This document shows positions 1-64,000 of a stretch of 64,000 nt of DNA, piece by piece. Made by a program: the position numbers and the translations under genes. The notes beneath the pieces are model-generated. The model was not told where the DNA came from. It did no database searches and saw only the letters and a list, made by a program, of their open reading frames with translations. Positions within the stretch are counted from its first letter, which is position 1. Every line of letters begins with the position of its first letter. The stretch spans positions 1 through 64,000 of the forward strand of contig WOUP01000012.1 of assembly GCA_009772895.1 (NCBI GenBank), written 5' to 3'. The DNA is from Puniceicoccaceae bacterium 5H. Lineage in GTDB: Bacteria; Verrucomicrobiota; Verrucomicrobiia; Opitutales; Oceanipulchritudinaceae.

Positions 1-467
1 TTTGCAAGAGGAAATCCTTTCAAGCAATCAGTTCTTCCGGTGTGGAGCAAGATCGAGCCGCGATGCACCTGACAAATCAACCAGATATTCCGGTTACCCT
101 GTTTTAGCAAACACAAGATAGCGGAGATCAGCGTGCCGGCGTGGCCGATACCGATCCAGAACACGAAGTTGACGATGGCCCACCCCCAGAAGACGGGGCT
201 GCGGAGGCCCCAGACGCCGGTACCGGTGGAGACCAGATAAATGAGACCCGCAAGTGTGAAGCTGGCCATGAAGCACGCCATGATGAAGCCAATCCACCAC
301 CACTTGGGGGCGTTGCCTTCGACGATGCCGCAGATTTTCTGCGTGATCCAGCTGTAGTCGCGATGGTTCTCGATGATCTCACGCCGAGGCATATTCGCCG
401 GACGCACCTCTTTGAGGACCGCCGGTTCCTTGACGGGAGCATGAGCTGTACTGTGTGCGCTGCTCAA
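1..467 (-). CDS. actC: Alternative complex III membrane subunit ActC (NrfD/PsrC-like), partial
   Basis: Integral membrane quinol-oxidising subunit of alternative complex III; only the N-terminal part lies in the window. Reading the minus strand from a TTG at 467 gives a cytoplasmic N-terminus, then a membrane segment following the KWWWIGFIMA stretch, then the highly family-typical VNFVFWIGIGHAGTLISAIL stretch. It follows actB by 34 bases in the same direction, the normal act order. The start is uncertain: TTG 467 has no clear Shine-Dalgarno, and ATG 392 is an alternative. Below about position 98 the frame stays open but the residues no longer resemble ActC, where a WRTSINR-like continuation is expected, so the real gene may be broken or the contig end may be chimeric. 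Confidence 0.85.
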   Translation of the reverse strand, partial: MSSAHSTAHAPVKEPAVLKEVRPANMPRREIIENHRDYSWITQKICGIVEGNAPKWWWIGFIMACFMASFTLAGLIYLVSTGTGVWGLRSPVFWGWAIVNFVFWIGIGHAGTLISAILCLLKQGNRNIWLICQVHRGSILLHTGRTDCLKGFPLA

Positions 468-501
468 GGTAATCGATCGTTAAAAGGTTATCGTCGCGGG
501 T

Positions 502-3950
<3,449 letters not shown>

Positions 3951-3954
<4 letters not shown>

Positions 3955-4604
3955 CGGTGACAACCCGAGCAGCTTTGGGGAGGATTAATGTTCCAATCGA
4001 CAACCCGCTCGTGCGCTTGCTTGAGGAAAGCTTCGCGGCTTTCGGGCTTCCAGGTCAGATCGTAGACCTTGTCGAGAGGACGCACGTATTGGTCCGCATT
4101 GCGGTGGCAATCGAGGCAGAACTTCATCGACAGCGGCTTATCGTGCCACACCTCGGTCATCTCGTTGATTTGACCGTGGCATTCGACACAGCTGATGCCG
4201 CGGTTCACGTGCACAGAGTGGTTAAAGTAAACGTAGTCCGGCAGCTTGTGGACGCGAACCCATTCGACCGGCTTGCCGCTCTCAAAGCTCTCTCGAATGG
4301 GAGCCAGGGCGGGGCTGTCTTTCCGCACCTGCGAGTGACAATTCATGCAGGTTTGGGAATCCGGGATGTTCGCGTGGCCCGACTGGTCCACATAAGAGTG
4401 GCAATAACGGCAGTCGAGACCGAGCTGGTCCACGTGGATCTTGTGGCTGTATAACACCGGTTGCTTCGGCATGTAGCCGACCCGGGTGTATTGCGGCGGA
4501 TAGTAGTACCAAACTGCCGCAACCGCCGTGGTGGCCAAAATCAACAGGATCAGAATCACCTGCAGCGGCACACGATTAGCAGAGCGCGTGAAAATATTGG
4601 GCAT
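3951..4604 (-). CDS. actA: Alternative complex III pentahaem cytochrome ActA
   Basis: Membrane-anchored multihaem cytochrome c of alternative complex III, 217 residues. One transmembrane anchor lies at about residues 15-32, followed by five haem-binding CXXCH motifs at residues 65-69 (CRYCH), 86-90 (CMNCH), 139-143 (CVECH), 163-167 (CLDCH) and 212-216 (CSGCH), as expected for ActA. Several additional histidines in the soluble part (SHKIH, NHSVH) can be distal ligands. It heads the actA-actB-actC order, and its TGA stop overlaps the actB start. A 61-residue Tat-like ORF lies 27 bases upstream on the same strand. Confidence 0.95.
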
Positions 4605-4631
4605 GAGTAACTCCGAAGGAAAAGGGCGTTC

Positions 4632-4817
4632 TTACCGCTGGCCGGCCTGGTAAGGCACCGATCGCTGATCCGGTTGCAGCCGTCGTTCGAGATCGGACGG
4701 AGTCGTGGATCGTGTTTGCTTGGGCTGCGGCGTCTGTCCTTTTGCCAGGGAGACCCCGGCGAACAAAGCTCCCGCCGACAGCAGAAAACTTTTACGCGAA
4801 ATTCGCTCTTGTGCCAT
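4632..4817 (-). CDS. Small exported protein with Tat-like signal, upstream of actA
   Basis: A 61-residue ORF of unknown function, 27 bases upstream of actA and on the same strand. Residues 5-12 read RISRKSFL, a twin-arginine-like motif with RK in place of RR, followed by a hydrophobic stretch ending near AKG. The remaining 35 or so residues are polar, Gln/Arg/Pro-rich and without Cys. It may be a small exported accessory of the complex, or merely a remnant of a signal peptide. I do not recognise a family. The Shine-Dalgarno is weak, and the signal-peptide-like pattern is the main reason to call it coding. Confidence 0.5.
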   Translation of the reverse strand: MAQERISRKSFLLSAGALFAGVSLAKGQTPQPKQTRSTTPSDLERRLQPDQRSVPYQAGQR

Positions 4818-5144
4818 ATTGAGTGATGAGACGTGAGAATGACGAAGCTGCGACGCCGACCACGCATCGCTGACCGAAAGCCGGATTACGTGTGGATAGC
4901 GGAGTCAAGGCAACAGAAAAAACAGGATCAAATCTTCGTAAATTTTATTGCGACAGGTTCTCACTGAAGATGCTTATCAGAAACAAGTTACTTCTACCGC
5001 TTCCACCAGCTCAATCATTACCGCTTCTAACAACCTAGATCAGTCAGGCAGTCCGGAAATACGCTATTTGCGAGCCTTAACAGGGTTAACAGTCAAATTA
5101 AGACCGTAAGGGTCACCCATCCGCCCGCATGTGAATAACTGTTT
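4818..5144. other. AT-richer intergenic region, 327 bases, no gene seen
   Basis: The only gap over 300 bases. It separates the stop of the P1B ATPase gene from the start of the small Tat-like ORF at the head of the act operon, both on the minus strand. It is visibly AT-richer than its flanks. It presumably holds the act promoter and the 3' end of the ATPase transcript. I see no convincing intrinsic terminator, RNA family or ORF. A palindromic GTTAAC lies near 5085. Confidence 0.6.
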
Positions 5145-7199
5145 CTAATCCAAAGGATCAGCTTCTTTTCTACTTCTTTTAGTAGAATGGTCTTCATCAG
5201 GGCCACCGGAGTTTGCGGCGGCCAGTGCACGTGCGGACACGAGAAAGCTCGAGACCACCATCAGCAAGGCTGCGGCCACGGGGTGCAGCCAACCGACCGC
5301 GGCCAGGCCCATGCCGACGAGATTATAACAGGCCGCAAACCACAAGTTGCCCTGCACGACCCGCCTCACATGTCGGCACATCCGGATGGCCTGCGGCAGC
5401 GAGGCCAGCGAATCGCCCAGCAACACCCCCTCGGCCGTGGAGCGGGTCAACGCCGCCCCACTGCCCATGGCGATGGCGGTCACACCGGAAGTCATGGCAG
5501 CCGCATCGTTGATCCCGTCACCGACATAGAGCCAACGCCGATCGTGCACCAGTTGCTGGACCCGCTCCTGTTTTGCGAGCGGCGAAAGTCCCGCCTCCAC
5601 CGGCGCACTTCCGATCTGGGTCCAGCGCGGGTGTGGGTCGCCCGTCAAGACGCGCCCTTCGAGCCCCAATTCGTTCATCGCCTGCATGGCGGGCGCAGCA
5701 TCTTCACGCAGCCCCTCCTGCAGGATGATCTGGGTGACGGGCCGCTCGTTTTCCAGGACCCAGACTTCGCGATCTCCCTCCGGTGCCGCCCAGTCAGGTC
5801 TCGTCTCCGGCAGCAAGGCGCTACTCCCAATTTGCAGTAAGCGCCCATCTACCTCGGCTTCGACGCCTTTGCCTGGCAGCAAACGCGTATCCGCCACATC
5901 CAGACGCTCGGAGGAGATTTGCGCCAGCGCCCGGGCAATGGGGTGCGGCCACAAATCTTCGACCGACGCAACGGCCTGACGCAGCCATGTCTGACGGTCT
6001 TCGGCCCCTGGAGCGCCACGCCACTCCCGCAGCTGCAACACGCCCTCGCTCAATGTGCCTGTCTTGTCCCAGATAACCCCCTCGGCCATAGCGAGCCCAT
6101 CGATAATCGTGGCGGAACGGGCCACGACACCCAGCTGGCTGAGGCCGTAGAGAGAGCGCCAGACCGCTAGAGGTGTGGCCAGCCCGAGGGCGCAGGGGCA
6201 GGCCACCAGCAGAACAGCCATGGCGTTGAAAAGCGATTCCCACCAAGGGGCGCCGGTCAGCGTCCAGCCGACGTAGGTCGCCAGTGAAGCCACGACTACG
6301 GTAGGGACAAAATAGCGCATGAGCCGGTCGGCCTGGGCCTGCAAACGCGAAGGCTGCTCCCCTGCCCGCTCTACAATCGACAGAATCCGGTCCAGCTGAC
6401 GCTGCGTCGTTGCTTCGGGAAGGAGGGTGAACCGTGCATCGACGGAATAGGTGCCCGCCAACACGGCATCTCCTGGCTTTCGTGGCACGGCATCCGGCTC
6501 TCCCGTCAGGCTCATTTCCTGAACATAGCCGACGCCCTCGAGGATCTTTCCATCGACCGGGATGGGTTCTCCGGGGCGGACTTCGACCCGATCATGCGCC
6601 GGGTCCACCAAGCCCACGGGGACTTCGCGCCGTGCCCCGGAGGGATCGAGCACATAGGCGTTGGCAAAGGCATCCCGCAAGGCCGCCAACTCCTGCTCCA
6701 CCTTCCGCCGCTGGCGCGCCCCCACCAGTCGACCCACGGTATATATAGAGAGCACAATGGCCACGATCTCGTAATAGACGCTCGATTGACCGGTAGCGGA
6801 CGAAACGATCGAGCCGACCAAGGCCCCCAGCATGCTGAGCGTAAACAGGGCTTCGATCGTCAACTGTTTGCGGCGCAGTGCCACAAAAGTCGCCCGCAGC
6901 AGCGGCAGCCCCAACAGCAGCAGCACGATCAACGCAGATGCGAGCAGCGCCCCGTGGATCAGCCAGTAGACAAGTCCGCCAAACTCAGGCCCTTCGCCCG
7001 CCAGCCGGGCATTGTTGTAGCCCAGCCCGAGGGCCATCCCCTGCCCTGCGAAGACCAGCGCGATGGCCAACTTGAACCACTCGCCTGATTGATCATTGTC
7101 CGTAACCGGGTCCATGAGACCGGCCGCCGTTGGGCTAGAGCAGCCGCAACTGACAATGGTGGGACGGGACGAAGTGGATGGCGCCGATTGCCCAAACAT
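5145..7199 (-). CDS. Copper-type P1B ATPase (CopA/FixI-like), without an HMA domain
   Basis: ATP-driven heavy-metal exporter of the inner membrane, 684 residues. It shows the metal-site CPCALGLATP in a transmembrane helix at about residue 335, the phosphorylated aspartate in DKTGT at about 377, an HP motif (WPHPIA), TGEP in the actuator domain and GDGINDA at about 558. The C-terminal helices carry YN followed by MVVSS, the pattern of Cu(I) P1B-1 pumps. There is no N-terminal GMTCxxC domain; only a short SCGCS motif at residues 17-21 could bind metal. The pump may feed copper to a haem-copper oxidase, as FixI/CcoI does, given the adjacent act operon (inference). Simple copper detoxification is the alternative. 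Confidence 0.9.
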   Translation of the reverse strand: MFGQSAPSTSSRPTIVSCGCSSPTAAGLMDPVTDNDQSGEWFKLAIALVFAGQGMALGLGYNNARLAGEGPEFGGLVYWLIHGALLASALIVLLLLGLPLLRATFVALRRKQLTIEALFTLSMLGALVGSIVSSATGQSSVYYEIVAIVLSIYTVGRLVGARQRRKVEQELAALRDAFANAYVLDPSGARREVPVGLVDPAHDRVEVRPGEPIPVDGKILEGVGYVQEMSLTGEPDAVPRKPGDAVLAGTYSVDARFTLLPEATTQRQLDRILSIVERAGEQPSRLQAQADRLMRYFVPTVVVASLATYVGWTLTGAPWWESLFNAMAVLLVACPCALGLATPLAVWRSLYGLSQLGVVARSATIIDGLAMAEGVIWDKTGTLSEGVLQLREWRGAPGAEDRQTWLRQAVASVEDLWPHPIARALAQISSERLDVADTRLLPGKGVEAEVDGRLLQIGSSALLPETRPDWAAPEGDREVWVLENERPVTQIILQEGLREDAAPAMQAMNELGLEGRVLTGDPHPRWTQIGSAPVEAGLSPLAKQERVQQLVHDRRWLYVGDGINDAAAMTSGVTAIAMGSGAALTRSTAEGVLLGDSLASLPQAIRMCRHVRRVVQGNLWFAACYNLVGMGLAAVGWLHPVAAALLMVVSSFLVSARALAAANSGGPDEDHSTKRSRKEADPLD

Positions 7200-7274
7200 G
7201 TATCCAGCATTGGACTTTTAGCGTGCCACGACAACCCTCCAGCGGCATGGAAAGACAAACTAAACACCCTCATA

Positions 7275-7316
7275 AGCGAGGATTAAATAAGAAGATGAAG
7301 CTAATTCTCGCTTTTT
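7275..7316 (+). terminator. Terminator-like hairpin inside a divergent intergenic region
   Basis: An 11-base inverted repeat, AGCGAGGATTA (7275-7285) and TAATTCTCGCT (7302-7312), pairs fully with one G-U, has a 16-base loop and is followed on the plus strand by TTTTT. It looks like an intrinsic terminator for plus-strand transcripts, yet no plus-strand gene lies directly upstream: the ATPase starts leftward at 7199 and the nuclease gene starts rightward at 7399. It may be a leader attenuator, the end of a small RNA, or a palindromic operator. Confidence 0.5.
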
Positions 7317-7398
7317 CCCCATGAGTTCCATACGCTTTTCGTTAAAGTCGTTTCCTCAGCTGCCGAATTGTTAGCAATAAACCAGAAGGGTTTTTACG

Positions 7399-8262
7399 AT
7401 GCTGTCGACAGTCCAAAAGCTCCTTCCCCTGTGGGCGATTCTGCTGCTGGCGACGCAGATGCGCGCGGCACCTTCAGCGACGCCAGCTTCGGGCTGGGTG
7501 GCCTTGGATTATTGGCAGTTTGAGAGCAATGTGCCGCACGACGGCGATTCTTTCGGCGTTGCCCACGACGATCAGCACTACCGCTTTCAGCTTTATTTCG
7601 TCGACGCTCCGGAAACGACGCGGGACAACCTTGATCTGTTGGGTGAGCAGGCCCGGTTCTTCGACTTGAGCCTGGACAAGACGTTGGAGCTCGGGCTCGA
7701 AGCGAAAGCCTATTCGGAAAGATTCCTGCTGACGGGAGCCCGCATCCTCACCCGGTGGGAACGCGTCGGCGGGCCCTCCCGCAATCCATCCTTTTATGCC
7801 ATCGTCGTCCGCCAGCAAGACTACTTGGCGGAACAACTGGTGGCCCGTGGGCTCGGCCGGATCAGTGAAGCCAAGCCCACCACAGACTGGTATCACGGGC
7901 TCGCGGCAAGCTCCTTTCTCAATCGGCTGCATGTCGCCGAGCGCGCGGCACAGAGCAGTGGCATGGGTGTCTGGCAGCATCATCAAGACGACTTGATGGC
8001 ATTTCTCCGCCCGGGCGCACCTTCGCCCATCGAAGACGAAGCGCCGCCCATGCCCTACCAGGCTCCGGTTCCCGCCCACCGGATCAACCTGAATTACGCC
8101 ACCGAGCGGGAACTGCAGCGACTGCGCGGCATCGGGCCAGTCCTGGCCCAACGCATCGTGGACGGTCGCCCCTACGGGCGCGTCGACGATCTGTTGAAGG
8201 TGCCCGGCGTCACGGAAAGCACGTTGGAGCGCCTCCGCCCCTACGTAATGGTGGACCGCTAA
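7399..8262 (+). CDS. Secreted thermonuclease-like protein with C-terminal helix-hairpin-helix domain
   Basis: A 287-residue exported protein with a hydrophobic N-terminal signal peptide (residues 1-23). The middle resembles the staphylococcal nuclease fold: a DGDSF metal-loop motif, an Arg/Asp/Glu constellation in YRFQLYFVDAPET, and the later SFYAIVV strand and LAEQLVARGLGRI helix. Residues 225-285 form a ComEA-type helix-hairpin-helix pair (INLNYATERELQRLRGIGP, then VPGVTESTLERL), a non-specific DNA-binding module. Together this suggests an extracytoplasmic DNase or DNA-binding protein. A Shine-Dalgarno-like AGAAGGG precedes the ATG. The stop overlaps the convergent dehydrogenase gene by four bases. 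Confidence 0.8.
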   Translation: MLSTVQKLLPLWAILLLATQMRAAPSATPASGWVALDYWQFESNVPHDGDSFGVAHDDQHYRFQLYFVDAPETTRDNLDLLGEQARFFDLSLDKTLELGLEAKAYSERFLLTGARILTRWERVGGPSRNPSFYAIVVRQQDYLAEQLVARGLGRISEAKPTTDWYHGLAASSFLNRLHVAERAAQSSGMGVWQHHQDDLMAFLRPGAPSPIEDEAPPMPYQAPVPAHRINLNYATERELQRLRGIGPVLAQRIVDGRPYGRVDDLLKVPGVTESTLERLRPYVMVDR

Positions 8263-9224
8263 TCGACGCGGTTGAGGCGTTCGCCCGCCCGGAAGGCCTC
8301 GATGTTGCGAATCACCTGAGCGTAGAGACGCGCCCGGGCCTCTTTGGTCGCCCACGCGATATGGGGCGTGATGCTGCAATTGGGGATGCCAATGAGCGGG
8401 TTATCGACCGCCGGTGGCTCTTGCCCCAGCACATCGAGCCCCGCCCATGCGATCTCGCCTTGTTTGAGCGCCGCCGCCAGCGCGTCCTCGTCGACCAACG
8501 GCCCCCGGCCTGTATTGATAAGGACCGCATCGGTCTTCATGTGCGAAAGCGATTGCGCGTTGATCAGGTGCTGCGTCTCGGAGGTAAGCGGGCAGCACAG
8601 CACCACCACGTCGCTGCTACGCAGCAATTCGTCCAGCCCCACCAAAGCCTGCACACCCTCCGGCAGGCTTTCCGGCTGCGTCCGCGTCTGGGCGACGACT
8701 TCCATACCGAAGGCCCCCGCGACCTTAGCGACGCCCCGACCGATCGAGCCGAGCCCGACAACACCCAACCGCCGGCCCGCCAGCTCGAGCAGCGGGGCCA
8801 AGGTAAACGTGAAATCCGAGGAAGCGCTCCATCCCCCTGCCTTGACCGCGGCGTCATGTGCCGCGACGCGTTGCGCGTAATGTAGCAAGTGTGCGAATAC
8901 CATCTGCACCACCGAATCGGTGCTGTAGGCCGGCACGTTGGTGACCGCAACCCCTTGCGCTCGCGCCGCCTCGAGATCCACGACATTGATGCCCGTAGCG
9001 AGAACGCCGATATACTGCAGATCCGGCAACGCCTTGATCTGCTCAGCATTGAGCACCGTTTTGTTCGTCAACGCCATCTGTGCCCCTTCGCAGCGTTCGA
9101 CCACGAGTTCCGGAGGCGTGCGATCGTAAATGGTCACATCGCCCAACGCCTCCAGTTCCTTCCAGGACAGGTCGCCGGGGTTCATGGTGTATCCGTCCAG
9201 CACGACAATACGCAGAGAAGCCAT
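8259..9224 (-). CDS. D-isomer 2-hydroxyacid dehydrogenase (glycerate dehydrogenase/hydroxypyruvate reductase-like)
   Basis: A cytoplasmic NAD(P)-dependent oxidoreductase of about 321 residues. The Rossmann motif LGVVGLGSIGRGVAKV lies mid-protein. Catalytic signatures are INTGRGPLVDEDAL (Arg), GLDVLGQEPP (Glu) and ITPHIAWAT (His). The N-terminal substrate domain starts RIVVLDGYTMNPGDLSW, typical of glycerate dehydrogenases of the HprA type. I prefer the ATG at 9224 (MASLRIVV) over the upstream start at 9239. Substrate is inferred from family resemblance only. It is distinct from the longer SerA paralogue at 15178-16779. Confidence 0.85.
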   Translation of the reverse strand: MASLRIVVLDGYTMNPGDLSWKELEALGDVTIYDRTPPELVVERCEGAQMALTNKTVLNAEQIKALPDLQYIGVLATGINVVDLEAARAQGVAVTNVPAYSTDSVVQMVFAHLLHYAQRVAAHDAAVKAGGWSASSDFTFTLAPLLELAGRRLGVVGLGSIGRGVAKVAGAFGMEVVAQTRTQPESLPEGVQALVGLDELLRSSDVVVLCCPLTSETQHLINAQSLSHMKTDAVLINTGRGPLVDEDALAAALKQGEIAWAGLDVLGQEPPAVDNPLIGIPNCSITPHIAWATKEARARLYAQVIRNIEAFRAGERLNRVD

Positions 9225-9267
9225 GCCGGAGAAAAACATCCTCGGGCCAATGAGGCAAGCCGAGGTC

Positions 9268-9295
9268 TTGATTCAAGAACTGCCCGCGCTATGCT
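9268..9295 (+). promoter_or_regulatory. Sigma-70-like promoter for a possibly leaderless transcript
   Basis: TTGATT at 9268-9273 and TATGCT at 9290-9295 are separated by 16 bases. The -10 ends six bases before the ATG at 9302, so the expected transcription start coincides with the start codon and no Shine-Dalgarno fits between them. This is prediction from sequence only. Confidence 0.45.
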
Positions 9296-9301
9296 CAAAC
9301 T

Positions 9302-9703
9302 ATGGCCAAACACAATGCCCACCGCTGGATCGCGGAACCTCTGCTGCAGCGAGCGGATTGCGTCGAACGGCGCATGTTTGGCGCCGAAGCCTACTATCTG
9401 GGCGGGAAGCTGGTGCTGCTGACCACCGATGGCGAAGAGCCGTGGAAAGGCTGCCTTTTTCCCGCCGAACGGGACCAGCACGCGGCCATTCTGAGGGAAT
9501 TCACCGCCCTTTCTGAGCACCCGCAGCTCTCGAAGTGGCTTTATCTGCCCCAAATACACCCGGAATTTGAGGAACTCGCCCAGGAACTGGTGCAGCGATG
9601 CCTGGCCGAAGATCCGCGCTTTGGCGTCATCCCGCCGCCCAAGCGCAAGAAGAAGCAGGCGAAGAAAGCGCTACCGGACGGGCGCCCTCCCCACTTGGCC
9701 TAA
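9302..9703 (+). CDS. Small TfoX N-terminal-like protein of unknown function
   Basis: A soluble protein of 133 residues. The segment ERRMFGAEAYYLGGKLVLL resembles the N-terminal domain of TfoX/Sxy-type proteins, which has an MFGG...GK pattern, followed by conserved-looking aromatic and proline positions (EEPWKGCLFP, KWLYLPQIHPEFE). The C-terminus is strongly basic (PPPKRKKKQAKKA) and may bind nucleic acid. No membrane segment or signal peptide is seen. Competence regulation should not be assumed, as many TfoX-like small proteins have no known role. It sits between two minus-strand genes and has its own candidate promoter. Confidence 0.55.
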   Translation: MAKHNAHRWIAEPLLQRADCVERRMFGAEAYYLGGKLVLLTTDGEEPWKGCLFPAERDQHAAILREFTALSEHPQLSKWLYLPQIHPEFEELAQELVQRCLAEDPRFGVIPPPKRKKKQAKKALPDGRPPHLA

Positions 9704-9711
9704 GCGACGCG

Positions 9712-11073
9712 CTAAAGCCTTACCGTCTGCTCGATAAACGTGCGGATGGTATCCGCGCTCGCCGGCATCTCGTTGCGGTGCAGCTCGCGGGCCTTCAAGG
9801 CTTCCAGCGCCGGAGCCGTCGGCTCGGTTCCGATCGCCTGTTGCAGCGTGTCGGGGAACTTTGCCGGATGGGCCGTGCTCAGAATGACGCTCGTCATTTC
9901 CGGGTCGAGATCGGCAAACGACGTGGCGGTGTGGGGATCCACAATGTAGCCGTAACGCTGATATACGTCTGCGATAATACGCTCGATATCGGCATCGGTT
10001 GCCCGGGAGGCACGGAAGGTATCGCGCTGGAACGACTCGAAGGTGTAACGCCCGTGCGCCTTGAAGTTCTGCATGATCTCCTTCACGCGATCGGTATCGC
10101 CGTTTTCATGGAAATAGAGAAAGCGCTCGAAGTTGCTCGCGACCTGGATATCCATGCTCGGAGCGTGGCTGGGCTGCACCGTATCCACTTCGTAGCGACC
10201 GGTCTCGAAGAGGCGATACAGGATGTCGTTCTGGTTTGTAGCCACGCAGAAGCGCTCAATGGATAGCCCCATCTTTTGCATCATCCAGCCCGCCAGGATA
10301 TTGCCGAAATTACCCGTCGGCACGACGAATTCGACCCGTTGGCGCGCCTGCTCCGGCAACTGAAACCAGGCCGCGAGATAGTAGACGCACTGGGCCATCA
10401 CTCGCGCGAGGTTGATCGAATTGATCGCGCTGAGGTTGAAGCGCTGCTTGAGCTCCAGATCGCCAAAGAGGTCCTTCACGATGGCCTGGCAGTCGTCGAA
10501 GGTGCCATCCACCGCGATCGGGTGCACGTTGTCCGCCCCCGTACAGGCCATCTGACGCTCCTGCAGCGGCGCCACTCCGTTGCGCGGGTAGAGAATGAAA
10601 ATGTTGACGCCCTCCTTGCCCAGCAGACCATGAATCGCAGCCGAACCGGTATCGCCACTGGTCGCACCGAGCACGTTGATCGGCTTGCCGGTGCGGCGGA
10701 TCTGCTCTTCGTAGAGGTTGCCCAGCAACTGGAGTGCAAAATCCTTGAATGCCAGCGTCGGCCCGTGGAACAACTCCAGCGCGTAGGTATGCGCATCGAG
10801 CCTGGTCAGCGGCGCGACCTTGGGATGATCGAAAGAGGCATAGCTGCGGCGCACCCGGTCACGCAACACGTCCGCCGGGAGATCCGTCGCAAAGTGCGAG
10901 AAGAACGCCTCGCACAACTCGGGATACGTCAGGCGCGCCCACCGGTCGAAATGCTCGCTCAAGTCGGGCAGCTTTTCGGGCAGCAGCAGGCCGCCGTCGG
11001 GGGCCAGGCCCGTCGCAACGGCCTCGGTGAATCCCATCGGCTCGGTGGCTCCACGCGTGGAGAGGTAACGCAT
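9712..11073 (-). CDS. thrC: Threonine synthase
   Basis: PLP enzyme converting O-phosphohomoserine to threonine, 453 residues. The N-terminal MRYLSTRGA..., the substrate loop APDGGLLLPE, the PLP lysine in GPTLAFKDFALQLLGN, the GATSGDTGSAA phosphate-binding segment and NSINLARVMAQ are all characteristic of the longer ThrC class. I choose the ATG at 11073 (MRYLST) over the upstream start at 11088 because homologues begin there. It follows the hemerythrin gene on the same strand and acts in the same pathway as lysC, hom and asd, all in this window. Confidence 0.95.
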   Translation of the reverse strand: MRYLSTRGATEPMGFTEAVATGLAPDGGLLLPEKLPDLSEHFDRWARLTYPELCEAFFSHFATDLPADVLRDRVRRSYASFDHPKVAPLTRLDAHTYALELFHGPTLAFKDFALQLLGNLYEEQIRRTGKPINVLGATSGDTGSAAIHGLLGKEGVNIFILYPRNGVAPLQERQMACTGADNVHPIAVDGTFDDCQAIVKDLFGDLELKQRFNLSAINSINLARVMAQCVYYLAAWFQLPEQARQRVEFVVPTGNFGNILAGWMMQKMGLSIERFCVATNQNDILYRLFETGRYEVDTVQPSHAPSMDIQVASNFERFLYFHENGDTDRVKEIMQNFKAHGRYTFESFQRDTFRASRATDADIERIIADVYQRYGYIVDPHTATSFADLDPEMTSVILSTAHPAKFPDTLQQAIGTEPTAPALEALKARELHRNEMPASADTIRTFIEQTVRL

Positions 11074-11126
11074 GCCCCGAGAAGACAATGCGCTCGCGCC
11101 AGAGTCAAGCGTCTGCGACGCCTCCC

Positions 11127-11582
11127 CTACTCCGCCACGGCTTCCCAGCGGATGTGGGCCTCGCGCTCGGGATTGTAGCCGCGCGCCACCAGCGTCTGTC
11201 CCAGCTCCTGATCGATTTTGAAGATGTGCTGCACGATCCAGCTTTCGCTCGCGCGGTGCAACATTTGCAGGCGCTCAAGCGACGGGCCTTCGCGGCGCCA
11301 CGCATCGCGGAAGGCGGTGAACTCGCGCAAGAAGATCTGGTGTTGCTCCTTGTTCTTTTCTGGATTCGGGCACTGGTGGATTTCCATGCAGGACTCTTCG
11401 CAGGCGAAATGGATGCGGACGTAGACCCCGAGCGAGCGGATCAAGTTTTCGACTGCCGGCGAAGCATATTCCCGTCGCTGGATCAGCCGCTCCAGATCGT
11501 TGAGATACGCGAAGAGCGACTTGTGTTGATCGTCCACGCGAGCATGGCCGGTGGCGTAGCGTTCGTTCCAGTGCAGGCTCAT
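11127..11582 (-). CDS. Bacteriohemerythrin-like protein with a substituted iron ligand
   Basis: A 151-residue single-domain hemerythrin, normally a di-iron O2-binding four-helix bundle. Ligand candidates are His20 (DDQHKSLF), His58 and Glu62 (IHFACEE), His81 (EQHQIFL), and His119 with Asp124 (QHIFKID). The first histidine of the usual HxxxH pair is Asn77 (NKEQH), and three cysteines (61, 65, 71) lie near the site. The metal site may therefore differ from the canonical one, or the protein may belong to a variant subfamily. The ATG at 11582 (MSLHWNE) fits the domain start. A role in O2 or redox sensing or storage is inferred. Confidence 0.85.
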   Translation of the reverse strand: MSLHWNERYATGHARVDDQHKSLFAYLNDLERLIQRREYASPAVENLIRSLGVYVRIHFACEESCMEIHQCPNPEKNKEQHQIFLREFTAFRDAWRREGPSLERLQMLHRASESWIVQHIFKIDQELGQTLVARGYNPEREAHIRWEAVAE

Positions 11583-11680
11583 AGTAGTTGTTGCACTCCA
11601 GAGCTTATGGGCTGCCGTCGCGGGGGTAGAGGATTTTACCCTACGCGACCCCAACTAGCAGCACTGCCACTATGCGGCAT

Positions 11681-11709
11681 AAGAAAAGCCCGGCCGTTGC
11701 CGGCCGAGC
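11681..11709 (-). terminator. Intrinsic terminator after lysC
   Basis: On the minus strand GCTCGGCCG and CGGCCGGGC pair as a nine-base stem with a GCAA tetraloop, followed by TTTTCTT. It lies just after the lysC stop and before the hemerythrin gene, closing the plsY-hom-lysC direction. Confidence 0.85.
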
Positions 11710-11742
11710 TTCGTCTCGTTTTGGGGTAAAATGGGTGACGCC

Positions 11743-12960
11743 TCAGTCGTCCCGATCGAGACCGAAAGCAGTGTGCACCACGCGCGTCGCGTGTTCAGCC
11801 TTCTCCAGATCCACGATCACGGAGATCTTGATCTCGCTGGTGGAGATCATCTGGATATTCACGCCCGAATCCGCGAGAGCGTCGAACATCTTGCTGGCGA
11901 CGCCGCTGTGGGAGCGCATGCCGATGCCGACCACACTGATCTTGGCCACATTTTCAGCCGCACGGACAGCGCCGGCACCGACTTCCTTGAGCACCGTGGC
12001 CACCGCTTCTTCGGCCGAGCTGGCATCGTCGTTGCCGACCGTAAAGGTCAGGTTGGCCACGCCGTCGCGCCCCACGTTCTGGACGATCATGTCGACATTG
12101 ACGTGGGCCTGGGCCAGCGCCTGGAACACCCGCGCGGCAACGCCCGGTTCGTCCGGCAAATCGCTGACGACGACCTTGGTTTGATTCCGATCCGCGGCCA
12201 CGCCACGCACCACGACGTCTTCTAGGGTTGTTTCGGCTTTCACGAGCGTCCCGGGATTGTCGTTAAAACTGCTTCGCACTTCAAATACTACGTTAAACTT
12301 GCTGGCAAATTCGACCGAGCGGCTCTGCATGACCTTGCTGCCGAGGCTCGCCAGCTCGAGCATCTCGTCGTAGGCCACTTCATCGAGCTTGCGCGCGTTG
12401 GGCACGATACGTGGATCGGCCGTGTAAACGCCATCCACGTCGGTGTAGATCTGGCAGACGTCCGCCTTCAGCGCGCCGGCGAGCGCGATCGCGCTGAGGT
12501 CACTGCCTCCGCGGCCCAGCGTCGTGATCTGGCCGGCGGAATTCACGCCCTGGAAGCCTGCGACGATGACCACCCGACCCGCATCGAGCTGCTCCTTGAT
12601 GTCCCCGCCGTCGATATCGACGATACGCGCCTTGGTGTGAAACAGATCGGTGTGGATCCCCGCCTGGGCACCCGTGCGCGAAACGGCCGCCACCCCGAGC
12701 GATTGCAGCGCGATAGCGGTCAGCGCGATGGTTTCCTGCTCACCCACGGAGAGCAGCAGATCCATTTCTCGTTTATCGGGGTTGGGGTGCAGCGATTTCG
12801 CGTCGGCAATGAGACGATTGGTGACGCCGCCCCGTGCGGAGACCACGACACATACTTGGTGCCCCGCGTCGCGCGTCCGTTTGATACGTTCCGCGACTGC
12901 CTTGATCCGATCGAGATCCTTTACCGAGGTGCCGCCATACTTTTGGACGATCAAAGACAT
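11743..12960 (-). CDS. lysC: Aspartate kinase
   Basis: Phosphorylates aspartate as the first step to lysine, threonine and methionine; 405 residues. The kinase domain begins IVQKYGGTSVKD and includes VVVSARGG, GGSDLSAIALA and the TDVDGVYTADPR substrate segment. Two ACT domains follow (TKVVVSDLPDEPGVAARV and KISVVGIGMRSHSGVASKM), the site of feedback inhibition by lysine and/or threonine in this family. The ATG at 12960 (MSLIVQKYGG) is preferred over the upstream start at 12999. It lies 137 bases downstream of hom, likely in the same unit, and ends at an intrinsic terminator. Confidence 0.95.
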   Translation of the reverse strand: MSLIVQKYGGTSVKDLDRIKAVAERIKRTRDAGHQVCVVVSARGGVTNRLIADAKSLHPNPDKREMDLLLSVGEQETIALTAIALQSLGVAAVSRTGAQAGIHTDLFHTKARIVDIDGGDIKEQLDAGRVVIVAGFQGVNSAGQITTLGRGGSDLSAIALAGALKADVCQIYTDVDGVYTADPRIVPNARKLDEVAYDEMLELASLGSKVMQSRSVEFASKFNVVFEVRSSFNDNPGTLVKAETTLEDVVVRGVAADRNQTKVVVSDLPDEPGVAARVFQALAQAHVNVDMIVQNVGRDGVANLTFTVGNDDASSAEEAVATVLKEVGAGAVRAAENVAKISVVGIGMRSHSGVASKMFDALADSGVNIQMISTSEIKISVIVDLEKAEHATRVVHTAFGLDRDD

Positions 12961-13097
12961 GAAGCGAAACGTGTTAAACCGTTCCTGCCGCGCATGCAAG
13001 GCATTCCACCGAAGGATGGCAGAATCGCCAAAGCAGACCTGCTACCGCCGACGAAAAGGAAACGTTTGCCGCACCCAGCTATCGACCGGCTTCAATC

Positions 13098-14399
13098 CTA
13101 AACCTCTACGTTCAGGATGCGCAGCAGCAGCGGCTTGCACTGGACCGCATGGTCGGCTTCGAGATCACGCACGGCGTCCCGCATCTGGCGTTCGCTGGTG
13201 CAATGCGTCGTCATGATCAAATGCGCCTGATCGGGCTCGCGATAGGGCTTCTGCACCAGCTGCTCGATGCTGACGTCGTGGTGCGCCATGATGCGTGCGA
13301 TATCGGCCAACACGCCTGAGCGGTCGGCCACCCGCAGGCGCAGGTAAAACGGGCGACGGACGTCGTCCAACTCCGCCAGGGCGGGAGCAGGCCCATACGA
13401 CGCGTGAGGCGGCAGCGTGACCCCGTTGAGGCGGTCGATCGTCGCGTCCACGAGGTCCGTAATCACGGCGCTGGCGGTTGGGTTTTGTCCTGCCCCGCGG
13501 CCAATGTAGGTCGTCTCGCCCACGATATTACCCGTCACGCTGACGCCGTTGAAGACGTCGTCGACGTTGGCGAGCACCAGATCTTCCGGCACGAGCGTCG
13601 GATGCACGTCTGCAAAGATGCAATTGCTCTCCAGGTGACGCGTGATGACGGCCAGCAGCTTCACGCGGTAGCCAAGCTCCTTGGCCCACGCCAAGTCGTC
13701 GAGCGTCACCTCACGAATGCCTTCCACCGGCATTTCCTGCATGCTGATCCAGCGTCCATGCGCAAGGAAGGCCAGAATCGCAGCTTTGTGCGCCGTGTCC
13801 CAACCATCGAGGTCGAGGCTCTCGTCGGCTTCGACATAGCCGAGGCGGCGGGCATCCCCCACGATTTCTTCAAAGGACTTTTGCTCACGCTCCATGCGCG
13901 TGAGGATGTAGTTGCAGGTGCCGTTGAGGATGCCGTAGATCAGCGGGAAGCGATTGGCCACGAGCCCCTCGCGCACCGCTTTGATAATCGGAATGCCGCC
14001 AGCGGTACTGGCTTCGTAGTAAAGGCGTGCACCCGTGCGTTCGGCCGCTTCAAAAAGCTCGGCTCCGTGCTCGCAGATCATGGCTTTGTTGGCCGTGATG
14101 ACGCTCTTGCCATTTTCCAGAGCGGCGAGCGTCACCTTGCGCGGCAGTTCGACGCCGCCCATCAACTCGCAGAGGATGTCGACCTGCGGATCGTTCGCGA
14201 GGTCCATCGGGTCGGTCGTCAGCTGGCTGGCGGGGATTTCAACCTCGCGCTTTTTCTGCAGATCCCGCACGGCGGCACGATAAGGGATCAGGTTACCCCC
14301 CGCACGTTGTCCGAGAGGACCGGACTGCTCCACGAGGTATTTCCAGACGCCTTGGCCTACCGTGCCGAGACCAGCGATAGCGACATTTAACGACTCCAT
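13098..14399 (-). CDS. hom: Homoserine dehydrogenase
   Basis: NAD(P)-dependent reduction of aspartate semialdehyde to homoserine, 433 residues. The start MESLNVAIAGLGTVGQGV is the Rossmann nucleotide-binding motif. The catalytic domain includes VITANKAMICEHG, GGIPIIKAVREGL and the NGTCNYILTRM substrate segment, with the lysine in DLDGWDTAHKAAILA. A C-terminal ACT domain (YLRLRVADRSGVLADIARIM) suggests allosteric control, usually by threonine. The ATG at 14399 is fixed by the Rossmann motif; the open frame upstream of it to 15152 is antisense-like read-through over plsY. It forms a unit with lysC. Confidence 0.95.
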   Translation of the reverse strand: MESLNVAIAGLGTVGQGVWKYLVEQSGPLGQRAGGNLIPYRAAVRDLQKKREVEIPASQLTTDPMDLANDPQVDILCELMGGVELPRKVTLAALENGKSVITANKAMICEHGAELFEAAERTGARLYYEASTAGGIPIIKAVREGLVANRFPLIYGILNGTCNYILTRMEREQKSFEEIVGDARRLGYVEADESLDLDGWDTAHKAAILAFLAHGRWISMQEMPVEGIREVTLDDLAWAKELGYRVKLLAVITRHLESNCIFADVHPTLVPEDLVLANVDDVFNGVSVTGNIVGETTYIGRGAGQNPTASAVITDLVDATIDRLNGVTLPPHASYGPAPALAELDDVRRPFYLRLRVADRSGVLADIARIMAHHDVSIEQLVQKPYREPDQAHLIMTTHCTSERQMRDAVRDLEADHAVQCKPLLLRILNVEV

Positions 14400-14461
14400 T
14401 GTATGAGCGCGTACACGGCTCCTCCGATTGGGGCAAGCCCGAACCGTAACCCCCCTTCGCC

Positions 14462-15076
14462 TCAAGGCTTGCGGCTGGCCCGATTTTCCGTGCCGGCCAT
14501 CAGGCGCTGGATGTTGGCCTTGTGCCGCACCACGATCAATACAGCCATGGCCAGGGCGACCCAGAAATACACGTCGGGCTCGTTCAGCAACCACGCGGAA
14601 ACCGGCAGGCTGACGCCCAGCACGATCGAAGCGAGAGACACGTATTTGGTGCTGTAGAAAACCGCGAGCCAGAGCAGCAGGCCGACGACGATGACCAACG
14701 GCATCAGGACCAGCAGCCCGCCGATAGTCGTTGCGACGCCTTTGCCCCCGCGGAAGCGCAGGAAGAGCGAGTAGCTGTGGCCCAGGATAGCGCCGACCAG
14801 CCCAAGCACCCCGAGTAGCGGCGCATTGGCGGCAAAGGAAGCGGCCAGCCCCCACCCCACGAGCACCGGGACGGCACCTTTGACGGCATCGAGCAGGAAA
14901 CAGAGGTAGCCCCACTTTTTCCCCAGGTTGCGCAAGACATTCGTCGCGCCGGGATTGCCACTGCCGAGCGTAAAAATATCGACCCCGCGGCTGCGACAGA
15001 TGAGCACCGCAAAAGAGACGGAGCCAATCACGTAGCCGATCAGGAGGGTGAGCAAGTAAGCAATCAACGGGGGCAT
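14462..15076 (-). CDS. plsY: Glycerol-3-phosphate acyltransferase PlsY
   Basis: Inner-membrane enzyme that transfers an acyl group from acyl phosphate to glycerol-3-phosphate, starting phospholipid synthesis. At 204 residues with several transmembrane helices it has the usual PlsY length. The three family motifs are present: SGNPGATNVLRNLG, GHSYSLFLRFRGGKGVAT and RHKANIQRLMAGTE. It is followed by hom 62 bases downstream on the same strand, and preceded by the serA terminator, so the plsY-hom-lysC unit likely starts here. Confidence 0.95.
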   Translation of the reverse strand: MPPLIAYLLTLLIGYVIGSVSFAVLICRSRGVDIFTLGSGNPGATNVLRNLGKKWGYLCFLLDAVKGAVPVLVGWGLAASFAANAPLLGVLGLVGAILGHSYSLFLRFRGGKGVATTIGGLLVLMPLVIVVGLLLWLAVFYSTKYVSLASIVLGVSLPVSAWLLNEPDVYFWVALAMAVLIVVRHKANIQRLMAGTENRASRKP

Positions 15077-15116
15077 GGCACCAGATCATGCCGAGAAATC
15101 GTGCGGGGCAAGTGCG

Positions 15117-15148
15117 AAAAAAAGCCACCCTCCGCTGGGGAAGGTGGC
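15117..15148 (-). terminator. Intrinsic terminator after serA
   Basis: On the minus strand GCCACCTTCC pairs with GGAGGGTGGC around a five-base loop, followed by a run of seven T. It separates serA from plsY. Confidence 0.85.
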
Positions 15149-15177
15149 GCAATAAAATCCAGACTCGAAGGAATCGA

Positions 15178-16779
15178 CTAGAACGCGTCTTCGAGATCGA
15201 CGAGCGTCAGGTCCTTGACGGCTTCGTGCTCACGGATCTGGTCCAGAGCGCGTTCCGGCGGACGGCTGTCGAGGCAGTAGATCGAGAACGCCGTCCCGCC
15301 CTGGTTATGGCGGCCGAGGTTCATATTCGAGATGTTCACGCGGTGCTGGGCCAGCGTCGTGCCCACCATACCGATGATGCCCGGCTGGTCGTGGTTTTCG
15401 AGCACCAGCAGGTACTTCTCGTCGAGGGACGACTCGATCTCACGATTGTTCACCGAGACGATGCGCGGCTGGAGCGCGTTCCCGATCAGGGTGCCTTCGA
15501 TCGTCGAAACGACCCCCTTCGCGGTGTGCGCTTCGATGCGGATCATCTCCGTATAGTCGGTCTCCTTGGAACTCGTGATCACCTCACCTACGATGCCGAG
15601 ACGCTGCATGACGCGGGGAGCGTTCACATCGTTCACATCGTTGGTGATCTTGCGCAGGAATCCCCGTTGCAGGGAGCGCGTGATCGGCTTGACCTCGAGG
15701 TCCACCAGCTTACCGGAGTAGGTGATGACCAGCTTCTTCACGTCCTTGGGCGCGAGCTGCTGGATCACCGAACCAAGACGGTAGGCGAGCGGGAAATACG
15801 GCTTCAGGACCTTCAGCGTAGAGGTATCGACGGACGGCGCGTTCACGGCGTTTTGGACCACCCCGTTCTGCAGGTAGGCACCGATGAGTTCGGCGACTTC
15901 CTGGCCCACGTTTTCCTGGGCTTCAACGGTGGATGCGCCGAGGTGAGGCGTCATGACGAGCTTGTCATAGTCGCGCAGCGGGCTTCCACCCGGCAGCGGT
16001 TCTTCCTCGAACACGTCCATCCCGGCGGCGGCGACCTTGCCGCTCTTGAGAGCTTCGGCGAGATCGTCTTCCTTGATCAGGCCACCGCGGGCGCAGTTCA
16101 CGATGCGCACCCCGTCCTTCATCTTGGAGAAGGCGTCGGCGTTGAGCATGTTGGTCGTCGTCTCCGTCTTCGGCATGTGCACGGTGATGAAGTCGACTCG
16201 GCTGTAGAGCTCGTCGAGCTCGACCTTTTCCACTTCCAGCTCTTCGGCACGCTCCTCGGTGAGGAACGGGTCGTAGGCCAGCACCTGCATCCCGAAGGCC
16301 TTGGCGCGCTTGGCAACCTGGGTACCGATACGGCCCAGACCGAGCACACCGAGGGTCTTCTGGAAGAGTTCGGTGCCCTGGAAAAGCTTCTTATCCCACT
16401 TGCCGGCCTTCATGGAGGCATTGGCCTGCGGGATGGGACGCGCACTGCAGAGCAGGTGCGTAAAAGCGAGTTCAGCCGTGGCAATCGTATTGCCACTCGG
16501 CGTATTCATCACGGTGATTCCGCGGTCGGAGGCGGCCGTTACATCGATGTTGTCCACACCGACACCGGCACGACCAACTGCCTTGAGCTTCGGAGCCGCC
16601 GCAATGATGTCGGCGGTGATGCTCGTTGCGCTACGTACGATAATGGCGTCGACGTCTGACACCAATTCCTTTAGTTTGTCCGGCGAAGAGCCGTAGGCCT
16701 CGATTACATCGAAACCTTCGAGTTGTCGGAGATATTCTACGCCGCTTGCGGCGATCTTGTCGGCAACTAGCACTTTCAT
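15178..16779 (-). CDS. serA: D-3-phosphoglycerate dehydrogenase, long form
   Basis: First step of serine synthesis: 3-phosphoglycerate to 3-phosphohydroxypyruvate with NAD. At 533 residues it is the long type with an intervening domain and a C-terminal ACT domain. Visible are AVGRAGVGVDNID, the NAD-binding LGVLGLGRIGTQVAKRA, the catalytic Arg in NCARGGLIKEDDL, Glu in DVFEEEPLP and His in TPHLGASTVEAQ. The final part, KYLLVLENHDQPGIIGMVGTTLAQH, is the ACT serine-sensing module. It is a single gene closed by a terminator. The divergent neighbour is the small CPIC protein gene. Confidence 0.95.
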   Translation of the reverse strand: MKVLVADKIAASGVEYLRQLEGFDVIEAYGSSPDKLKELVSDVDAIIVRSATSITADIIAAAPKLKAVGRAGVGVDNIDVTAASDRGITVMNTPSGNTIATAELAFTHLLCSARPIPQANASMKAGKWDKKLFQGTELFQKTLGVLGLGRIGTQVAKRAKAFGMQVLAYDPFLTEERAEELEVEKVELDELYSRVDFITVHMPKTETTTNMLNADAFSKMKDGVRIVNCARGGLIKEDDLAEALKSGKVAAAGMDVFEEEPLPGGSPLRDYDKLVMTPHLGASTVEAQENVGQEVAELIGAYLQNGVVQNAVNAPSVDTSTLKVLKPYFPLAYRLGSVIQQLAPKDVKKLVITYSGKLVDLEVKPITRSLQRGFLRKITNDVNDVNAPRVMQRLGIVGEVITSSKETDYTEMIRIEAHTAKGVVSTIEGTLIGNALQPRIVSVNNREIESSLDEKYLLVLENHDQPGIIGMVGTTLAQHRVNISNMNLGRHNQGGTAFSIYCLDSRPPERALDQIREHEAVKDLTLVDLEDAF

Positions 16780-16872
16780 GGCAGAAGGTTGGAGCGTAGA
16801 GCAGGCAAATGGGGTTTGGCAACAGATATAAAAGGAGCTGCTTGACGGATCGGGTATGCTGTAGCTGAGATC

Positions 16873-17235
16873 ATGTTGCTGCAGATCCAGAATTCACGCC
16901 TTCGCCCTGTCTTCGCCAGCCTCTCGCTGCTGGTCTGGGCCGTGCTTTCCCTGGCCAGCACCTATGCGCCCCTGCACATCGCCCTGGAGCACCAGCAATG
17001 GGCACATGCGGCCCAGCAGGATCAGGGACATCACGAACCGCCCAAGCCACACGATGGGTTTTGCCCCATCTGTGCACTGCTGCACGGCCAACTCGACCTG
17101 GGTGAAGACTTCCCGAAGCTGCCCGCTCCGACGTTTCAGCCGATCGCGGTCCTGCCGCCGGCGACGCCGGAGATCTTCGAGCCGACCCGGCTCCTGCCCT
17201 TTTCCCGGGCACCCCCGGTTCAGATTGCTGCCTGA
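16873..17235 (+). CDS. Small exported CPIC protein, DUF2946-like
   Basis: A 120-residue protein with an N-terminal hydrophobic segment (residues 14-30, signal or anchor), then a His-rich stretch (HIALEHQQ, QGHHEPPKPHDGF) and a CPICALLHG motif. The pattern of His-rich region plus CPxC after one hydrophobic segment recalls DUF2946-type small proteins found beside metal-related TonB receptors. It is followed 64 bases later by the His/Glu-rich TonB receptor, so a periplasmic metal-binding role is plausible but unproven. Alternative: an unrelated small lipid-anchored protein. Confidence 0.6.
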   Translation: MLLQIQNSRLRPVFASLSLLVWAVLSLASTYAPLHIALEHQQWAHAAQQDQGHHEPPKPHDGFCPICALLHGQLDLGEDFPKLPAPTFQPIAVLPPATPEIFEPTRLLPFSRAPPVQIAA

Positions 17236-17299
17236 AAGATACTCGCCGCTCCCGATTGAGGCAGCGGCTGTTTCGACACGCACAGTCTGAATCAACCCA

Positions 17300-19402
17300 A
17301 TGAAATACTCTTACTTTTCCTTAGTCGCATCCATAACGCTCAGTTGCGCAGCAAATATTTTTGCGCAGACTCCCGAAACCGAACCGGTCTACGACCTCCC
17401 GGCCCAACCTGTCACCGGGAGCGCCTCCTGGCTCGCCGTCGATGAATCGGCCCAGGTGGTGGATGTTCTGTCGCCCGACGCCTTCAACCAATCCGGCCAG
17501 AGCCAACTCGGCAACGCGCTAGGTGAACTGCCGGGCGTGCACGCGTCGTTCTTCGGTGCCGGGGCCAGCCGCCCCATTATCCGTGCCTTCAGCGGCGAAC
17601 GCGTTCGCGTGCTGGAAGACGGTCAGGACATCATGGACCTCTCGGCCGCCAGCCCAGACCATGCAGTGCCGATCGACGCGCTGTCCGCGGAGCGCATCGA
17701 GATCCTGCGCGGGCCTGCCGCCTTGCGCTACGGCAGCACTGCGGTGGGCGGCGTCGTCAACGTCCTCGATCCCTGGCCGGCAGACTTGAGCGGCATCCAG
17801 CCTTCGATCGAGGCATCAACGCAATATACGACCGTTGACGACGGCAAAATAGCGGGCCTGAAGGCCACCGTCCCCCTGAACGACCGGGCCGCCGTGCGCG
17901 CAACCTATGGTTGGCAGGACAGCGAGGACTACGAAATCCCCGGCATGGCTGAGAGTGCGGCCTTTCACGCAGCAGAAGAGGCCGAAGAACATGAACATGC
18001 CGATGAAGATCACGAAGAGGAGGAAGAGGAAGCATCCGGCTACGTGCCCAACACGTGGAACGAACGCCAGGATGCTTCCCTCGCCGGTGCCTTCCAACTC
18101 AGCGAACAGGCCCGTCTGGAACTGAAGCTGAAGTGGTATGAACAGGAATACGGCGTGCCCGGCCACTCCCATGAACACGAACACGAAGGCGAAGGCGAAG
18201 AAGCCGAGGAGGAAGAAACGCACGAAGAACATGGCGTGCACATCGACCTCGATCAGTGGCGCCTGTCCGGTCGCTTCCAGCTCGATAACCCGGCTCCATT
18301 CCTGCAACAGCTCGAAATCTCCGCGGCATACGCTGATTACCAGCACAAGGAGATCGAGGGTGACGAGGTGGCCACGCAGTTCAACCGCGACGGCCTGGAA
18401 GTGCGGGCAGAAGCACTGACACTCGCCACGGGACCGTGGCAGGGCCAATTCGGCTATCACGGCCAGTTCGACGACTACAAGCTGTCCGGCGAAGAAGCCT
18501 TTACGCCTTCGACCGACGAAGCGCGGCACGGTATCTTTGCCGTCGAAAGCTGGCGCGGGGAACACTGGACCTTCACCGGCGGCCTGCGCTTTGAAGATGT
18601 GTCCGTCGACCCGAAAAGCGATCAGCCGGATTACCAGGACAACAACTGGAACGGCAGCCTGTCCGCGAACTACCGGTTCAACCAAAACTGGAGCGCAAGC
18701 CTGCAATACAGCTACATTCAGCGCAGCCCGAACCGCACAGAGCTCTACGCCGAGGGTCCTCACCTGGCCGCACGGCAATACCTGATCGGAGACGCGGACC
18801 TGGACCGGGAAGAAGGCGATGCCTTTGAGACCGCCCTGCGCTACCAGTCCTCTCTGGTCGACGTCACCGGCACCCTGTTTTACCAGGACTACAGCGACTA
18901 TATCGCCGAATTGCCCAGCGGCGAAGAAATCGACGGGCTGCCCGTATACCGCTACGATACGGTGTCGGCCGTCTTTTACGGCGGTGAAGTCACGGCCCGT
19001 TGGCACTTGCGCCACTCGGAGACCCAGCAGACACACCTGATTACCGGGATGGACTGGGTGCGCGCATTTGATCAGAGCAACGAATCCTATCTGCCGCATA
19101 CGCCTCCGATCCGCCTGCGCCTCGGGCTGGAGGAAGAATGGCGCGACTGGCATCTCGGCGCGGACTACATCTATGCGTTTGAACAAAACGATACGGCGGA
19201 AAACGAGTTCGCCAGCGATGCCTACAACCTCCTGCGGGCCCATGTCGGCCGCACGGTGAGCGTAGGCGCGGCCGAGCTGACGCTCTTTGCCCGTATCGAT
19301 AATCTGCTGGATGAAGAGATCCGCTTCCATACCAGCCAGCTGAAGGACTTGGCGCCCTATCCCGGGCGTAATTGGCAACTCGGCGCACAACTGCGCTTCT
19401 AG
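17300..19402 (+). CDS. TonB-dependent outer-membrane receptor, ZnuD-like, with His/Glu-rich loops
   Basis: Outer-membrane active transporter of 700 residues: signal peptide (to about 22), plug domain (LGNALGELPGVHASFFGAGAS, RVLEDGQDIMDLSAASPDHA, IEILRGPAALRYGSTAVGGV) and a 22-strand-type barrel ending in the aromatic NWQLGAQLRF. Two long loops are extremely acidic and His-rich, at about residues 221-247 and 289-317 (HSHEHEHEGEGEEAEEEETH). Such loops characterise ZnuD-type zinc receptors, so zinc, or possibly copper or nickel, is the likely substrate. It follows the small CPIC protein. No metal-regulator box was recognised. A strong terminator follows. Confidence 0.85.
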   Translation: MKYSYFSLVASITLSCAANIFAQTPETEPVYDLPAQPVTGSASWLAVDESAQVVDVLSPDAFNQSGQSQLGNALGELPGVHASFFGAGASRPIIRAFSGERVRVLEDGQDIMDLSAASPDHAVPIDALSAERIEILRGPAALRYGSTAVGGVVNVLDPWPADLSGIQPSIEASTQYTTVDDGKIAGLKATVPLNDRAAVRATYGWQDSEDYEIPGMAESAAFHAAEEAEEHEHADEDHEEEEEEASGYVPNTWNERQDASLAGAFQLSEQARLELKLKWYEQEYGVPGHSHEHEHEGEGEEAEEEETHEEHGVHIDLDQWRLSGRFQLDNPAPFLQQLEISAAYADYQHKEIEGDEVATQFNRDGLEVRAEALTLATGPWQGQFGYHGQFDDYKLSGEEAFTPSTDEARHGIFAVESWRGEHWTFTGGLRFEDVSVDPKSDQPDYQDNNWNGSLSANYRFNQNWSASLQYSYIQRSPNRTELYAEGPHLAARQYLIGDADLDREEGDAFETALRYQSSLVDVTGTLFYQDYSDYIAELPSGEEIDGLPVYRYDTVSAVFYGGEVTARWHLRHSETQQTHLITGMDWVRAFDQSNESYLPHTPPIRLRLGLEEEWRDWHLGADYIYAFEQNDTAENEFASDAYNLLRAHVGRTVSVGAAELTLFARIDNLLDEEIRFHTSQLKDLAPYPGRNWQLGAQLRF

Positions 19403-19430
19403 CCGCCAGCATCAAGATCCTTCTCTTGCA

Positions 19431-19460
19431 GCCGCATCCTCGTTTGGATGCGGCTTTTTT
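19431..19460 (+). terminator. Intrinsic terminator after the TonB receptor
   Basis: GCCGCATCC and GGATGCGGC form a perfect nine-base stem with a six-base loop, followed by TTTTTT. It ends the CPIC/TonB receptor unit. Confidence 0.9.
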
Positions 19461-19504
19461 ATGGCTGTCATTGCCAAAGCGCCTCCCTCCGGTAGTCTCC
19501 ACCC

Positions 19505-20890
19505 ATGGCACGAGAATTCGATTACGTGGTCATCGGCGGAGGCAGCGCGGGTTATGCCGCAGCCAGCACGGCACGCGAAAAGTTCGAGCGGGTTGCGATT
19601 ATCGACGACGCCGCCGAACTGGGCGGACTCTGCATCCTGCGCGGGTGCATGCCTTCCAAGACGGTTATCTATTCCGCGGAGGTGCTGCATCTGGCCCGTA
19701 ATGCGAAGCTGTTCGGGCTGGAGATTCCGGAGGCCAAGCCGAATATGCCGGAGATCCTGAAGCGCAAGCGGGAGATGGTCTACGAGTTCCAGAGCTACCG
19801 CAAGGGGCAGCTCGAAAGCGACAAATACACCCTGTTCCGCGACCGCGCATCCTTCGTCGGAGAAAAGACGGTCAAACTGGCCAAGAGCGGCGAAGAGATC
19901 ACCTCGCGCTACTTCATGATCGCGACCGGTTCGGTGGTCAACCATCCGCCCATCCCCGGCCTGCGCGAGTCGGATCCCTGGTCCAGCGACGACATCCTTG
20001 AGCTCGATCACCTACCCAAATCCGTCACCATCCTCGGCGGTGGCGTGATTGCCTGCGAGATGGCCCAATACCTCCAGCGCATGGGCTCCAAAGTCACCAT
20101 GGTCCAGCGCAGCCCGCTGATCCTCAAGGACCATACCGAGGAAGCCTCCCGCGAGATCATGAAGGTTTTCCGCGAAGAGGGCATCGATCTCTACACCGAT
20201 ACCCACTGCACCGAGGTCTCCAAAAACGGCGACGGCTATACCGTGTGCTTTGAGCACGAAGGCGAAAACAAGCGCGTGACGTCCGAACGACTCGTCAATG
20301 CCCTGGGCCGCAAGGCCAACGTGGACAGCCTGAACCTCGACGTGGCCGGAGTGAAGCTGAACCACAACCGCAATATCGACGCAAACGACTTTTGCCAGAC
20401 GTCAAACCCTTGCATCTATGCTGCGGGTGACGTTTCCGGCCCCTTCGAAATCGTCCACCTCGCCGTGATGCAGGGAGAGCTGGCCGCCAAACACGCTACG
20501 GGCGTCGCCTGCACACCCATTGACTACCGCCACCGCACAAGCGTCACCTTTACGGATCCGCAAGTGGCCAGTGTCGGCCCCCTGCCCCACGAACCGGAAT
20601 GCCAGGATCTGGATTTCATCGAATCGATCTACCCCTTCAACGACCACGGTAAATCCATCCTCATGCACGCAGATCACGGCTATGTGCGCATCTGGGCCGA
20701 GCGTCCAAGCGGTCGGCTGCTGGGCGCCGAGTGTGTGGGCAAGGACGCGGGCGAGCTGATTCACTCCATGGCGGTCGCAGTCACCATGGGCGCGACCGCC
20801 GAGCAGCTGCTGAAGGTGCAATGGTATCACCCGACGCTTTCGGAAATCTGGACCTACCCGCTGGAGGAGATCCTGAACCAGTGCGAATAG
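19505..20890 (+). CDS. FAD-dependent pyridine nucleotide-disulfide oxidoreductase
   Basis: Dihydrolipoamide dehydrogenase/mercuric reductase family flavoprotein of 461 residues. It has an N-terminal FAD motif (YVVIGGGSAGYAAA), the redox disulfide in GGLCILRGCMPSK, an NAD(P)-binding motif (TILGGGVIACEMAQYLQRMG), the second FAD motif (IYAAGDVSG) and the C-terminal catalytic HPTLSE. All active-site elements are present, so it should be a working reductase. The substrate is not evident: no 2-oxoacid dehydrogenase genes are adjacent. It stands between a terminator and a REC-kinase gene 51 bases downstream that may share its transcript. Confidence 0.85.
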   Translation: MAREFDYVVIGGGSAGYAAASTAREKFERVAIIDDAAELGGLCILRGCMPSKTVIYSAEVLHLARNAKLFGLEIPEAKPNMPEILKRKREMVYEFQSYRKGQLESDKYTLFRDRASFVGEKTVKLAKSGEEITSRYFMIATGSVVNHPPIPGLRESDPWSSDDILELDHLPKSVTILGGGVIACEMAQYLQRMGSKVTMVQRSPLILKDHTEEASREIMKVFREEGIDLYTDTHCTEVSKNGDGYTVCFEHEGENKRVTSERLVNALGRKANVDSLNLDVAGVKLNHNRNIDANDFCQTSNPCIYAAGDVSGPFEIVHLAVMQGELAAKHATGVACTPIDYRHRTSVTFTDPQVASVGPLPHEPECQDLDFIESIYPFNDHGKSILMHADHGYVRIWAERPSGRLLGAECVGKDAGELIHSMAVAVTMGATAEQLLKVQWYHPTLSEIWTYPLEEILNQCE

Positions 20891-20941
20891 GCTTTACCGC
20901 CCTATTGAGGCCCTCAAAATCAATCGCCCCTGATCCCGACT

Positions 20942-22051
20942 ATGGCCCGCATCCTGATCATTGAAGACGACCAGATTATGCGCCAGACTCTGTGCGAAAT
21001 GCTGGAGGCCGAAGGGTATGAGGTGTTGGAAGCCGCTGACGGTGCCGCCGGGATCGAGCGAGCCCGCCAGACATTGCCCGACCTGATCATCTCGGACTTG
21101 CGCATGCCCATCATGGGAGGAGACGAGGTATTGGCGACCTTGCGCCGGGAGGCAGCAACCGAAGCGGTTCCCTTTATTTTTCTCACGGGCGAACGCGACC
21201 AGGACCTGCAGCGCAACGTCATGAATCAGGGGGCGGACGACTTCCTCGTCAAACCCGTCCGCCTGAAGAAACTGAGCTCGGCCGTCCAGGCACGACTGAA
21301 ACGACACTCGGCCTACCATCACCAATTGGAACAGCTACGCCAGCATGTAACGCAGGTCGTGTCGCACGAGTTCAATACGCCCTTGAATGCGATCCTGGGC
21401 TATAGCTCCTTACTGCAGGAGATGCTGGACGACGGGATGATCCCCGACGAAGACCTGCTGAAGGAAGCGGTGCAAAGCATCCAGGAAGCTGGAGTGCGAC
21501 TCCATCACCTGAACTCCAACTTCATCCTGTATTCGGATCTGGTGACGAAATCACCGTCCGAGCAACAGGCGCTGCGCGAAGTTGAGCCCATCGCCGGTTG
21601 GCTGCCCGCCTTGCAGGAGCGACTTTGTTACGCGGCCCAACGCTATAAGCGCCCTAACGATTTGCGTCTCGAGCTATCGGAGGCGCCCTTGGCTATCAGC
21701 CAGTCTCATTTTATCAAGATGATCGAAGAGTTGGTGGACAATGCCTTCAAGTTTTCCCAGGCAGGCCAACCCGTTTATCTGAAAAGCGAGGTCCTATCCC
21801 AGGATACTTCCGTTTATCAGCTCTCGATTTCAGACCATGGGCGCGGCTTTTGTCACAACAGTCTGCACGACATCTCAGCGTTGCGCCAGATCGACCGGCA
21901 ACGCTACATGCAGGACGGCGTCGGCCTCGGCTGGCCCATTGTAAAACTGATCGCCCAGATCTACCGGGCGACCTTTGAAATTACCAGCAAGCCAAATGAG
22001 GGCACGCGTATCGTGCTGAACTTGGCGGCCGCGGCCACCACCACAGACTAG
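20942..22051 (+). CDS. Response regulator receiver-histidine kinase hybrid
   Basis: A cytoplasmic signalling protein of 369 residues with inverted order: an N-terminal receiver domain (phosphoacceptor Asp52 in ISDLRMP, Thr in FLTGE, Lys in VKPVRL) followed by a HisKA/HATPase core. The H-box reads VVSHEFNTPLNAILGYSSLL with His142; the N-box is EELVDNAFKFS; ATP-lid glycines are in ISDHGRGF and GVGLGWPIVKLI. There is no transmembrane segment or sensor domain, so it probably receives a phosphoryl signal and relays it. No partner is encoded next to it. Its stop overlaps convergent hisA by four bases. Confidence 0.9.
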   Translation: MARILIIEDDQIMRQTLCEMLEAEGYEVLEAADGAAGIERARQTLPDLIISDLRMPIMGGDEVLATLRREAATEAVPFIFLTGERDQDLQRNVMNQGADDFLVKPVRLKKLSSAVQARLKRHSAYHHQLEQLRQHVTQVVSHEFNTPLNAILGYSSLLQEMLDDGMIPDEDLLKEAVQSIQEAGVRLHHLNSNFILYSDLVTKSPSEQQALREVEPIAGWLPALQERLCYAAQRYKRPNDLRLELSEAPLAISQSHFIKMIEELVDNAFKFSQAGQPVYLKSEVLSQDTSVYQLSISDHGRGFCHNSLHDISALRQIDRQRYMQDGVGLGWPIVKLIAQIYRATFEITSKPNEGTRIVLNLAAAATTTD

Positions 22052-22764
22052 ATTACGTCCTCGAGCTTGACGGTCCCTTCGTAAAGGGCCTTGCCGATAA
22101 TCACGCCGTCCAGGTTCTTGTTGCGGCTCGCCATTTCGCGGAAACGCGAAATATCCTCCGGGCGCGAGACGCCGCCCGACGCAATCACATTGCACTGGGT
22201 GGCCTGCAGCATCGCTTCCTGAGCGGCGAAATTGGGCCCCGTCAGCATCCCGTCACGAGAAATGTCGGTGTAGATCAGCGTGCTGACGCCGAGTTCCCCC
22301 ATCTGGTGGCCCATTTCCAGGGCATCGAGTTCGGTCGTATCGACCCAGCCCTTGATCGCCACCTTGCCGTCCTTGGCATCGATGCCGACGGCAATGCGAT
22401 CACCGCCAAATTCCTGCACGAGCTGCCCCATAAACGCAGCATCCTGGGCGGCCTTGGTCCCGACGATCGCACGCTGTACGCCAAGCTCTAGAACCTTGCG
22501 CACGGTTCCGACATCGCGCAACCCGCCCCCCAGCTCGACCTTCAGGCCCAGCTCGAGAATGCGCTGGATCGCCTCGAGGTTCCCGGGTTCGCCCGTGAAC
22601 GCTCCGTCGAGATCCACCACGTGCAGCCAACGCGTGCCCGCCCGTTGCCACTGCCGCGCAGGGTCTACCGGATCGCGGTAGTAGACCGTCTTCTGGTCGG
22701 CTTTACCTTGGGAGAGCCGGACGACCTCTCCGCCCATCAAATCAATTGCCGGATATAACTCCAT
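22048..22764 (-). CDS. hisA: HisA: ProFAR isomerase of histidine synthesis
   Basis: A TIM-barrel isomerase that opens the ribose of N'-[(5'-phosphoribosyl)formimino]-AICAR ribonucleotide; 238 residues. Hallmarks: the start MELYPAIDLMGGEVVRLSQG with the catalytic Asp in AIDLMGG, VDLDGAF, ELGGGLR, the second catalytic Asp in YTDISRDGMLTGPN, and the phosphate-binding ASGGVS and IIGKALYEG. The ATG at 22764 is set by homology. No other his gene is nearby. Its 5' end is close to the divergent M42 gene (53 bases). Confidence 0.93.
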   Translation of the reverse strand: MELYPAIDLMGGEVVRLSQGKADQKTVYYRDPVDPARQWQRAGTRWLHVVDLDGAFTGEPGNLEAIQRILELGLKVELGGGLRDVGTVRKVLELGVQRAIVGTKAAQDAAFMGQLVQEFGGDRIAVGIDAKDGKVAIKGWVDTTELDALEMGHQMGELGVSTLIYTDISRDGMLTGPNFAAQEAMLQATQCNVIASGGVSRPEDISRFREMASRNKNLDGVIIGKALYEGTVKLEDVI

Positions 22765-22817
22765 GGAGGCGGGATGGTCTTTGACTTTTGCGCGAAAGGC
22801 TAGTCTTTTGTAACTAT

Positions 22818-23885
22818 ATGTCAGAAAAGCAGGCACCTCAATTTCTTGTCGATTTGTTAACGGCCCGCTCCCCTTCGGGAGCCGAATTTGAAGCCCAGGC
22901 GGTGGTCGACCGCTACGTGAAGGAAGCGGCGGACGTGTATGAGAAAGACACGCTGGGCAACCGGATCGCCACCATCAACCCGGAAGGCGATCCCACCCTG
23001 CTGCTCGCCGGCCACATGGACGAGCTCGCGTTGATGATCTCCTACGTGGACAAGGACGGCTTCCTCTACTTCGACAATGTGGGCGGCATCGACGTCAATA
23101 CGATCTCCGGACGCCGCGTTTCGATCCTGACCAAGGACGGCGTGGTCAAAGGCGTAACCGGCCGCCGCGCCATCCACCTTTTGACTGCTGAAGAGCGCAA
23201 GAAGGTGCCCGAACAGCACAACCTCTGGATCGACATCGGCGCCAAGAACAAGGAAGAAGCGCTGAAGCGCGTCCGCATCGGCGATGTCGGCGTCTACGAC
23301 CAGGCGTGGGAACAGATCTACGGCACAGTGGGTGTCGGACGCGCCTGCGACAACAAGTCGGGTTGCTACGTCGTAATGGAGGTCCTGCGCCGCCTTTCCA
23401 AGGAGCGCGAAGGGTTGGCCGCCAAGGTGATCTCCGCCGCCACGGTGCAGGAGGAAATCGGGGTGCGCGGCGCCAACGCCATCTCCCAACGCTACCCGGC
23501 CCATTACAGCATCGCGGTGGATGTGGGACACGCCACCGACCACCCGGAGTGCGACAATCGCCGCTTCGGCGAATTCAAGCTGGGCGGCGGCCCGATCATC
23601 ACCCGTGGCCCGAATGTGAATCCGCTCGTGTTCGAACGCCTGATGGAAGTGGCCGAACAGGAGAATATTCCGGTTCAGGTCGAAGCCACCCCGCGCCCCA
23701 CCCCCACGGACGGTCGCGAGCTGCAACTCGGTGCCGGCGGCAGCGCCTGCGCGGTCATCTCGATCCCGTTGCGTTACATGCACACCGCCTCGGAGGTCAT
23801 CGACACCGAAGACGTCGAAAAGGTCATCCAGTTGATTTGTGCCTTCGCCCGCAGCCTGAAGACGGGCGAGCGCGGCGACTTCTAG
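22818..23885 (+). CDS. M42-family aminopeptidase
   Basis: A cytoplasmic di-metal peptidase of about 355 residues. Metal and catalytic residues fit family M42: His in LAGHMDELALM, Asp in GRACDNKSGC, the Glu pair in TVQEEIGVRGA, Asp in AVDVGHATDHP and the final His in RYMHTASEVID. M42 enzymes form tetrahedral dodecamers that trim short peptides, although some are annotated as endoglucanases. The ATG at 22818 (MSEKQAPQF) is preferred over the start at 22788. A bidirectional-looking terminator follows. The N-terminal leading segment LLTARSPSGAEFEAQAVV is typical of the family. Confidence 0.9.
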   Translation: MSEKQAPQFLVDLLTARSPSGAEFEAQAVVDRYVKEAADVYEKDTLGNRIATINPEGDPTLLLAGHMDELALMISYVDKDGFLYFDNVGGIDVNTISGRRVSILTKDGVVKGVTGRRAIHLLTAEERKKVPEQHNLWIDIGAKNKEEALKRVRIGDVGVYDQAWEQIYGTVGVGRACDNKSGCYVVMEVLRRLSKEREGLAAKVISAATVQEEIGVRGANAISQRYPAHYSIAVDVGHATDHPECDNRRFGEFKLGGGPIITRGPNVNPLVFERLMEVAEQENIPVQVEATPRPTPTDGRELQLGAGGSACAVISIPLRYMHTASEVIDTEDVEKVIQLICAFARSLKTGERGDF

Positions 23886-23913
23886 AAAAGCGCCCCCTAA
23901 GCTTTCGCAACGA

Positions 23914-23946
23914 GGCCTTTCGATCATCAGTCGGAAGGCTTTTTTT
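23914..23946 (+). terminator. Intrinsic terminator after the M42 gene
   Basis: GCCTTTCGA pairs with TCGGAAGGC (one G-U) and is followed by TTTTTTT. It overlaps the stop of the convergent PEP-CTERM gene. Confidence 0.85.
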
Positions 23947-24892
23947 ATGATCGGCGGCGCTGGCGGAAACCGAGCGCACCGAGCGCCGCAAGACCGAACG
24001 CCAGAGCCCCACTGGCCGGCTCCGGAATCGTCCCACCAGGATTGACCACGGCATCGATGCCATCAGCGTACTCCGCCAGGTCCGCGTAGACATTGATGAA
24101 GCCCCGATTTTCATCATTTGCATAGTCGACGCCGAATTCCGTCACTTGGCCGCCACCCTCCGGTGTCTCAACCGCCAGCGTGATGCCCGAGAGATACCAC
24201 GTGCCGAATTCCTGAGTAAAATAGGCCGACCCGGAATCCTTATGCGCCGCTACCGCCTCGTAGCCTCCCTGAAAGCTGTTCGGTGAATACTGCGGAGGCT
24301 CCACCAGGACATCGCTGTTACCGGCTATCGTCACGAAAGACTCAGTGGTGCGTCCATTGCCGTCGGTGTAGGAAAGCGCGCCTTCAAAGGCATTGAGGCC
24401 CCAACGTTTTGTCGCCGTCGAGTCGCCGCCCCACGCGACCGTATCGCTCTCGAGCGCACTGCCAGTACTGCGGCCGATGCCCCACCCGACGACGGTGCCC
24501 GATTTTTCGACAAACGTGCCGTTGCGGTAGAGATTCAGACTTGGCAGGCCGGGATTCTGTTGGAGGCGGGTCATGATCAGGTCACTGTTGCCAAAGGTAA
24601 CCACATCCGCCGTCTGATCGCGGCTGTAAAGAGCACCGCCGACATCGAACTGCACGTAATTGGGAACCCCTGCGTGCCGGGCACTCAAGACCCACCCGTT
24701 GCCGAGGTAGACGGCGCTGGCGTAGGTGAGCGAACCATTGTTGTTGGTCATCCGTGCGACGTTGCCGAACGGCGCTCCAGTCCCCGGATCTGAGGTTGTC
24801 GCGTTGTTGCCCTGCCCGTAGAGAATGATGGCTTGAGCAGAGGGAGCGGTGCTGAGCGCACCCAGGAGAGAGACAAAAAGAAAGCGCTGCAT
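23945..24892 (-). CDS. PEP-CTERM protein with trypsin-like serine protease domain
   Basis: An exported protein of 315 residues. Signal peptide at residues 1-21. The sequence fits a chymotrypsin-fold protease: His73 in VLSARHAG, Asp104 in NSDLIMTRL and Ser220 in HKDSGSAYF form a plausible triad, with VVGWG before it. The C-terminus is a sorting signal: IPEPASGALAFGLAALGALGFRQRRRS, that is PEP, a hydrophobic helix and a basic tail, recognised by an exosortase/archaeosortase system in this type of bacterium. Substrate unknown. The Gly-to-Lys change before DSG is unusual. No exosortase is seen in the window. Confidence 0.8.
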   Translation of the reverse strand: MQRFLFVSLLGALSTAPSAQAIILYGQGNNATTSDPGTGAPFGNVARMTNNNGSLTYASAVYLGNGWVLSARHAGVPNYVQFDVGGALYSRDQTADVVTFGNSDLIMTRLQQNPGLPSLNLYRNGTFVEKSGTVVGWGIGRSTGSALESDTVAWGGDSTATKRWGLNAFEGALSYTDGNGRTTESFVTIAGNSDVLVEPPQYSPNSFQGGYEAVAAHKDSGSAYFTQEFGTWYLSGITLAVETPEGGGQVTEFGVDYANDENRGFINVYADLAEYADGIDAVVNPGGTIPEPASGALAFGLAALGALGFRQRRRS

Positions 24893-24949
24893 CGGCTAGC
24901 AAAGTAGCACGGCAGCGCTTGAGATCAAATGATGGAGGGGATGTCTCTG

Positions 24950-26230
24950 CTAGGCAGCGTCAGCACGCTTGGAGCTCTTCTTCAGACGCGGGCGCTCGCC
25001 CTTGTTCACGGTATCCGCCGTGATGGTGGCCTCGTCGACCTCCTTCATATCCGGCAGGTCGTACATGACATCCAACATCAGGCGTTCCATGATCGAACGC
25101 AGTGCACGGGCACCGGTCTTCATTTCCATGGCCTTCAGCGCGATCGCGCGAATCGCGTCCGGCTCGAACTTCAGCGTCACGCCGTCCATGGCGAAGAGCT
25201 TCTCGTATTGCTTCACGAGGGAGTTCTTCGTCTGGGTCAGGATGTGCTCGAGCTGCTCTTCGTCCAATTCTTCCAGAACCGACACGATGGGCAAACGGCC
25301 GATAAATTCCGGAATCAGGCCAAAACGAACCAGGTCCTCCGGCTGAATGTGCGAAAGTACCTTGGCTTCGTCGTCCAGTTCTTCGCGCTGTTGCTGGTCC
25401 CAACCGATGGTGCCCTTGCCGAGGCGTCGCTTGATCAAGTTGTCCATGCCGACAAAAGCGCCACCGCAGACGAACAGGATATTGCTGGTGTCGACCTGGA
25501 TGTACTCCTGATTCGGATGCTTGCGGCCTCCATGCGGCGGCACGTTACAGGTGGTGCCTTCGAGAATCTTGAGCAACGCCTGCTGCACGCCTTCCCCGGA
25601 AACGTCGCGCGTAATGGAAACGTTTTCGGTCTTGCGGCCGATCTTGTCGATTTCGTCGACGTAGATAATGCCGCACTCGGCGCGCTTCACATCGTAATTG
25701 GCCGACTGGAGCAGGCGTAAGACAATGTTCTCTACGTCCTCGCCCACATAACCGGCTTCGGTCAGCGTGGTGGCGTCGGCAATCGCAAACGGCACGTCCA
25801 GCAGGCGCGCGAGCGTGCGGGCCAGGAAGGTCTTGCCGCTACCGGTCGGTCCAATCATGAGCACATTGCTCTTTTCGATCGTAACGTCGGAGAGGCCGCG
25901 CTCCTCCACCTGGCTGTTCTCGCTGCCCTGATGAAGGTGGGCGAGACGCTTGTAGTGATTGTGCACGGCCACGGAAAGCACCTTCTTGGCGTGCTCCTGA
26001 CCGATGATGTGTTGATCCAGCTGTGCCTTGATTTCAGCCGGCCGGATCAAATTGAAAGCGGTTTCCTCCTTGGTCTCGGCCTCCTTCAGCTCGCGGTCGA
26101 TGATCGTCTTGCAGACGTTCACGCACGAGTCGCAGATGTGCACGCCAGCGGGGCCCGCAATCATTTTGCGGACCTCTGACTGGCTCTTGCCGCAGAAACT
26201 GCAGAAGGTCATCTTCGTGGATTTCGCCAT
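24950..26230 (-). CDS. clpX: ClpX ATPase subunit of ClpXP
   Basis: AAA+ unfoldase that feeds proteins to ClpP; 426 residues. It has the N-terminal zinc-binding domain ([11 protein letters not shown]...CDSCVNVC), Walker A GPTGSGKT, Walker [11 protein letters not shown], the pore loop GYVGEDV and the ClpP-binding IGF-like loop region. The stop of clpP directly abuts its ATG, so the two are translationally coupled. It is the last gene of the tig-clpP-clpX operon, a classic arrangement. Confidence 0.97.
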
Positions 26231-26857
26231 TTAGGAATCAATCCGTTCGGGTTCCTTCTCATTGGAAGGCTTCTTCTTGAATTCGATCACGACGTCGACC
26301 AGGCCATATTCCTTGGCCTCTTGAGCGGTCATGTAGAAATCGCGGTCGGAATCCTTCTCGATCTTGTCGGCCGGTTGGCCGGAGTGCGTGGAGAGCACGT
26401 CGTTGAGGGACATGCGCCAGCGCAGGATTTCCTTGGCTGCGATCGAGATATCGGACGTCTGGCCGGTGGCACCACCCTGCGGCTGGTGAATCATCACCCG
26501 GCTGTGCGGGAGCGCATAGCGCTTGCCCTTGGTGCCAGCCGCCATCAACACAGTCGCCATGCTGGCGGCCTGGCCCATGCAGTAGGTCTTCACGTCACAG
26601 CTCAGGAACTGCATGGTATCATAGATCGCCATGCCGGAGGTGACGCTGCCGCCGGGGGAGTTGATGTAAAGCTGGATGTCCTTCTTCGGATCCTCCATCT
26701 GGAGCAGCAGCATCTGGGCGATCACGGCGTTGGCGACGTTGTCGTCGATCGGCGTGCCGATAAAGATGATGCGATCCTTCAGGAGGCGGCTGTAGATGTC
26801 CCAATGCCGCTCCGTCCGACCATCGCTTTCCACGATAGTGGGTAAATAATAACTCAT
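26231..26857 (-). CDS. clpP: ClpP protease subunit
   Basis: Serine peptidase subunit of ClpXP, 208 residues. The active-site Ser lies in [14 protein letters not shown], His in [11 protein letters not shown], and the catalytic Asp in the [11 protein letters not shown] segment. [20 protein letters not shown] is the oxyanion-forming strand. The ATG at 26857 ([10 protein letters not shown]) is chosen over the track start at 26896 because families start near this point. It lies between tig and clpX. Confidence 0.97.
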
Positions 26858-26905
26858 GCTCGTTTTTTCAGGGAATGGGCCGGTCCGCAGGAGCAACCAC
26901 CGAAA

Positions 26906-28255
26906 TTACTCGGCGGTCGCGGCCGGCTGGTTATCCGTCACCTTAGCCTTTTCGAGCAGGAAATCAAGGGTCTTCGAGAAGAGGATCTGACGTTGCAGCG
27001 TGATCACGCGGTTGCGGTCCGAACGGAGCTCGGTGATGATCTCCTGCGGGTCGCGACGCTGCTGCATGGCCACCGAATAGATCGCCTGCGACATGTCTTC
27101 GTCTTCAACCTTGATTTCTTCCTTCTCCGCGATCTTCACGAGCACGATCTGGAGCTTCACGTCGCGCTCGGCGACTTCACGGGCTTCCGTTTCGAGCTCT
27201 TCGCGGTTGGACTCAAATTCTTCGGCCGAGATGCCCTGCTGCGCGTTTTGTTGCAGCACGCGGGTGAGCACCTGCTGCTTTTCACGTTCGACACCGCTTT
27301 CGGGCAAGTCGAAGGAAACGGCTTCGTCCAGCTTGTCGAGGATCTGCTCGCGCTGGCTTTGCAGGGCCTGCTGCTGCTTGCGGGTCTCGAGCTGTTGCAG
27401 GATCTGGTCCTTCAGCTCTTCCTCGCTCTCGACGCGGAGGGACTTGAGGAAATCTTCGTCGATCTCCGGCAGGATGCGCTCGCGCACCTCGTGCACGGTC
27501 ACCTTGTATTGCACGGTCTTGCCTTGCAGCGCTTCGACGCGAAAATCGTCGGCATAGGTCTGCTCGACTTCCTTTTCGTCGCCCGCAGCCATCCCGACGA
27601 GGCCGTCCACAATGGCCGGCACCCCGTATTCACGGGCTTCTTCGGTGCCCGCTTCTTCCCAGGTCTTCTCGACGTCGAGGAAGGGGCGAACGGCGGCGCT
27701 GTCTTCGACTTGCTCCTTCAGCGGCTTGCCTTCGAAGGTGGCCGTGTAGGAGACCTGCACGTAGTCGCCTTCGTTGGCGGCACGTTCCACCTTCTCGAAG
27801 TCCGCGCGCTGGCGGCGGATGTTGTTGATCGTCTGTTCGATCTCTTCATCCGGCACTTCGGTGGAAGGACGCGAGGTTTCGAGCCCGACATAGTCCGGCA
27901 GCTCGAACTGCGGCGTAATGTCGATGGTCACATCCACATTGGCTTCGACGCCGGGCTTGAAGTCCTCCTGGTGGTCCATCTCGACGACGGTGTAGACGTC
28001 GAAGTCGTCGTTCTCCACAACGCCCTCCTGATAGACCTTTTGGAGCATCTGCCGGTTCAACTCTTCCTGCAACTGCTTGCGCAGGCGCATGCGGACGATG
28101 TTGTCGGGCGCCTTGCCCGGGCGGAAGCCCGGCAGCTTCGCGTGCTTTTTAAATTCTTGGATGAGACGCTGCTCTTCGGCAGAGATCTCTTCACCCGTCA
28201 CAGAGACGAGCAGTTCCTTGCGGGTGGCAGAAAGGTCAGTAACGGAAACGTTCAC
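26906..28255 (-). CDS. tig: Trigger factor
   Basis: Ribosome-associated chaperone, 449 residues. The N-terminal ribosome-binding domain shows the signature FKKHAKLPGFRPGKAP. A PPIase domain lies in the middle (EGDYVQVSYTATFEGKPL, VGMAAGDEKEV), followed by a long, helical, Glu/Gln-rich C-terminal chaperone arm. It is the first gene of the tig-clpP-clpX operon, linking folding and degradation. Confidence 0.95.
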   Translation of the reverse strand: MNVSVTDLSATRKELLVSVTGEEISAEEQRLIQEFKKHAKLPGFRPGKAPDNIVRMRLRKQLQEELNRQMLQKVYQEGVVENDDFDVYTVVEMDHQEDFKPGVEANVDVTIDITPQFELPDYVGLETSRPSTEVPDEEIEQTINNIRRQRADFEKVERAANEGDYVQVSYTATFEGKPLKEQVEDSAAVRPFLDVEKTWEEAGTEEAREYGVPAIVDGLVGMAAGDEKEVEQTYADDFRVEALQGKTVQYKVTVHEVRERILPEIDEDFLKSLRVESEEELKDQILQQLETRKQQQALQSQREQILDKLDEAVSFDLPESGVEREKQQVLTRVLQQNAQQGISAEEFESNREELETEAREVAERDVKLQIVLVKIAEKEEIKVEDEDMSQAIYSVAMQQRRDPQEIITELRSDRNRVITLQRQILFSKTLDFLLEKAKVTDNQPAATAE

Positions 28256-28391
28256 AGGTGCCAGCGGTTCAATGGTGGTTGTCGCGGGTATTGCGGAAAA
28301 ACGACCAACAAAGCCGCCCGCCCGCCTGCGGTCAATCGGAAAAGCTACGGATTATGGACTTTGGCGCGAGACAGGCCCGCACTTTTCACAC

Positions 28392-28427
28392 GGAAGCCAC
28401 CCAGATCACGGACCGAGGTGGCTTTCC
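28392..28427 (-). terminator. Terminator-like inverted repeat between thiC and tig
   Basis: On the minus strand GGAAAGCCACC pairs with GGTGGCTTCC with one bulged A. No T-run follows, so termination is uncertain; it may protect a 3' end or lie in the tig leader. Confidence 0.35.
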
Positions 28428-28479
28428 AAAACAAAGAGCAAATTCCTTAAACTCCTGATCCATTCGTTCTCGAACAGGG

Positions 28480-30572
<2,093 letters not shown>

Positions 30573-30605
30573 GTTAAGCTAGGATGATTACGCGCAAATG
30601 CAATC

Positions 30606-32531
30606 TTATTGCGAAGCCTCGTTGATCCCGAAATCTTCCGTTTCGACGGTATCCGACAGGATGTCATCGAGATAGGCCGCCACGGCTTGCCCCACTTCCC
30701 CGTCCAGGGGATAGCGCTGCTGCAGTTTCTCCACCTGATCCTTGAACTCGAGCACTATGGCCGGCTTGAAGCGCTGCAACGCCTTGATGCCCTGCGCCAG
30801 CATCAGGCGAATGTGCGGGTTTTGCGGCTGATCCAGGCACTGATCGAGCAGGCCGTCGACGATGTCGCGCTCACCGTAGATCCCAGCCGGTTCCCGCTCG
30901 GCGGAGGCGATCTTCAAGGTCAGGAGCTGCTCCAGACGCAGCAGGTAATAGCTCCAGGCTTCGGGAGGCGGCAGCTCATAAGGAGGGCTGACCGGTTGTG
31001 CCGATAGCTCGGCATGTTCGACGAGGCTTTTTTGCAGACGGTTACGGATGGCCAACAGGCCCTCGTCCATCCGCTCGGTCTCGATTTGCTGAACAAAGGA
31101 GTCGAGGCAGCGCGCATCGATCGTGCGGATGAGTGAGAGTTCGACCGACCAACGGGTCTCGGTGTCGAGCTTCAGGTGGGTGTAGACCACGTAATCGGCC
31201 TGCACCGCCTCATGGCGGGCCATCCCGGCCACTGCTTCGAAATCGGCCTGGACGCGCGAGATGGCGTAAGCGGATTGCGGCGCTTCCAACCAGGGGATGA
31301 AGGTGAACGTGTCGACATGGTGTCGGTAGTAAACTTCCTGGGACAGAAACAGCGGCAGGGCACGCGTGAATCGCCCGGCGCCGTCCGAACGCTGGAAGCC
31401 CACCCGTTCCAGATCCTCGCCTTCATAGGAAGAACCGACGAAGGCGACGCTGATCTCTTCCAACGCCTCGACCTCGAAGGCTTCCTCCAGATCGTGGTGA
31501 TTGGGAAACCAGATGGGCCCGGGAATGAGGCGCTGCCCGACCTTCAACATCTCCGGGTCTGGCGACTCCTGAATCTCCGCCTCCTGCTTACTGATTTCAT
31601 CTTCCCAGTATTTCAGGATGTTACGCAGCGCCACGGGCGTCGACGCATACAGCTGCTCCAGAACGGCCTTGGCCTCATCCAGCCGCCCTAGATCGAAGTA
31701 GCTCTTGATCAGATTGTTGCCGACTTGGACGCCGTGGATCTCCGGTTTGAAATACGGCGCCACGAACTGGATCGATTCGATCAGACAGCCGACATTGCCC
31801 AGGTCGCCTCCCATTTTGGTCAGGACGTCACCCGGAAGATGATCGGGTGCCCGCTCCAGCATCTCGCGGTAGCACTGTAGCGCTTCGTCCACTTCGCGCT
31901 CCTGCAGTAATTGTTCAGCCAGCCAAAGGAACGCTTTCCAGCTACCCGGCAGCTCCGTGATCCGCCGGAGCCCGGCCTTGTAAGCCTCAGGATCCTTGGT
32001 TCTGGCGACGCGGCAGAGAATCGCATCGGTGTGGTTGGGATCCAGCTGCACCGCCTGCTGAAAGAGTGTTTCGGCGTCCTCGACCTTGCCTTGCTGGAGA
32101 CGCAGCCGGCCGAGATTGACGATGGTCTGCACATCGTCCCCATGATCCCGGCGCTTGCGCTGGAGAACCTTGCAGCCTTCGCCGAGACGCCCCTCCTGGG
32201 CCAGGACCATCGCCCAGACATTCGCGCCGCGTGAGTGGTTGGGGTCGATCTTGCAGAGGTGCTCGGAGGCTTTGATGACGTCCGCGCGGAACCCATCGTT
32301 GCAGGCGGACGCGATCAGCCCGGCCAGCTCATCGGGGTCGTTCCAATGCTGCTTCAGATTGGGCAGCAGGATGTTCTCCCGCCATTCGGCGCGCGGAACT
32401 TCCAGCCGGCGGCCGAATTCATCGACTACCTCCACCGTCGCCGCCGGATCGGCAGAACCACCGTCGCTCTTCGCCACGGGTTGCTGGCCCCGCTGTTTGA
32501 TCCAAGCAAAAAACCGCCCAAACAGTCCCAT
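30606..32531 (-). CDS. Cytoplasmic TPR-repeat protein of unknown function
   Basis: A soluble protein of 641 residues without signal peptide. The N-terminal half carries tetratricopeptide repeats (for example IVNLGRLRLQQGKVEDAETLFQ, VQLDPNHTDAI and WLAEQLLQEREVDEALQCYREM). The C-terminal half is not recognised; it is mixed alpha/beta and rich in Glu/Gln. TPR parts usually mediate protein binding. It lies 42 bases downstream of lpxB on the same strand and may be in the gnnA-lpxB transcript. No enzymatic motif is visible. Confidence 0.75.
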   Translation of the reverse strand: MGLFGRFFAWIKQRGQQPVAKSDGGSADPAATVEVVDEFGRRLEVPRAEWRENILLPNLKQHWNDPDELAGLIASACNDGFRADVIKASEHLCKIDPNHSRGANVWAMVLAQEGRLGEGCKVLQRKRRDHGDDVQTIVNLGRLRLQQGKVEDAETLFQQAVQLDPNHTDAILCRVARTKDPEAYKAGLRRITELPGSWKAFLWLAEQLLQEREVDEALQCYREMLERAPDHLPGDVLTKMGGDLGNVGCLIESIQFVAPYFKPEIHGVQVGNNLIKSYFDLGRLDEAKAVLEQLYASTPVALRNILKYWEDEISKQEAEIQESPDPEMLKVGQRLIPGPIWFPNHHDLEEAFEVEALEEISVAFVGSSYEGEDLERVGFQRSDGAGRFTRALPLFLSQEVYYRHHVDTFTFIPWLEAPQSAYAISRVQADFEAVAGMARHEAVQADYVVYTHLKLDTETRWSVELSLIRTIDARCLDSFVQQIETERMDEGLLAIRNRLQKSLVEHAELSAQPVSPPYELPPPEAWSYYLLRLEQLLTLKIASAEREPAGIYGERDIVDGLLDQCLDQPQNPHIRLMLAQGIKALQRFKPAIVLEFKDQVEKLQQRYPLDGEVGQAVAAYLDDILSDTVETEDFGINEASQ

Positions 32532-32573
32532 TACGTCAAAGCTTGGCAGGGAAACAGGTTCGCCGCAACGCCT

Positions 32574-33746
32574 TTAACGTTGGGTCGAGCTCATCAGCGC
32601 GCAAATCCGGTCGGCGGCACTGTCGCCCCGCTCCTGGGTCAGCGTCGCCCGCAATTCCTCCGCGTCGCGTTGCGTCTGCTGCACCCGTTCAGGGCTCTGC
32701 AACGCCTCCAGTTCCCGCACCAGCCGGCTCACGCGCGCCTGTTCCTGAATAAATTCGGGGTACATCTCGCGCTTGAGGATCAGGTTCATCATCCCCAGAT
32801 ACGGGATCTTGACCACACGGCGCCCGATCCAGTAGGTCAGCGGATGGGCACGGTAGAGAATCGCTCCGGGCAGACCGGCCAGGGCGCAGGCCAGCGACAT
32901 CGTGCCGCTACTGGTCAGCACGGCACTGCCCGCCACGGGCTCACCGCTTTCGACGAAGTCCAGCTTGCCTTCCAAGCCCGGATGGCGCGCCAGCATCTCC
33001 TGCATCAACGCCTTGAGCGAGTCCTCTGCGTAGATGACGGTGAAGCGACGCGAGGGATCCTGACGCACTGCGGCTTCCGCCGTGGCCGCCAGCATAGGGA
33101 AGATCCGCTGCACGGGCTGTCGGCGGCTGCCGGGGAGCAGCAGCACGGGAGCACCCGCCTCGTAACGCACCGGCCAGACGTAATCGGGTTCGACGAAGGG
33201 ATGGCCGACAAATTTCACCGGCAGCCGGGTGTCGGCGTAGGTCTCGATTTCGAACGGAAAGATCACGCCCAATTCGTCCAACTGCTCCGCCATGGTAAAG
33301 CGGCGGTGCGCCTTCCAGGCCCAGATCTGCGGGCTGATATAAAAGTAGACGGCGATCTCACCCCCACCCTGCCGGCTGAGCCCGCGCTCCTTCAGCTGCT
33401 TGGCCAGGCGCAGGTTGAAGCCCGGATAGTCGACCAGCACAACGACCTTGGGCCGGTTCCGCTCGATCCAGGCCAGCGTCTCGTCGAAGAGCTGCTTGAA
33501 AAAGCCGTAGTGCTTCAGGACCTCGACCAGGCCCACCACGCTGTGTGCTGGCAAATCGAAGAGCAGCTGGGCGCCCGCCTTCTTCAGTTGCGGACCTCCC
33601 AGCGCCGCGACCGAAACGTCTGGCTGCTTTTGTTGCAGCTCGCGTACGACGCGCGCCGCATGCTGGTCGCCCGAGTGCTCTCCTGCGAGGATAAGCACGT
33701 CGGCGGGGCCGGAATCAGGCGTCAATAATGGTGCTTGCGACGCCAT
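32574..33746 (-). CDS. lpxB: Lipid-A-disaccharide synthase
   Basis: GT19 glycosyltransferase joining UDP-2,3-diacylglucosamine and lipid X in lipid A synthesis; 390 residues. Features: AGEHSGDQHAARVV, LVDYPGFNLRLAKQLKERG, YFYISPQIWAWKAHR, LLLPGSRRQPVQRIFPM and SSGTMSLACALAGLP, all typical LpxB motifs. It works at the inner membrane face. The dehydrogenase gene just upstream is separated by three bases, so they are likely co-expressed. Its presence confirms a lipopolysaccharide-type outer membrane. Confidence 0.95.
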   Translation of the reverse strand: MASQAPLLTPDSGPADVLILAGEHSGDQHAARVVRELQQKQPDVSVAALGGPQLKKAGAQLLFDLPAHSVVGLVEVLKHYGFFKQLFDETLAWIERNRPKVVVLVDYPGFNLRLAKQLKERGLSRQGGGEIAVYFYISPQIWAWKAHRRFTMAEQLDELGVIFPFEIETYADTRLPVKFVGHPFVEPDYVWPVRYEAGAPVLLLPGSRRQPVQRIFPMLAATAEAAVRQDPSRRFTVIYAEDSLKALMQEMLARHPGLEGKLDFVESGEPVAGSAVLTSSGTMSLACALAGLPGAILYRAHPLTYWIGRRVVKIPYLGMMNLILKREMYPEFIQEQARVSRLVRELEALQSPERVQQTQRDAEELRATLTQERGDSAADRICALMSSTQR

Positions 33747-33749
33747 GGG

Positions 33750-34700
33750 CTATCGCTTCCAGCCGGCACGGATCAGGTCCGTGATCTGGATGGCCACTTC
33801 AAGCGCAGTCTTGCCCATATCGCCGGAAAACTTGGGGTCGCCCGCCTTGCGCACCGTTTCGGCAAAGGAGGCCAGCTCGAGCTTCAGGGGCTCATCGCGC
33901 TCAATGGGGATGTCTTGCTTGTCCAGCGTCGGGCCTTGCTTGCGGATAAGGTGACCGCTCTGCTCCATGAAGTTGAGCGACAAGTAGGTCTCGGGCTGGA
34001 AGACCCGAATTTCGCGCACCTTTTTGAGGCTGACGCGGCTGGTGTTGAGGTTGGCCACGCAGCCGTTTTCAAAGACCAAACGCGCGTTGGCGATGTCTTC
34101 GTGCGCGGTGAGGACTTGTACCCCGACGGCTTCGACGCGCTCGAGCGGGCTCTTGACCAGTTCCATAATGATGCCGATGTCGTGGATCATCAGATCGAGC
34201 ACGACGCCGACGTCGGTCCCGCGCGGCGTGAAGGGCGCCAGACGCTCGGCCGTGATGAAACGTGGGTCGTGCACGTTTTCCTCGAGGAAGCTCATCACAG
34301 GGTTGAAGTGCTCGATGTGGCCGACCTGCACGATGCGGTTGGCAGCCTTGGCGGCGGCGAGCACTTCCTCGGCCTCCTGCAGGCTGGCGCAAATGGGCTT
34401 TTCAATCAGCAGGTGGCACCCCTGGGCGAGCAGCGGCAACGCGATCTCACGATGCAGATGGGTCGGGACCACGACGCTGATCGCTTCGCAGGCCGCACCG
34501 AGTTCTTCGATCGAGCTGAAAACCTGGCCGCCGTTGCGGTCCGCGATCTCCGCCGCCCGTTCGGCATTGTTGTCGTAAATGCCGACCAGCTCGACCTCCG
34601 GCAAAGCGCCGTAGAGCCGTGCGTGGTGTTGCCCCAGCGAGCCCACGCCCACCACGCCGCATTTAACTTTTTTGTCGGAAGCCTGCGCTTGCGCCATCAT
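33750..34700 (-). CDS. Gfo/Idh/MocA-family dehydrogenase, possible GnnA
   Basis: An NAD(P)-dependent sugar dehydrogenase of 316 residues. N-terminal Rossmann motif CGVVGVGSLGQHHARLYG, the EKP signature in LIEKPICASLQEAEEVL and the GHIEHFNP substrate helix with H179-like DLMIHDIGI are present. In other bacteria GnnA, of this family, oxidises UDP-GlcNAc and works with GnnB to make 2,3-diamino lipid A; gnnA there lies beside lpx genes. Being directly upstream of lpxB supports the same role here, but no GnnB aminotransferase is in the window, so other sugar oxidation cannot be excluded. Confidence 0.75.
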   Translation of the reverse strand: MMAQAQASDKKVKCGVVGVGSLGQHHARLYGALPEVELVGIYDNNAERAAEIADRNGGQVFSSIEELGAACEAISVVVPTHLHREIALPLLAQGCHLLIEKPICASLQEAEEVLAAAKAANRIVQVGHIEHFNPVMSFLEENVHDPRFITAERLAPFTPRGTDVGVVLDLMIHDIGIIMELVKSPLERVEAVGVQVLTAHEDIANARLVFENGCVANLNTSRVSLKKVREIRVFQPETYLSLNFMEQSGHLIRKQGPTLDKQDIPIERDEPLKLELASFAETVRKAGDPKFSGDMGKTALEVAIQITDLIRAGWKR

Positions 34701-34882
34701 GGGATCGAAGGATGAGTAACAGCCTTCCCTAGCGCAAGCGCGGATGGAAAAGGGATTTCAGGCCGGACGGTACCTTGTATGGGAAAGGCATTGGACAAAC
34801 GCGAAGCAGGAGAGGCGAGTGTCACAGAACGACTGCCATAGCCCTCTTTGCGTTTCTGCGGCTTGGCGTTCGGCCTCTTGCC

Positions 34883-35581
34883 TTAGTCTTCTGATGTCTC
34901 TGCGCCGACTTCGTGCAGGGTGCCGGCGTGGAGTTCGTATTGGCGCTCGGTGCGGGCGGCAAAGACGCGGCTATGGGTCACGAGCACCAGCGCGGCCTGC
35001 TGGTCCTGACAGACTTTCAGCAGCAGGTCCATGATCAGGTCCCCGGTCGTTTCGTCGAGATTGCCGGTGGGTTCGTCCGCGAGCAACACGTCGGGACGAT
35101 TCACGAGGGCACGAGCGACGGCGACGCGCTGACGCTCTCCGCCGGAGAGCTGGGTCGGCAAATGGTGCTCGCGCTCGTCCAGACCGACGAGGCCCATCAA
35201 TTCACGCGCCCGATCGAGGGCCTCCTTTCGCTTCATGCCACCGATGCGCCCCGCCAGGACGACGTTCTGCAGCGCGTTCAGCTCCGGCACGAGGTAATAG
35301 GACTGAAAGACCATGCCGAGATGCCGCGCTCGCACCCGGGCCAGGCGACTGGAGCGCTGGGCCGTGACCTCGCGTTCGCCCCAGTGGATGGTACCGCCGT
35401 CGGCGTCTTCCATCCGGGCCATGATGTTGAGCAGGGTCGTCTTGCCGCTACCGGAGGCGCCGCGCAGGCTGATGCTCTCGCCGGGGCGCACGTAGAGGTG
35501 GATGCCCTGCAGGACCTGAATCTCGCGCGGGCCGCTGCGGAAACGCTTCTGGATGTCGTCAACCGAAAGAACGTAGTGCAT
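34883..35581 (-). CDS. lolD: LolD-type ABC transporter ATP-binding protein
   Basis: ATPase of the lipoprotein-releasing ABC transporter, 232 residues. Walker A RGASGSGKTTLLN, Q-loop MVFQSYYLVPEL, signature LSGGERQRVAVARAL, Walker B DVLLADEPTGNLDE and H-loop VLVTHS are all intact. It follows the permease gene by six bases, so both form the Lol unit that lifts outer-membrane lipoproteins from the inner membrane. The closely related MacB/FtsE ATPases are the alternative; the neighbour decides in favour of Lol. Confidence 0.9.
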   Translation of the reverse strand: MHYVLSVDDIQKRFRSGPREIQVLQGIHLYVRPGESISLRGASGSGKTTLLNIMARMEDADGGTIHWGEREVTAQRSSRLARVRARHLGMVFQSYYLVPELNALQNVVLAGRIGGMKRKEALDRARELMGLVGLDEREHHLPTQLSGGERQRVAVARALVNRPDVLLADEPTGNLDETTGDLIMDLLLKVCQDQQAALVLVTHSRVFAARTERQYELHAGTLHEVGAETSED

Positions 35582-35587
35582 GGCGGA

Positions 35588-36820
35588 TCAGGCTTCGGTG
35601 CGGAGGGCTTCGGCGGGCCGCATACGGGCGGCCCGCAGCGCCGGGATCAGGCCGGCGAGCGTGGACAACAGCAGTGCGCTGGAAATGATGACGACGAAGT
35701 CTTGCACGGTGTAATGCACCGGCAGGCGATAGAAGAAATAGAACTGCACCAGTGTGTCGTAGCTGCCGGTGGCACGGGTAAGAACGTCGATGATCGGATT
35801 GCGGAAGGTCAGGATCAACACTGCGGAGACAACCCCCACCGTAGTACCAATGACGCCGATACAGAACCCCTGGAAGCAGTACTGGATCACCAACTCGCGC
35901 GCTCGTGCGCCCATGGCCCCGAGGATGCCGATTTCGCGGGTCTTGCGCACCACATTCAGCAGCTGGGCGATCGCGATGGCAAAGACCGCGACCGCCACGA
36001 TGAAGAGGTTGATGAAAAGCATCATCGTCTTCTCGAAATCGAGCACCCAGAGCTGGCTCGCGAAGCGCTGCTTCCAGGTGAGCGCGCGCAAGCCCAGCGG
36101 CAGCTGCCGATTCAACTCCTGCACGGCGTCGATTTCGCTGCTGCCGGGTTTGAGGCGGACTTGCACGGAGTGCACAGCATCGTTCAGCTCGTAGAGGTCC
36201 TGCATCGTGCGCAGCGTCACGATCAGCCCCGGCACCATGTTCTCATACCAATCCACGTCGTAGATCGCCACGATTTCGAGCTCGCGCGGCAGGATCACCT
36301 CGTCCTGCTTCAACCCCTCGAGCATCAGCGGCGAGTAGACCTCGATGTAATCGCCGATACCAACGCCAATCTGGTCTGCCAAGGTGCGCGAAACCGCCAC
36401 TGAGTCATCGTAAAGCGCGGACAACTGCCCCTGTTTCATGAAACTGTCCCAACCGTAGCCGTCCGCCTGAGTGGGATCGACGCCCACGATCTGCGGAAAG
36501 ACCGGGATGTTGCGGTACATGACCATGACCATGCCATTCGCCATCGGCACCGCCGCCTGCACGTCGTCGCGCTCGCTGAGCGGGCCCATCGCCGCCGCAG
36601 GATAAAACGGACGCCCGTTGCCGTCGATCACCACCTCACCGGTCAGCTTGACCATGCGGTCGCGGTGTTCCTGCCCAAAGCCACCCATCACGCTTTGAAC
36701 GACGACCAGCACCGCCACGCCCAGTGCCACCCCCAGCGTCGAGGCCCAGAAGAAGAACGAGCCGAAGCGCTTGCCCGAGGGGAAAAGCTGCTTGAGGGCG
36801 AGGTAGAGGAACCAGGGCAT
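35588..36820 (-). CDS. LolC/LolE-type lipoprotein-releasing permease
   Basis: Inner-membrane permease of 410 residues: transmembrane helix 1 at about residues 15-40 (following FLYLALKQLFPSGKR), a large periplasmic domain, then three C-terminal helices with the FtsX-like signature (NLFIVAVAVFAIAIAQLLN, REIGILGAMGA, LAGLIPALRAARMRPAEALR). This is the LolC/E layout. A single permease is present where E. coli has two, so it may act as a homodimer (LolF-like) or pair with a permease elsewhere. The ATG at 36820 (MPWFLYLALKQ) is preferred over the start at 36880. It is followed by lolD and preceded by lysS. Confidence 0.9.
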   Translation of the reverse strand: MPWFLYLALKQLFPSGKRFGSFFFWASTLGVALGVAVLVVVQSVMGGFGQEHRDRMVKLTGEVVIDGNGRPFYPAAAMGPLSERDDVQAAVPMANGMVMVMYRNIPVFPQIVGVDPTQADGYGWDSFMKQGQLSALYDDSVAVSRTLADQIGVGIGDYIEVYSPLMLEGLKQDEVILPRELEIVAIYDVDWYENMVPGLIVTLRTMQDLYELNDAVHSVQVRLKPGSSEIDAVQELNRQLPLGLRALTWKQRFASQLWVLDFEKTMMLFINLFIVAVAVFAIAIAQLLNVVRKTREIGILGAMGARARELVIQYCFQGFCIGVIGTTVGVVSAVLILTFRNPIIDVLTRATGSYDTLVQFYFFYRLPVHYTVQDFVVIISSALLLSTLAGLIPALRAARMRPAEALRTEA

Positions 36821-36842
36821 ACGGTAGCGGCGGAAATGAAAT

Positions 36843-36871
36843 GTGGCAGGACGCCGAGGGCATCCTGCCAC
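36843..36871. other. Perfect inverted repeat between lysS and the lol permease gene
   Basis: GTGGCAGGA (36843-36851) and TCCTGCCAC (36863-36871) form a nine-base stem with an eleven-base loop, 12 bases after the lysS stop and about 22 before the permease ATG. No T-run follows in either direction, so it is more likely an mRNA stability or processing hairpin than a terminator. Confidence 0.6.
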
Positions 36872-36883
36872 CGAAAACAAAAG

Positions 36884-38407
36884 CTAGGCCTCGGGCTCGG
36901 CGTCAGCCTTTTCGCGTTCGATGTCGCGCAAGGGCTTCATGGAGGGGAAGAGGATCACGTCGCGGATCGAGGGCACGCCCGTCAAGAGGATGATCAAGCG
37001 GTCGATCCCGACACCCATGCCCCCGGCGGGCGGCATACCGTGCTCGAGCGCCAGCAGGAAGTCTTCGTCGATTTTCTGCGTCTCTTCGCCAGCCTGAAAT
37101 TCCAGCTGTTGGCGCTGGACGAGCGGGTCATTCTGCTCGCTGTAAGCCGGGGCGATTTCCTGGCCGTTGATGCAGAGTTCGAACACCTCGACCGTCTCCG
37201 GATCGTCGGGGGAAAGCTTGGCCAGCGGCACGAGTTGCTTGGGCAGATGCGTGACGAAGGTCGGCTGGATCAGGGTGTGCTCGACGCGCTTCTCAAACAC
37301 GTTGTTGGTGATCTCGAAGTCCTCGCGCTCCTCCACGTGGTCGATCTCGATCCCGGCTTCACGGCACCAGTCGATCTTCTGCTCGCGCGTCAGGTCAAAC
37401 CAGTCGCTCTTGCCCGTAGCCTCGACCACGAGGTCCTTGTAACGGGCTTCGCGCCACTCGCCACCCAGGTTGATGACTTGGCCGTCGTAGCGGGTGATCT
37501 CGTGGCTGCCGAGCACGTCGATGCAGATGCGGTCGATCATGCCGCGAATCAGCTTCATCATGCCCCGGTAGTCGCTGTAGGCCTGGTAGACCTCCAGCAT
37601 GGTAAACTCGGGGTTGTGGCGGCGGCTGAGGCCCTCGTTGCGGAAGACGCGGCTGAGCTCGAACACACGGTCGAAGCCACCCACGAGCATGCGCTTGAGG
37701 TGCAGCTCCAGTGCGATGCGCAGGTAAAAGTCGCAATCCAGCGCGTTGAAGTGCGTCTGGAACGGGCGCGCGGCCGCCCCACCCGCCTCGGGCTGCAACA
37801 CGGGCGTCTCGACTTCGAGGAAGTCCTGGTCCTGCAGGTAGCGGCGGATCGCGGCGATCACACGGCTGCGCAGCTGGAACACGCGGCGGCTGTCCTCGTT
37901 GGAAATAAGGTCGAGGTAGCGTTGACGGTAGCGCTGGTCGTCGTCCTGCAGACCGTGCCACTTTTCGGGCAGCGGGCGCAGGGCCTTGGTCACGAGCTGG
38001 AGCTCTTCGACGCGCAGGGTCACCTCGCCGGTCTTGGTCTTGAAGACCTTGCCGCGCACGCCCACAAAGTCGCCCAGATCGAGCTGCTTCTTGAAAAAGG
38101 CGTATGCCTCCTCGCCCAGGACCTCGCGCTGCACGTAGAGCTGCAGCTTGCCCGCGCGATCCTGAATATGCGCAAAGCTGGCCTTGCCCATCACGCGCTT
38201 GCCTACCAGGCGCCCGGCGCAGCTGACTTCAGGACACGCAGCCTCATCCTCCACCCAGGTGCCCTGGGCTTCGACGGAGGTATGCGTCTGCTCCCAGTTT
38301 TTCTGGAAGGGGTCCAAGCCGTTGCTGCGCATCTCGTCGAGCTTGGCCCGGCGCACGGCATATTGATCGGAAGTGTCGATGGACTGCGGCTTCTTCGAAT
38401 CGCTCAT
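36884..38407 (-). CDS. lysS: Lysyl-tRNA synthetase, class II
   Basis: Charges tRNA-Lys; 507 residues. An N-terminal OB-fold anticodon-binding domain (GRLVGKRVMGKASFAHIQDRAG) is followed by the class II catalytic core: motif 2 FRNEGLSRRHNPEFTMLE, FLEVETPVLQPEAGGAAARPF, and motif 3 GMGVGIDRLIILLTG. All catalytic residues appear present. It heads a unit with the Lol genes downstream. Confidence 0.96.
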   Translation of the reverse strand: MSDSKKPQSIDTSDQYAVRRAKLDEMRSNGLDPFQKNWEQTHTSVEAQGTWVEDEAACPEVSCAGRLVGKRVMGKASFAHIQDRAGKLQLYVQREVLGEEAYAFFKKQLDLGDFVGVRGKVFKTKTGEVTLRVEELQLVTKALRPLPEKWHGLQDDDQRYRQRYLDLISNEDSRRVFQLRSRVIAAIRRYLQDQDFLEVETPVLQPEAGGAAARPFQTHFNALDCDFYLRIALELHLKRMLVGGFDRVFELSRVFRNEGLSRRHNPEFTMLEVYQAYSDYRGMMKLIRGMIDRICIDVLGSHEITRYDGQVINLGGEWREARYKDLVVEATGKSDWFDLTREQKIDWCREAGIEIDHVEEREDFEITNNVFEKRVEHTLIQPTFVTHLPKQLVPLAKLSPDDPETVEVFELCINGQEIAPAYSEQNDPLVQRQQLEFQAGEETQKIDEDFLLALEHGMPPAGGMGVGIDRLIILLTGVPSIRDVILFPSMKPLRDIEREKADAEPEA

Positions 38408-38601
38408 GGGAAACGACTAGAGGTGGCAGACGGCAGCCCGCTTGGCAAGGGAAAGGGAGGAGAAAGCGCAGCGGGTCCGGCAGCCAGTTCGGCTACGGCC
38501 AGAACAGCTTTGGGTGAACGGTCACGTGCTTCCCCCCGGGCTGGCGGCCACGGAAGATTTGCACCTCTACGACCTTGTGAGGCCCTAGAGGCTGGAGCCA
38601 T

Positions 38602-40230
38602 CTACCAGCGCAGGCTGTGTTGGTCGATGCGTTTGCGCAGGGTGGCGCGGGTGATGCCGAGAATGGCACTGGCTTTCACCTGATTGCCGCCGGTTTCGCG
38701 CAGAACGCGCACGATCATCTCGCGCTCGATGTAGTGCAGGATGTCTTCGTCCACTTCGGCCCGGATCTTTTCAAAGAGGATGTCGAGGGCCTGATCGAGG
38801 TCGATGGCGCTGCGGTCGAGCCCGGGCGAAGGGGCCGGGAAGGTCGCCGGTTCGGCCGTTGCCGTCGCCGGGGCCGGATTTGCTTCATGCGCCTGGGGCG
38901 TGGGAGCGGCTTCCTCCGCCTGGGCGGCGGGCGCTTCACTCGTCGCGTTACCGTCGGCCGACGGCTCTTCCGCGGTCGGCTGCTCAAAAGGCGGCTTGGT
39001 GGTGCCGCTCGACTTGCGCGTCGGTGACGGCGTAGCACCGGGCCGGCGGATTTCGTCCGGCAGGTCCTTGGCCAGAATCGTATCCCCCTGGGCCAGGACC
39101 GCGCTGCGCTGGATCACGTTCTCCAGTTCGCGCACGTTGCCGGGCCAGGTGTAATCGACGAGGCGCTGCATCGCTTCGGAAGAGACGCGACGCACGCGGC
39201 TGCCACGGTCCTTATGCAGGCGTTGCAGCATAAAGTCGATCAGCGCGGGCACGTCGTCCTGGCGCTCGCGCAGCGCGGGCAGGCGGATGCGCATCACGTT
39301 GAGGCGGTAGTAGAGGTCCTCGCGGAACTCGCCCTCCTCCACCATGTGCTCGAGATTCTTGTTCGTGGCCGCGATCAGGCGCACATTGACCTTGATGGTC
39401 GAGGTGCCGCCGACACGCTGGATCTCGCCCTCCTGGAGCGCGCGCAGGATCTTGGTCTGCGTCGGCAAGGCCATGTCGCCGATTTCGTCGAGAAAGAGCG
39501 TGCCGCCGTCGCAGAGTTCGAACTTGCCGAGACGTTGCTGCGTCGCGCCGGTAAAGGATCCCTTTTCGTGGCCGAACAGCTCCGACTCGATCAGGTTGTC
39601 CGGGATCGCCGCACAGTTGACGGCCATGAAGGGGCCGCTGCTGCGGTGGCTGTGCTGGTAAATACAGCGGGCGACCAGCTCCTTACCCGTCCCGCTCTCG
39701 CCCGTCACCATCACTGTGACATCGCTGGCGGCGACCTGACCGATGATCTTGAAGACCTCCTGCATCGGCTCAGAGCTGCCGACGAGGCCCTCCTGATAAT
39801 CGTCGCTGTTCAGGACGGGCGAATACTGGTTGCGCTCGGTGGCGGCCAAGTCGCGGTGGGCCTGCACGGCCTTCTCCGTCAGGCTGAGCACCTTCTTGAT
39901 GTCGAAGGGCTTGATGATGTAATCGAACGCCCCGAACTTCATCGCCTCGATCGCCGTCTGCGTCGTCCCGAAGGCGGTCATGAGGATCGTCATCGAGTTG
40001 GCGCTGACCGAGCGGATGTGCTGGAGCGTCTCGAGCCCGCTCATGCCTTCCATCCGATTATCGAGGAAGATCACATGGGGGCGTTCGCGCTCGGCAACCG
40101 CTATGCCTGCCTCACCGCTGCTGGCGGTGGAGACCCGGTAGCCGCGCGAGCTGAGCACACGGTCGAGGGAATAGAGAATTTCGGAATCATCGTCGATTAT
40201 GAGAATCTGGGGCGAAGCGTCTGCGCACAT
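38602..40230 (-). CDS. NtrC-type sigma-54-dependent response regulator
   Basis: A transcription activator of 542 residues: receiver domain (phosphoacceptor Asp57 in IFLDNRM), AAA+ domain with Walker [13 protein letters not shown], the sigma-54-contact loop GSFTGATQ, Walker [13 protein letters not shown] and the R-finger region, then a roughly 80-residue Pro/Ala/Glu-rich linker, and a C-terminal Fis-type helix-turn-helix ([22 protein letters not shown]). It should use ATP to open sigma-54 promoters. With glnE and glnA nearby, and a sigma-54-like promoter before glnA, an NtrC-like role in nitrogen control is a reasonable inference. No cognate kinase is adjacent. Confidence 0.88.
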
Positions 40231-40298
40231 AGAAACGGAAAGTTATCCCTCGGGTCAGCAGGAAGTGTTCTCAATCTGAATATTATGTCACCATGACT

Positions 40299-40349
40299 AA
40301 ATTTGACCAGCCAATCGAGATCAAAATCGGGCCTGATCAATTTTGACCA
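40299..40349. repeat. Three TTTGA(C/T)C half-sites between divergent genes
   Basis: AATTTGACCA at 40300-40309, its inverse AGATCAAAAT at 40318-40327 and ATTTTGACCA at 40340-40349 lie about 20 bases apart, between the NtrC-like regulator and the M50 protease gene. The spacing near two helical turns suggests an operator, possibly for autoregulation. Function is not established. Confidence 0.4.
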
Positions 40350-40415
40350 CATCCTCCACATCGGTAAACCACGCAATCACTTGCGAAAAGCGGAGGCTAT
40401 GGTGAGGTTGGGAGC

Positions 40416-41651
40416 ATGAGAGACCGCTCGTGGTCCATCCCCCTCTTCAAGATTCTGGGCGTCCGCCTCGACCTGCACCTGACCTTCCTGCTGCTGCTGG
40501 TCTATGCGGGCTGGATGGGCGCCACGCATCCGGCCCGGCCGATAGATGTGCCGCCGCAGATGAACGCGCTGTGGTGGATCTTGTTGGTAATGGGTGTGTT
40601 CGCCTGCGTAGTCATGCACGAGTTCGGGCACATTCTGGCGGCCCGGCGCTATGGCGTTGCCACGCGCCGCATCCTGCTGTTGCCGATTGGCGGGGTGGCG
40701 GAGATGGATCAATTGCCGCGGCAGCCCGGGCGCGAGTTTATCGTCACCGCAGCAGGGCCGGCGGTCAACTTCGCCATCGCCCTGCTCGTCTACCTGCTGC
40801 TGCAGGCAATGGGGGCCTGGCCGGGATTGAATGGGCTGGAGCGGGCGTTCGTGCCGTTCGACGGCATCGGCTTCCTGCTCTTCATGCTGATCTATAACCT
40901 CACGATGGGGATCTTCAACCTTGTGCCGGTCTACCCCATGGATGGGGGGCGCATCCTGCGCTCACTGCTCGCGACGCGGCTCGACTACCTCACGGCCACC
41001 CGCTGGTCGGTCTGGGTGGCGAAACCCCTGGCCCTGGCGGCCGCCCTTTTCGCGATCCTCAACGGCAGCTGGCAGCCCGCGATCCTCTTCGGGTTCATCT
41101 ATTTGGCGGGGGACCTGGAATACCAGGCGATCCGCCGCGACGAGTTGATGCGCGGCGTCTCGATGGGCGAGGTTTCCGCGCATCGCTGGCGCGCCGTACC
41201 TGCGGAAATCACCCTGGGTGAAGCCCTGACGTTGATGCGCCGCGAACAGGTGCCCGAGATCGTGGTGCAGCTCCACCCGCTGCCCGCAGTGCTGGTGGAG
41301 GAGGAAGTGCGCGAATTGGCCGAAGAGCATCCGTGGGAGGCAACGCTGGGTTCCCTGCCCCTGCCGCGTTCCCGCATCGCCGACGCCACCGCTCCGCTCG
41401 GCATCTACCTGCCCAAGCTGGAGCCCAAGGTCGGACGCATCCTGATCTATCATCAGGGGCAACTGGTAGCGGTCTTCCGCCAGGAAACGATGCAAGAGGT
41501 GCTCGCCTGGCGCACATGGGAAAAGAAGCTTGCACGTAACCGCCCCCAATCCAACATGGGCGGAGCTGCCCAGAGGCGGAGAACGCCGCCCCCTTTACCC
41601 CATGGATTTTCTCGAGGAACTACGTCAGGTCCTGGCCACGTCGCAGAGTGA
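40416..41651 (+). CDS. M50-family site-2-protease-like membrane metallopeptidase
   Basis: An intramembrane zinc protease of 411 residues. Multiple transmembrane helices frame the HEFGH zinc motif (residues about 66-70, VVMHEFGHILAARRYG) and the second ligand motif NLVPVYPMDGGR. Beyond about residue 230 there is a soluble, CBS-like part that is too degenerate to be sure. Site-2 proteases cut membrane proteins, often to release regulators. The last about 17 codons overlap glnE by 50 bases. A purine-rich GAGGTTGGGAG precedes the ATG. Its neighbours suggest a shared unit with glnE, but no substrate is evident. Confidence 0.85.
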   Translation: MRDRSWSIPLFKILGVRLDLHLTFLLLLVYAGWMGATHPARPIDVPPQMNALWWILLVMGVFACVVMHEFGHILAARRYGVATRRILLLPIGGVAEMDQLPRQPGREFIVTAAGPAVNFAIALLVYLLLQAMGAWPGLNGLERAFVPFDGIGFLLFMLIYNLTMGIFNLVPVYPMDGGRILRSLLATRLDYLTATRWSVWVAKPLALAAALFAILNGSWQPAILFGFIYLAGDLEYQAIRRDELMRGVSMGEVSAHRWRAVPAEITLGEALTLMRREQVPEIVVQLHPLPAVLVEEEVRELAEEHPWEATLGSLPLPRSRIADATAPLGIYLPKLEPKVGRILIYHQGQLVAVFRQETMQEVLAWRTWEKKLARNRPQSNMGGAAQRRRTPPPLPHGFSRGTTSGPGHVAE

Positions 41652-44433
41652 AGCGAGCATCGTGGCCTGGTTGGAATCCTCCGGCCGCGCGACCGAGTTT
41701 GAACGCCTGGCCGAAGCCAGCCCCCTCTATGGTCGCCTGCCCTTGCGGCAGCCCCAAATCATTGCCTGGTTGGCCGACTCGGGCGCGTTGGACATCCCCT
41801 TCGGCATCGGCCGCTACGCTCATCACTGGAAGGAGTTTGCCGGCGAAGCCAGTGGTGAAGCGCTTTACAGCAAGCTGCGGCAATTCCGCCGATGGCACTC
41901 GATGCGCATCGCGTGGCGCGAAGTCAACGAGCTGGCCCCAATGCGCGTGACCCTCAAGGAGCTTTCCTCGCTCGCCGATTTCTGCCTGCAAACGGTCTTT
42001 CAACAAGTTTGGGACAAGTGGGAGCAAAAGCTCGGCACCCCGTGGGATGAAGAGAACGACGTGCCGGCCAAACTGGGCGTGTTGGGCCTCGGCAAGCTGG
42101 GCAGTGAGGAGCTGAATTTCTGCTCCGATGTCGATCTGATTTTTCTCAGCGAAGGGCAAGGCCACCTGAAGCGCGGCGAGCGCATCAGCGGTACGACCAA
42201 CGGCGAGTTTTTCCTGCGCGTCTGCCAGGAGATGATGCAGGTAATCTCCAAGCGCACCGCCGACGGCTTCCTCTATAACGTAGACTTGCGGCTGCGTCCC
42301 GAGGGCGCCGCCGGGCAGCTCATCATCCCCATCAACGCGGCCGTGAACTACTACTTCACCCGTGGGCAGACCTGGGAGCGCATGATGCTGCTCAAGGCCC
42401 GTGCGGTGGCGGGCGAAAAGGACGTCTGCGGCGAATTTCTGGAGCTGGTCCATACCTTCCGTTACCCGCGCCACCCCCCGGTTTCGCTGCCGCAAGACGT
42501 CGCGGCCATGAAGCAGCGCATGGAGAAGGAGGTGCTGGGTGAAGCGCGCCTGCAGCTCAACCTCAAGAACGGCTACGGCGGCATCCGCGAGATCGAGTTT
42601 TTCGCGCAGATCCTCCAACTCGTCCATGCGGGCCGCTATCCGTTTTTGCAGACGCCCTCCACGCGGGAGGCGATCCGGCAGCTGACGCGTTACAACCTGA
42701 TCCAGCCAGAGCTGAAGACCTTTTTGCTGGAGACCTACGACTTGCTGCGCCGACTGGAACACCGCGCCCAGATGCGGGACGAGCAGCAGACGCATGATTT
42801 GCCGCCGTCGGGGCCCGACCGTGCCCGCCTGGCCAAGTCAATGGGTTACGCGAGCGAAGAGGCGCTGGATGCGGACCTGAAGGAGCGCCGCGACCGCGTG
42901 CGCCGCAACTATGCCGACCTCTTCCCGCACACCGAGGACCACCGACACGAAGACGAATGGGGCGACTTTCTCGGCTCCGGCAAGGCCAGCGCGTTCGTCC
43001 AGTCCAAGATCGACCAGTGGTTTGGCGCAGGTACCGAGGCATCCAAGGACCTGCATGAGTTCATCCTCGGCGCCCCCGATGCCTCCCTGACACGTGAACA
43101 CCTGACGCTGTTTGTAGATCTGGCGGAGAACTTCGACGAGGCCTTCAAAGGCCTGGCCCGCCCGTTGCGGACCCTGCGCCGGATCAGCCGCTTCGCCGAG
43201 CGCTACGGCGCGCGCAAGCAATTCCTCAAGACCTGCGGCCTCAACCCGTCATTCTTCCACGTGCTCTGCCTGCTATTCGACCGCAGTGAGTTTATCTTCA
43301 AGCTCTTGTGCAAGCATCCAGAGATCATGGAAGAGTTGCTTCTGCACAGCGTCCGGCGGCAGAAGTCGCGCTCCGACCTGCTGGATGAACTCCAGCACGG
43401 CCCCAAAGATCCAGACGCTTTCACGCGCTGGCTCTGGTTGTTTGTGAAGGCGGAGCAAGTGCGGGCCTCGATCAATGGTCTGCTCGAAGACTTTACCTTG
43501 GTCGACCTGGAGCAACAGCTCTCGGAACTGGCGGACGCCGTGCTCGCCTGCGCGCTGGACCGCGTTGATCCCGAAGGGCAGCTCCTGGTCGTCGCGCTGG
43601 GCAAATATGGCGGCAAGGAACTCGCGCTGGGCTCCGACCTCGACCTGATGCTGGTCGGGCCGAGCGCGAACGACGATACGGTGCTGCAGGCGGCCCGTGC
43701 GCTCGACAAGCTGGTTTCCTACAAGGAAATCGAACTGGGCCGCACCTTCGACCTCGACTTCCGGCTGCGTCCACACGGCCAGGACGGCCCGCTGGTGACG
43801 ACCCTGGCCGCACTCAAGCGCTACCATGAGAAGCACGCGCAGACCTGGGAACGCCAGATGTTGACCCGGGCCCGCGTCGTAGCCGGCGATCCTGAACTGG
43901 AACGGCAATTCGAAACGTGGCGGCAGGCCCGCGTCTACGAGACTCCCTTCACCGAAGAGGAAGAAGCCGACATGGACCGCATGCGCGAACGCATCCTCAC
44001 CGAAAAGACGAAAGGCGAAGGCGAGGACTACCGGGCCTTCAAGGTCGGGCGCGGCGGGCTGATCGATATTGAGTTCCTCGCCCAGCGCCTGCAATTACGC
44101 CACGGTCGGGACTACCCGCAGCTGCGCACCGCCAACACCCGCACGATGCTGCGCGCCGCCGCAGATGCCCAGCTGATTACAGAGGAAAAGCTGGACCTTT
44201 TTGAGAAAGCTTACACTTTCTATCGTCGCATCGAACTCCACTTGAGGCGCGAAGCTCACGAATCCGTGAGCGAACTGCCAGCGGGGGACGAAACGCTGCA
44301 CGACCTCGCGCTCTGGATGAAATTGACGCCCGCCAACTTCGAAGCCCAATACCGGGAACACCGCTCCGCGGTACAACTGGCCGTGGCGGAATTGCTTCCA
44401 TCCCTTGAGCAGGTCCTGGCACCTTCTGTATAA
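41602..44433 (+). CDS. glnE: Glutamine synthetase adenylyltransferase/deadenylase
   Basis: A bifunctional regulator of GlnA, 943 residues, adding or removing AMP on a tyrosine of glutamine synthetase. It has two nucleotidyltransferase halves: the N-terminal deadenylase with GLGKLGSEELNFCSDVDLIF and the C-terminal adenylylase with ALGKYGGKELALGSDLDLML, each with acidic metal ligands, and paired DLRLRPEG and DFRLRPHG elements. The ATG at 41602 (MDFLEEL) is preferred over an upstream TTG at 41530, although it overlaps the M50 gene. It lies directly upstream of glnA, its target. A PII protein is not in the window. Confidence 0.95.
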   Translation: MDFLEELRQVLATSQSEASIVAWLESSGRATEFERLAEASPLYGRLPLRQPQIIAWLADSGALDIPFGIGRYAHHWKEFAGEASGEALYSKLRQFRRWHSMRIAWREVNELAPMRVTLKELSSLADFCLQTVFQQVWDKWEQKLGTPWDEENDVPAKLGVLGLGKLGSEELNFCSDVDLIFLSEGQGHLKRGERISGTTNGEFFLRVCQEMMQVISKRTADGFLYNVDLRLRPEGAAGQLIIPINAAVNYYFTRGQTWERMMLLKARAVAGEKDVCGEFLELVHTFRYPRHPPVSLPQDVAAMKQRMEKEVLGEARLQLNLKNGYGGIREIEFFAQILQLVHAGRYPFLQTPSTREAIRQLTRYNLIQPELKTFLLETYDLLRRLEHRAQMRDEQQTHDLPPSGPDRARLAKSMGYASEEALDADLKERRDRVRRNYADLFPHTEDHRHEDEWGDFLGSGKASAFVQSKIDQWFGAGTEASKDLHEFILGAPDASLTREHLTLFVDLAENFDEAFKGLARPLRTLRRISRFAERYGARKQFLKTCGLNPSFFHVLCLLFDRSEFIFKLLCKHPEIMEELLLHSVRRQKSRSDLLDELQHGPKDPDAFTRWLWLFVKAEQVRASINGLLEDFTLVDLEQQLSELADAVLACALDRVDPEGQLLVVALGKYGGKELALGSDLDLMLVGPSANDDTVLQAARALDKLVSYKEIELGRTFDLDFRLRPHGQDGPLVTTLAALKRYHEKHAQTWERQMLTRARVVAGDPELERQFETWRQARVYETPFTEEEEADMDRMRERILTEKTKGEGEDYRAFKVGRGGLIDIEFLAQRLQLRHGRDYPQLRTANTRTMLRAAADAQLITEEKLDLFEKAYTFYRRIELHLRREAHESVSELPAGDETLHDLALWMKLTPANFEAQYREHRSAVQLAVAELLPSLEQVLAPSV

Positions 44434-44434
44434 T
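44405..44434 (+). promoter_or_regulatory. Sigma-70-like promoter for glnA
   Basis: TTGAGC at 44405-44410, 18 bases, then a perfect TATAAT at 44429-44434. It overlaps the end of glnE, including its TAA stop. This would give constitutive glnA transcription. Sequence-only prediction. Confidence 0.55.
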
Positions 44435-44463
44435 TTTATCCATTTCGATCAACTCCTTCATCG

Positions 44464-44480
44464 TTGGCATTTTCGGTGCT
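44464..44480 (+). promoter_or_regulatory. Sigma-54-like promoter for glnA
   Basis: TTGGCA at 44464-44469 and GTGCT at 44476-44480 put the invariant GG and GC exactly ten bases apart, as at -24/-12 promoters. It lies about 82 bases before the glnA ATG. With an NtrC-type activator 4 kb away it makes nitrogen-regulated glnA expression likely. A clear NtrC enhancer was not identified. Confidence 0.6.
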
Positions 44481-44561
44481 GACTTCAGATGCGGTTGATT
44501 GAGCCAGAGAGCACTGGCCGCAAAAACCTCACATCACCTCTCAACCCAACACATAAGCTAA

Positions 44562-45971
44562 ATGACACCCAAAGAAGTTCTGGAGCTGGCACAGAAGAAC
44601 GACGTCCAGTTTGTGGACCTGAAGTTTTCCGACCTCCACGGCCGTTGGCACCACTTGACGATGCCTTCGCACGAACTGAACGAAGACCTCTTCGCTGACG
44701 GTCACGGTTTCGACGGGTCTTCCATTCGCGGCTGGGCCGGGATCGAAGCCTCGGACATGCTTATCATGCCCGACGCCGATTCCGCTTTCATCGACCCCTT
44801 TGTTGCGGCTCCCACCATGAGCCTGACTTGCGACGTCGAAGATCCGGTGACCCGCGAGCCCTATTCCCGCTCCCCCCGTGGCGTGGCCAAGAAGGCTGAA
44901 GAATACCTGAAGAGCACCGGCCTCGGTGACACCTGTTTCTTCGGCCCGGAAGCTGAATTTTTCGTCTTCGACGACGTCCGCTATTCCAGCACCTCCAACG
45001 AGTGCTTCTACTCGGTCGACTCCGTGGAAGCCATCTGGAATACCGGCGCTGACGAAGCCCCGAATCTGGCCTACAAGATCCCGCACAAGCAAGGCTACCT
45101 GCCGGTGCCCCCGATGGACAAGCTGATGGACCTCCGCAACGAGATGGTCCTGACGATGCAAGCCATCGGCCTCGACATCGAAACGCAGCACCACGAAGTG
45201 GCGACCGCCGGTCAATCCGAGATCGACCTCCGCTTCGCCCCGCTGCTCAAGATGGCCGACGACATCTGCAAGTACAAGTATGTGGTGAAGAACGTGGCCT
45301 ACAAGTATGGCAAGGCCGCCACCTTCATGCCCAAGCCCATCTTCGGCGACAACGGCTCCGGCATGCACGTGCACAGCTCCATCTGGAAGGACGGCAAGCC
45401 GACCTTCGCGGGTGACGGCTATGCCGGCCTCAGCCAGAATGCGCTCTACTACATTGGCGGTATCCTCAAGCACGCTTCCGCCCTCTGCGCGCTGACCAAC
45501 CCGACCAACAACTCCTACAAGCGTCTGGTCCCGGGCTTCGAAGCCCCGGTGATCCTGGCCTACTCGGCTCGCAATCGCTCCGCGATCTGCCGCATCCCGC
45601 AGTACAGCCAGTCCCCGAAGGCCAAGCGCGTCGAGTTCCGTTGCCCGGACCCGGCCGCCAACCCGTATCTCGCCTTCTCCGCCATCATGATGGCCGGTCT
45701 CGACGGTATCGAAAACCAGATCGACCCGGGCGAAGCGATCGACAAGAACCTCTACGATCTGCCGCCGGAAGAAGCCGCCAACCTGCAAATGGTGCCGGAA
45801 AGCCTCAAGGGCGCTTGCGAAGCCCTCTCGGCCGACCACGAGTTCCTGCTCAAGGGCGACGTGTTCTCGAAGGACTTCATCGACAACTTCGTGTCCCTCA
45901 AGATGGCCGAATACGACGCGGTCCGCCTGCGCACCCACCCGTACGAATACAACCTGTATTTCGACGTGTAG
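44562..45971 (+). CDS. glnA: Glutamine synthetase, type I (GlnA)
   Basis: Condenses ammonia and glutamate with ATP to glutamine; 469 residues, dodecameric type. Signatures: [20 protein letters not shown], the [12 protein letters not shown] metal/nucleotide site, [17 protein letters not shown] and [21 protein letters not shown]. Tyr398 in NLYDLPPEE is the adenylylation site used by GlnE, which is encoded directly upstream, so covalent control is expected. Tandem promoter candidates precede it, and a strong terminator follows. Confidence 0.98.
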
Positions 45972-46014
45972 GCCGCTGGCTTACCTGTTGTCATTCGAAA
46001 TCGACTGCCTTTCA

Positions 46015-46043
46015 GCCTCGCCCTTGTCCGGCGAGGCTTTTTT
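46015..46043 (+). terminator. Intrinsic terminator after glnA
   Basis: GCCTCGCC and GGCGAGGC form an eight-base stem with a seven-base loop, followed by TTTTTT. Confidence 0.88.
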
Positions 46044-46083
46044 ATACTCTGGTGAAGCCCCGAGCCGAGCCAGACGATACGCC

Positions 46084-46806
46084 ATGATTCCGATCAAGGA
46101 CTATAACCCGACGCGCCGTAAGGCCCGCGTCGTCCCGGCCATCCTGATCTTCAACGTAATCGTGTTCCTCTGGGAACTCGGGCTCGGATCAGACCGAACT
46201 GCGGCCGTCTACTACTTCGGGGTCGTGCCGCGCTTCTTTACCGATCCGGCCCTGCGCGAGCAACTCGGGGCGCTTCACCTGATCCAGAGCCTCTTCACCA
46301 CCCTGTTCATGCACGGCGGCTGGTTTCACCTCCTCGCCAACATGTGGACGCTCTTCGTCTTTGGCGACAACGTGGAAGACCGCCTCGGGGTCAGCCGCTT
46401 CATCCTACTCTATTTCCTGGCCGGCATGGCCGCCAGTGGGCTGGAAATCCTGGTCAACCCGCATTCGGAAACGCCCATCATCGGCGCCAGTGGCGCCATT
46501 GCCGGCGTCATGGGCGCCTACCTGCGCCTCTACCCCAAAGCCCGGATCGACATGCTGATTCCGCCGCTCGTATTCGGCCCGTTTTTCCGCATTCCGGCCT
46601 ACGTCTTCCTCCTTTACTGGATCGTCCTGCAACTGTTCAACGGCTCGATGTCACTCGGACATGTCGGCGGAGGCGGTGTCGCCTGGTGGGCACATGTGGG
46701 AGGCTTCGCCACCGGCTTTCTGCTCTGCACACTGTTGACACCCCCGCAGGATCATCCCGATACCTATCGCAGTCCCTCCGGACGCGTCCGCTACGCCAGA
46801 CGCTGA
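46084..46806 (+). CDS. Rhomboid-family intramembrane serine protease
   Basis: A six- or seven-helix membrane protease of 240 residues. The active-site Ser lies in PIIGASGAIAGVMGAYL, the catalytic His in WWAHVGGFATG, and the conserved loop-1 region in HGGWFHLLANMWTLFVFGDNVED. Rhomboids cleave single-pass membrane proteins; no substrate is indicated here. The ATG at 46084 (MIPIKDYNPTRR) is used because the longer frame from 45988 crosses the glnA terminator. A PfkB kinase gene follows after 14 bases. Confidence 0.9.
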   Translation: MIPIKDYNPTRRKARVVPAILIFNVIVFLWELGLGSDRTAAVYYFGVVPRFFTDPALREQLGALHLIQSLFTTLFMHGGWFHLLANMWTLFVFGDNVEDRLGVSRFILLYFLAGMAASGLEILVNPHSETPIIGASGAIAGVMGAYLRLYPKARIDMLIPPLVFGPFFRIPAYVFLLYWIVLQLFNGSMSLGHVGGGGVAWWAHVGGFATGFLLCTLLTPPQDHPDTYRSPSGRVRYARR

Positions 46807-46820
46807 ACCCAATTTCTACC

Positions 46821-47768
46821 ATGTCCCAGCTCCTCACCCTCACCGGCAACCTGCTTGCCGAGACGACCGCCTACTATCACAACGCCGATTGGCAAAAAAC
46901 ACAGCGGGCCTACCGCGAAACGTTCCAAGTCGGCGGCAAGGGCATCAATGTATCCCGCATGGCCCAGCGACTCGGGCTCGACAGCACCGCCTACTGTTTC
47001 ACGGGCGGCGAGATTGGGGCCAAGTGCCGGACGTGGCTCGATCAGCAGCCGTTCCACCTCAAGTCTTTCGAGCTCAGCGCGGACAATCGCCAGGGCTGGG
47101 TTGTGCGCGTCGATGGGCAAGAACACGAAACGACCTTTCTCGGCATGGACCGGCGGGTGCCGCTCGACTCCTGGAAGCAGGCCTGGAGTGCGCTGGCCGA
47201 CCAGAGCAAGGCCGGCACGTGGGTCGCCGTCTGCGGCTCCATCCCCGGTTGGGAACCCGCGTTCCTCGACGTCATGCAGTCGACGATGGAGGCTATGCGC
47301 GACCGGGGCGTGAAGTTTGTGCTCGATACTTACGGGCCGCCCTTGGCCTCCGCCCTTAATTTTCCCTTTGAAGTCCTGAAGATCAACCTGGACGAATGGC
47401 AGCACTTGGCCGACCAGCGCGGCTGGAGCGAAGAATTGCGCGAAGGGCTGGAAGCGGCCTTGCAGGAGTGCGTCATTCAACGCTGGATCATCACCAACGG
47501 GGCGAAGGAAACGCTCTTTGTCGACGACCATCGAGCTTTTTACCGCCTCATCCCGCCGACGATGAATGACGTGCGTTCAGCCGTGGGCTCCGGTGACGTC
47601 ACCCTCGCCGGTCTGATCGCCCATCTCGATCGAGGAGAGTCCTGGGCGGGCGCCCTGGCCGAAGCGATGCGCTACGGGGCCGCCAATGCCGTAGACGACG
47701 GCGTCGCCGCTTTTCCGCTCGAACGGGCCACCCAACTGCCGTTGCCGCGAGCGGAACGTTGGTATTGA
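46821..47768 (+). CDS. PfkB-family carbohydrate kinase, 1-phosphofructokinase-like
   Basis: A cytoplasmic sugar kinase of 315 residues. The N-terminal GGKGINVSRMAQRLG substrate motif and the C-terminal SAVGSGDVTLAG catalytic loop, whose Asp is the general base, define the family; the FQVGGKGINV pattern is that of FruK/LacC-type sugar-phosphate kinases, so fructose-1-phosphate or tagatose-6-phosphate may be the substrate. It is not next to PTS fructose genes; ptsI lies far away at 60150. The gene starts at ATG 46821; the longer frame upstream is antisense-like rhomboid overlap. Confidence 0.85.
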   Translation: MSQLLTLTGNLLAETTAYYHNADWQKTQRAYRETFQVGGKGINVSRMAQRLGLDSTAYCFTGGEIGAKCRTWLDQQPFHLKSFELSADNRQGWVVRVDGQEHETTFLGMDRRVPLDSWKQAWSALADQSKAGTWVAVCGSIPGWEPAFLDVMQSTMEAMRDRGVKFVLDTYGPPLASALNFPFEVLKINLDEWQHLADQRGWSEELREGLEAALQECVIQRWIITNGAKETLFVDDHRAFYRLIPPTMNDVRSAVGSGDVTLAGLIAHLDRGESWAGALAEAMRYGAANAVDDGVAAFPLERATQLPLPRAERWY

Positions 47769-47828
47769 GCCGCGCCTGAGAACGGTTGCGCTTGCTCCGC
47801 TCCAGCGATCGCTTCAACTTCGGCTGCC

Positions 47829-48632
47829 ATGAGCACATGGCAGATGATCGTCACCTACTGGAAGAGCATTCCTTCCGTCGTGCGTGACCATTGGCGTTCC
47901 CTTCTCGTCCTCAACCTGGCCTTTATCATTCCGGCCGTCATCGTAGCCTTTTTCGAGCACGACCTGCTCCCCTGGCTACGGGTCGGGCGGCCCAGCGAGG
48001 CCTACGAATGGGCCGGCTTTATCGGACGCCAAGGCGACTTTCTCTACCTGCCGACCTGGCTCTGTCTGATCTTCTGGGTCTTTGGCACCGTCTTCAAACG
48101 CAAGAGCTGGAAGGCGGGCGCTGTCGCGGTTTTTCTGGCGGCGGCTATTGCCGGCGTTAACGTCAATTTCTTCCGCCTCACACTCGGCCGGCCACGCCCC
48201 AGTGCCCAATGGGAAGACATTGTGGGCACGCAAGACGAAAAAGGCGCCTGGTTCCTCTTCGGCGCGCCCGAAATGCCGGAGGGCGCCGATCCCGGCGACC
48301 CGCCGCCACAACGCCTTTACGGCCCCAGCAGCAGCTATCACCTGCAATCTTTACCCAGCGGTCACAGTGCCACGAGCTTCGGTTTTTCGACGGCGGCCTG
48401 TGTGCTCGCCCCCGCCTGGGCCATCCCGGTCACCATCGCGGCGGGCAGCGTGGCCTGGGCGCGGATGGAGCGCAATCGCCACTGGCCGTCCGACGTGTTG
48501 CTGGGCGGCAGTCTCGGCGCATCCTGGGGCTTGATCATCGGCATCGCCGGGCGCCGCCTCATTGCGCGCCAGAAAGAAGAGGAGGAAGAGCGGCTACGCA
48601 AGGCGATCGCCAACCCCTCCGAAGAAGCGTAG
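47829..48632 (+). CDS. PAP2-family membrane phosphatase
   Basis: A multi-helix membrane protein of 267 residues. The phosphatase motifs are present in order: RLTLGRPRP, PSGHSATSFG and RMERNRHWPSDVLLGG, giving the conserved Arg, Ser-Gly-His and His-Asp residues. Such enzymes dephosphorylate lipid phosphates such as phosphatidate or undecaprenyl pyrophosphate on the outer face of the inner membrane. The C-terminus is a charged KEEEEERLRKA helix. It faces an ArnT-like glycosyltransferase gene, suggesting a link to polyprenyl-phosphate recycling (inference). Confidence 0.9.
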   Translation: MSTWQMIVTYWKSIPSVVRDHWRSLLVLNLAFIIPAVIVAFFEHDLLPWLRVGRPSEAYEWAGFIGRQGDFLYLPTWLCLIFWVFGTVFKRKSWKAGAVAVFLAAAIAGVNVNFFRLTLGRPRPSAQWEDIVGTQDEKGAWFLFGAPEMPEGADPGDPPPQRLYGPSSSYHLQSLPSGHSATSFGFSTAACVLAPAWAIPVTIAAGSVAWARMERNRHWPSDVLLGGSLGASWGLIIGIAGRRLIARQKEEEEERLRKAIANPSEEA

Positions 48633-48681
48633 CCCCATCCGGACGGCCCCGAGACGAAGCCTGACGCACACGCCAGCGTTC

Positions 48682-50496
48682 CTATTCGGCCGCAGGCGCT
48701 GCAGGCTGCGTAATGGCTTGACGGGCTTGGTCAGTCAGGCCCTCGGGGCGGACGAACACCGCGAGCTCAACCCAACTGGAACGGGCATAGTTGAAGCCGG
48801 TCAGGCGCAACGTCTCGAAGCCCAATCGGTCGGCTTGAGCTTCGGCGGCGGCGATTGCTTCACTACGATCACGCCAGGGGGCTGCCGTTTCACCCGCCAG
48901 CACAGCCTTGAAAGTCGGATCGTCCAACCGCCATTCGCGCACCCGGGCCAAGACGGTCTGGGTGCCTTCCTGCTCCAGCAGCTCGGACAACGGACGCTCT
49001 TCGTCGTCGTAAAAATCCCAGAGGCGCTGGCTGTAAAAGACCAGGCCCGGCTCACTGTAGCCCCACCCGACCGTCTGGCCCTGCGGCTCCAGATTGTGCC
49101 AGAGCAGCGCCAGTTGGCGCGTCGCCACGGAGAACTTGAGGAAAGCCCCGGCCATGGTGGCGCCGATCACGATCAGCAATAGGCCGAAGCCGAGCACCTG
49201 CTTGAGCTGGTAGCGCGCGAAGATCGCCAGTAGCCAGTAGCCGACCAACGCCGCAGCCACGCCCATCAGCGCCTGCCGGAGCAAGACGAGTCGCCCACTC
49301 CATTCGACGCCAAAGATCCCGTAGGCCAGCGTGCCGATAATGACCGCCCACAGCCCCATGACCACCCAGTAAAAGACACGCTCCACGCCACGCTTTTCGG
49401 GCAGCCGATCACTCTGGAAAAGCATCAGGAACAGCGCGGGAAAGCCGGGCATGATATAGTGTGGCAGCTGTGTCGCGTAGAAACTGAAGATCAGCACCGG
49501 AGCCAGGAACCAGGCGAGCAGGAAGCTGTTGGCGGGGCCCCAGTCACGGCGCATACGGTGCCAGGCGAGGCCCAGCAGCGCGATCCAGGGGAAGAGGCTG
49601 AAAAAGGCGGTGCCGAGGTAGTAGAACGGTAATACGAAGCGCTCGTTGAAACTGCTGGTGCCGCGCTCGATCACGTGCTTGCCCATGCCCACTTCCCAGA
49701 ACTGGCCATGTGTCATCAGCAACGCTGGGATACCCCAGGCAGCAATGGGCAGCAGGGCCAGCGGTAGACCCGTCGCCGCCTGCAGACGTTTCCACGGCAG
49801 CGGTCGGCGATAAAAGACCCAGCGCCAGAGCAGCAGCGCCAGTAACGGCACTGCCAGCGCGATCGGTCCCTTGGCCAGAAAGCCCATCGCCTGCGCCAGC
49901 CATAGTTGCCAATACCAGCGGCTGTAGCGCGGCGGCGCTTCCTCGCGCGTGAGCAATTCGTAAAGCGCCCACATACTCAGCGCCACCGCGAGGATCATGG
50001 GCATGTCGGCCAAAGCCAACCGCCCGTGGATGAAGACCTGCAGACACGTGAGCCATGCTCCGGCAGCGAAGAAGCCCGCCTTGATCCCGAAGATGCGTCG
50101 GCCCAGCGCGAGAATGACCAGCGCCACGAGGTAGGCGGAAATGGCCGAGTGCAGGCGGGCGGCAAACTCACTGCGCCCAAGCAAACCGTAGTGGATCGCC
50201 ATCCACCAATAGGTCAGCGGCGGCTTGTCGAAACGATAGTGGCCGTTGAAGTAAGGGATGAAGGCGTTTTCCCGATTGATCATCTCCTGCGTGGCCTCGG
50301 CGAAACGCGGCTCGTCGCGGTCCACCATCGGCAACAGGTCCATTCCCGGCAGCAGGGTCAGGCAGGCCAGCACCAGCAACAGCCACCACGCATGGCGCCG
50401 CAACGCCTGCTCATCCAGCAACACCAGCGCCTTCAACTGATCCTTCATCGACATTCGGATCATGCTGCGTTGCCCGAAACCGACCGTCAACGGCAT
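48682..50496 (-). CDS. ArnT-like polyprenyl-phosphate glycosyltransferase
   Basis: A GT-C fold membrane glycosyltransferase of 604 residues. The first loop carries the acidic DRDEPRFAEATQEM motif and the following FDKPPLTYWW region, which fit ArnT/PMT family enzymes that transfer a sugar from a polyprenyl-phosphate donor. About ten or more hydrophobic helices follow, then a C-terminal periplasmic part. The acceptor could be lipid A or proteins; lpxB is in this window. An upstream GAGGGTG supports the ATG at 50496, although M12 and M17 are possible. Confidence 0.85.
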   Translation of the reverse strand: MPLTVGFGQRSMIRMSMKDQLKALVLLDEQALRRHAWWLLLVLACLTLLPGMDLLPMVDRDEPRFAEATQEMINRENAFIPYFNGHYRFDKPPLTYWWMAIHYGLLGRSEFAARLHSAISAYLVALVILALGRRIFGIKAGFFAAGAWLTCLQVFIHGRLALADMPMILAVALSMWALYELLTREEAPPRYSRWYWQLWLAQAMGFLAKGPIALAVPLLALLLWRWVFYRRPLPWKRLQAATGLPLALLPIAAWGIPALLMTHGQFWEVGMGKHVIERGTSSFNERFVLPFYYLGTAFFSLFPWIALLGLAWHRMRRDWGPANSFLLAWFLAPVLIFSFYATQLPHYIMPGFPALFLMLFQSDRLPEKRGVERVFYWVVMGLWAVIIGTLAYGIFGVEWSGRLVLLRQALMGVAAALVGYWLLAIFARYQLKQVLGFGLLLIVIGATMAGAFLKFSVATRQLALLWHNLEPQGQTVGWGYSEPGLVFYSQRLWDFYDDEERPLSELLEQEGTQTVLARVREWRLDDPTFKAVLAGETAAPWRDRSEAIAAAEAQADRLGFETLRLTGFNYARSSWVELAVFVRPEGLTDQARQAITQPAAPAAE

Positions 50497-50543
50497 TAGG
50501 CGGTCACCCTCGGGCTTCTGCCCTACCCGAGAGGGGCAGATAC

Positions 50544-50574
50544 TAAAAAGGGAATGGAGGCACCCCCATTCCCT
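50544..50574 (-). terminator. Intrinsic terminator after asd
   Basis: On the minus strand AGGGAATGG and CCATTCCCT form a nine-base stem with an eight-base loop, followed by TTTTT. It closes the asd transcript. Confidence 0.88.
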
Positions 50575-50600
50575 GCTGAAAAGACAGCCGTGGATCGGCC

Positions 50601-51629
50601 CTATGCCTTGGCCGGCACGCGCAACATGTCCATCTCGTGCAGCTTCTCCGCGATCTGGACGGCATTGAGCGCTGCGCCCTTCAGGAGCTGATCGCCGACG
50701 ACCCAGAAGGCCAGGCCGTTGTCGAAGGCCATGTCCTTGCGCAGACGGCCGACGCCGCAGTCGTTCTTGCCACTGTAGTCGAGCGGCATCGGATACTGGG
50801 CTTGCGCCGGCTCATCCAGAAGCTCCACGCCGGGGAACTCGCGGATCGCCTGACGCGCTTCCTCGAGATCGACCGGTTCGAAGAACTCGGCATTGATCGC
50901 GATGGAGTGGGCGCGGAACACCGGCACCCGCACGCAGGTGACCGAGCAGGCCATATCTCCGAGGCCCATGATCTTGCGGCTCTCGTTGAGCATCTTCAGC
51001 TCTTCCTTCGTGTAGCCGTTGTCCAGGAACTGGTCGACCTGCGGCAAGAGATTGAAGGCGATCTGGTGCGGGTAGAATTCCGTCTTCACGGTTTCGCCCT
51101 TGGCGTAGCTCTCCACCTGACGCTGCAGCTCTTCCATGCCTTCCACCCCGCTGCCAGACGTCGCCTGATAGGTGGCAGCGGTGAAGCGGCGCAGCTTGAA
51201 CTTCTGGTGCAGCGGATAGAGCCCCATCAGCGTGATGGCGGTCGAGCAGTTGGGGTTGGCAATCACGCCGGTGTGCTCGGAGAGTGCGTGCGCATTGATC
51301 TCCGGCACCACGAGCGGCACGGAGGGATCCATGCGGAAGGCCGAGCTGTTGTCGACCACCACGCAACCGGCTTCGACGGCGGCAGGCACGAACTTTTCGG
51401 AAATGCTGCCGCCCGCGCTGAACAACGCGACGTCGAGCTCACGGAACACCTCGGGCGTGGTCTCTTCCACGGTAAAGGTGTGCTCACCGTAAGTCATGGT
51501 TTTGCCGGCTGAGCGAGCGGACGCCAGCAAACGCAGTTCCTGCATGGGGAAGTTGCGTTCGTGCAGCAAACGGATGAATTCTTGACCTACGGCGCCGGTC
51601 GCGCCGACGATGCCTACGCGGTATGCCAT
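50601..51629 (-). CDS. asd: Aspartate-semialdehyde dehydrogenase
   Basis: Reduces aspartyl phosphate to aspartate semialdehyde, the branch point of lysine, threonine and methionine synthesis; 342 residues. The Rossmann motif VGIVGATGAVGQEF, the catalytic Cys in IANPNCSTAITLMGLYP, and the His in RVPVFRAHSIAINAEF are all seen. It completes, with lysC, hom and thrC, the pathway from aspartate to threonine in this window except for homoserine kinase. Its start codon overlaps the divergent YkuD gene start. Confidence 0.96.
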   Translation of the reverse strand: MAYRVGIVGATGAVGQEFIRLLHERNFPMQELRLLASARSAGKTMTYGEHTFTVEETTPEVFRELDVALFSAGGSISEKFVPAAVEAGCVVVDNSSAFRMDPSVPLVVPEINAHALSEHTGVIANPNCSTAITLMGLYPLHQKFKLRRFTAATYQATSGSGVEGMEELQRQVESYAKGETVKTEFYPHQIAFNLLPQVDQFLDNGYTKEELKMLNESRKIMGLGDMACSVTCVRVPVFRAHSIAINAEFFEPVDLEEARQAIREFPGVELLDEPAQAQYPMPLDYSGKNDCGVGRLRKDMAFDNGLAFWVVGDQLLKGAALNAVQIAEKLHEMDMLRVPAKA

Positions 51630-52186
51630 CTGATTGGATACGATTGAGGGGACCTTACGAACAAGTTTGCCAGAAGTGGCAAATTGAACCCTCGCACCAT
51701 GCGATTTTCGTTTCGCTTGGCCAGCAAATTCTCTGGCTCCTACGCGATGGCGAAGCGCAGGCCGCTTATCCCCTGAGCTTTAGCCGCAAACCGATTTCGT
51801 GCCGCGAAAACTCGCAAGGGACTCCCTGGGGCCTGCACGCCGTCGCCGAAAAGCACGGCGAGGGTGCGGCGCCGGGCACCGTGTTCGTCGGACGGGTCCC
51901 GCAGGGGCGCTATTGGGAACTCGCGGACGCAGGGCCGGAGCAACCCGCCTACGTCGCGACGCGTATCCTCTGGCTCAAGGGGTTGGAGCCCGACCTGAAC
52001 CAGGGCGGCGATCACGACACCTACGGCCGCTACGTCTACATCCACGGCACGGTCCACCCGGAGCGCTTTCCTCAGCGGGATTCCAGCGGCTGCCTGCTCT
52101 TGCGCGACGACGATCTGATCGCGTTGTTCGACCAGACACCGGTCGACACCCACGTCTACATCGACCGCGACGGGTTGGAAGCCTAG
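51623..52186 (+). CDS. YkuD-family L,D-transpeptidase-like protein
   Basis: A 187-residue protein without an obvious signal peptide. The YkuD motif is recognisable: YIHGTVHPERF, then DSSGCLLLRDDDL with the catalytic Cys; the usual SHGC(I/V)R is SSGCLL here, so a histidine and arginine are missing from the motif. It may have altered activity, or belong to a variant group. The ATG at 51623 overlaps asd by seven bases head-to-head; a downstream TTG near 51641 may be the true start. It ends by overlapping hemW by four bases. Confidence 0.75.
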   Translation: MPSDWIRLRGPYEQVCQKWQIEPSHHAIFVSLGQQILWLLRDGEAQAAYPLSFSRKPISCRENSQGTPWGLHAVAEKHGEGAAPGTVFVGRVPQGRYWELADAGPEQPAYVATRILWLKGLEPDLNQGGDHDTYGRYVYIHGTVHPERFPQRDSSGCLLLRDDDLIALFDQTPVDTHVYIDRDGLEA

Positions 52187-53340
52187 AGCGCTTCGAGGAT
52201 GGCCGTGGCGATGCGATCGGCCAGCAGGCGACCCTCCAAGGTCAGCGCCACGCGCGGCCCTTCCTGCACCATGAGCCCCTCCTCCACCAGATCGCGGAAG
52301 AGCCCCGCCACGGTCGACGGCAGCGGCACGCCGAAACAGCCCTGCAGTTCCTCGAGATCCACGCCTGCGTTCATGCGCAGGCCGAAGACCAACGCGTCGG
52401 CCAGCATCGATTCCGCAGTCAACAGCACGATCTCCTGCTCGGCCATCTGCCCGCTTTCGACGCCTTCCAGCCACTGGTCGATATTGGCCGCGTTGGTCCA
52501 GCGGCGTCCGCCGAACTGCCCGGAGGCAGACGGCCCGTAGGCCAGCCACTCGTGCATAGCCCAGGTATTGAGGTTGTGGCGGCAGGCAAACCCGGGGCGG
52601 GCGAAGTTGGATATCTCATACTGCGGCAGCCCGGCCTCGCCCAACACTTCCCAGGCGCGGGTGTAGTAATCGCTCTCATCCTCGATGCTCAGTTTGGTGG
52701 TCTGCCCCTTCTGCAGCTTCACCCAAAGCGCCGTGTCTTCCTCAAAGGTCAGGCAATAGGTGCTGAGGTGCTGGGGCTCCTGACGCAGCGCCTCCCGCAA
52801 ATCCGCCTCCCATGCCTCCAGCGTCTGCCCAGGCACGGCGAAGATCAGATCGAGATTGAGGTTCTCAAAGCCGGCGGCCCGGATCAGGTCGATCGCGTGG
52901 TAGACCTGCTTGGGCAGGTGCGAGCGTCCCAGGCGGTCGAGCAACACCGGGTCGAAGCTTTGCACGCCCATGGAGATCCGGTTGACGCCCAACTCGCGCA
53001 GCACCGCCAGCTTGTCTGCCTTGACCGTGCTGGGCGCCATTTCGATCGTCCACTCTTCCGGCGCTTGCGGCAAGGCACCCAGCACGGCGTTCCCTAACCG
53101 TTCCAAGTCCTTCGCAGCCAGCAGGCTCGGCGTGCCCCCACCCCAAAAGACGGTGTCGACCGGACGCTCGATAGGCCGCAGCTGCAATTCGCGCTCTATC
53201 CCCGCCAGATAGCGGTCCAATTCGGCACGCCGCGGCGCCTCCTGATAGAAATTGCAGAAGTCGCAGGCACGCGCGCAAAAGGGCACGTGCAGGTAAAGCC
53301 CGAGCGGCGGGGTATGAACAGCTTTTGCTTGCAGATTCAT
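52183..53340 (-). CDS. hemW: HemW-like radical SAM protein
   Basis: A 385-residue radical SAM protein of the coproporphyrinogen oxidase-like family. The iron-sulfur motif CARACDFC, the SAM-binding GGGTPSLL and the YEISNFARPGFACRHN region fit HemW, a haem chaperone, rather than the true HemN, which has a longer N-terminus and additional residues. The ATG at 53340 is used; the upstream open frame to 53457 is overlapped by the lipoprotein gene. Haem delivery to respiratory proteins fits the cytochrome gene nearby (inference). Confidence 0.88.
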   Translation of the reverse strand: MNLQAKAVHTPPLGLYLHVPFCARACDFCNFYQEAPRRAELDRYLAGIERELQLRPIERPVDTVFWGGGTPSLLAAKDLERLGNAVLGALPQAPEEWTIEMAPSTVKADKLAVLRELGVNRISMGVQSFDPVLLDRLGRSHLPKQVYHAIDLIRAAGFENLNLDLIFAVPGQTLEAWEADLREALRQEPQHLSTYCLTFEEDTALWVKLQKGQTTKLSIEDESDYYTRAWEVLGEAGLPQYEISNFARPGFACRHNLNTWAMHEWLAYGPSASGQFGGRRWTNAANIDQWLEGVESGQMAEQEIVLLTAESMLADALVFGLRMNAGVDLEELQGCFGVPLPSTVAGLFRDLVEEGLMVQEGPRVALTLEGRLLADRIATAILEAL

Positions 53341-53365
53341 TTGTTCCTCGGCTAAGTAGCGGATA

Positions 53366-54289
53366 ATGAAACGCTTTAAAGGCAAAACGTGGGTTTGCGT
53401 CGGGACTCTGGCTTTGATGGGACTGACCTTCAGTGGTTGTAACAACCTGTTTAACAACTACACACCGACTCAGCTGCGCCAGAATGCCTCGGGAATTTAT
53501 ACCTTCTCGTTTGCCGCCAAGTTCGACGCCACCAATGTGGTCGAAGACTCCGTCGAAGCGCAAATCGTAATCGACGGCGACACCTATCAGATGCAGAAGG
53601 CCTCAGACGAGCCGCTCATCTTTACTTACGACTTTAAGGTCCAACCCGGAGAGAGTGAAGTTAAATACTACTACATCCTCAAGTATGACTACATCAATTC
53701 GGGTATTCGCAAGACCACGATCAAGGACAGCTTCAACGAAACCGGCGACCTCTTTTACGCGAACCTGACCAACCGCTACGCCAGCGAACTCGTCAGCAAC
53801 CGCGGGCCCGTCGGCAGTCGCATCGCCCTCATCGGTCGCGGCTTCTCCGCCGGAGACACGGTGGTCATTGGCGGTCAGGAAGCCCAGACCACGGTCAACA
53901 CACCGCGCGATATCGAGTTTGTCGTGCCGCCCCTGCAACCGGGCCGCACCTACAACGTGACCGTGCGCACCGCAGACAGCGAACTCGACGCCGGCACCTT
54001 CCGCGTGGACGCGGCGCAACTGCAAGTCCAGCCGCAAAACCTCAGCCTCTACGCCGGCGAGATCAAACTGATGGTGGTCGAAGTGGGCGGCGAAGCCCCT
54101 GCAGGCGGCCTGACCATCGACGCCATGACCGACATCCCGGACAGCGTCATCATGCCGGAGATCGTGATTCCGGAAGGCGCACGCAGCGTGAACGTCAACG
54201 TCGAAGGCGGCGACTCCGGCACCGGCATCATCGAGCTCAGCGCACCGGGCTACAATACGGTGACGGTGCCCGTCGAAGTCCAGGAATAG
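53366..54289 (+). CDS. Lipoprotein with IPT/TIG-like domain
   Basis: An exported lipoprotein of 307 residues: signal peptide with lipobox FSGC at the lipidated cysteine (residue 25), then a beta-rich N-terminal half and an Ig-like IPT/TIG domain (RIALIGRGFSAGDTVVIGGQEA, IEFVVPPLQPGRTYNVTV). The rest is beta-rich with no catalytic motif. It is probably a surface or periplasmic binding/structural protein of unknown role. Divergent from hemW, with only 25 bases between the starts. A terminator follows. Confidence 0.75.
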   Translation: MKRFKGKTWVCVGTLALMGLTFSGCNNLFNNYTPTQLRQNASGIYTFSFAAKFDATNVVEDSVEAQIVIDGDTYQMQKASDEPLIFTYDFKVQPGESEVKYYYILKYDYINSGIRKTTIKDSFNETGDLFYANLTNRYASELVSNRGPVGSRIALIGRGFSAGDTVVIGGQEAQTTVNTPRDIEFVVPPLQPGRTYNVTVRTADSELDAGTFRVDAAQLQVQPQNLSLYAGEIKLMVVEVGGEAPAGGLTIDAMTDIPDSVIMPEIVIPEGARSVNVNVEGGDSGTGIIELSAPGYNTVTVPVEVQE

Positions 54290-54326
54290 AGACGCGAATA
54301 CACACCCGCCAAAAGCATTTCACGAG

Positions 54327-54357
54327 AGCCCGTATCCGTCATGGATGCGGGCTTTTT
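54327..54357 (+). terminator. Intrinsic terminator after the lipoprotein gene
   Basis: AGCCCGTATCC pairs with GGATGCGGGCT (one T-G) with a five-base loop and is followed by TTTTT. Confidence 0.88.
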
Positions 54358-54404
54358 CGTGGAAAGGCCGTGAGCCGCGAAAGCGCCTCTGGGGCTAGTC
54401 TTTG

Positions 54405-55958
54405 CTAGTCCCGGGGAAAGCGCGGCATGACGCGCAGAGTCTTGCCCGGTTCGAGCACGAGCTCATCGCCATTCGCCGGTTTCTCGTCGTCGAGATAAAC
54501 GCGGAAATGCAGCGGCTCGCTCAAATCGACTTCCCAGCGATATTCGCCGATGCCGGTCATATCGAGGATGAGTCCGTCATTGGGATCGAGCGGCGCCTGC
54601 TCGCCCCGGAGCGTCAACAGGTGGTTGTCGCCCACCATCGAACGTACCACCAGCACGCTCTTCTTCTTTTCCGCCGTCGGCTGCTCCGGCGGCGCTTCTG
54701 GAGCCGGCGTTTCAGGAGCGGACTCCACCGGCGCTTCCGGCTCCTTGGCTGCTGGCGTCGCGGCGGGCGGAGTCTCGCGACCGTGGCTCACGTCCAGATC
54801 GTCGTCGTCCCAATCCAACTCATCGTCTTCAAAGAGAAGCGTCGCCTGGACATCGCTCGCCAGCTTCTCCTCTTCTGACAACTCCTGCTCTGTTTCGTCC
54901 GCAGGCTTCGTTTCAGCCTCGGCGTCCTCATCGACAGAGACTTCAGCCGCAAATTCATCTTCCAACTGGGCCAGCTCTTCCGGGTCGAGCCAGTTCTGGT
55001 CCGCCTCCGCTTGCGCTTCGGCTTCTTCGGCCTCGGGTTCCGTCACCGGTTCCGGCTCCGGCTCGACCGGCGGCACTGCCTCAGCGGGAGAAGGCTTGCG
55101 TGCGATGGGCGATTCCACCTCGTCCAACTCATCCGCCGCGGTGGGCTCGGGTTGCGGCGGTTCGACTGCCGAAGCCGGTTCCGCGGGTGGCGGGGTTTCC
55201 GCCACGGGCTTGACGGCTGGAGGCTCCGGTTGGGCCGGCGCTTTGGGTTTTTCGGCGGCAGTGCCTTTGCCCTTGGGCGAAATCGTTACCCCTTTGCTGA
55301 TGAGCCGGTCCAGGCCGCGCCCGAGGCGACGGGGCTTGTTTTCAGTCTTCGCCGCGGGCGTCTCCGCCGGAGTGGAGGCAGGCGTTGCGGGCTTCGGGGC
55401 GGGCTCTGCTGGAGCAGGAACGGACGCTGCGGTGACGGGAGACTGCTCCAGCCGCCGCAAAATGGCGTCCAACTTGGCCTCCAGCGCCTTGAATTCCTCG
55501 CGACTCACCCCGCCTTTGCCGCCTGCGCCGAGTTTGCGCAAGGTCTCATCGAGACCGCCCTCCTGGGCAAGCTCCATAAAAGCCTGAAAGCCTTTCAGGC
55601 GCTCCTCGATCCGGTCCGGCACCTGACGGGCGATCAGGATACTCTTGGAGGCGGATTCCGCCGTCTCCTGCAGGCGTGCCTCGACCTTGTCCATATGAGC
55701 GACCGATTTGCGCAGCGTATCGCCGGCCCGGGCGTGCTCACCCTTGACTTCGGCCTGGTGATACAAGAGCTCGATCACATACACGGCGAGCGGGAGTAAA
55801 TTGCCCGCGAGGATAGTGAAGGCGACCGCCAAAAACGTGACCGGGGTCAGACGGTCCTGTTGCGTAAAGGCCAGCACGAAGGCGATAACGGTCAGGAGTC
55901 CGTTACCGACCCAGGCTCCGGCCATGATCTGCCGACTGTAAGGAAGATTGGAAGCCAT
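54405..55958 (-). CDS. Two-TM protein with long disordered linker and C-terminal beta domain
   Basis: An unrecognised protein of about 517 residues. Two hydrophobic helices lie near the N-terminus (about residues 12-33 and 38-61), followed by an alpha-helical, coiled-coil-like part. From about residue 180 to 435 it is low-complexity Pro/Ala/Glu/Asp-rich, almost certainly disordered. The last about 80 residues, starting KKKSVLVVRSMVGDN, form a beta-rich module reminiscent of early-set/CBM48-like domains, with RGEQAPLD, EYRWEVDL and PGKTLRVMP. No function can be assigned. It follows rsmB after 17 bases. The ATG at 55958 (MASNLPYS) is used. Confidence 0.7.
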   Translation of the reverse strand: MASNLPYSRQIMAGAWVGNGLLTVIAFVLAFTQQDRLTPVTFLAVAFTILAGNLLPLAVYVIELLYHQAEVKGEHARAGDTLRKSVAHMDKVEARLQETAESASKSILIARQVPDRIEERLKGFQAFMELAQEGGLDETLRKLGAGGKGGVSREEFKALEAKLDAILRRLEQSPVTAASVPAPAEPAPKPATPASTPAETPAAKTENKPRRLGRGLDRLISKGVTISPKGKGTAAEKPKAPAQPEPPAVKPVAETPPPAEPASAVEPPQPEPTAADELDEVESPIARKPSPAEAVPPVEPEPEPVTEPEAEEAEAQAEADQNWLDPEELAQLEDEFAAEVSVDEDAEAETKPADETEQELSEEEKLASDVQATLLFEDDELDWDDDDLDVSHGRETPPAATPAAKEPEAPVESAPETPAPEAPPEQPTAEKKKSVLVVRSMVGDNHLLTLRGEQAPLDPNDGLILDMTGIGEYRWEVDLSEPLHFRVYLDDEKPANGDELVLEPGKTLRVMPRFPRD

Positions 55959-55975
55959 TGCGAAGTTCCTGAAAT

Positions 55976-57247
55976 TCAAGATCCAGCGTAAATACGCGTC
56001 AAACGGAAAGCGCCGCCGCCATCATGCCCATCCACGTCTGGACGACTGAGCTTGGACTGCGCCAAGGCAAAGGGCAACTCCTGGAGTGCCTGCGTCACCT
56101 GCGCCTCGTTTTCCTGCGGCTCGATACTGCAGGTACTATATACCAGCGCGCCGTCAGCCGCCACAAACTCAGCCGCCTGACGGATCAGCTTCCGCTGCAG
56201 GGCCGCCACCTGGTCGATTTCCTTCGGGGAAAGCCGCCACTTGGCGTCCGGTCGCCGTCGCAACACCCCGGTATTCGAGCACGGGGCGTCCAACAAGACC
56301 ACATCGAAGGCGGCAAAGCCCGAATGCGCGTGCAAAGTGTCGGGCGTCAGTTCCAGCACATCCGCCTCGATTACCTGCACCCGGAGCGCTTCCTGTTCGA
56401 TGGCGTCCACATAAGGTTGCTGTGCCTTCTGCAGATTGCCCTTCAGGCGGCCCACTCGCGGGGCAAGGTCGACCGCGACAAGGCTGCCCTGCCCCTGCAG
56501 TCGCTGGAGGATCTGCCAGCTCTTGCCTCCAGGAGAGGCGCAAAGATCGAGCACGCGCATGCCCGGCTGGATACCGGCGAACTCCACCGGCCAGCGCGTG
56601 GAGGGGTCTGTCACGTAGGCCAGGCCCTTCTCCAGCCAAGGGCGCACCTCCGCCATCGTGGCCGGTGCCTTGAAGAAGCGCGGCCATTCGCCCGGCTGCC
56701 AATCCGCCGGCGGCACCACCGCGGGCGCTGTTTGCACCCACAATTCCGGCGCCTGCTGGTCCCACTGCATCAGCGCTTCCGCCGCCTCCGCGCCAAACTC
56801 CTGCGTCCAGCGCTCGTAAAGCCAACGCGGGTGGCTGGCCGCCAGAGAAACGTCGTCCGTCTCGGGCCATTGTTCCGGCGAACGCCGCAAAACCGCGTGC
56901 ACAAAGTTCGCTTCGGGCTTCGAAAGCACCTTTTTGGACTGCTCGGTGACAAAATCTATCACCTGCGCGCGGCCCGATTTTTCGTCGGCCCACAGCTCGT
57001 AGAAGCCCAGCAGCAAAGCCGCCTCGGCCTTGGGCCGTGGGGCCTTGGAGACCTGCCGTTTCAGGGCGTCCTCCAGACGCCTCCAATGCCGCACAACACC
57101 GTAAACCAGCCAGTGTAGCCGCCCTTGGGCAACTGCGTCTACCTGATCTTCCGCGCGTTCGAGAAGTTCGTCGATTTTTCCGGGCTGACGCCGATACTGG
57201 ACGAGGGTCCAGTGCGCCTGCCTCCATGCCTGTTCGAGGGGTATCAT
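55976..57247 (-). CDS. rsmB: 16S rRNA (cytosine-5-)-methyltransferase RsmB-like
   Basis: An m5C rRNA methyltransferase of about 423 residues. The N-terminal NusB-like helical domain (residues 1-130) is followed by a Rossmann methyltransferase: motif I VLDLCASPGGKSWQIL, catalytic Cys in LLDAPCSNTGVLRRRPD and the second Cys in YSTCSIEPQENEAQV. This matches the RsmB group that modifies C967 of 16S rRNA. The ATG at 57247 is preferred over a GTG at 57259. It is divergent from greA. Confidence 0.9.
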   Translation of the reverse strand: MIPLEQAWRQAHWTLVQYRRQPGKIDELLERAEDQVDAVAQGRLHWLVYGVVRHWRRLEDALKRQVSKAPRPKAEAALLLGFYELWADEKSGRAQVIDFVTEQSKKVLSKPEANFVHAVLRRSPEQWPETDDVSLAASHPRWLYERWTQEFGAEAAEALMQWDQQAPELWVQTAPAVVPPADWQPGEWPRFFKAPATMAEVRPWLEKGLAYVTDPSTRWPVEFAGIQPGMRVLDLCASPGGKSWQILQRLQGQGSLVAVDLAPRVGRLKGNLQKAQQPYVDAIEQEALRVQVIEADVLELTPDTLHAHSGFAAFDVVLLDAPCSNTGVLRRRPDAKWRLSPKEIDQVAALQRKLIRQAAEFVAADGALVYSTCSIEPQENEAQVTQALQELPFALAQSKLSRPDVDGHDGGGAFRLTRIYAGS

Positions 57248-57323
57248 TCGCCTATCCACCTTTTTGTTGACCTGCTATATGCGCCTTGTTGTGCTGATTG
57301 TTCCCGAATTTAGCGAGAGTTCT

Positions 57324-59204
57324 ATGGATAAGGAAGCGATCGATCAGCTCATTAAGAATTCACCCCGCCTGAAGCGCCAGCGTGCCAAGCTCGAAGCCAT
57401 GAAGCCTGGTGCTTATGTGGTTCATCGTAGCTGGGGGCTGGGGCAGATTCAGGAGTATGATGCTCAGGATAACAAGCTGATTATCGACTTCGAGGAAGGC
57501 AAGAAGGGGCACCCGATGGACCCGGTCTTCTGCGCCGAGAAGCTGGAAGTCTTGCCGGAGAAAGGTATTCTCGTGCAATCGCGCGAAGAACCGGATCGGA
57601 TCAATCAATTGATCAAGAACGAACCGGCCGACCTCATCGTCGAGATCCTCTCCCAGACGGACAGCCACAGCGCCACCAACCTTGAAATCGAGACCACGCT
57701 GAGCCGACTGCTCGGACAAACGAAATACAAGAAGTGGTGGACGGCCACGAAGAAGGTACTCGTGCGCGACCCGCGGGTCGCCGTGCCTTCCAAGAAGACC
57801 GACCCCTACATCTTGCGTGACGAGCCGGTCCGCGCCGAAGAAGAAGTGCTCGAAGAGTTCTTCGAGACCAAGGCGCCCAAGAAGAAGATCAATCTGGCCA
57901 GCCGCCTGATTGAGCTTTCCGTCGCTCACGACGATATTGCCGACTCCCTGCCGGACATTCTGCGTGAGCTGACCGCCTCGCTCGCCGAGACGAAGCAACT
58001 CAACCCGGGCGAACGCCTGCACGGCATCTGGGTGCGCAACGACCTGGCCCGCTTCATTCATGAAGATGTGGAGCAGCTCGAACCGACCTCCGCCTCCGTG
58101 CTGGAAGAGTCCGAAAACCTGAGCGAGCTGGCCGACCAGATCCCCGCCGCCTACCACAAGCGTTTCCTCGACCTCATCACACGGGTTCTGCCCGAAGAGT
58201 GGGTACGCGTGGTGTTCGAGCTGCTGAAGAACAGCTCCGGCAAGTTCACCAGCGAGTGCATCAACTTCCTGCTCGAGCGCAACCTGCAGGACGAACTGGC
58301 CACGACCATGCGCCGCTGGCTCGTCGAGCAAAACCTCAAGGCCCCTGTGCTGGCCTGGATCCTCAAAAACCGCAGCAGCCGCAAGTATTCGCCGATGCTC
58401 GACGGTTTGATGGGGCCCCGCCTGCTCAGCGCCATTTTCTTTGCGATCGACTATGAGGCGCTGCAAAACACCAGCACCCGCCGCATCCCGCTCGCCGATC
58501 TCGTGATCGAAGACCAGGAGCTGATCGGCGACCTGTTGACCACGGCCACGCCGGAAACGGCGCACGACCTGGCGCAGACGCTGATGCTCAATCAAGGCTT
58601 CGAAGACCTTTCCAAGAAGTCCCTGCTCGCCCGCTTTATCAAGCTGTATCCCAGCGTCCAGGCGCTCGTCTCCGGCGAATCCGCCGAACCGACCGCCGAG
58701 GAAGAAGGGCTCATCGTCTCCAAGTGGAGCTTTGAAGAGCAGAAGCGCGAATACGAGGATCTGGTGCAAAACCAGATCCCGCGCAACAAGCAGGACATTG
58801 CCGACGCACGCGCTCACGGCGACTTGCGCGAGAACGCCGAATACAAGATGGCCCGCCAGGAACAGGATATCCTGCTCTCCCGCAAGGCCGAACTCGAATT
58901 GGCGATCAACCGCTGCAAGGTCACCGACTTCAGCGACGCTCCAAAAGGCCGCGTCGGTATCGGCAGCGTCGTCGGGCTGCGTAACCTCCAGACGGGCGAG
59001 ATGGTCACCTACTCCATCCTCGGCGCCTGGGACGGCAATCCGGAAAAGCACATTCTCTCTTACCAGACGCCGCTGGCCAAGGCCCTGATCTCCCGCGCAC
59101 CGGGCGAACAGATCAAGGTAAAGGTCGGCGACAACGAAGATGAATACGAGGTCAAGAGCATCGAGCGGTGGTTTGACCTTCAAAAATCCGGCGTTTCCGC
59201 GTAG
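57324..59204 (+). CDS. greA: GreA transcription elongation factor with CarD-like N-terminal extension
   Basis: A 626-residue protein with a normal GreA at the C-terminus: coiled-coil tip DLRENAEYKMARQEQ with the acidic residues and FKBP-like SILGAWDGNPEKHILSYQTP. In front lies an extra region of about 460 residues. Its start, GAYVVHRSWGLGQIQEYDAQ, resembles the Tudor-like RNA polymerase-interacting domain of CarD/TRCF proteins; the remainder is helical. Normal GreA is about 158 residues. It is likely an RNA-polymerase-associated factor with added contact surfaces (inference). The ATG at 57324 (MDKEAIDQ) is preferred over the start at 57264. Confidence 0.9.
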   Translation: MDKEAIDQLIKNSPRLKRQRAKLEAMKPGAYVVHRSWGLGQIQEYDAQDNKLIIDFEEGKKGHPMDPVFCAEKLEVLPEKGILVQSREEPDRINQLIKNEPADLIVEILSQTDSHSATNLEIETTLSRLLGQTKYKKWWTATKKVLVRDPRVAVPSKKTDPYILRDEPVRAEEEVLEEFFETKAPKKKINLASRLIELSVAHDDIADSLPDILRELTASLAETKQLNPGERLHGIWVRNDLARFIHEDVEQLEPTSASVLEESENLSELADQIPAAYHKRFLDLITRVLPEEWVRVVFELLKNSSGKFTSECINFLLERNLQDELATTMRRWLVEQNLKAPVLAWILKNRSSRKYSPMLDGLMGPRLLSAIFFAIDYEALQNTSTRRIPLADLVIEDQELIGDLLTTATPETAHDLAQTLMLNQGFEDLSKKSLLARFIKLYPSVQALVSGESAEPTAEEEGLIVSKWSFEEQKREYEDLVQNQIPRNKQDIADARAHGDLRENAEYKMARQEQDILLSRKAELELAINRCKVTDFSDAPKGRVGIGSVVGLRNLQTGEMVTYSILGAWDGNPEKHILSYQTPLAKALISRAPGEQIKVKVGDNEDEYEVKSIERWFDLQKSGVSA

Positions 59205-59227
59205 CCAGCCGTAAGCGGCTGTGATCG

Positions 59228-60169
59228 ATGGCTGATCCGCTGGAAATCCTCAAGCTGATGGCGGACGCAACTCGTTTGCGTCTGCTACACTTGCTGCGCT
59301 CCGAGGAACTCTCCGTGGCCGAGCTGCAGGAGATCCTCGACATGGGACAGTCACGCATTTCGTCCCACCTCGGCCTGTTGCGCCAGGTGGGGCTCGTGCA
59401 GGACCGCAAGGACGGCAAGCGAAGCTACTATACGTTTCGCCCCGAGCCTTTCCGCGAGATGCGGACGCTGATCGAATCGGCGCTCAAGGCTTTTGAGGCG
59501 GATCCCGTCGTCGCCCAGGACCAGCGTGCGCTGGAACGCGTATTGGAACGCCGGCGCGCCGCCTCCGAGGCCTACTTCAACGCCGTAGCGGGGCGTCTGG
59601 GGCGCAATTACTGCCCCGGGCGATCCTGGGAGGCGATTGGCCATATGCTGCTGCACCTGACGCCGCCCATCGTGGTGGCCGACCTGGGTGCTGGCGAGGG
59701 CCTGATTGCCCAATTGCTCGCCCGACGCGCCCGTCAGGTCTACTGCATCGACTACTCGCAGCGCATGGTCGAAGTAGGGATGCAGCTGGCGAAGGAACAG
59801 GGGCTGACGAATCTCGAATACCGCTTCGGCGACATCGAGGAGGTGCCGCTCGAGGACAACACGCTCGACCTCGCCCTGTTGAGCCAGGCTCTGCACCACG
59901 CCGAACACCCCAACCGAGCAATCGAGGAGGCCTTCCGCATCCTCAAGCCGGGCGGCCAGTTGGTGATTCTCGACCTGAAGGCCCACAATTTCGAGCAGGC
60001 GCGTGAGCTCTACGCCGACCGCTGGCTCGGCTTTTCGCCCAACGAAATCTACCAGTGGCAACAGTCCGCCGGATTCGAAAACGTGCGCGTCGACATTGTG
60101 GCCAAAGAAGAACGCGAGCCGTGCTTCGAGACGCTGCTCGCGACCGGCTTCAAGCCTGAGGCATCTTGA
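59228..60169 (+). CDS. ArsR-family regulator fused to a SAM methyltransferase
   Basis: A fusion of 313 residues. Residues 1-90 are an ArsR winged helix (KLMADATRLRLLHLLRSEELSVAEL, QSRISSHLGLLRQVGLV) without an obvious cysteine metal site. Residues about 145-300 are a class I methyltransferase with motif I VADLGAGEGLIAQLL and DIEEVPLEDNTLDLALL, like UbiE-type enzymes. Such fusions are known in bacteria; the target is not known. It lies 23 bases after greA. Its end overlaps ptsI by 20 bases tail-to-tail. Confidence 0.85.
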   Translation: MADPLEILKLMADATRLRLLHLLRSEELSVAELQEILDMGQSRISSHLGLLRQVGLVQDRKDGKRSYYTFRPEPFREMRTLIESALKAFEADPVVAQDQRALERVLERRRAASEAYFNAVAGRLGRNYCPGRSWEAIGHMLLHLTPPIVVADLGAGEGLIAQLLARRARQVYCIDYSQRMVEVGMQLAKEQGLTNLEYRFGDIEEVPLEDNTLDLALLSQALHHAEHPNRAIEEAFRILKPGGQLVILDLKAHNFEQARELYADRWLGFSPNEIYQWQQSAGFENVRVDIVAKEEREPCFETLLATGFKPEAS

Positions 60170-61919
60170 TGCTGACGGTGCGCGAATAGAAGTCGCGCAG
60201 CAGCTCATTGACCTCCGGAGCCGAACCAGCCCGGATAACCCGCATGGCGAGGCGCTTGGCGTCGCGGTACGTCATTTCGCGGATGAGGTATTTGACTTCC
60301 GGCACGCAGCTCCAGGTCATGCTGAGTTCGCTCGCGCCCATGCCGAGCAATAAGGGCACGTAGAGCGGATCGCCGGCTAGTTCACCGCAGACGCTGACCG
60401 GCACCTCGTGCTCGCGGCCCGCTTCGAAGATGAAGTTGAGGGCACGGATCACCGCCGGGTGGGCAGGCTCATAGAGATGGGCGATTCGGTCGTTCACCCG
60501 GTCAACGGCCAGCAGATACTGCACGAGGTCGTTCGTGCCGATGCTGAAAAAGTCGCAATGCTGGGCCAGCAAGTCGGTGATGACGGCCGCGCTCGGCGTC
60601 TCGATCATCGCGCCACAGGCGATTTTCTCATCGAAGGCCTGGCCTTCGCGGCGCAGCTCGTCCTTGCATTCCTCCACCAACTTGTTGGCGGCCACAACCT
60701 CCTCGCAGGAGGCGATCATGGGATACATGACCTTCACCTTGCCATAGGCACTCGCGCGCAGGATCGCCCGCAGCTGTTCCTTGAAAACTTTCGGGTTTTC
60801 CAGGCAGAAGCGGATCGCACGGAAGCCCATAAAGGGGTTCGCTTCCTGATAGCCGTAAAGGCTGTTGTGCGGGTTCTTGTCACCCCCCAGATCCAGCGTG
60901 CGAATCGTCACCGGATGCGGCGCCATCTGCTCCACCACCCGGCGGTAGGCACGAAACTGAGCCTCCTCGTTCGGAAATTCGCGGGAGGAGAGGAAAAGCG
61001 CTTCGGTCCGGAATAGGCCTACGCCCGTGGCCCCGGAGTTTTTCAGTAAATCTTCGGGCTCGTTGCCCTCGATGTTGAGCTGAATCGCGAATCGGCAGTC
61101 GTCGGTGGTCGAGGCCTCGGCAAACTTGGCCTCGTTGAAGCGGCGCTCGATATCGGCGCGGGCACTGCGCAGGCGCCCGTAGCGATACAGCGTCTGTTCG
61201 GACGGGTTGACGATCACGATACCGTCGAAGCCATCCACCAAGGCCTGGTCGTCGGCCGCAATCGCGTTAGTGATCTGCGGCAGACCCACCACACATGGCA
61301 CGTTGAGCGAACGCGCCATGATGACCGAGTGGCCGGTGCGGCCTCCTTGCTCGGAAATGATGCCGAGCACACGGCCTCGGGCCATATGGGTGGTGTCGGA
61401 GGGGTGCAGGTCGTCGGCCACCAGCACGCTGGGCTCGACCAGCATGTCCAGATCGCTCTCGCGACGGCCCATCAGGTTGAAAATCACGCGCCGGGTCACA
61501 TCGCGGATGTCGGCCGCACGCTCGCGGATGTATTCGTCGTCGATGTTGGAGAACGCCTCGATATAACGGTATGCGACCTGTTGGAAGCAGAACTCAATAT
61601 TGTAGCCCGTTTCGGCGACTTCCTTGATCGTTTCTTCAATCAGGGCCCGGTCTTCGAGCACCATCTGATGCGCGTCGAAGATAGCAGCCTCGTCCTCGCC
61701 GAGACGTTCCTCGATCTCAGCCCGGATCTGGGTGATCTGCTGGCGCGTGGTCAACAGGCCTTGCTCGAAGCGCGAGATCTCCTCCTCGCGGCGCTCACGG
61801 GGCACCAGACGCTTAGGTATGTCGAGATCGCTGCGCACGGATAGGAACGCAGGTCCATGCGCCACTCCAGGTGCGGCCGCAATGCCTTGATAGACACGTT
61901 CCTCTTTCATTTCTGACAT
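60150..61919 (-). CDS. ptsI: PTS enzyme I
   Basis: Phosphoenolpyruvate-protein phosphotransferase, first step of the phosphotransferase system; 589 residues. The phosphorylated His lies in GGRTGHSVIMARSLNVPCVVG, the PEP/Mg site in CGAMIETPSAAV and SIGTNDLVQYLLAVDR, and the catalytic Cys in VSVCGELAGDP. The ATG at 61919 (MSEMKEERVYQG) is one likely start; 61910 is possible. No HPr or sugar-specific enzyme II is in the window, so the pathway (sugar uptake or regulatory PTS) is open. Confidence 0.95.
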   Translation of the reverse strand: MSEMKEERVYQGIAAAPGVAHGPAFLSVRSDLDIPKRLVPRERREEEISRFEQGLLTTRQQITQIRAEIEERLGEDEAAIFDAHQMVLEDRALIEETIKEVAETGYNIEFCFQQVAYRYIEAFSNIDDEYIRERAADIRDVTRRVIFNLMGRRESDLDMLVEPSVLVADDLHPSDTTHMARGRVLGIISEQGGRTGHSVIMARSLNVPCVVGLPQITNAIAADDQALVDGFDGIVIVNPSEQTLYRYGRLRSARADIERRFNEAKFAEASTTDDCRFAIQLNIEGNEPEDLLKNSGATGVGLFRTEALFLSSREFPNEEAQFRAYRRVVEQMAPHPVTIRTLDLGGDKNPHNSLYGYQEANPFMGFRAIRFCLENPKVFKEQLRAILRASAYGKVKVMYPMIASCEEVVAANKLVEECKDELRREGQAFDEKIACGAMIETPSAAVITDLLAQHCDFFSIGTNDLVQYLLAVDRVNDRIAHLYEPAHPAVIRALNFIFEAGREHEVPVSVCGELAGDPLYVPLLLGMGASELSMTWSCVPEVKYLIREMTYRDAKRLAMRVIRAGSAPEVNELLRDFYSRTVSIKMPQA

Positions 61920-62004
61920 ACCCCAAACCATCGGTATTACGCCACGCGACAAAGGCAATGTAAAAAGTGTTTTCGAGCCTCTTCCTTATGAATCTTATGC
62001 CTTT

Positions 62005-62898
62005 TTATCGCATCTGGGTGTGCACGACAAAGGCTGAGTTGCCCCACGCCTCGCGGATGACCCGTTCAACTGCCCCCGCACGGGATGCTTCTTCGTAGAT
62101 GGCAAAGCAGGCACTCCCGCTGCCACTGAGTTGTGCGCGGATCCCTTCCACCTCACCAAGCGCATCCAGTACGACCGGGATGGTCGGATATTTACAGTCT
62201 ACCACGGCGCGAAAGTCGTTGTGGAATGCCTCCAGGGACGGCAGCTGCGCCTGATGCCAATGCTGCACAGCGTCTTCGACCTGTGAAGCGGACGAATAAG
62301 CCTGCCGCGCCGCGAGTTCGCGATATGCCCACAGCGTCTCGACGGGAAACCCCGGATGGGCAATCGTCACCGCCAGGCGGCGCAGTCGCTCGGCCAAGGC
62401 CGCTTCCACCGCTTCGATCTCCTCACCACGGCCCCGCATCCAGACGGGTGCGTCCCACAGAAAGAGGGGCACATCCGAGCCCAGTTCGGCGGCCAGTTCA
62501 TGCAGTTCGGCGGGAGTCGAGGGGTGGCCGTGCGCTTCGTTGAGCAGACGCAGCGCCCAGGCTCCGTTCGCGCTGCCCCCGCCGAGCCCACCGCCCCACG
62601 GCACCCGCTTATCGAGCCGGAAAACCGCGTGCCCCTCGAGCGCATGGCGATCGCGAAACAGCCGGCAGGCCTTGATGATCAGGTTGCGTTCATCGGTCGG
62701 CAAATCCGGCACATCGCATTTGAGGCGGTCGAGCCCCGCTTCGGCGTGCCACGTCATTTCCAGGTCGTCGCCCCACTGCGTCTGCACAACGAGTGACGCG
62801 AGTGCGTGAAAGCTGTCCGCGCGCTGGCCGAGGACCCATAGCCCCAGGTTGATTTTGGCGGGACAGGTGACCCGACGCTGCCAGCGGACCGATGACAT
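62005..62898 (-). CDS. ispE: IspE: 4-diphosphocytidyl-2-C-methylerythritol kinase
   Basis: A GHMP kinase of the MEP isoprenoid pathway, 297 residues. The starting CPAKINLGLWVLGQRADSFH motif with catalytic Lys, the ATP-binding WGGGLGGGSANGAWAL and the C-terminal LSGSGSACFAIYEE are typical. The second motif has AN where SD is usual. It is divergent from ispD-ispF, so a shared 46-base control region could drive three pathway genes. Confidence 0.92.
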   Translation of the reverse strand: MSSVRWQRRVTCPAKINLGLWVLGQRADSFHALASLVVQTQWGDDLEMTWHAEAGLDRLKCDVPDLPTDERNLIIKACRLFRDRHALEGHAVFRLDKRVPWGGGLGGGSANGAWALRLLNEAHGHPSTPAELHELAAELGSDVPLFLWDAPVWMRGRGEEIEAVEAALAERLRRLAVTIAHPGFPVETLWAYRELAARQAYSSASQVEDAVQHWHQAQLPSLEAFHNDFRAVVDCKYPTIPVVLDALGEVEGIRAQLSGSGSACFAIYEEASRAGAVERVIREAWGNSAFVVHTQMR

Positions 62899-62944
62899 AG
62901 CGTGAAAGGTTTGCCTTCGTGAGCCTCTGAGTCAACGTGAAGAC

Positions 62945-63640
62945 ATGCGAATTGCAGCCGTTCTACTCGCCGCCGGACGTGGCAGCCGCATGCGGGGTGC
63001 CGTGGAAGACAAATGTCGCTGGACGCTCGCCGGACGACCGGTCTGGGTGCACTCGCTTCAGGCCTTTGCCGCCAGCGGCTGCTGCGCGCAATACATCGTG
63101 GTTTATCGCGACACAGAACAGCGTGAGCTGTTTGAGCAGGATGCCGAGGGCGCACTCGACCACCTGACCTTCGTTCAGGGCGGCGTCGAGCGACAAGATT
63201 CCGTGCGGGCGGGTTTGGAAGCCACCGCAGAGGACGTCGATGGGGTCATGATCCACGACTGTGCCCGTCCAGTTCTTTCGCCTGAGCGCGTCCAGGAGCT
63301 TGCCCAACGCCTGAAACGCGATGCCGCCGTCTGCCTCGCCCACCGTCCGACGGATACGATCAAACGCCTCCCGACGACCGCACAGGCACCGGAAGAGGCG
63401 GTGTTACTGGAAGATCTGGCCCGCCCGAGTCTCTGGGCCATGGAGACGCCGCAATGCTTCCACCGCGAGCTGATCCTGCGGGCCTACCGCGAAATTGCCG
63501 AACCGATCACCGACGATACGGCGGCCGTCGGCAAATTGGGCGTGCCGGTCGCCCTGGTTGAAAACCCGTTGCCGAACCCCAAGATCACGACGCCGGAAGA
63601 CTTGCCCTACGTCGAATTTTTGCTAAGCCGCCCCTCATGA
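62945..63640 (+). CDS. ispD: IspD: 2-C-methylerythritol 4-phosphate cytidylyltransferase
   Basis: Transfers CMP to MEP in the isoprenoid pathway; 231 residues. The N-terminal nucleotide-binding motif LLAAGRGSRM, the active-site DCARPVLS and the RPSLWAMETPQCF signature fit IspD. Lys in DKCRW and Asp in VMIHDCAR contribute to the active site. Its stop overlaps the ispF start (ATGA). Confidence 0.95.
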   Translation: MRIAAVLLAAGRGSRMRGAVEDKCRWTLAGRPVWVHSLQAFAASGCCAQYIVVYRDTEQRELFEQDAEGALDHLTFVQGGVERQDSVRAGLEATAEDVDGVMIHDCARPVLSPERVQELAQRLKRDAAVCLAHRPTDTIKRLPTTAQAPEEAVLLEDLARPSLWAMETPQCFHRELILRAYREIAEPITDDTAAVGKLGVPVALVENPLPNPKITTPEDLPYVEFLLSRPS

Positions 63641-64000
63641 GTGTTGCCCTGCCCTTTCGCGTCGGCCTCGGCTACGATATTCACCGCTTTGCCGAAGGGC
63701 GTCCCCTCGTCCTCGGCGGTGTCGAGATCCCGCATGACCGGGGTCTGGAAGGCCATTCCGACGCCGATGTGCTGACGCACGCCCTGGCGGATGCCATCCT
63801 CGGCGCCCTGGCCCTGCCCGACATCGGGCACCTGTTTCCCAATACCGACCCGAGCATCGCCGGCATCGACAGCCAGAAGATCCTCGCCCGCGCGGTCGAG
63901 CTGGCCCAGGAGCACGATTACGTTATCGGCAACGTCGATGTCGCCCTGATCGCGGAGGAGCCCAAGATCGCGCCTCATCTGGAGGCGATGCGTAAACGCC
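63637..64000 (+). CDS. ispF: IspF: 2-C-methylerythritol 2,4-cyclodiphosphate synthase (partial)
   Basis: Forms the cyclodiphosphate in the MEP pathway; the 3' part lies beyond the window edge. The visible 121 residues show RVGLGYDIHRF with the metal ligands Asp and His, LVLGGVEIPHDRGLEGHSDADVLTHALADA and the DIGHLFP substrate motif. The ATG overlaps the ispD stop by ATGA, implying translational coupling; order and overlap are typical of an ispD-ispF operon. Confidence 0.93.
   Translation, partial: MSVALPFRVGLGYDIHRFAEGRPLVLGGVEIPHDRGLEGHSDADVLTHALADAILGALALPDIGHLFPNTDPSIAGIDSQKILARAVELAQEHDYVIGNVDVALIAEEPKIAPHLEAMRKR

Follow-up and report, generated by a model that had tools for sequence, protein, structure and literature searches.

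A long form of the transcript cleavage factor GreA in Verrucomicrobiota, with a predicted Tudor-like domain near its N-terminus

The window analysed is a stretch of 64,000 nucleotides of Puniceicoccaceae bacterium 5H (assembly GCA_009772895.1, contig WOUP01000012.1, positions 1 to 64,000 of the forward strand). It includes a greA gene for a protein of 626 amino acids, in which GreA is preceded by an extension of 464 residues that is predicted to comprise a Tudor barrel, a winged-helix-like domain and an alpha-solenoid (Table 1). A preliminary description of the locus had put the extra residues at about 460, which agrees with this count, and the long helical part noted there is likewise supported.

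Related loci were collected in a scan that confirmed 166, of which 80 were kept. One of them (L076) has a broken frame and was excluded from the alignments; the close-relative alignments include 56 of the 81 sequences (own and 80 loci). An ATG is found at the place matching the ATG at 57324 in all 80 related loci, M1 is invariant among the 56 aligned sequences, and a GA-rich stretch lies upstream; hence, 57324 was taken as the start of the gene. An in-frame TTG at 57264 was rejected as it is not conserved and has no ribosome-binding-like stretch in support. The nearest named relatives of the locus are Opitutales/Puniceicoccales assemblies. An rsmB relative lies on the opposite strand 5' of the long greA in 76/80 loci, and an ArsR-methyltransferase gene lies 3' of it in 64/80, short contigs being counted as misses. 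These neighbours give no clear clue to function.

Table 1. Features of the long-form greA gene and its product
Feature	Residues	Coordinates	Strand	Basis
Weak GA-rich ribosome-binding-like stretch		57313..57319	+	just 5' of the ATG; putative, read from sequence
Long-form greA	1-626	57324..59204	+	626 codons plus stop; ATG; frame open throughout
N-terminal helices	1-25	57324..57398	+	models
Tudor-like domain	26-78	57399..57557	+	fold, profiles, alignment
Winged-helix-like domain	82-165	57567..57818	+	structure only
Alpha-solenoid	169-450	57828..58673	+	models, conservation
Flexible linker	451-464	58674..58715	+	pLDDT under 50 at 452-461
GreA N-terminal coiled coil	465-533	58716..58922	+	PF03449; fold
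Catalytic tip D500-L-R-E503	500-503	58821..58832	+	D and E in 83/83 sequences
GreA C-terminal domain	540-615	58941..59168	+	PF01272; fold

The C-terminal part is a complete GreA, as had been described. GreA_GreB_N (PF03449) matches residues 465-533 (E 3e-16; 59.8 bits, above the cut-off of 24.5) and GreA_GreB (PF01272) matches residues 540-614 (E 2.3e-19; 69.6 bits, above the cut-off of 26.9), and the predicted structure of the Gre part aligns with E. coli GreA (1grj) with Z 15.9 and rmsd 2.8 over 150 residues. The Gre fold, both domains and the acidic catalytic pair are thus common to the long GreA and E. coli GreA/GreB; D500 and E503 are presumably the equivalents of D41 and E44 of E. coli GreA. 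The invariance of this pair argues that transcript cleavage is retained in the long GreA of Verrucomicrobiota. E. coli GreA differs in having 158 aa and no N-terminal extension (PMC10995303). A separate short greA, for which the preliminary description had suggested searching, was not found in the genome, whose single PF01272 match is the long GreA.

The word chimeric in that description, implying a recent fusion, does not suit a protein whose architecture is phylum-wide. A full-length relative was found in 17/17 genomes of the family searched, own included (the copy in G194 has an in-frame TAA), and an alignment profile of the long GreA matched in 143 genomes of a phylum-wide sample of 145, the two without a match being G030 and G135. 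The GreA frames from 83 Verrucomicrobiota genomes (own included), picked from matches with listed coordinates, have at least 621 residues in every case; outside this set are G079, with a listed frame of 486 residues, G030 and G135, G031 and G058, which have no listed coordinates, and others. Among 194 genomes of the phylum that were sampled separately, 190 have a PF01272 match (exactly one in 136, more than one in 54) and 4 have none. Among the matches listed, a single match usually lies in a long frame, with the exception of G185 (145-residue frame). The long GreA is the sole Gre in its own genome and also in those phylum genomes whose single listed match is a long frame, and it is the usual form of the cleavage factor in its phylum. 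Conservation across the phylum sample indicates that the architecture is not due to chance and, together with conservation in the family, rules out a recent local chimera or an assembly artefact.

Long forms of GreA had been said to exist in other phyla, and this is supported by matches to two NCBIfam models, PRK14720 and PRK06330, which we take to be models for spirochaetes and chlamydiae. The whole protein matched PRK14720 with E 4.3e-78 (263 bits, below the cut-off of 714) and PRK06330 with E 3.6e-45 (155 bits, below the cut-off of 697). With scores so far under the curated cut-offs, it is related to both narrow families without belonging to them. Residues 1-455 alone match PRK14720 (E 1.2e-29) and PRK06330 (E 1.4e-16); hence, the architecture is common to long GreA proteins already on record. 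The two models (906 and 718 positions, respectively) are homologous to the long GreA along nearly its whole length, extension included; at the N-terminus, they have about 280 and about 110 positions, respectively, with no counterpart in this GreA. The title of PRK06330 is 'transcript cleavage factor/unknown domain fusion protein'. The long GreA studied here is a further example of this known, little-studied kind. C. trachomatis GreA has 715 aa, compared with 626 aa here, and a passage of a 2024 review calls the chlamydial protein 'unusually large' and takes its size as suggesting that it is not functionally comparable with E. coli GreA (PMC10995303). For Verrucomicrobiota, this view is countered by the invariant catalytic pair. 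A literature search, with most subscription journals outside its scope, found no paper on how long GreA is built up from domains. The domain dissection below allows a concrete role to be proposed for the about 460 extra residues, namely predicted docking on the polymerase through the Tudor domain.

An AlphaFold2 model of the whole protein built from the 56 aligned sequences had a mean pLDDT of 86.4 and a pTM of 0.52, so that the placement of the domains relative to each other is not fixed by it, and residues 1-165 modelled alone gave pLDDT 93.1 and pTM 0.80. When the latter model was compared with the PDB using Foldseek, no match reached E 0.001, and the top five rows were C-terminal Tudor domains of UvrD/PcrA, followed by CarD entries and eukaryotic Tudors (TMt 0.81 and rmsd 1.8 for 7egt_B, TMt 0.70 for 5dma and TMt 0.47 for CarD 2lqk). 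In a second structural aligner, where Z below 8 may show a common arrangement only, the three groups were tied, with Z 6.4-6.6 for UvrD entries (6.6, rmsd 2.1, for 7egs_B, the E. coli UvrD Tudor with an RNAP lobe; 6.4 for UvrD1 9dqs_B), 6.3 for CarD 4kbm_B and 6.6 for the eukaryotic Tudor 8ye8_A.

Tudor-family sequence matches of the extension are weak. DUF3553 passed its cut-off on residues 1-165 alone (21.6 against 20.3 bits, E 1.6e-4) and fell below it on the whole protein (18.8 bits). CarD_TRCF_RID (PF02559; 15.9-16.2 bits against 23, with E 0.012 on the fragment) and PcrA_UvrD_tudor (PF21196; 12.8 bits against 23.9 for the own Tudor) were both below cut-off. At E up to 1, DUF3553, CarD_TRCF_RID and PcrA_UvrD_tudor matched 45, 24 and 12 of the 56 close members, respectively, and 5, 3 and 1 of 49 phylum-wide members, among which the unrelated YajC, MSSS and AlkZ-like families matched 3 each. 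Comparison of N-terminal sequence profiles with solved structures gave nothing credible. A Tudor profile built from 59 of the 83 sequences, 24 with divergent Tudors having been excluded beforehand, gave an hhalign probability of 79% against 31 Mfd RIDs of the same phylum and of 5% against the single E. coli UvrD sequence. Taken with the models, these matches place the domain in the wider CarD/Mfd-RID/UvrD Tudor group, a predicted assignment. The RNA-polymerase-binding Tudor-like domain proposed earlier near the N-terminus is thus supported, as a prediction, by fold and profile matches.

The 56 aligned close sequences all have H34, W37, G38, G40, H63 and M65. Across the phylum (n=83), the aligned columns retain W37 in 56 sequences, G38 in 70, G40 in 79, H63 in 57 and H34 in 32, with another residue at the last position in 51. 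The H-x-x-W-G-x-G motif of the long GreA Tudor has the counterpart H-x-x-F-G-x-G in E. coli UvrD. There the motif reads H-A-K-F-G-E-G, and its H and F are paired with H34 and W37 in a pairwise alignment whose score was reached by 23/1000 shuffles. H63 and M65 were placed by eye on K712 and L714 of PcrA, in which case the equivalent of K712 would be H. The Tudor fold of PcrA/UvrD binds RNA polymerase, and each of the PcrA substitutions H681A, W684A, K712A and L714A severely reduced this binding (PMC5397179). The same source describes the Tudor domains of Mfd, CarD, RapA and PcrA as binding the beta subunit and that of NusG as binding S10 (PMC5397179). By analogy, the Tudor domain probably anchors the cleavage factor on RNA polymerase.

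The likeness to the UvrD/PcrA Tudor (PF21196) thus consists of a shared fold and the H-x-x-[WF]-G-x-G motif, with putative equivalents of the polymerase-binding residues. The differences are that here the Tudor domain is N-terminal to GreA, there is no helicase, H63 seems to take the place of K712 and the Pfam score is below cut-off. With CarD/CdnL, the long GreA shares the Tudor-like RID fold, as it does with UvrD, Mfd and eukaryotic Tudors, whereas the DNA-contacting C-terminal domain of CarD is not convincingly present and PF02559 is below cut-off. The Mfd (TRCF) RID is alike at the profile level, whereas the long GreA has no translocase, and the Mfd-sized PF02559 match in the genome is a separate gene.

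Other carriers of such domains were sought in the same genomes. The UvrD Tudor (PF21196) was over cut-off in 0/96 phylum genomes, as compared with 8/14 control genomes, and the C-terminal end of the own UvrD-type helicase is without a Tudor domain. PF02559 matches in the own genome are Mfd and the long GreA only. In the order, CarD_TRCF_RID was over cut-off in 42/52 genomes, each with a single match; the frames measure 536-1253 residues, as would suit Mfd but not a CarD on its own. A CarD-sized frame with an over-cut-off match was found in 0/52 of these genomes, all small-frame matches having E > 0.08. The picture in the phylum is the same and Mfd-like among the matches listed.

Behind the Tudor domain, residues 80-165 gave their best matches in the second aligner with the delta subunit of RNA polymerase, at Z 9.2 for 9a6y_A, itself a model, and Z 8.0 for 8x6g_E (rmsd 2.2, 70 of 84 residues), with forkhead domains nearly tied at up to Z 8.1. 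The delta subunit was not among the best 50 Foldseek rows for residues 1-165. W139 of this winged-helix-like domain is present in 74/83 sequences, and W138 is invariant in the 56 close ones. Membership in the HARE-HTH family (PF05066) was rejected and only the fold resemblance retained. The family was absent from all 16 families matched in the 56 close members and from the best 25 of 31 families matched in 49 phylum-wide members; it had no match in the own genome, and hhalign gave a probability of 3% against a same-phylum HARE-HTH set of 26 of 30 stretches (four were dropped as cut, mis-registered, duplicate or very weak). The alpha-solenoid had generic helical-repeat structure matches only. 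Its second half (301-450) and the Gre coiled coil rank with the most conserved parts of the protein in close relatives; phylum-wide, the second half is less conserved than Tudor and Gre.

We consider it reasonably probable that the protein is a polymerase-tethered cleavage factor, with the Tudor domain as its dock and GreA activity at backtracked complexes. In such a factor, the Gre coiled coil would enter the secondary channel of RNA polymerase, where the tip with D500 and E503 would stimulate cleavage of backtracked RNA. The Tudor domain, being of the UvrD/PcrA, Mfd-RID and CarD type, would keep the factor attached to the beta subunit. From this dock, the solenoid would reach across to the secondary channel, and a second contact, with polymerase or DNA, may come from the winged-helix-like domain. 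With such a tether, polymerase that is elongating or stalled would have cleavage activity close by, and its setting would be a genome without another Gre, a detected stand-alone CarD or a detected UvrD Tudor. Polymerase binding, the dock site and the roles of the winged-helix-like domain and solenoid are what we infer from the comparisons above.

The possible dock on the beta subunit was considered using RpoB sequences. Through its Tudor domain, PcrA recognises a hairpin in SI1 of RpoB, the motif of which has T-G-E at its tip (PMC8318588). At this site the own RpoB reads K-G-A, and the published motif was found in 0/59 phylum RpoB stretches. Near residue 932, in a stretch aligned to SI2 of E. 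coli, the own RpoB reads V-N-S-E-T-G-E-I-I, and a triad ending in E or D is present in the SI2-aligned stretch in 27 of the first 30 sequences. RpoB and GreA were compared in 56 genomes with both genes (3 of the 59 RpoB genomes were dropped, having no GreA locus). The Tudor [WF]-G-x-G was kept in 38/56 (H63 in 36), and the loose RpoB triad [TSDN][GDN][ED] was present in all 38, in 29 of them as [TS]G[ED]. In the 17 genomes of families f14, f19 and f24, every Tudor differs in the [WF]-G-x-G and H63 columns, and the loose triad is absent in 15, the exceptions being G014 and G028. One further genome (G046) has neither the Tudor motif nor the RpoB triad, with H34 kept.

In all 17 Tudors of f14/f19/f24, a tryptophan is present a few residues further on in a longer loop (as W-G in 14). 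Thus, the Tudor face in these families appears altered and not plainly lost, and the aligned-column count of 0/17 for W37 overstates the loss. In an RpoB tree (FastTree, midpoint rooted, read without branch supports), f14, f19 and f24 form one clade, with G046 as its sister. Since all 17 cases fall in this clade, the covariation amounts to a single coupled change. SI1 of RpoB is also changed in the clade. The joint change of Tudor face and RpoB hairpin fits Tudor docking but is a single clade-level event, and hence a lead and not proof.

A wider reading of these data would be that, throughout the phylum, the helicase gave up UvrD-type Tudor docking and the cleavage factor took it over: the SI1 hairpin would have decayed, a second hairpin-like RpoB stretch near residue 932 would be read by the Tudor domain of the long GreA, and one clade would have changed both. 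We consider this unlikely, the more so since the changed clade keeps a tryptophan in its Tudor loop. If true, stalled transcription would be met by permanently docked RNA cleavage and not by helicase-driven backtracking.

The extension could instead be a scaffold, either for modified peptides or for other partners, for instance proteins of repair or replication, with a Tudor domain that does not bind polymerase. Among the fold matches, Tudor readers of eukaryotes score level with the others, the solenoid is similar to helical repeats that bind proteins, and UvrB is also bound by the UvrD Tudor (7egt; PMC8318588). However, the extension is covalently joined to GreA, which is a polymerase factor; the beta subunit is what the bacterial Tudors of Mfd, CarD, RapA and PcrA contact, that of NusG binding S10 instead (PMC5397179); and the clade with the changed Tudor face is also the one with the changed RpoB hairpin. 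On balance, a scaffold of this kind is improbable.

The preliminary description suggested that one protein may act both at initiation and at paused complexes. On this view, a CarD-like initiation factor would be fused to GreA, with the Tudor domain sitting on the beta1 lobe as that of CarD does and the next helical domain stabilising the open promoter complex. In the structural model, the CarD-like start stands as far as the Tudor domain, which belongs by prediction to the CarD/Mfd-RID/UvrD group and aligns with the CarD RID (4kbm_B) with rmsd 2.0 over 54 residues, besides the E of 0.012 for PF02559 on the fragment. It does not convincingly extend to the residues behind it, since the CarD alignment that runs past the Tudor domain (4l5g_A) has rmsd 8.0 and this part, which is not convincingly that of CarD, resembles a winged helix. 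A strict CarD fusion is thus unsupported there, and for the Tudor domain itself UvrD/PcrA come first in Foldseek and level with CarD in the second aligner. The niche may be open, as no over-cut-off CarD-sized frame was found in the 52 order genomes, and the conserved W138/W139 recall the wedge residue W86 of CarD (PMC4593161). We hold a role of the CarD type to be very unlikely.

Equally doubtful is a recycling factor that works like HelD plus delta but has no NTPase. Its Gre coiled coil would occupy the secondary channel, its winged helix would bind the beta' jaw/shelf in the manner of delta, and the two would jointly loosen polymerase that is stalled or idle. HelD, one arm of which is similar to Gre, does work in concert with delta (PMC7749165), and the N-terminal domain of delta is the best second-aligner match of residues 80-165; however, the near tie with forkheads and the place of delta outside the best 50 Foldseek rows mean that this may be only a common fold, the HARE-HTH comparisons speak against kinship in sequence, and a Pfam domain scan of the protein found no NTPase domain.

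The long GreA may differ in length at its N-terminus among members of the phylum: upstream of the Tudor domain, 38/40 frames from outside the class have 124-205 open-frame residues and the other two have more, as compared with 26 residues from the ATG here.

The long-form greA gene is followed, after a gap of 23 bases in the window, by a gene whose product joins a winged helix of the ArsR type and a methyltransferase in one protein. A relative of this fusion gene is located downstream of greA at 64 of the 80 related loci, short contigs being counted as misses, and the spacing is frequently larger than in the window.

Features discussed, with their positions in the window or in the locus named
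Feature	Position	Strand	Remark
ArsR-type winged helix and methyltransferase fusion	59228-60169	+	
524-aa protein	54405-55979	-	
Long GreA of G095, a member of the phylum	L213:2476-7818	-	open frame of 1781 residues

The PcrA-binding motif, as published, was missing in all 59 RpoB stretches (59/59). The organism's own RpoB (L247) includes at residues about 920-960 a strongly conserved insertion, I-P-L-D-V-x-N...I-I-P-A-N-R-K-I-T-K, that was aligned to SI2 of E. coli.

In the long GreA of G095, approximately 1190 residues precede the Tudor domain, and no Pfam family matched this part at E 0.01. The reading frame is broken in two relatives of the long greA, L138 and L076: one TAA stands in frame in G194, a genome of the organism's own family, and the stop comes early in L076.

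The genome of L251 (G083) has 14 HARE-HTH matches with near-equal scores, which lie in 130-residue frames scattered across the genome, a pattern such as a mobile element might leave.

The Pfam search with the 524-aa protein revealed no convincing family (best E 0.82). Read by eye, the protein has a membrane-like N-terminal part followed by a Pro/Glu-rich middle. Its relatives were found at 7/80 loci, which are the seven closest.
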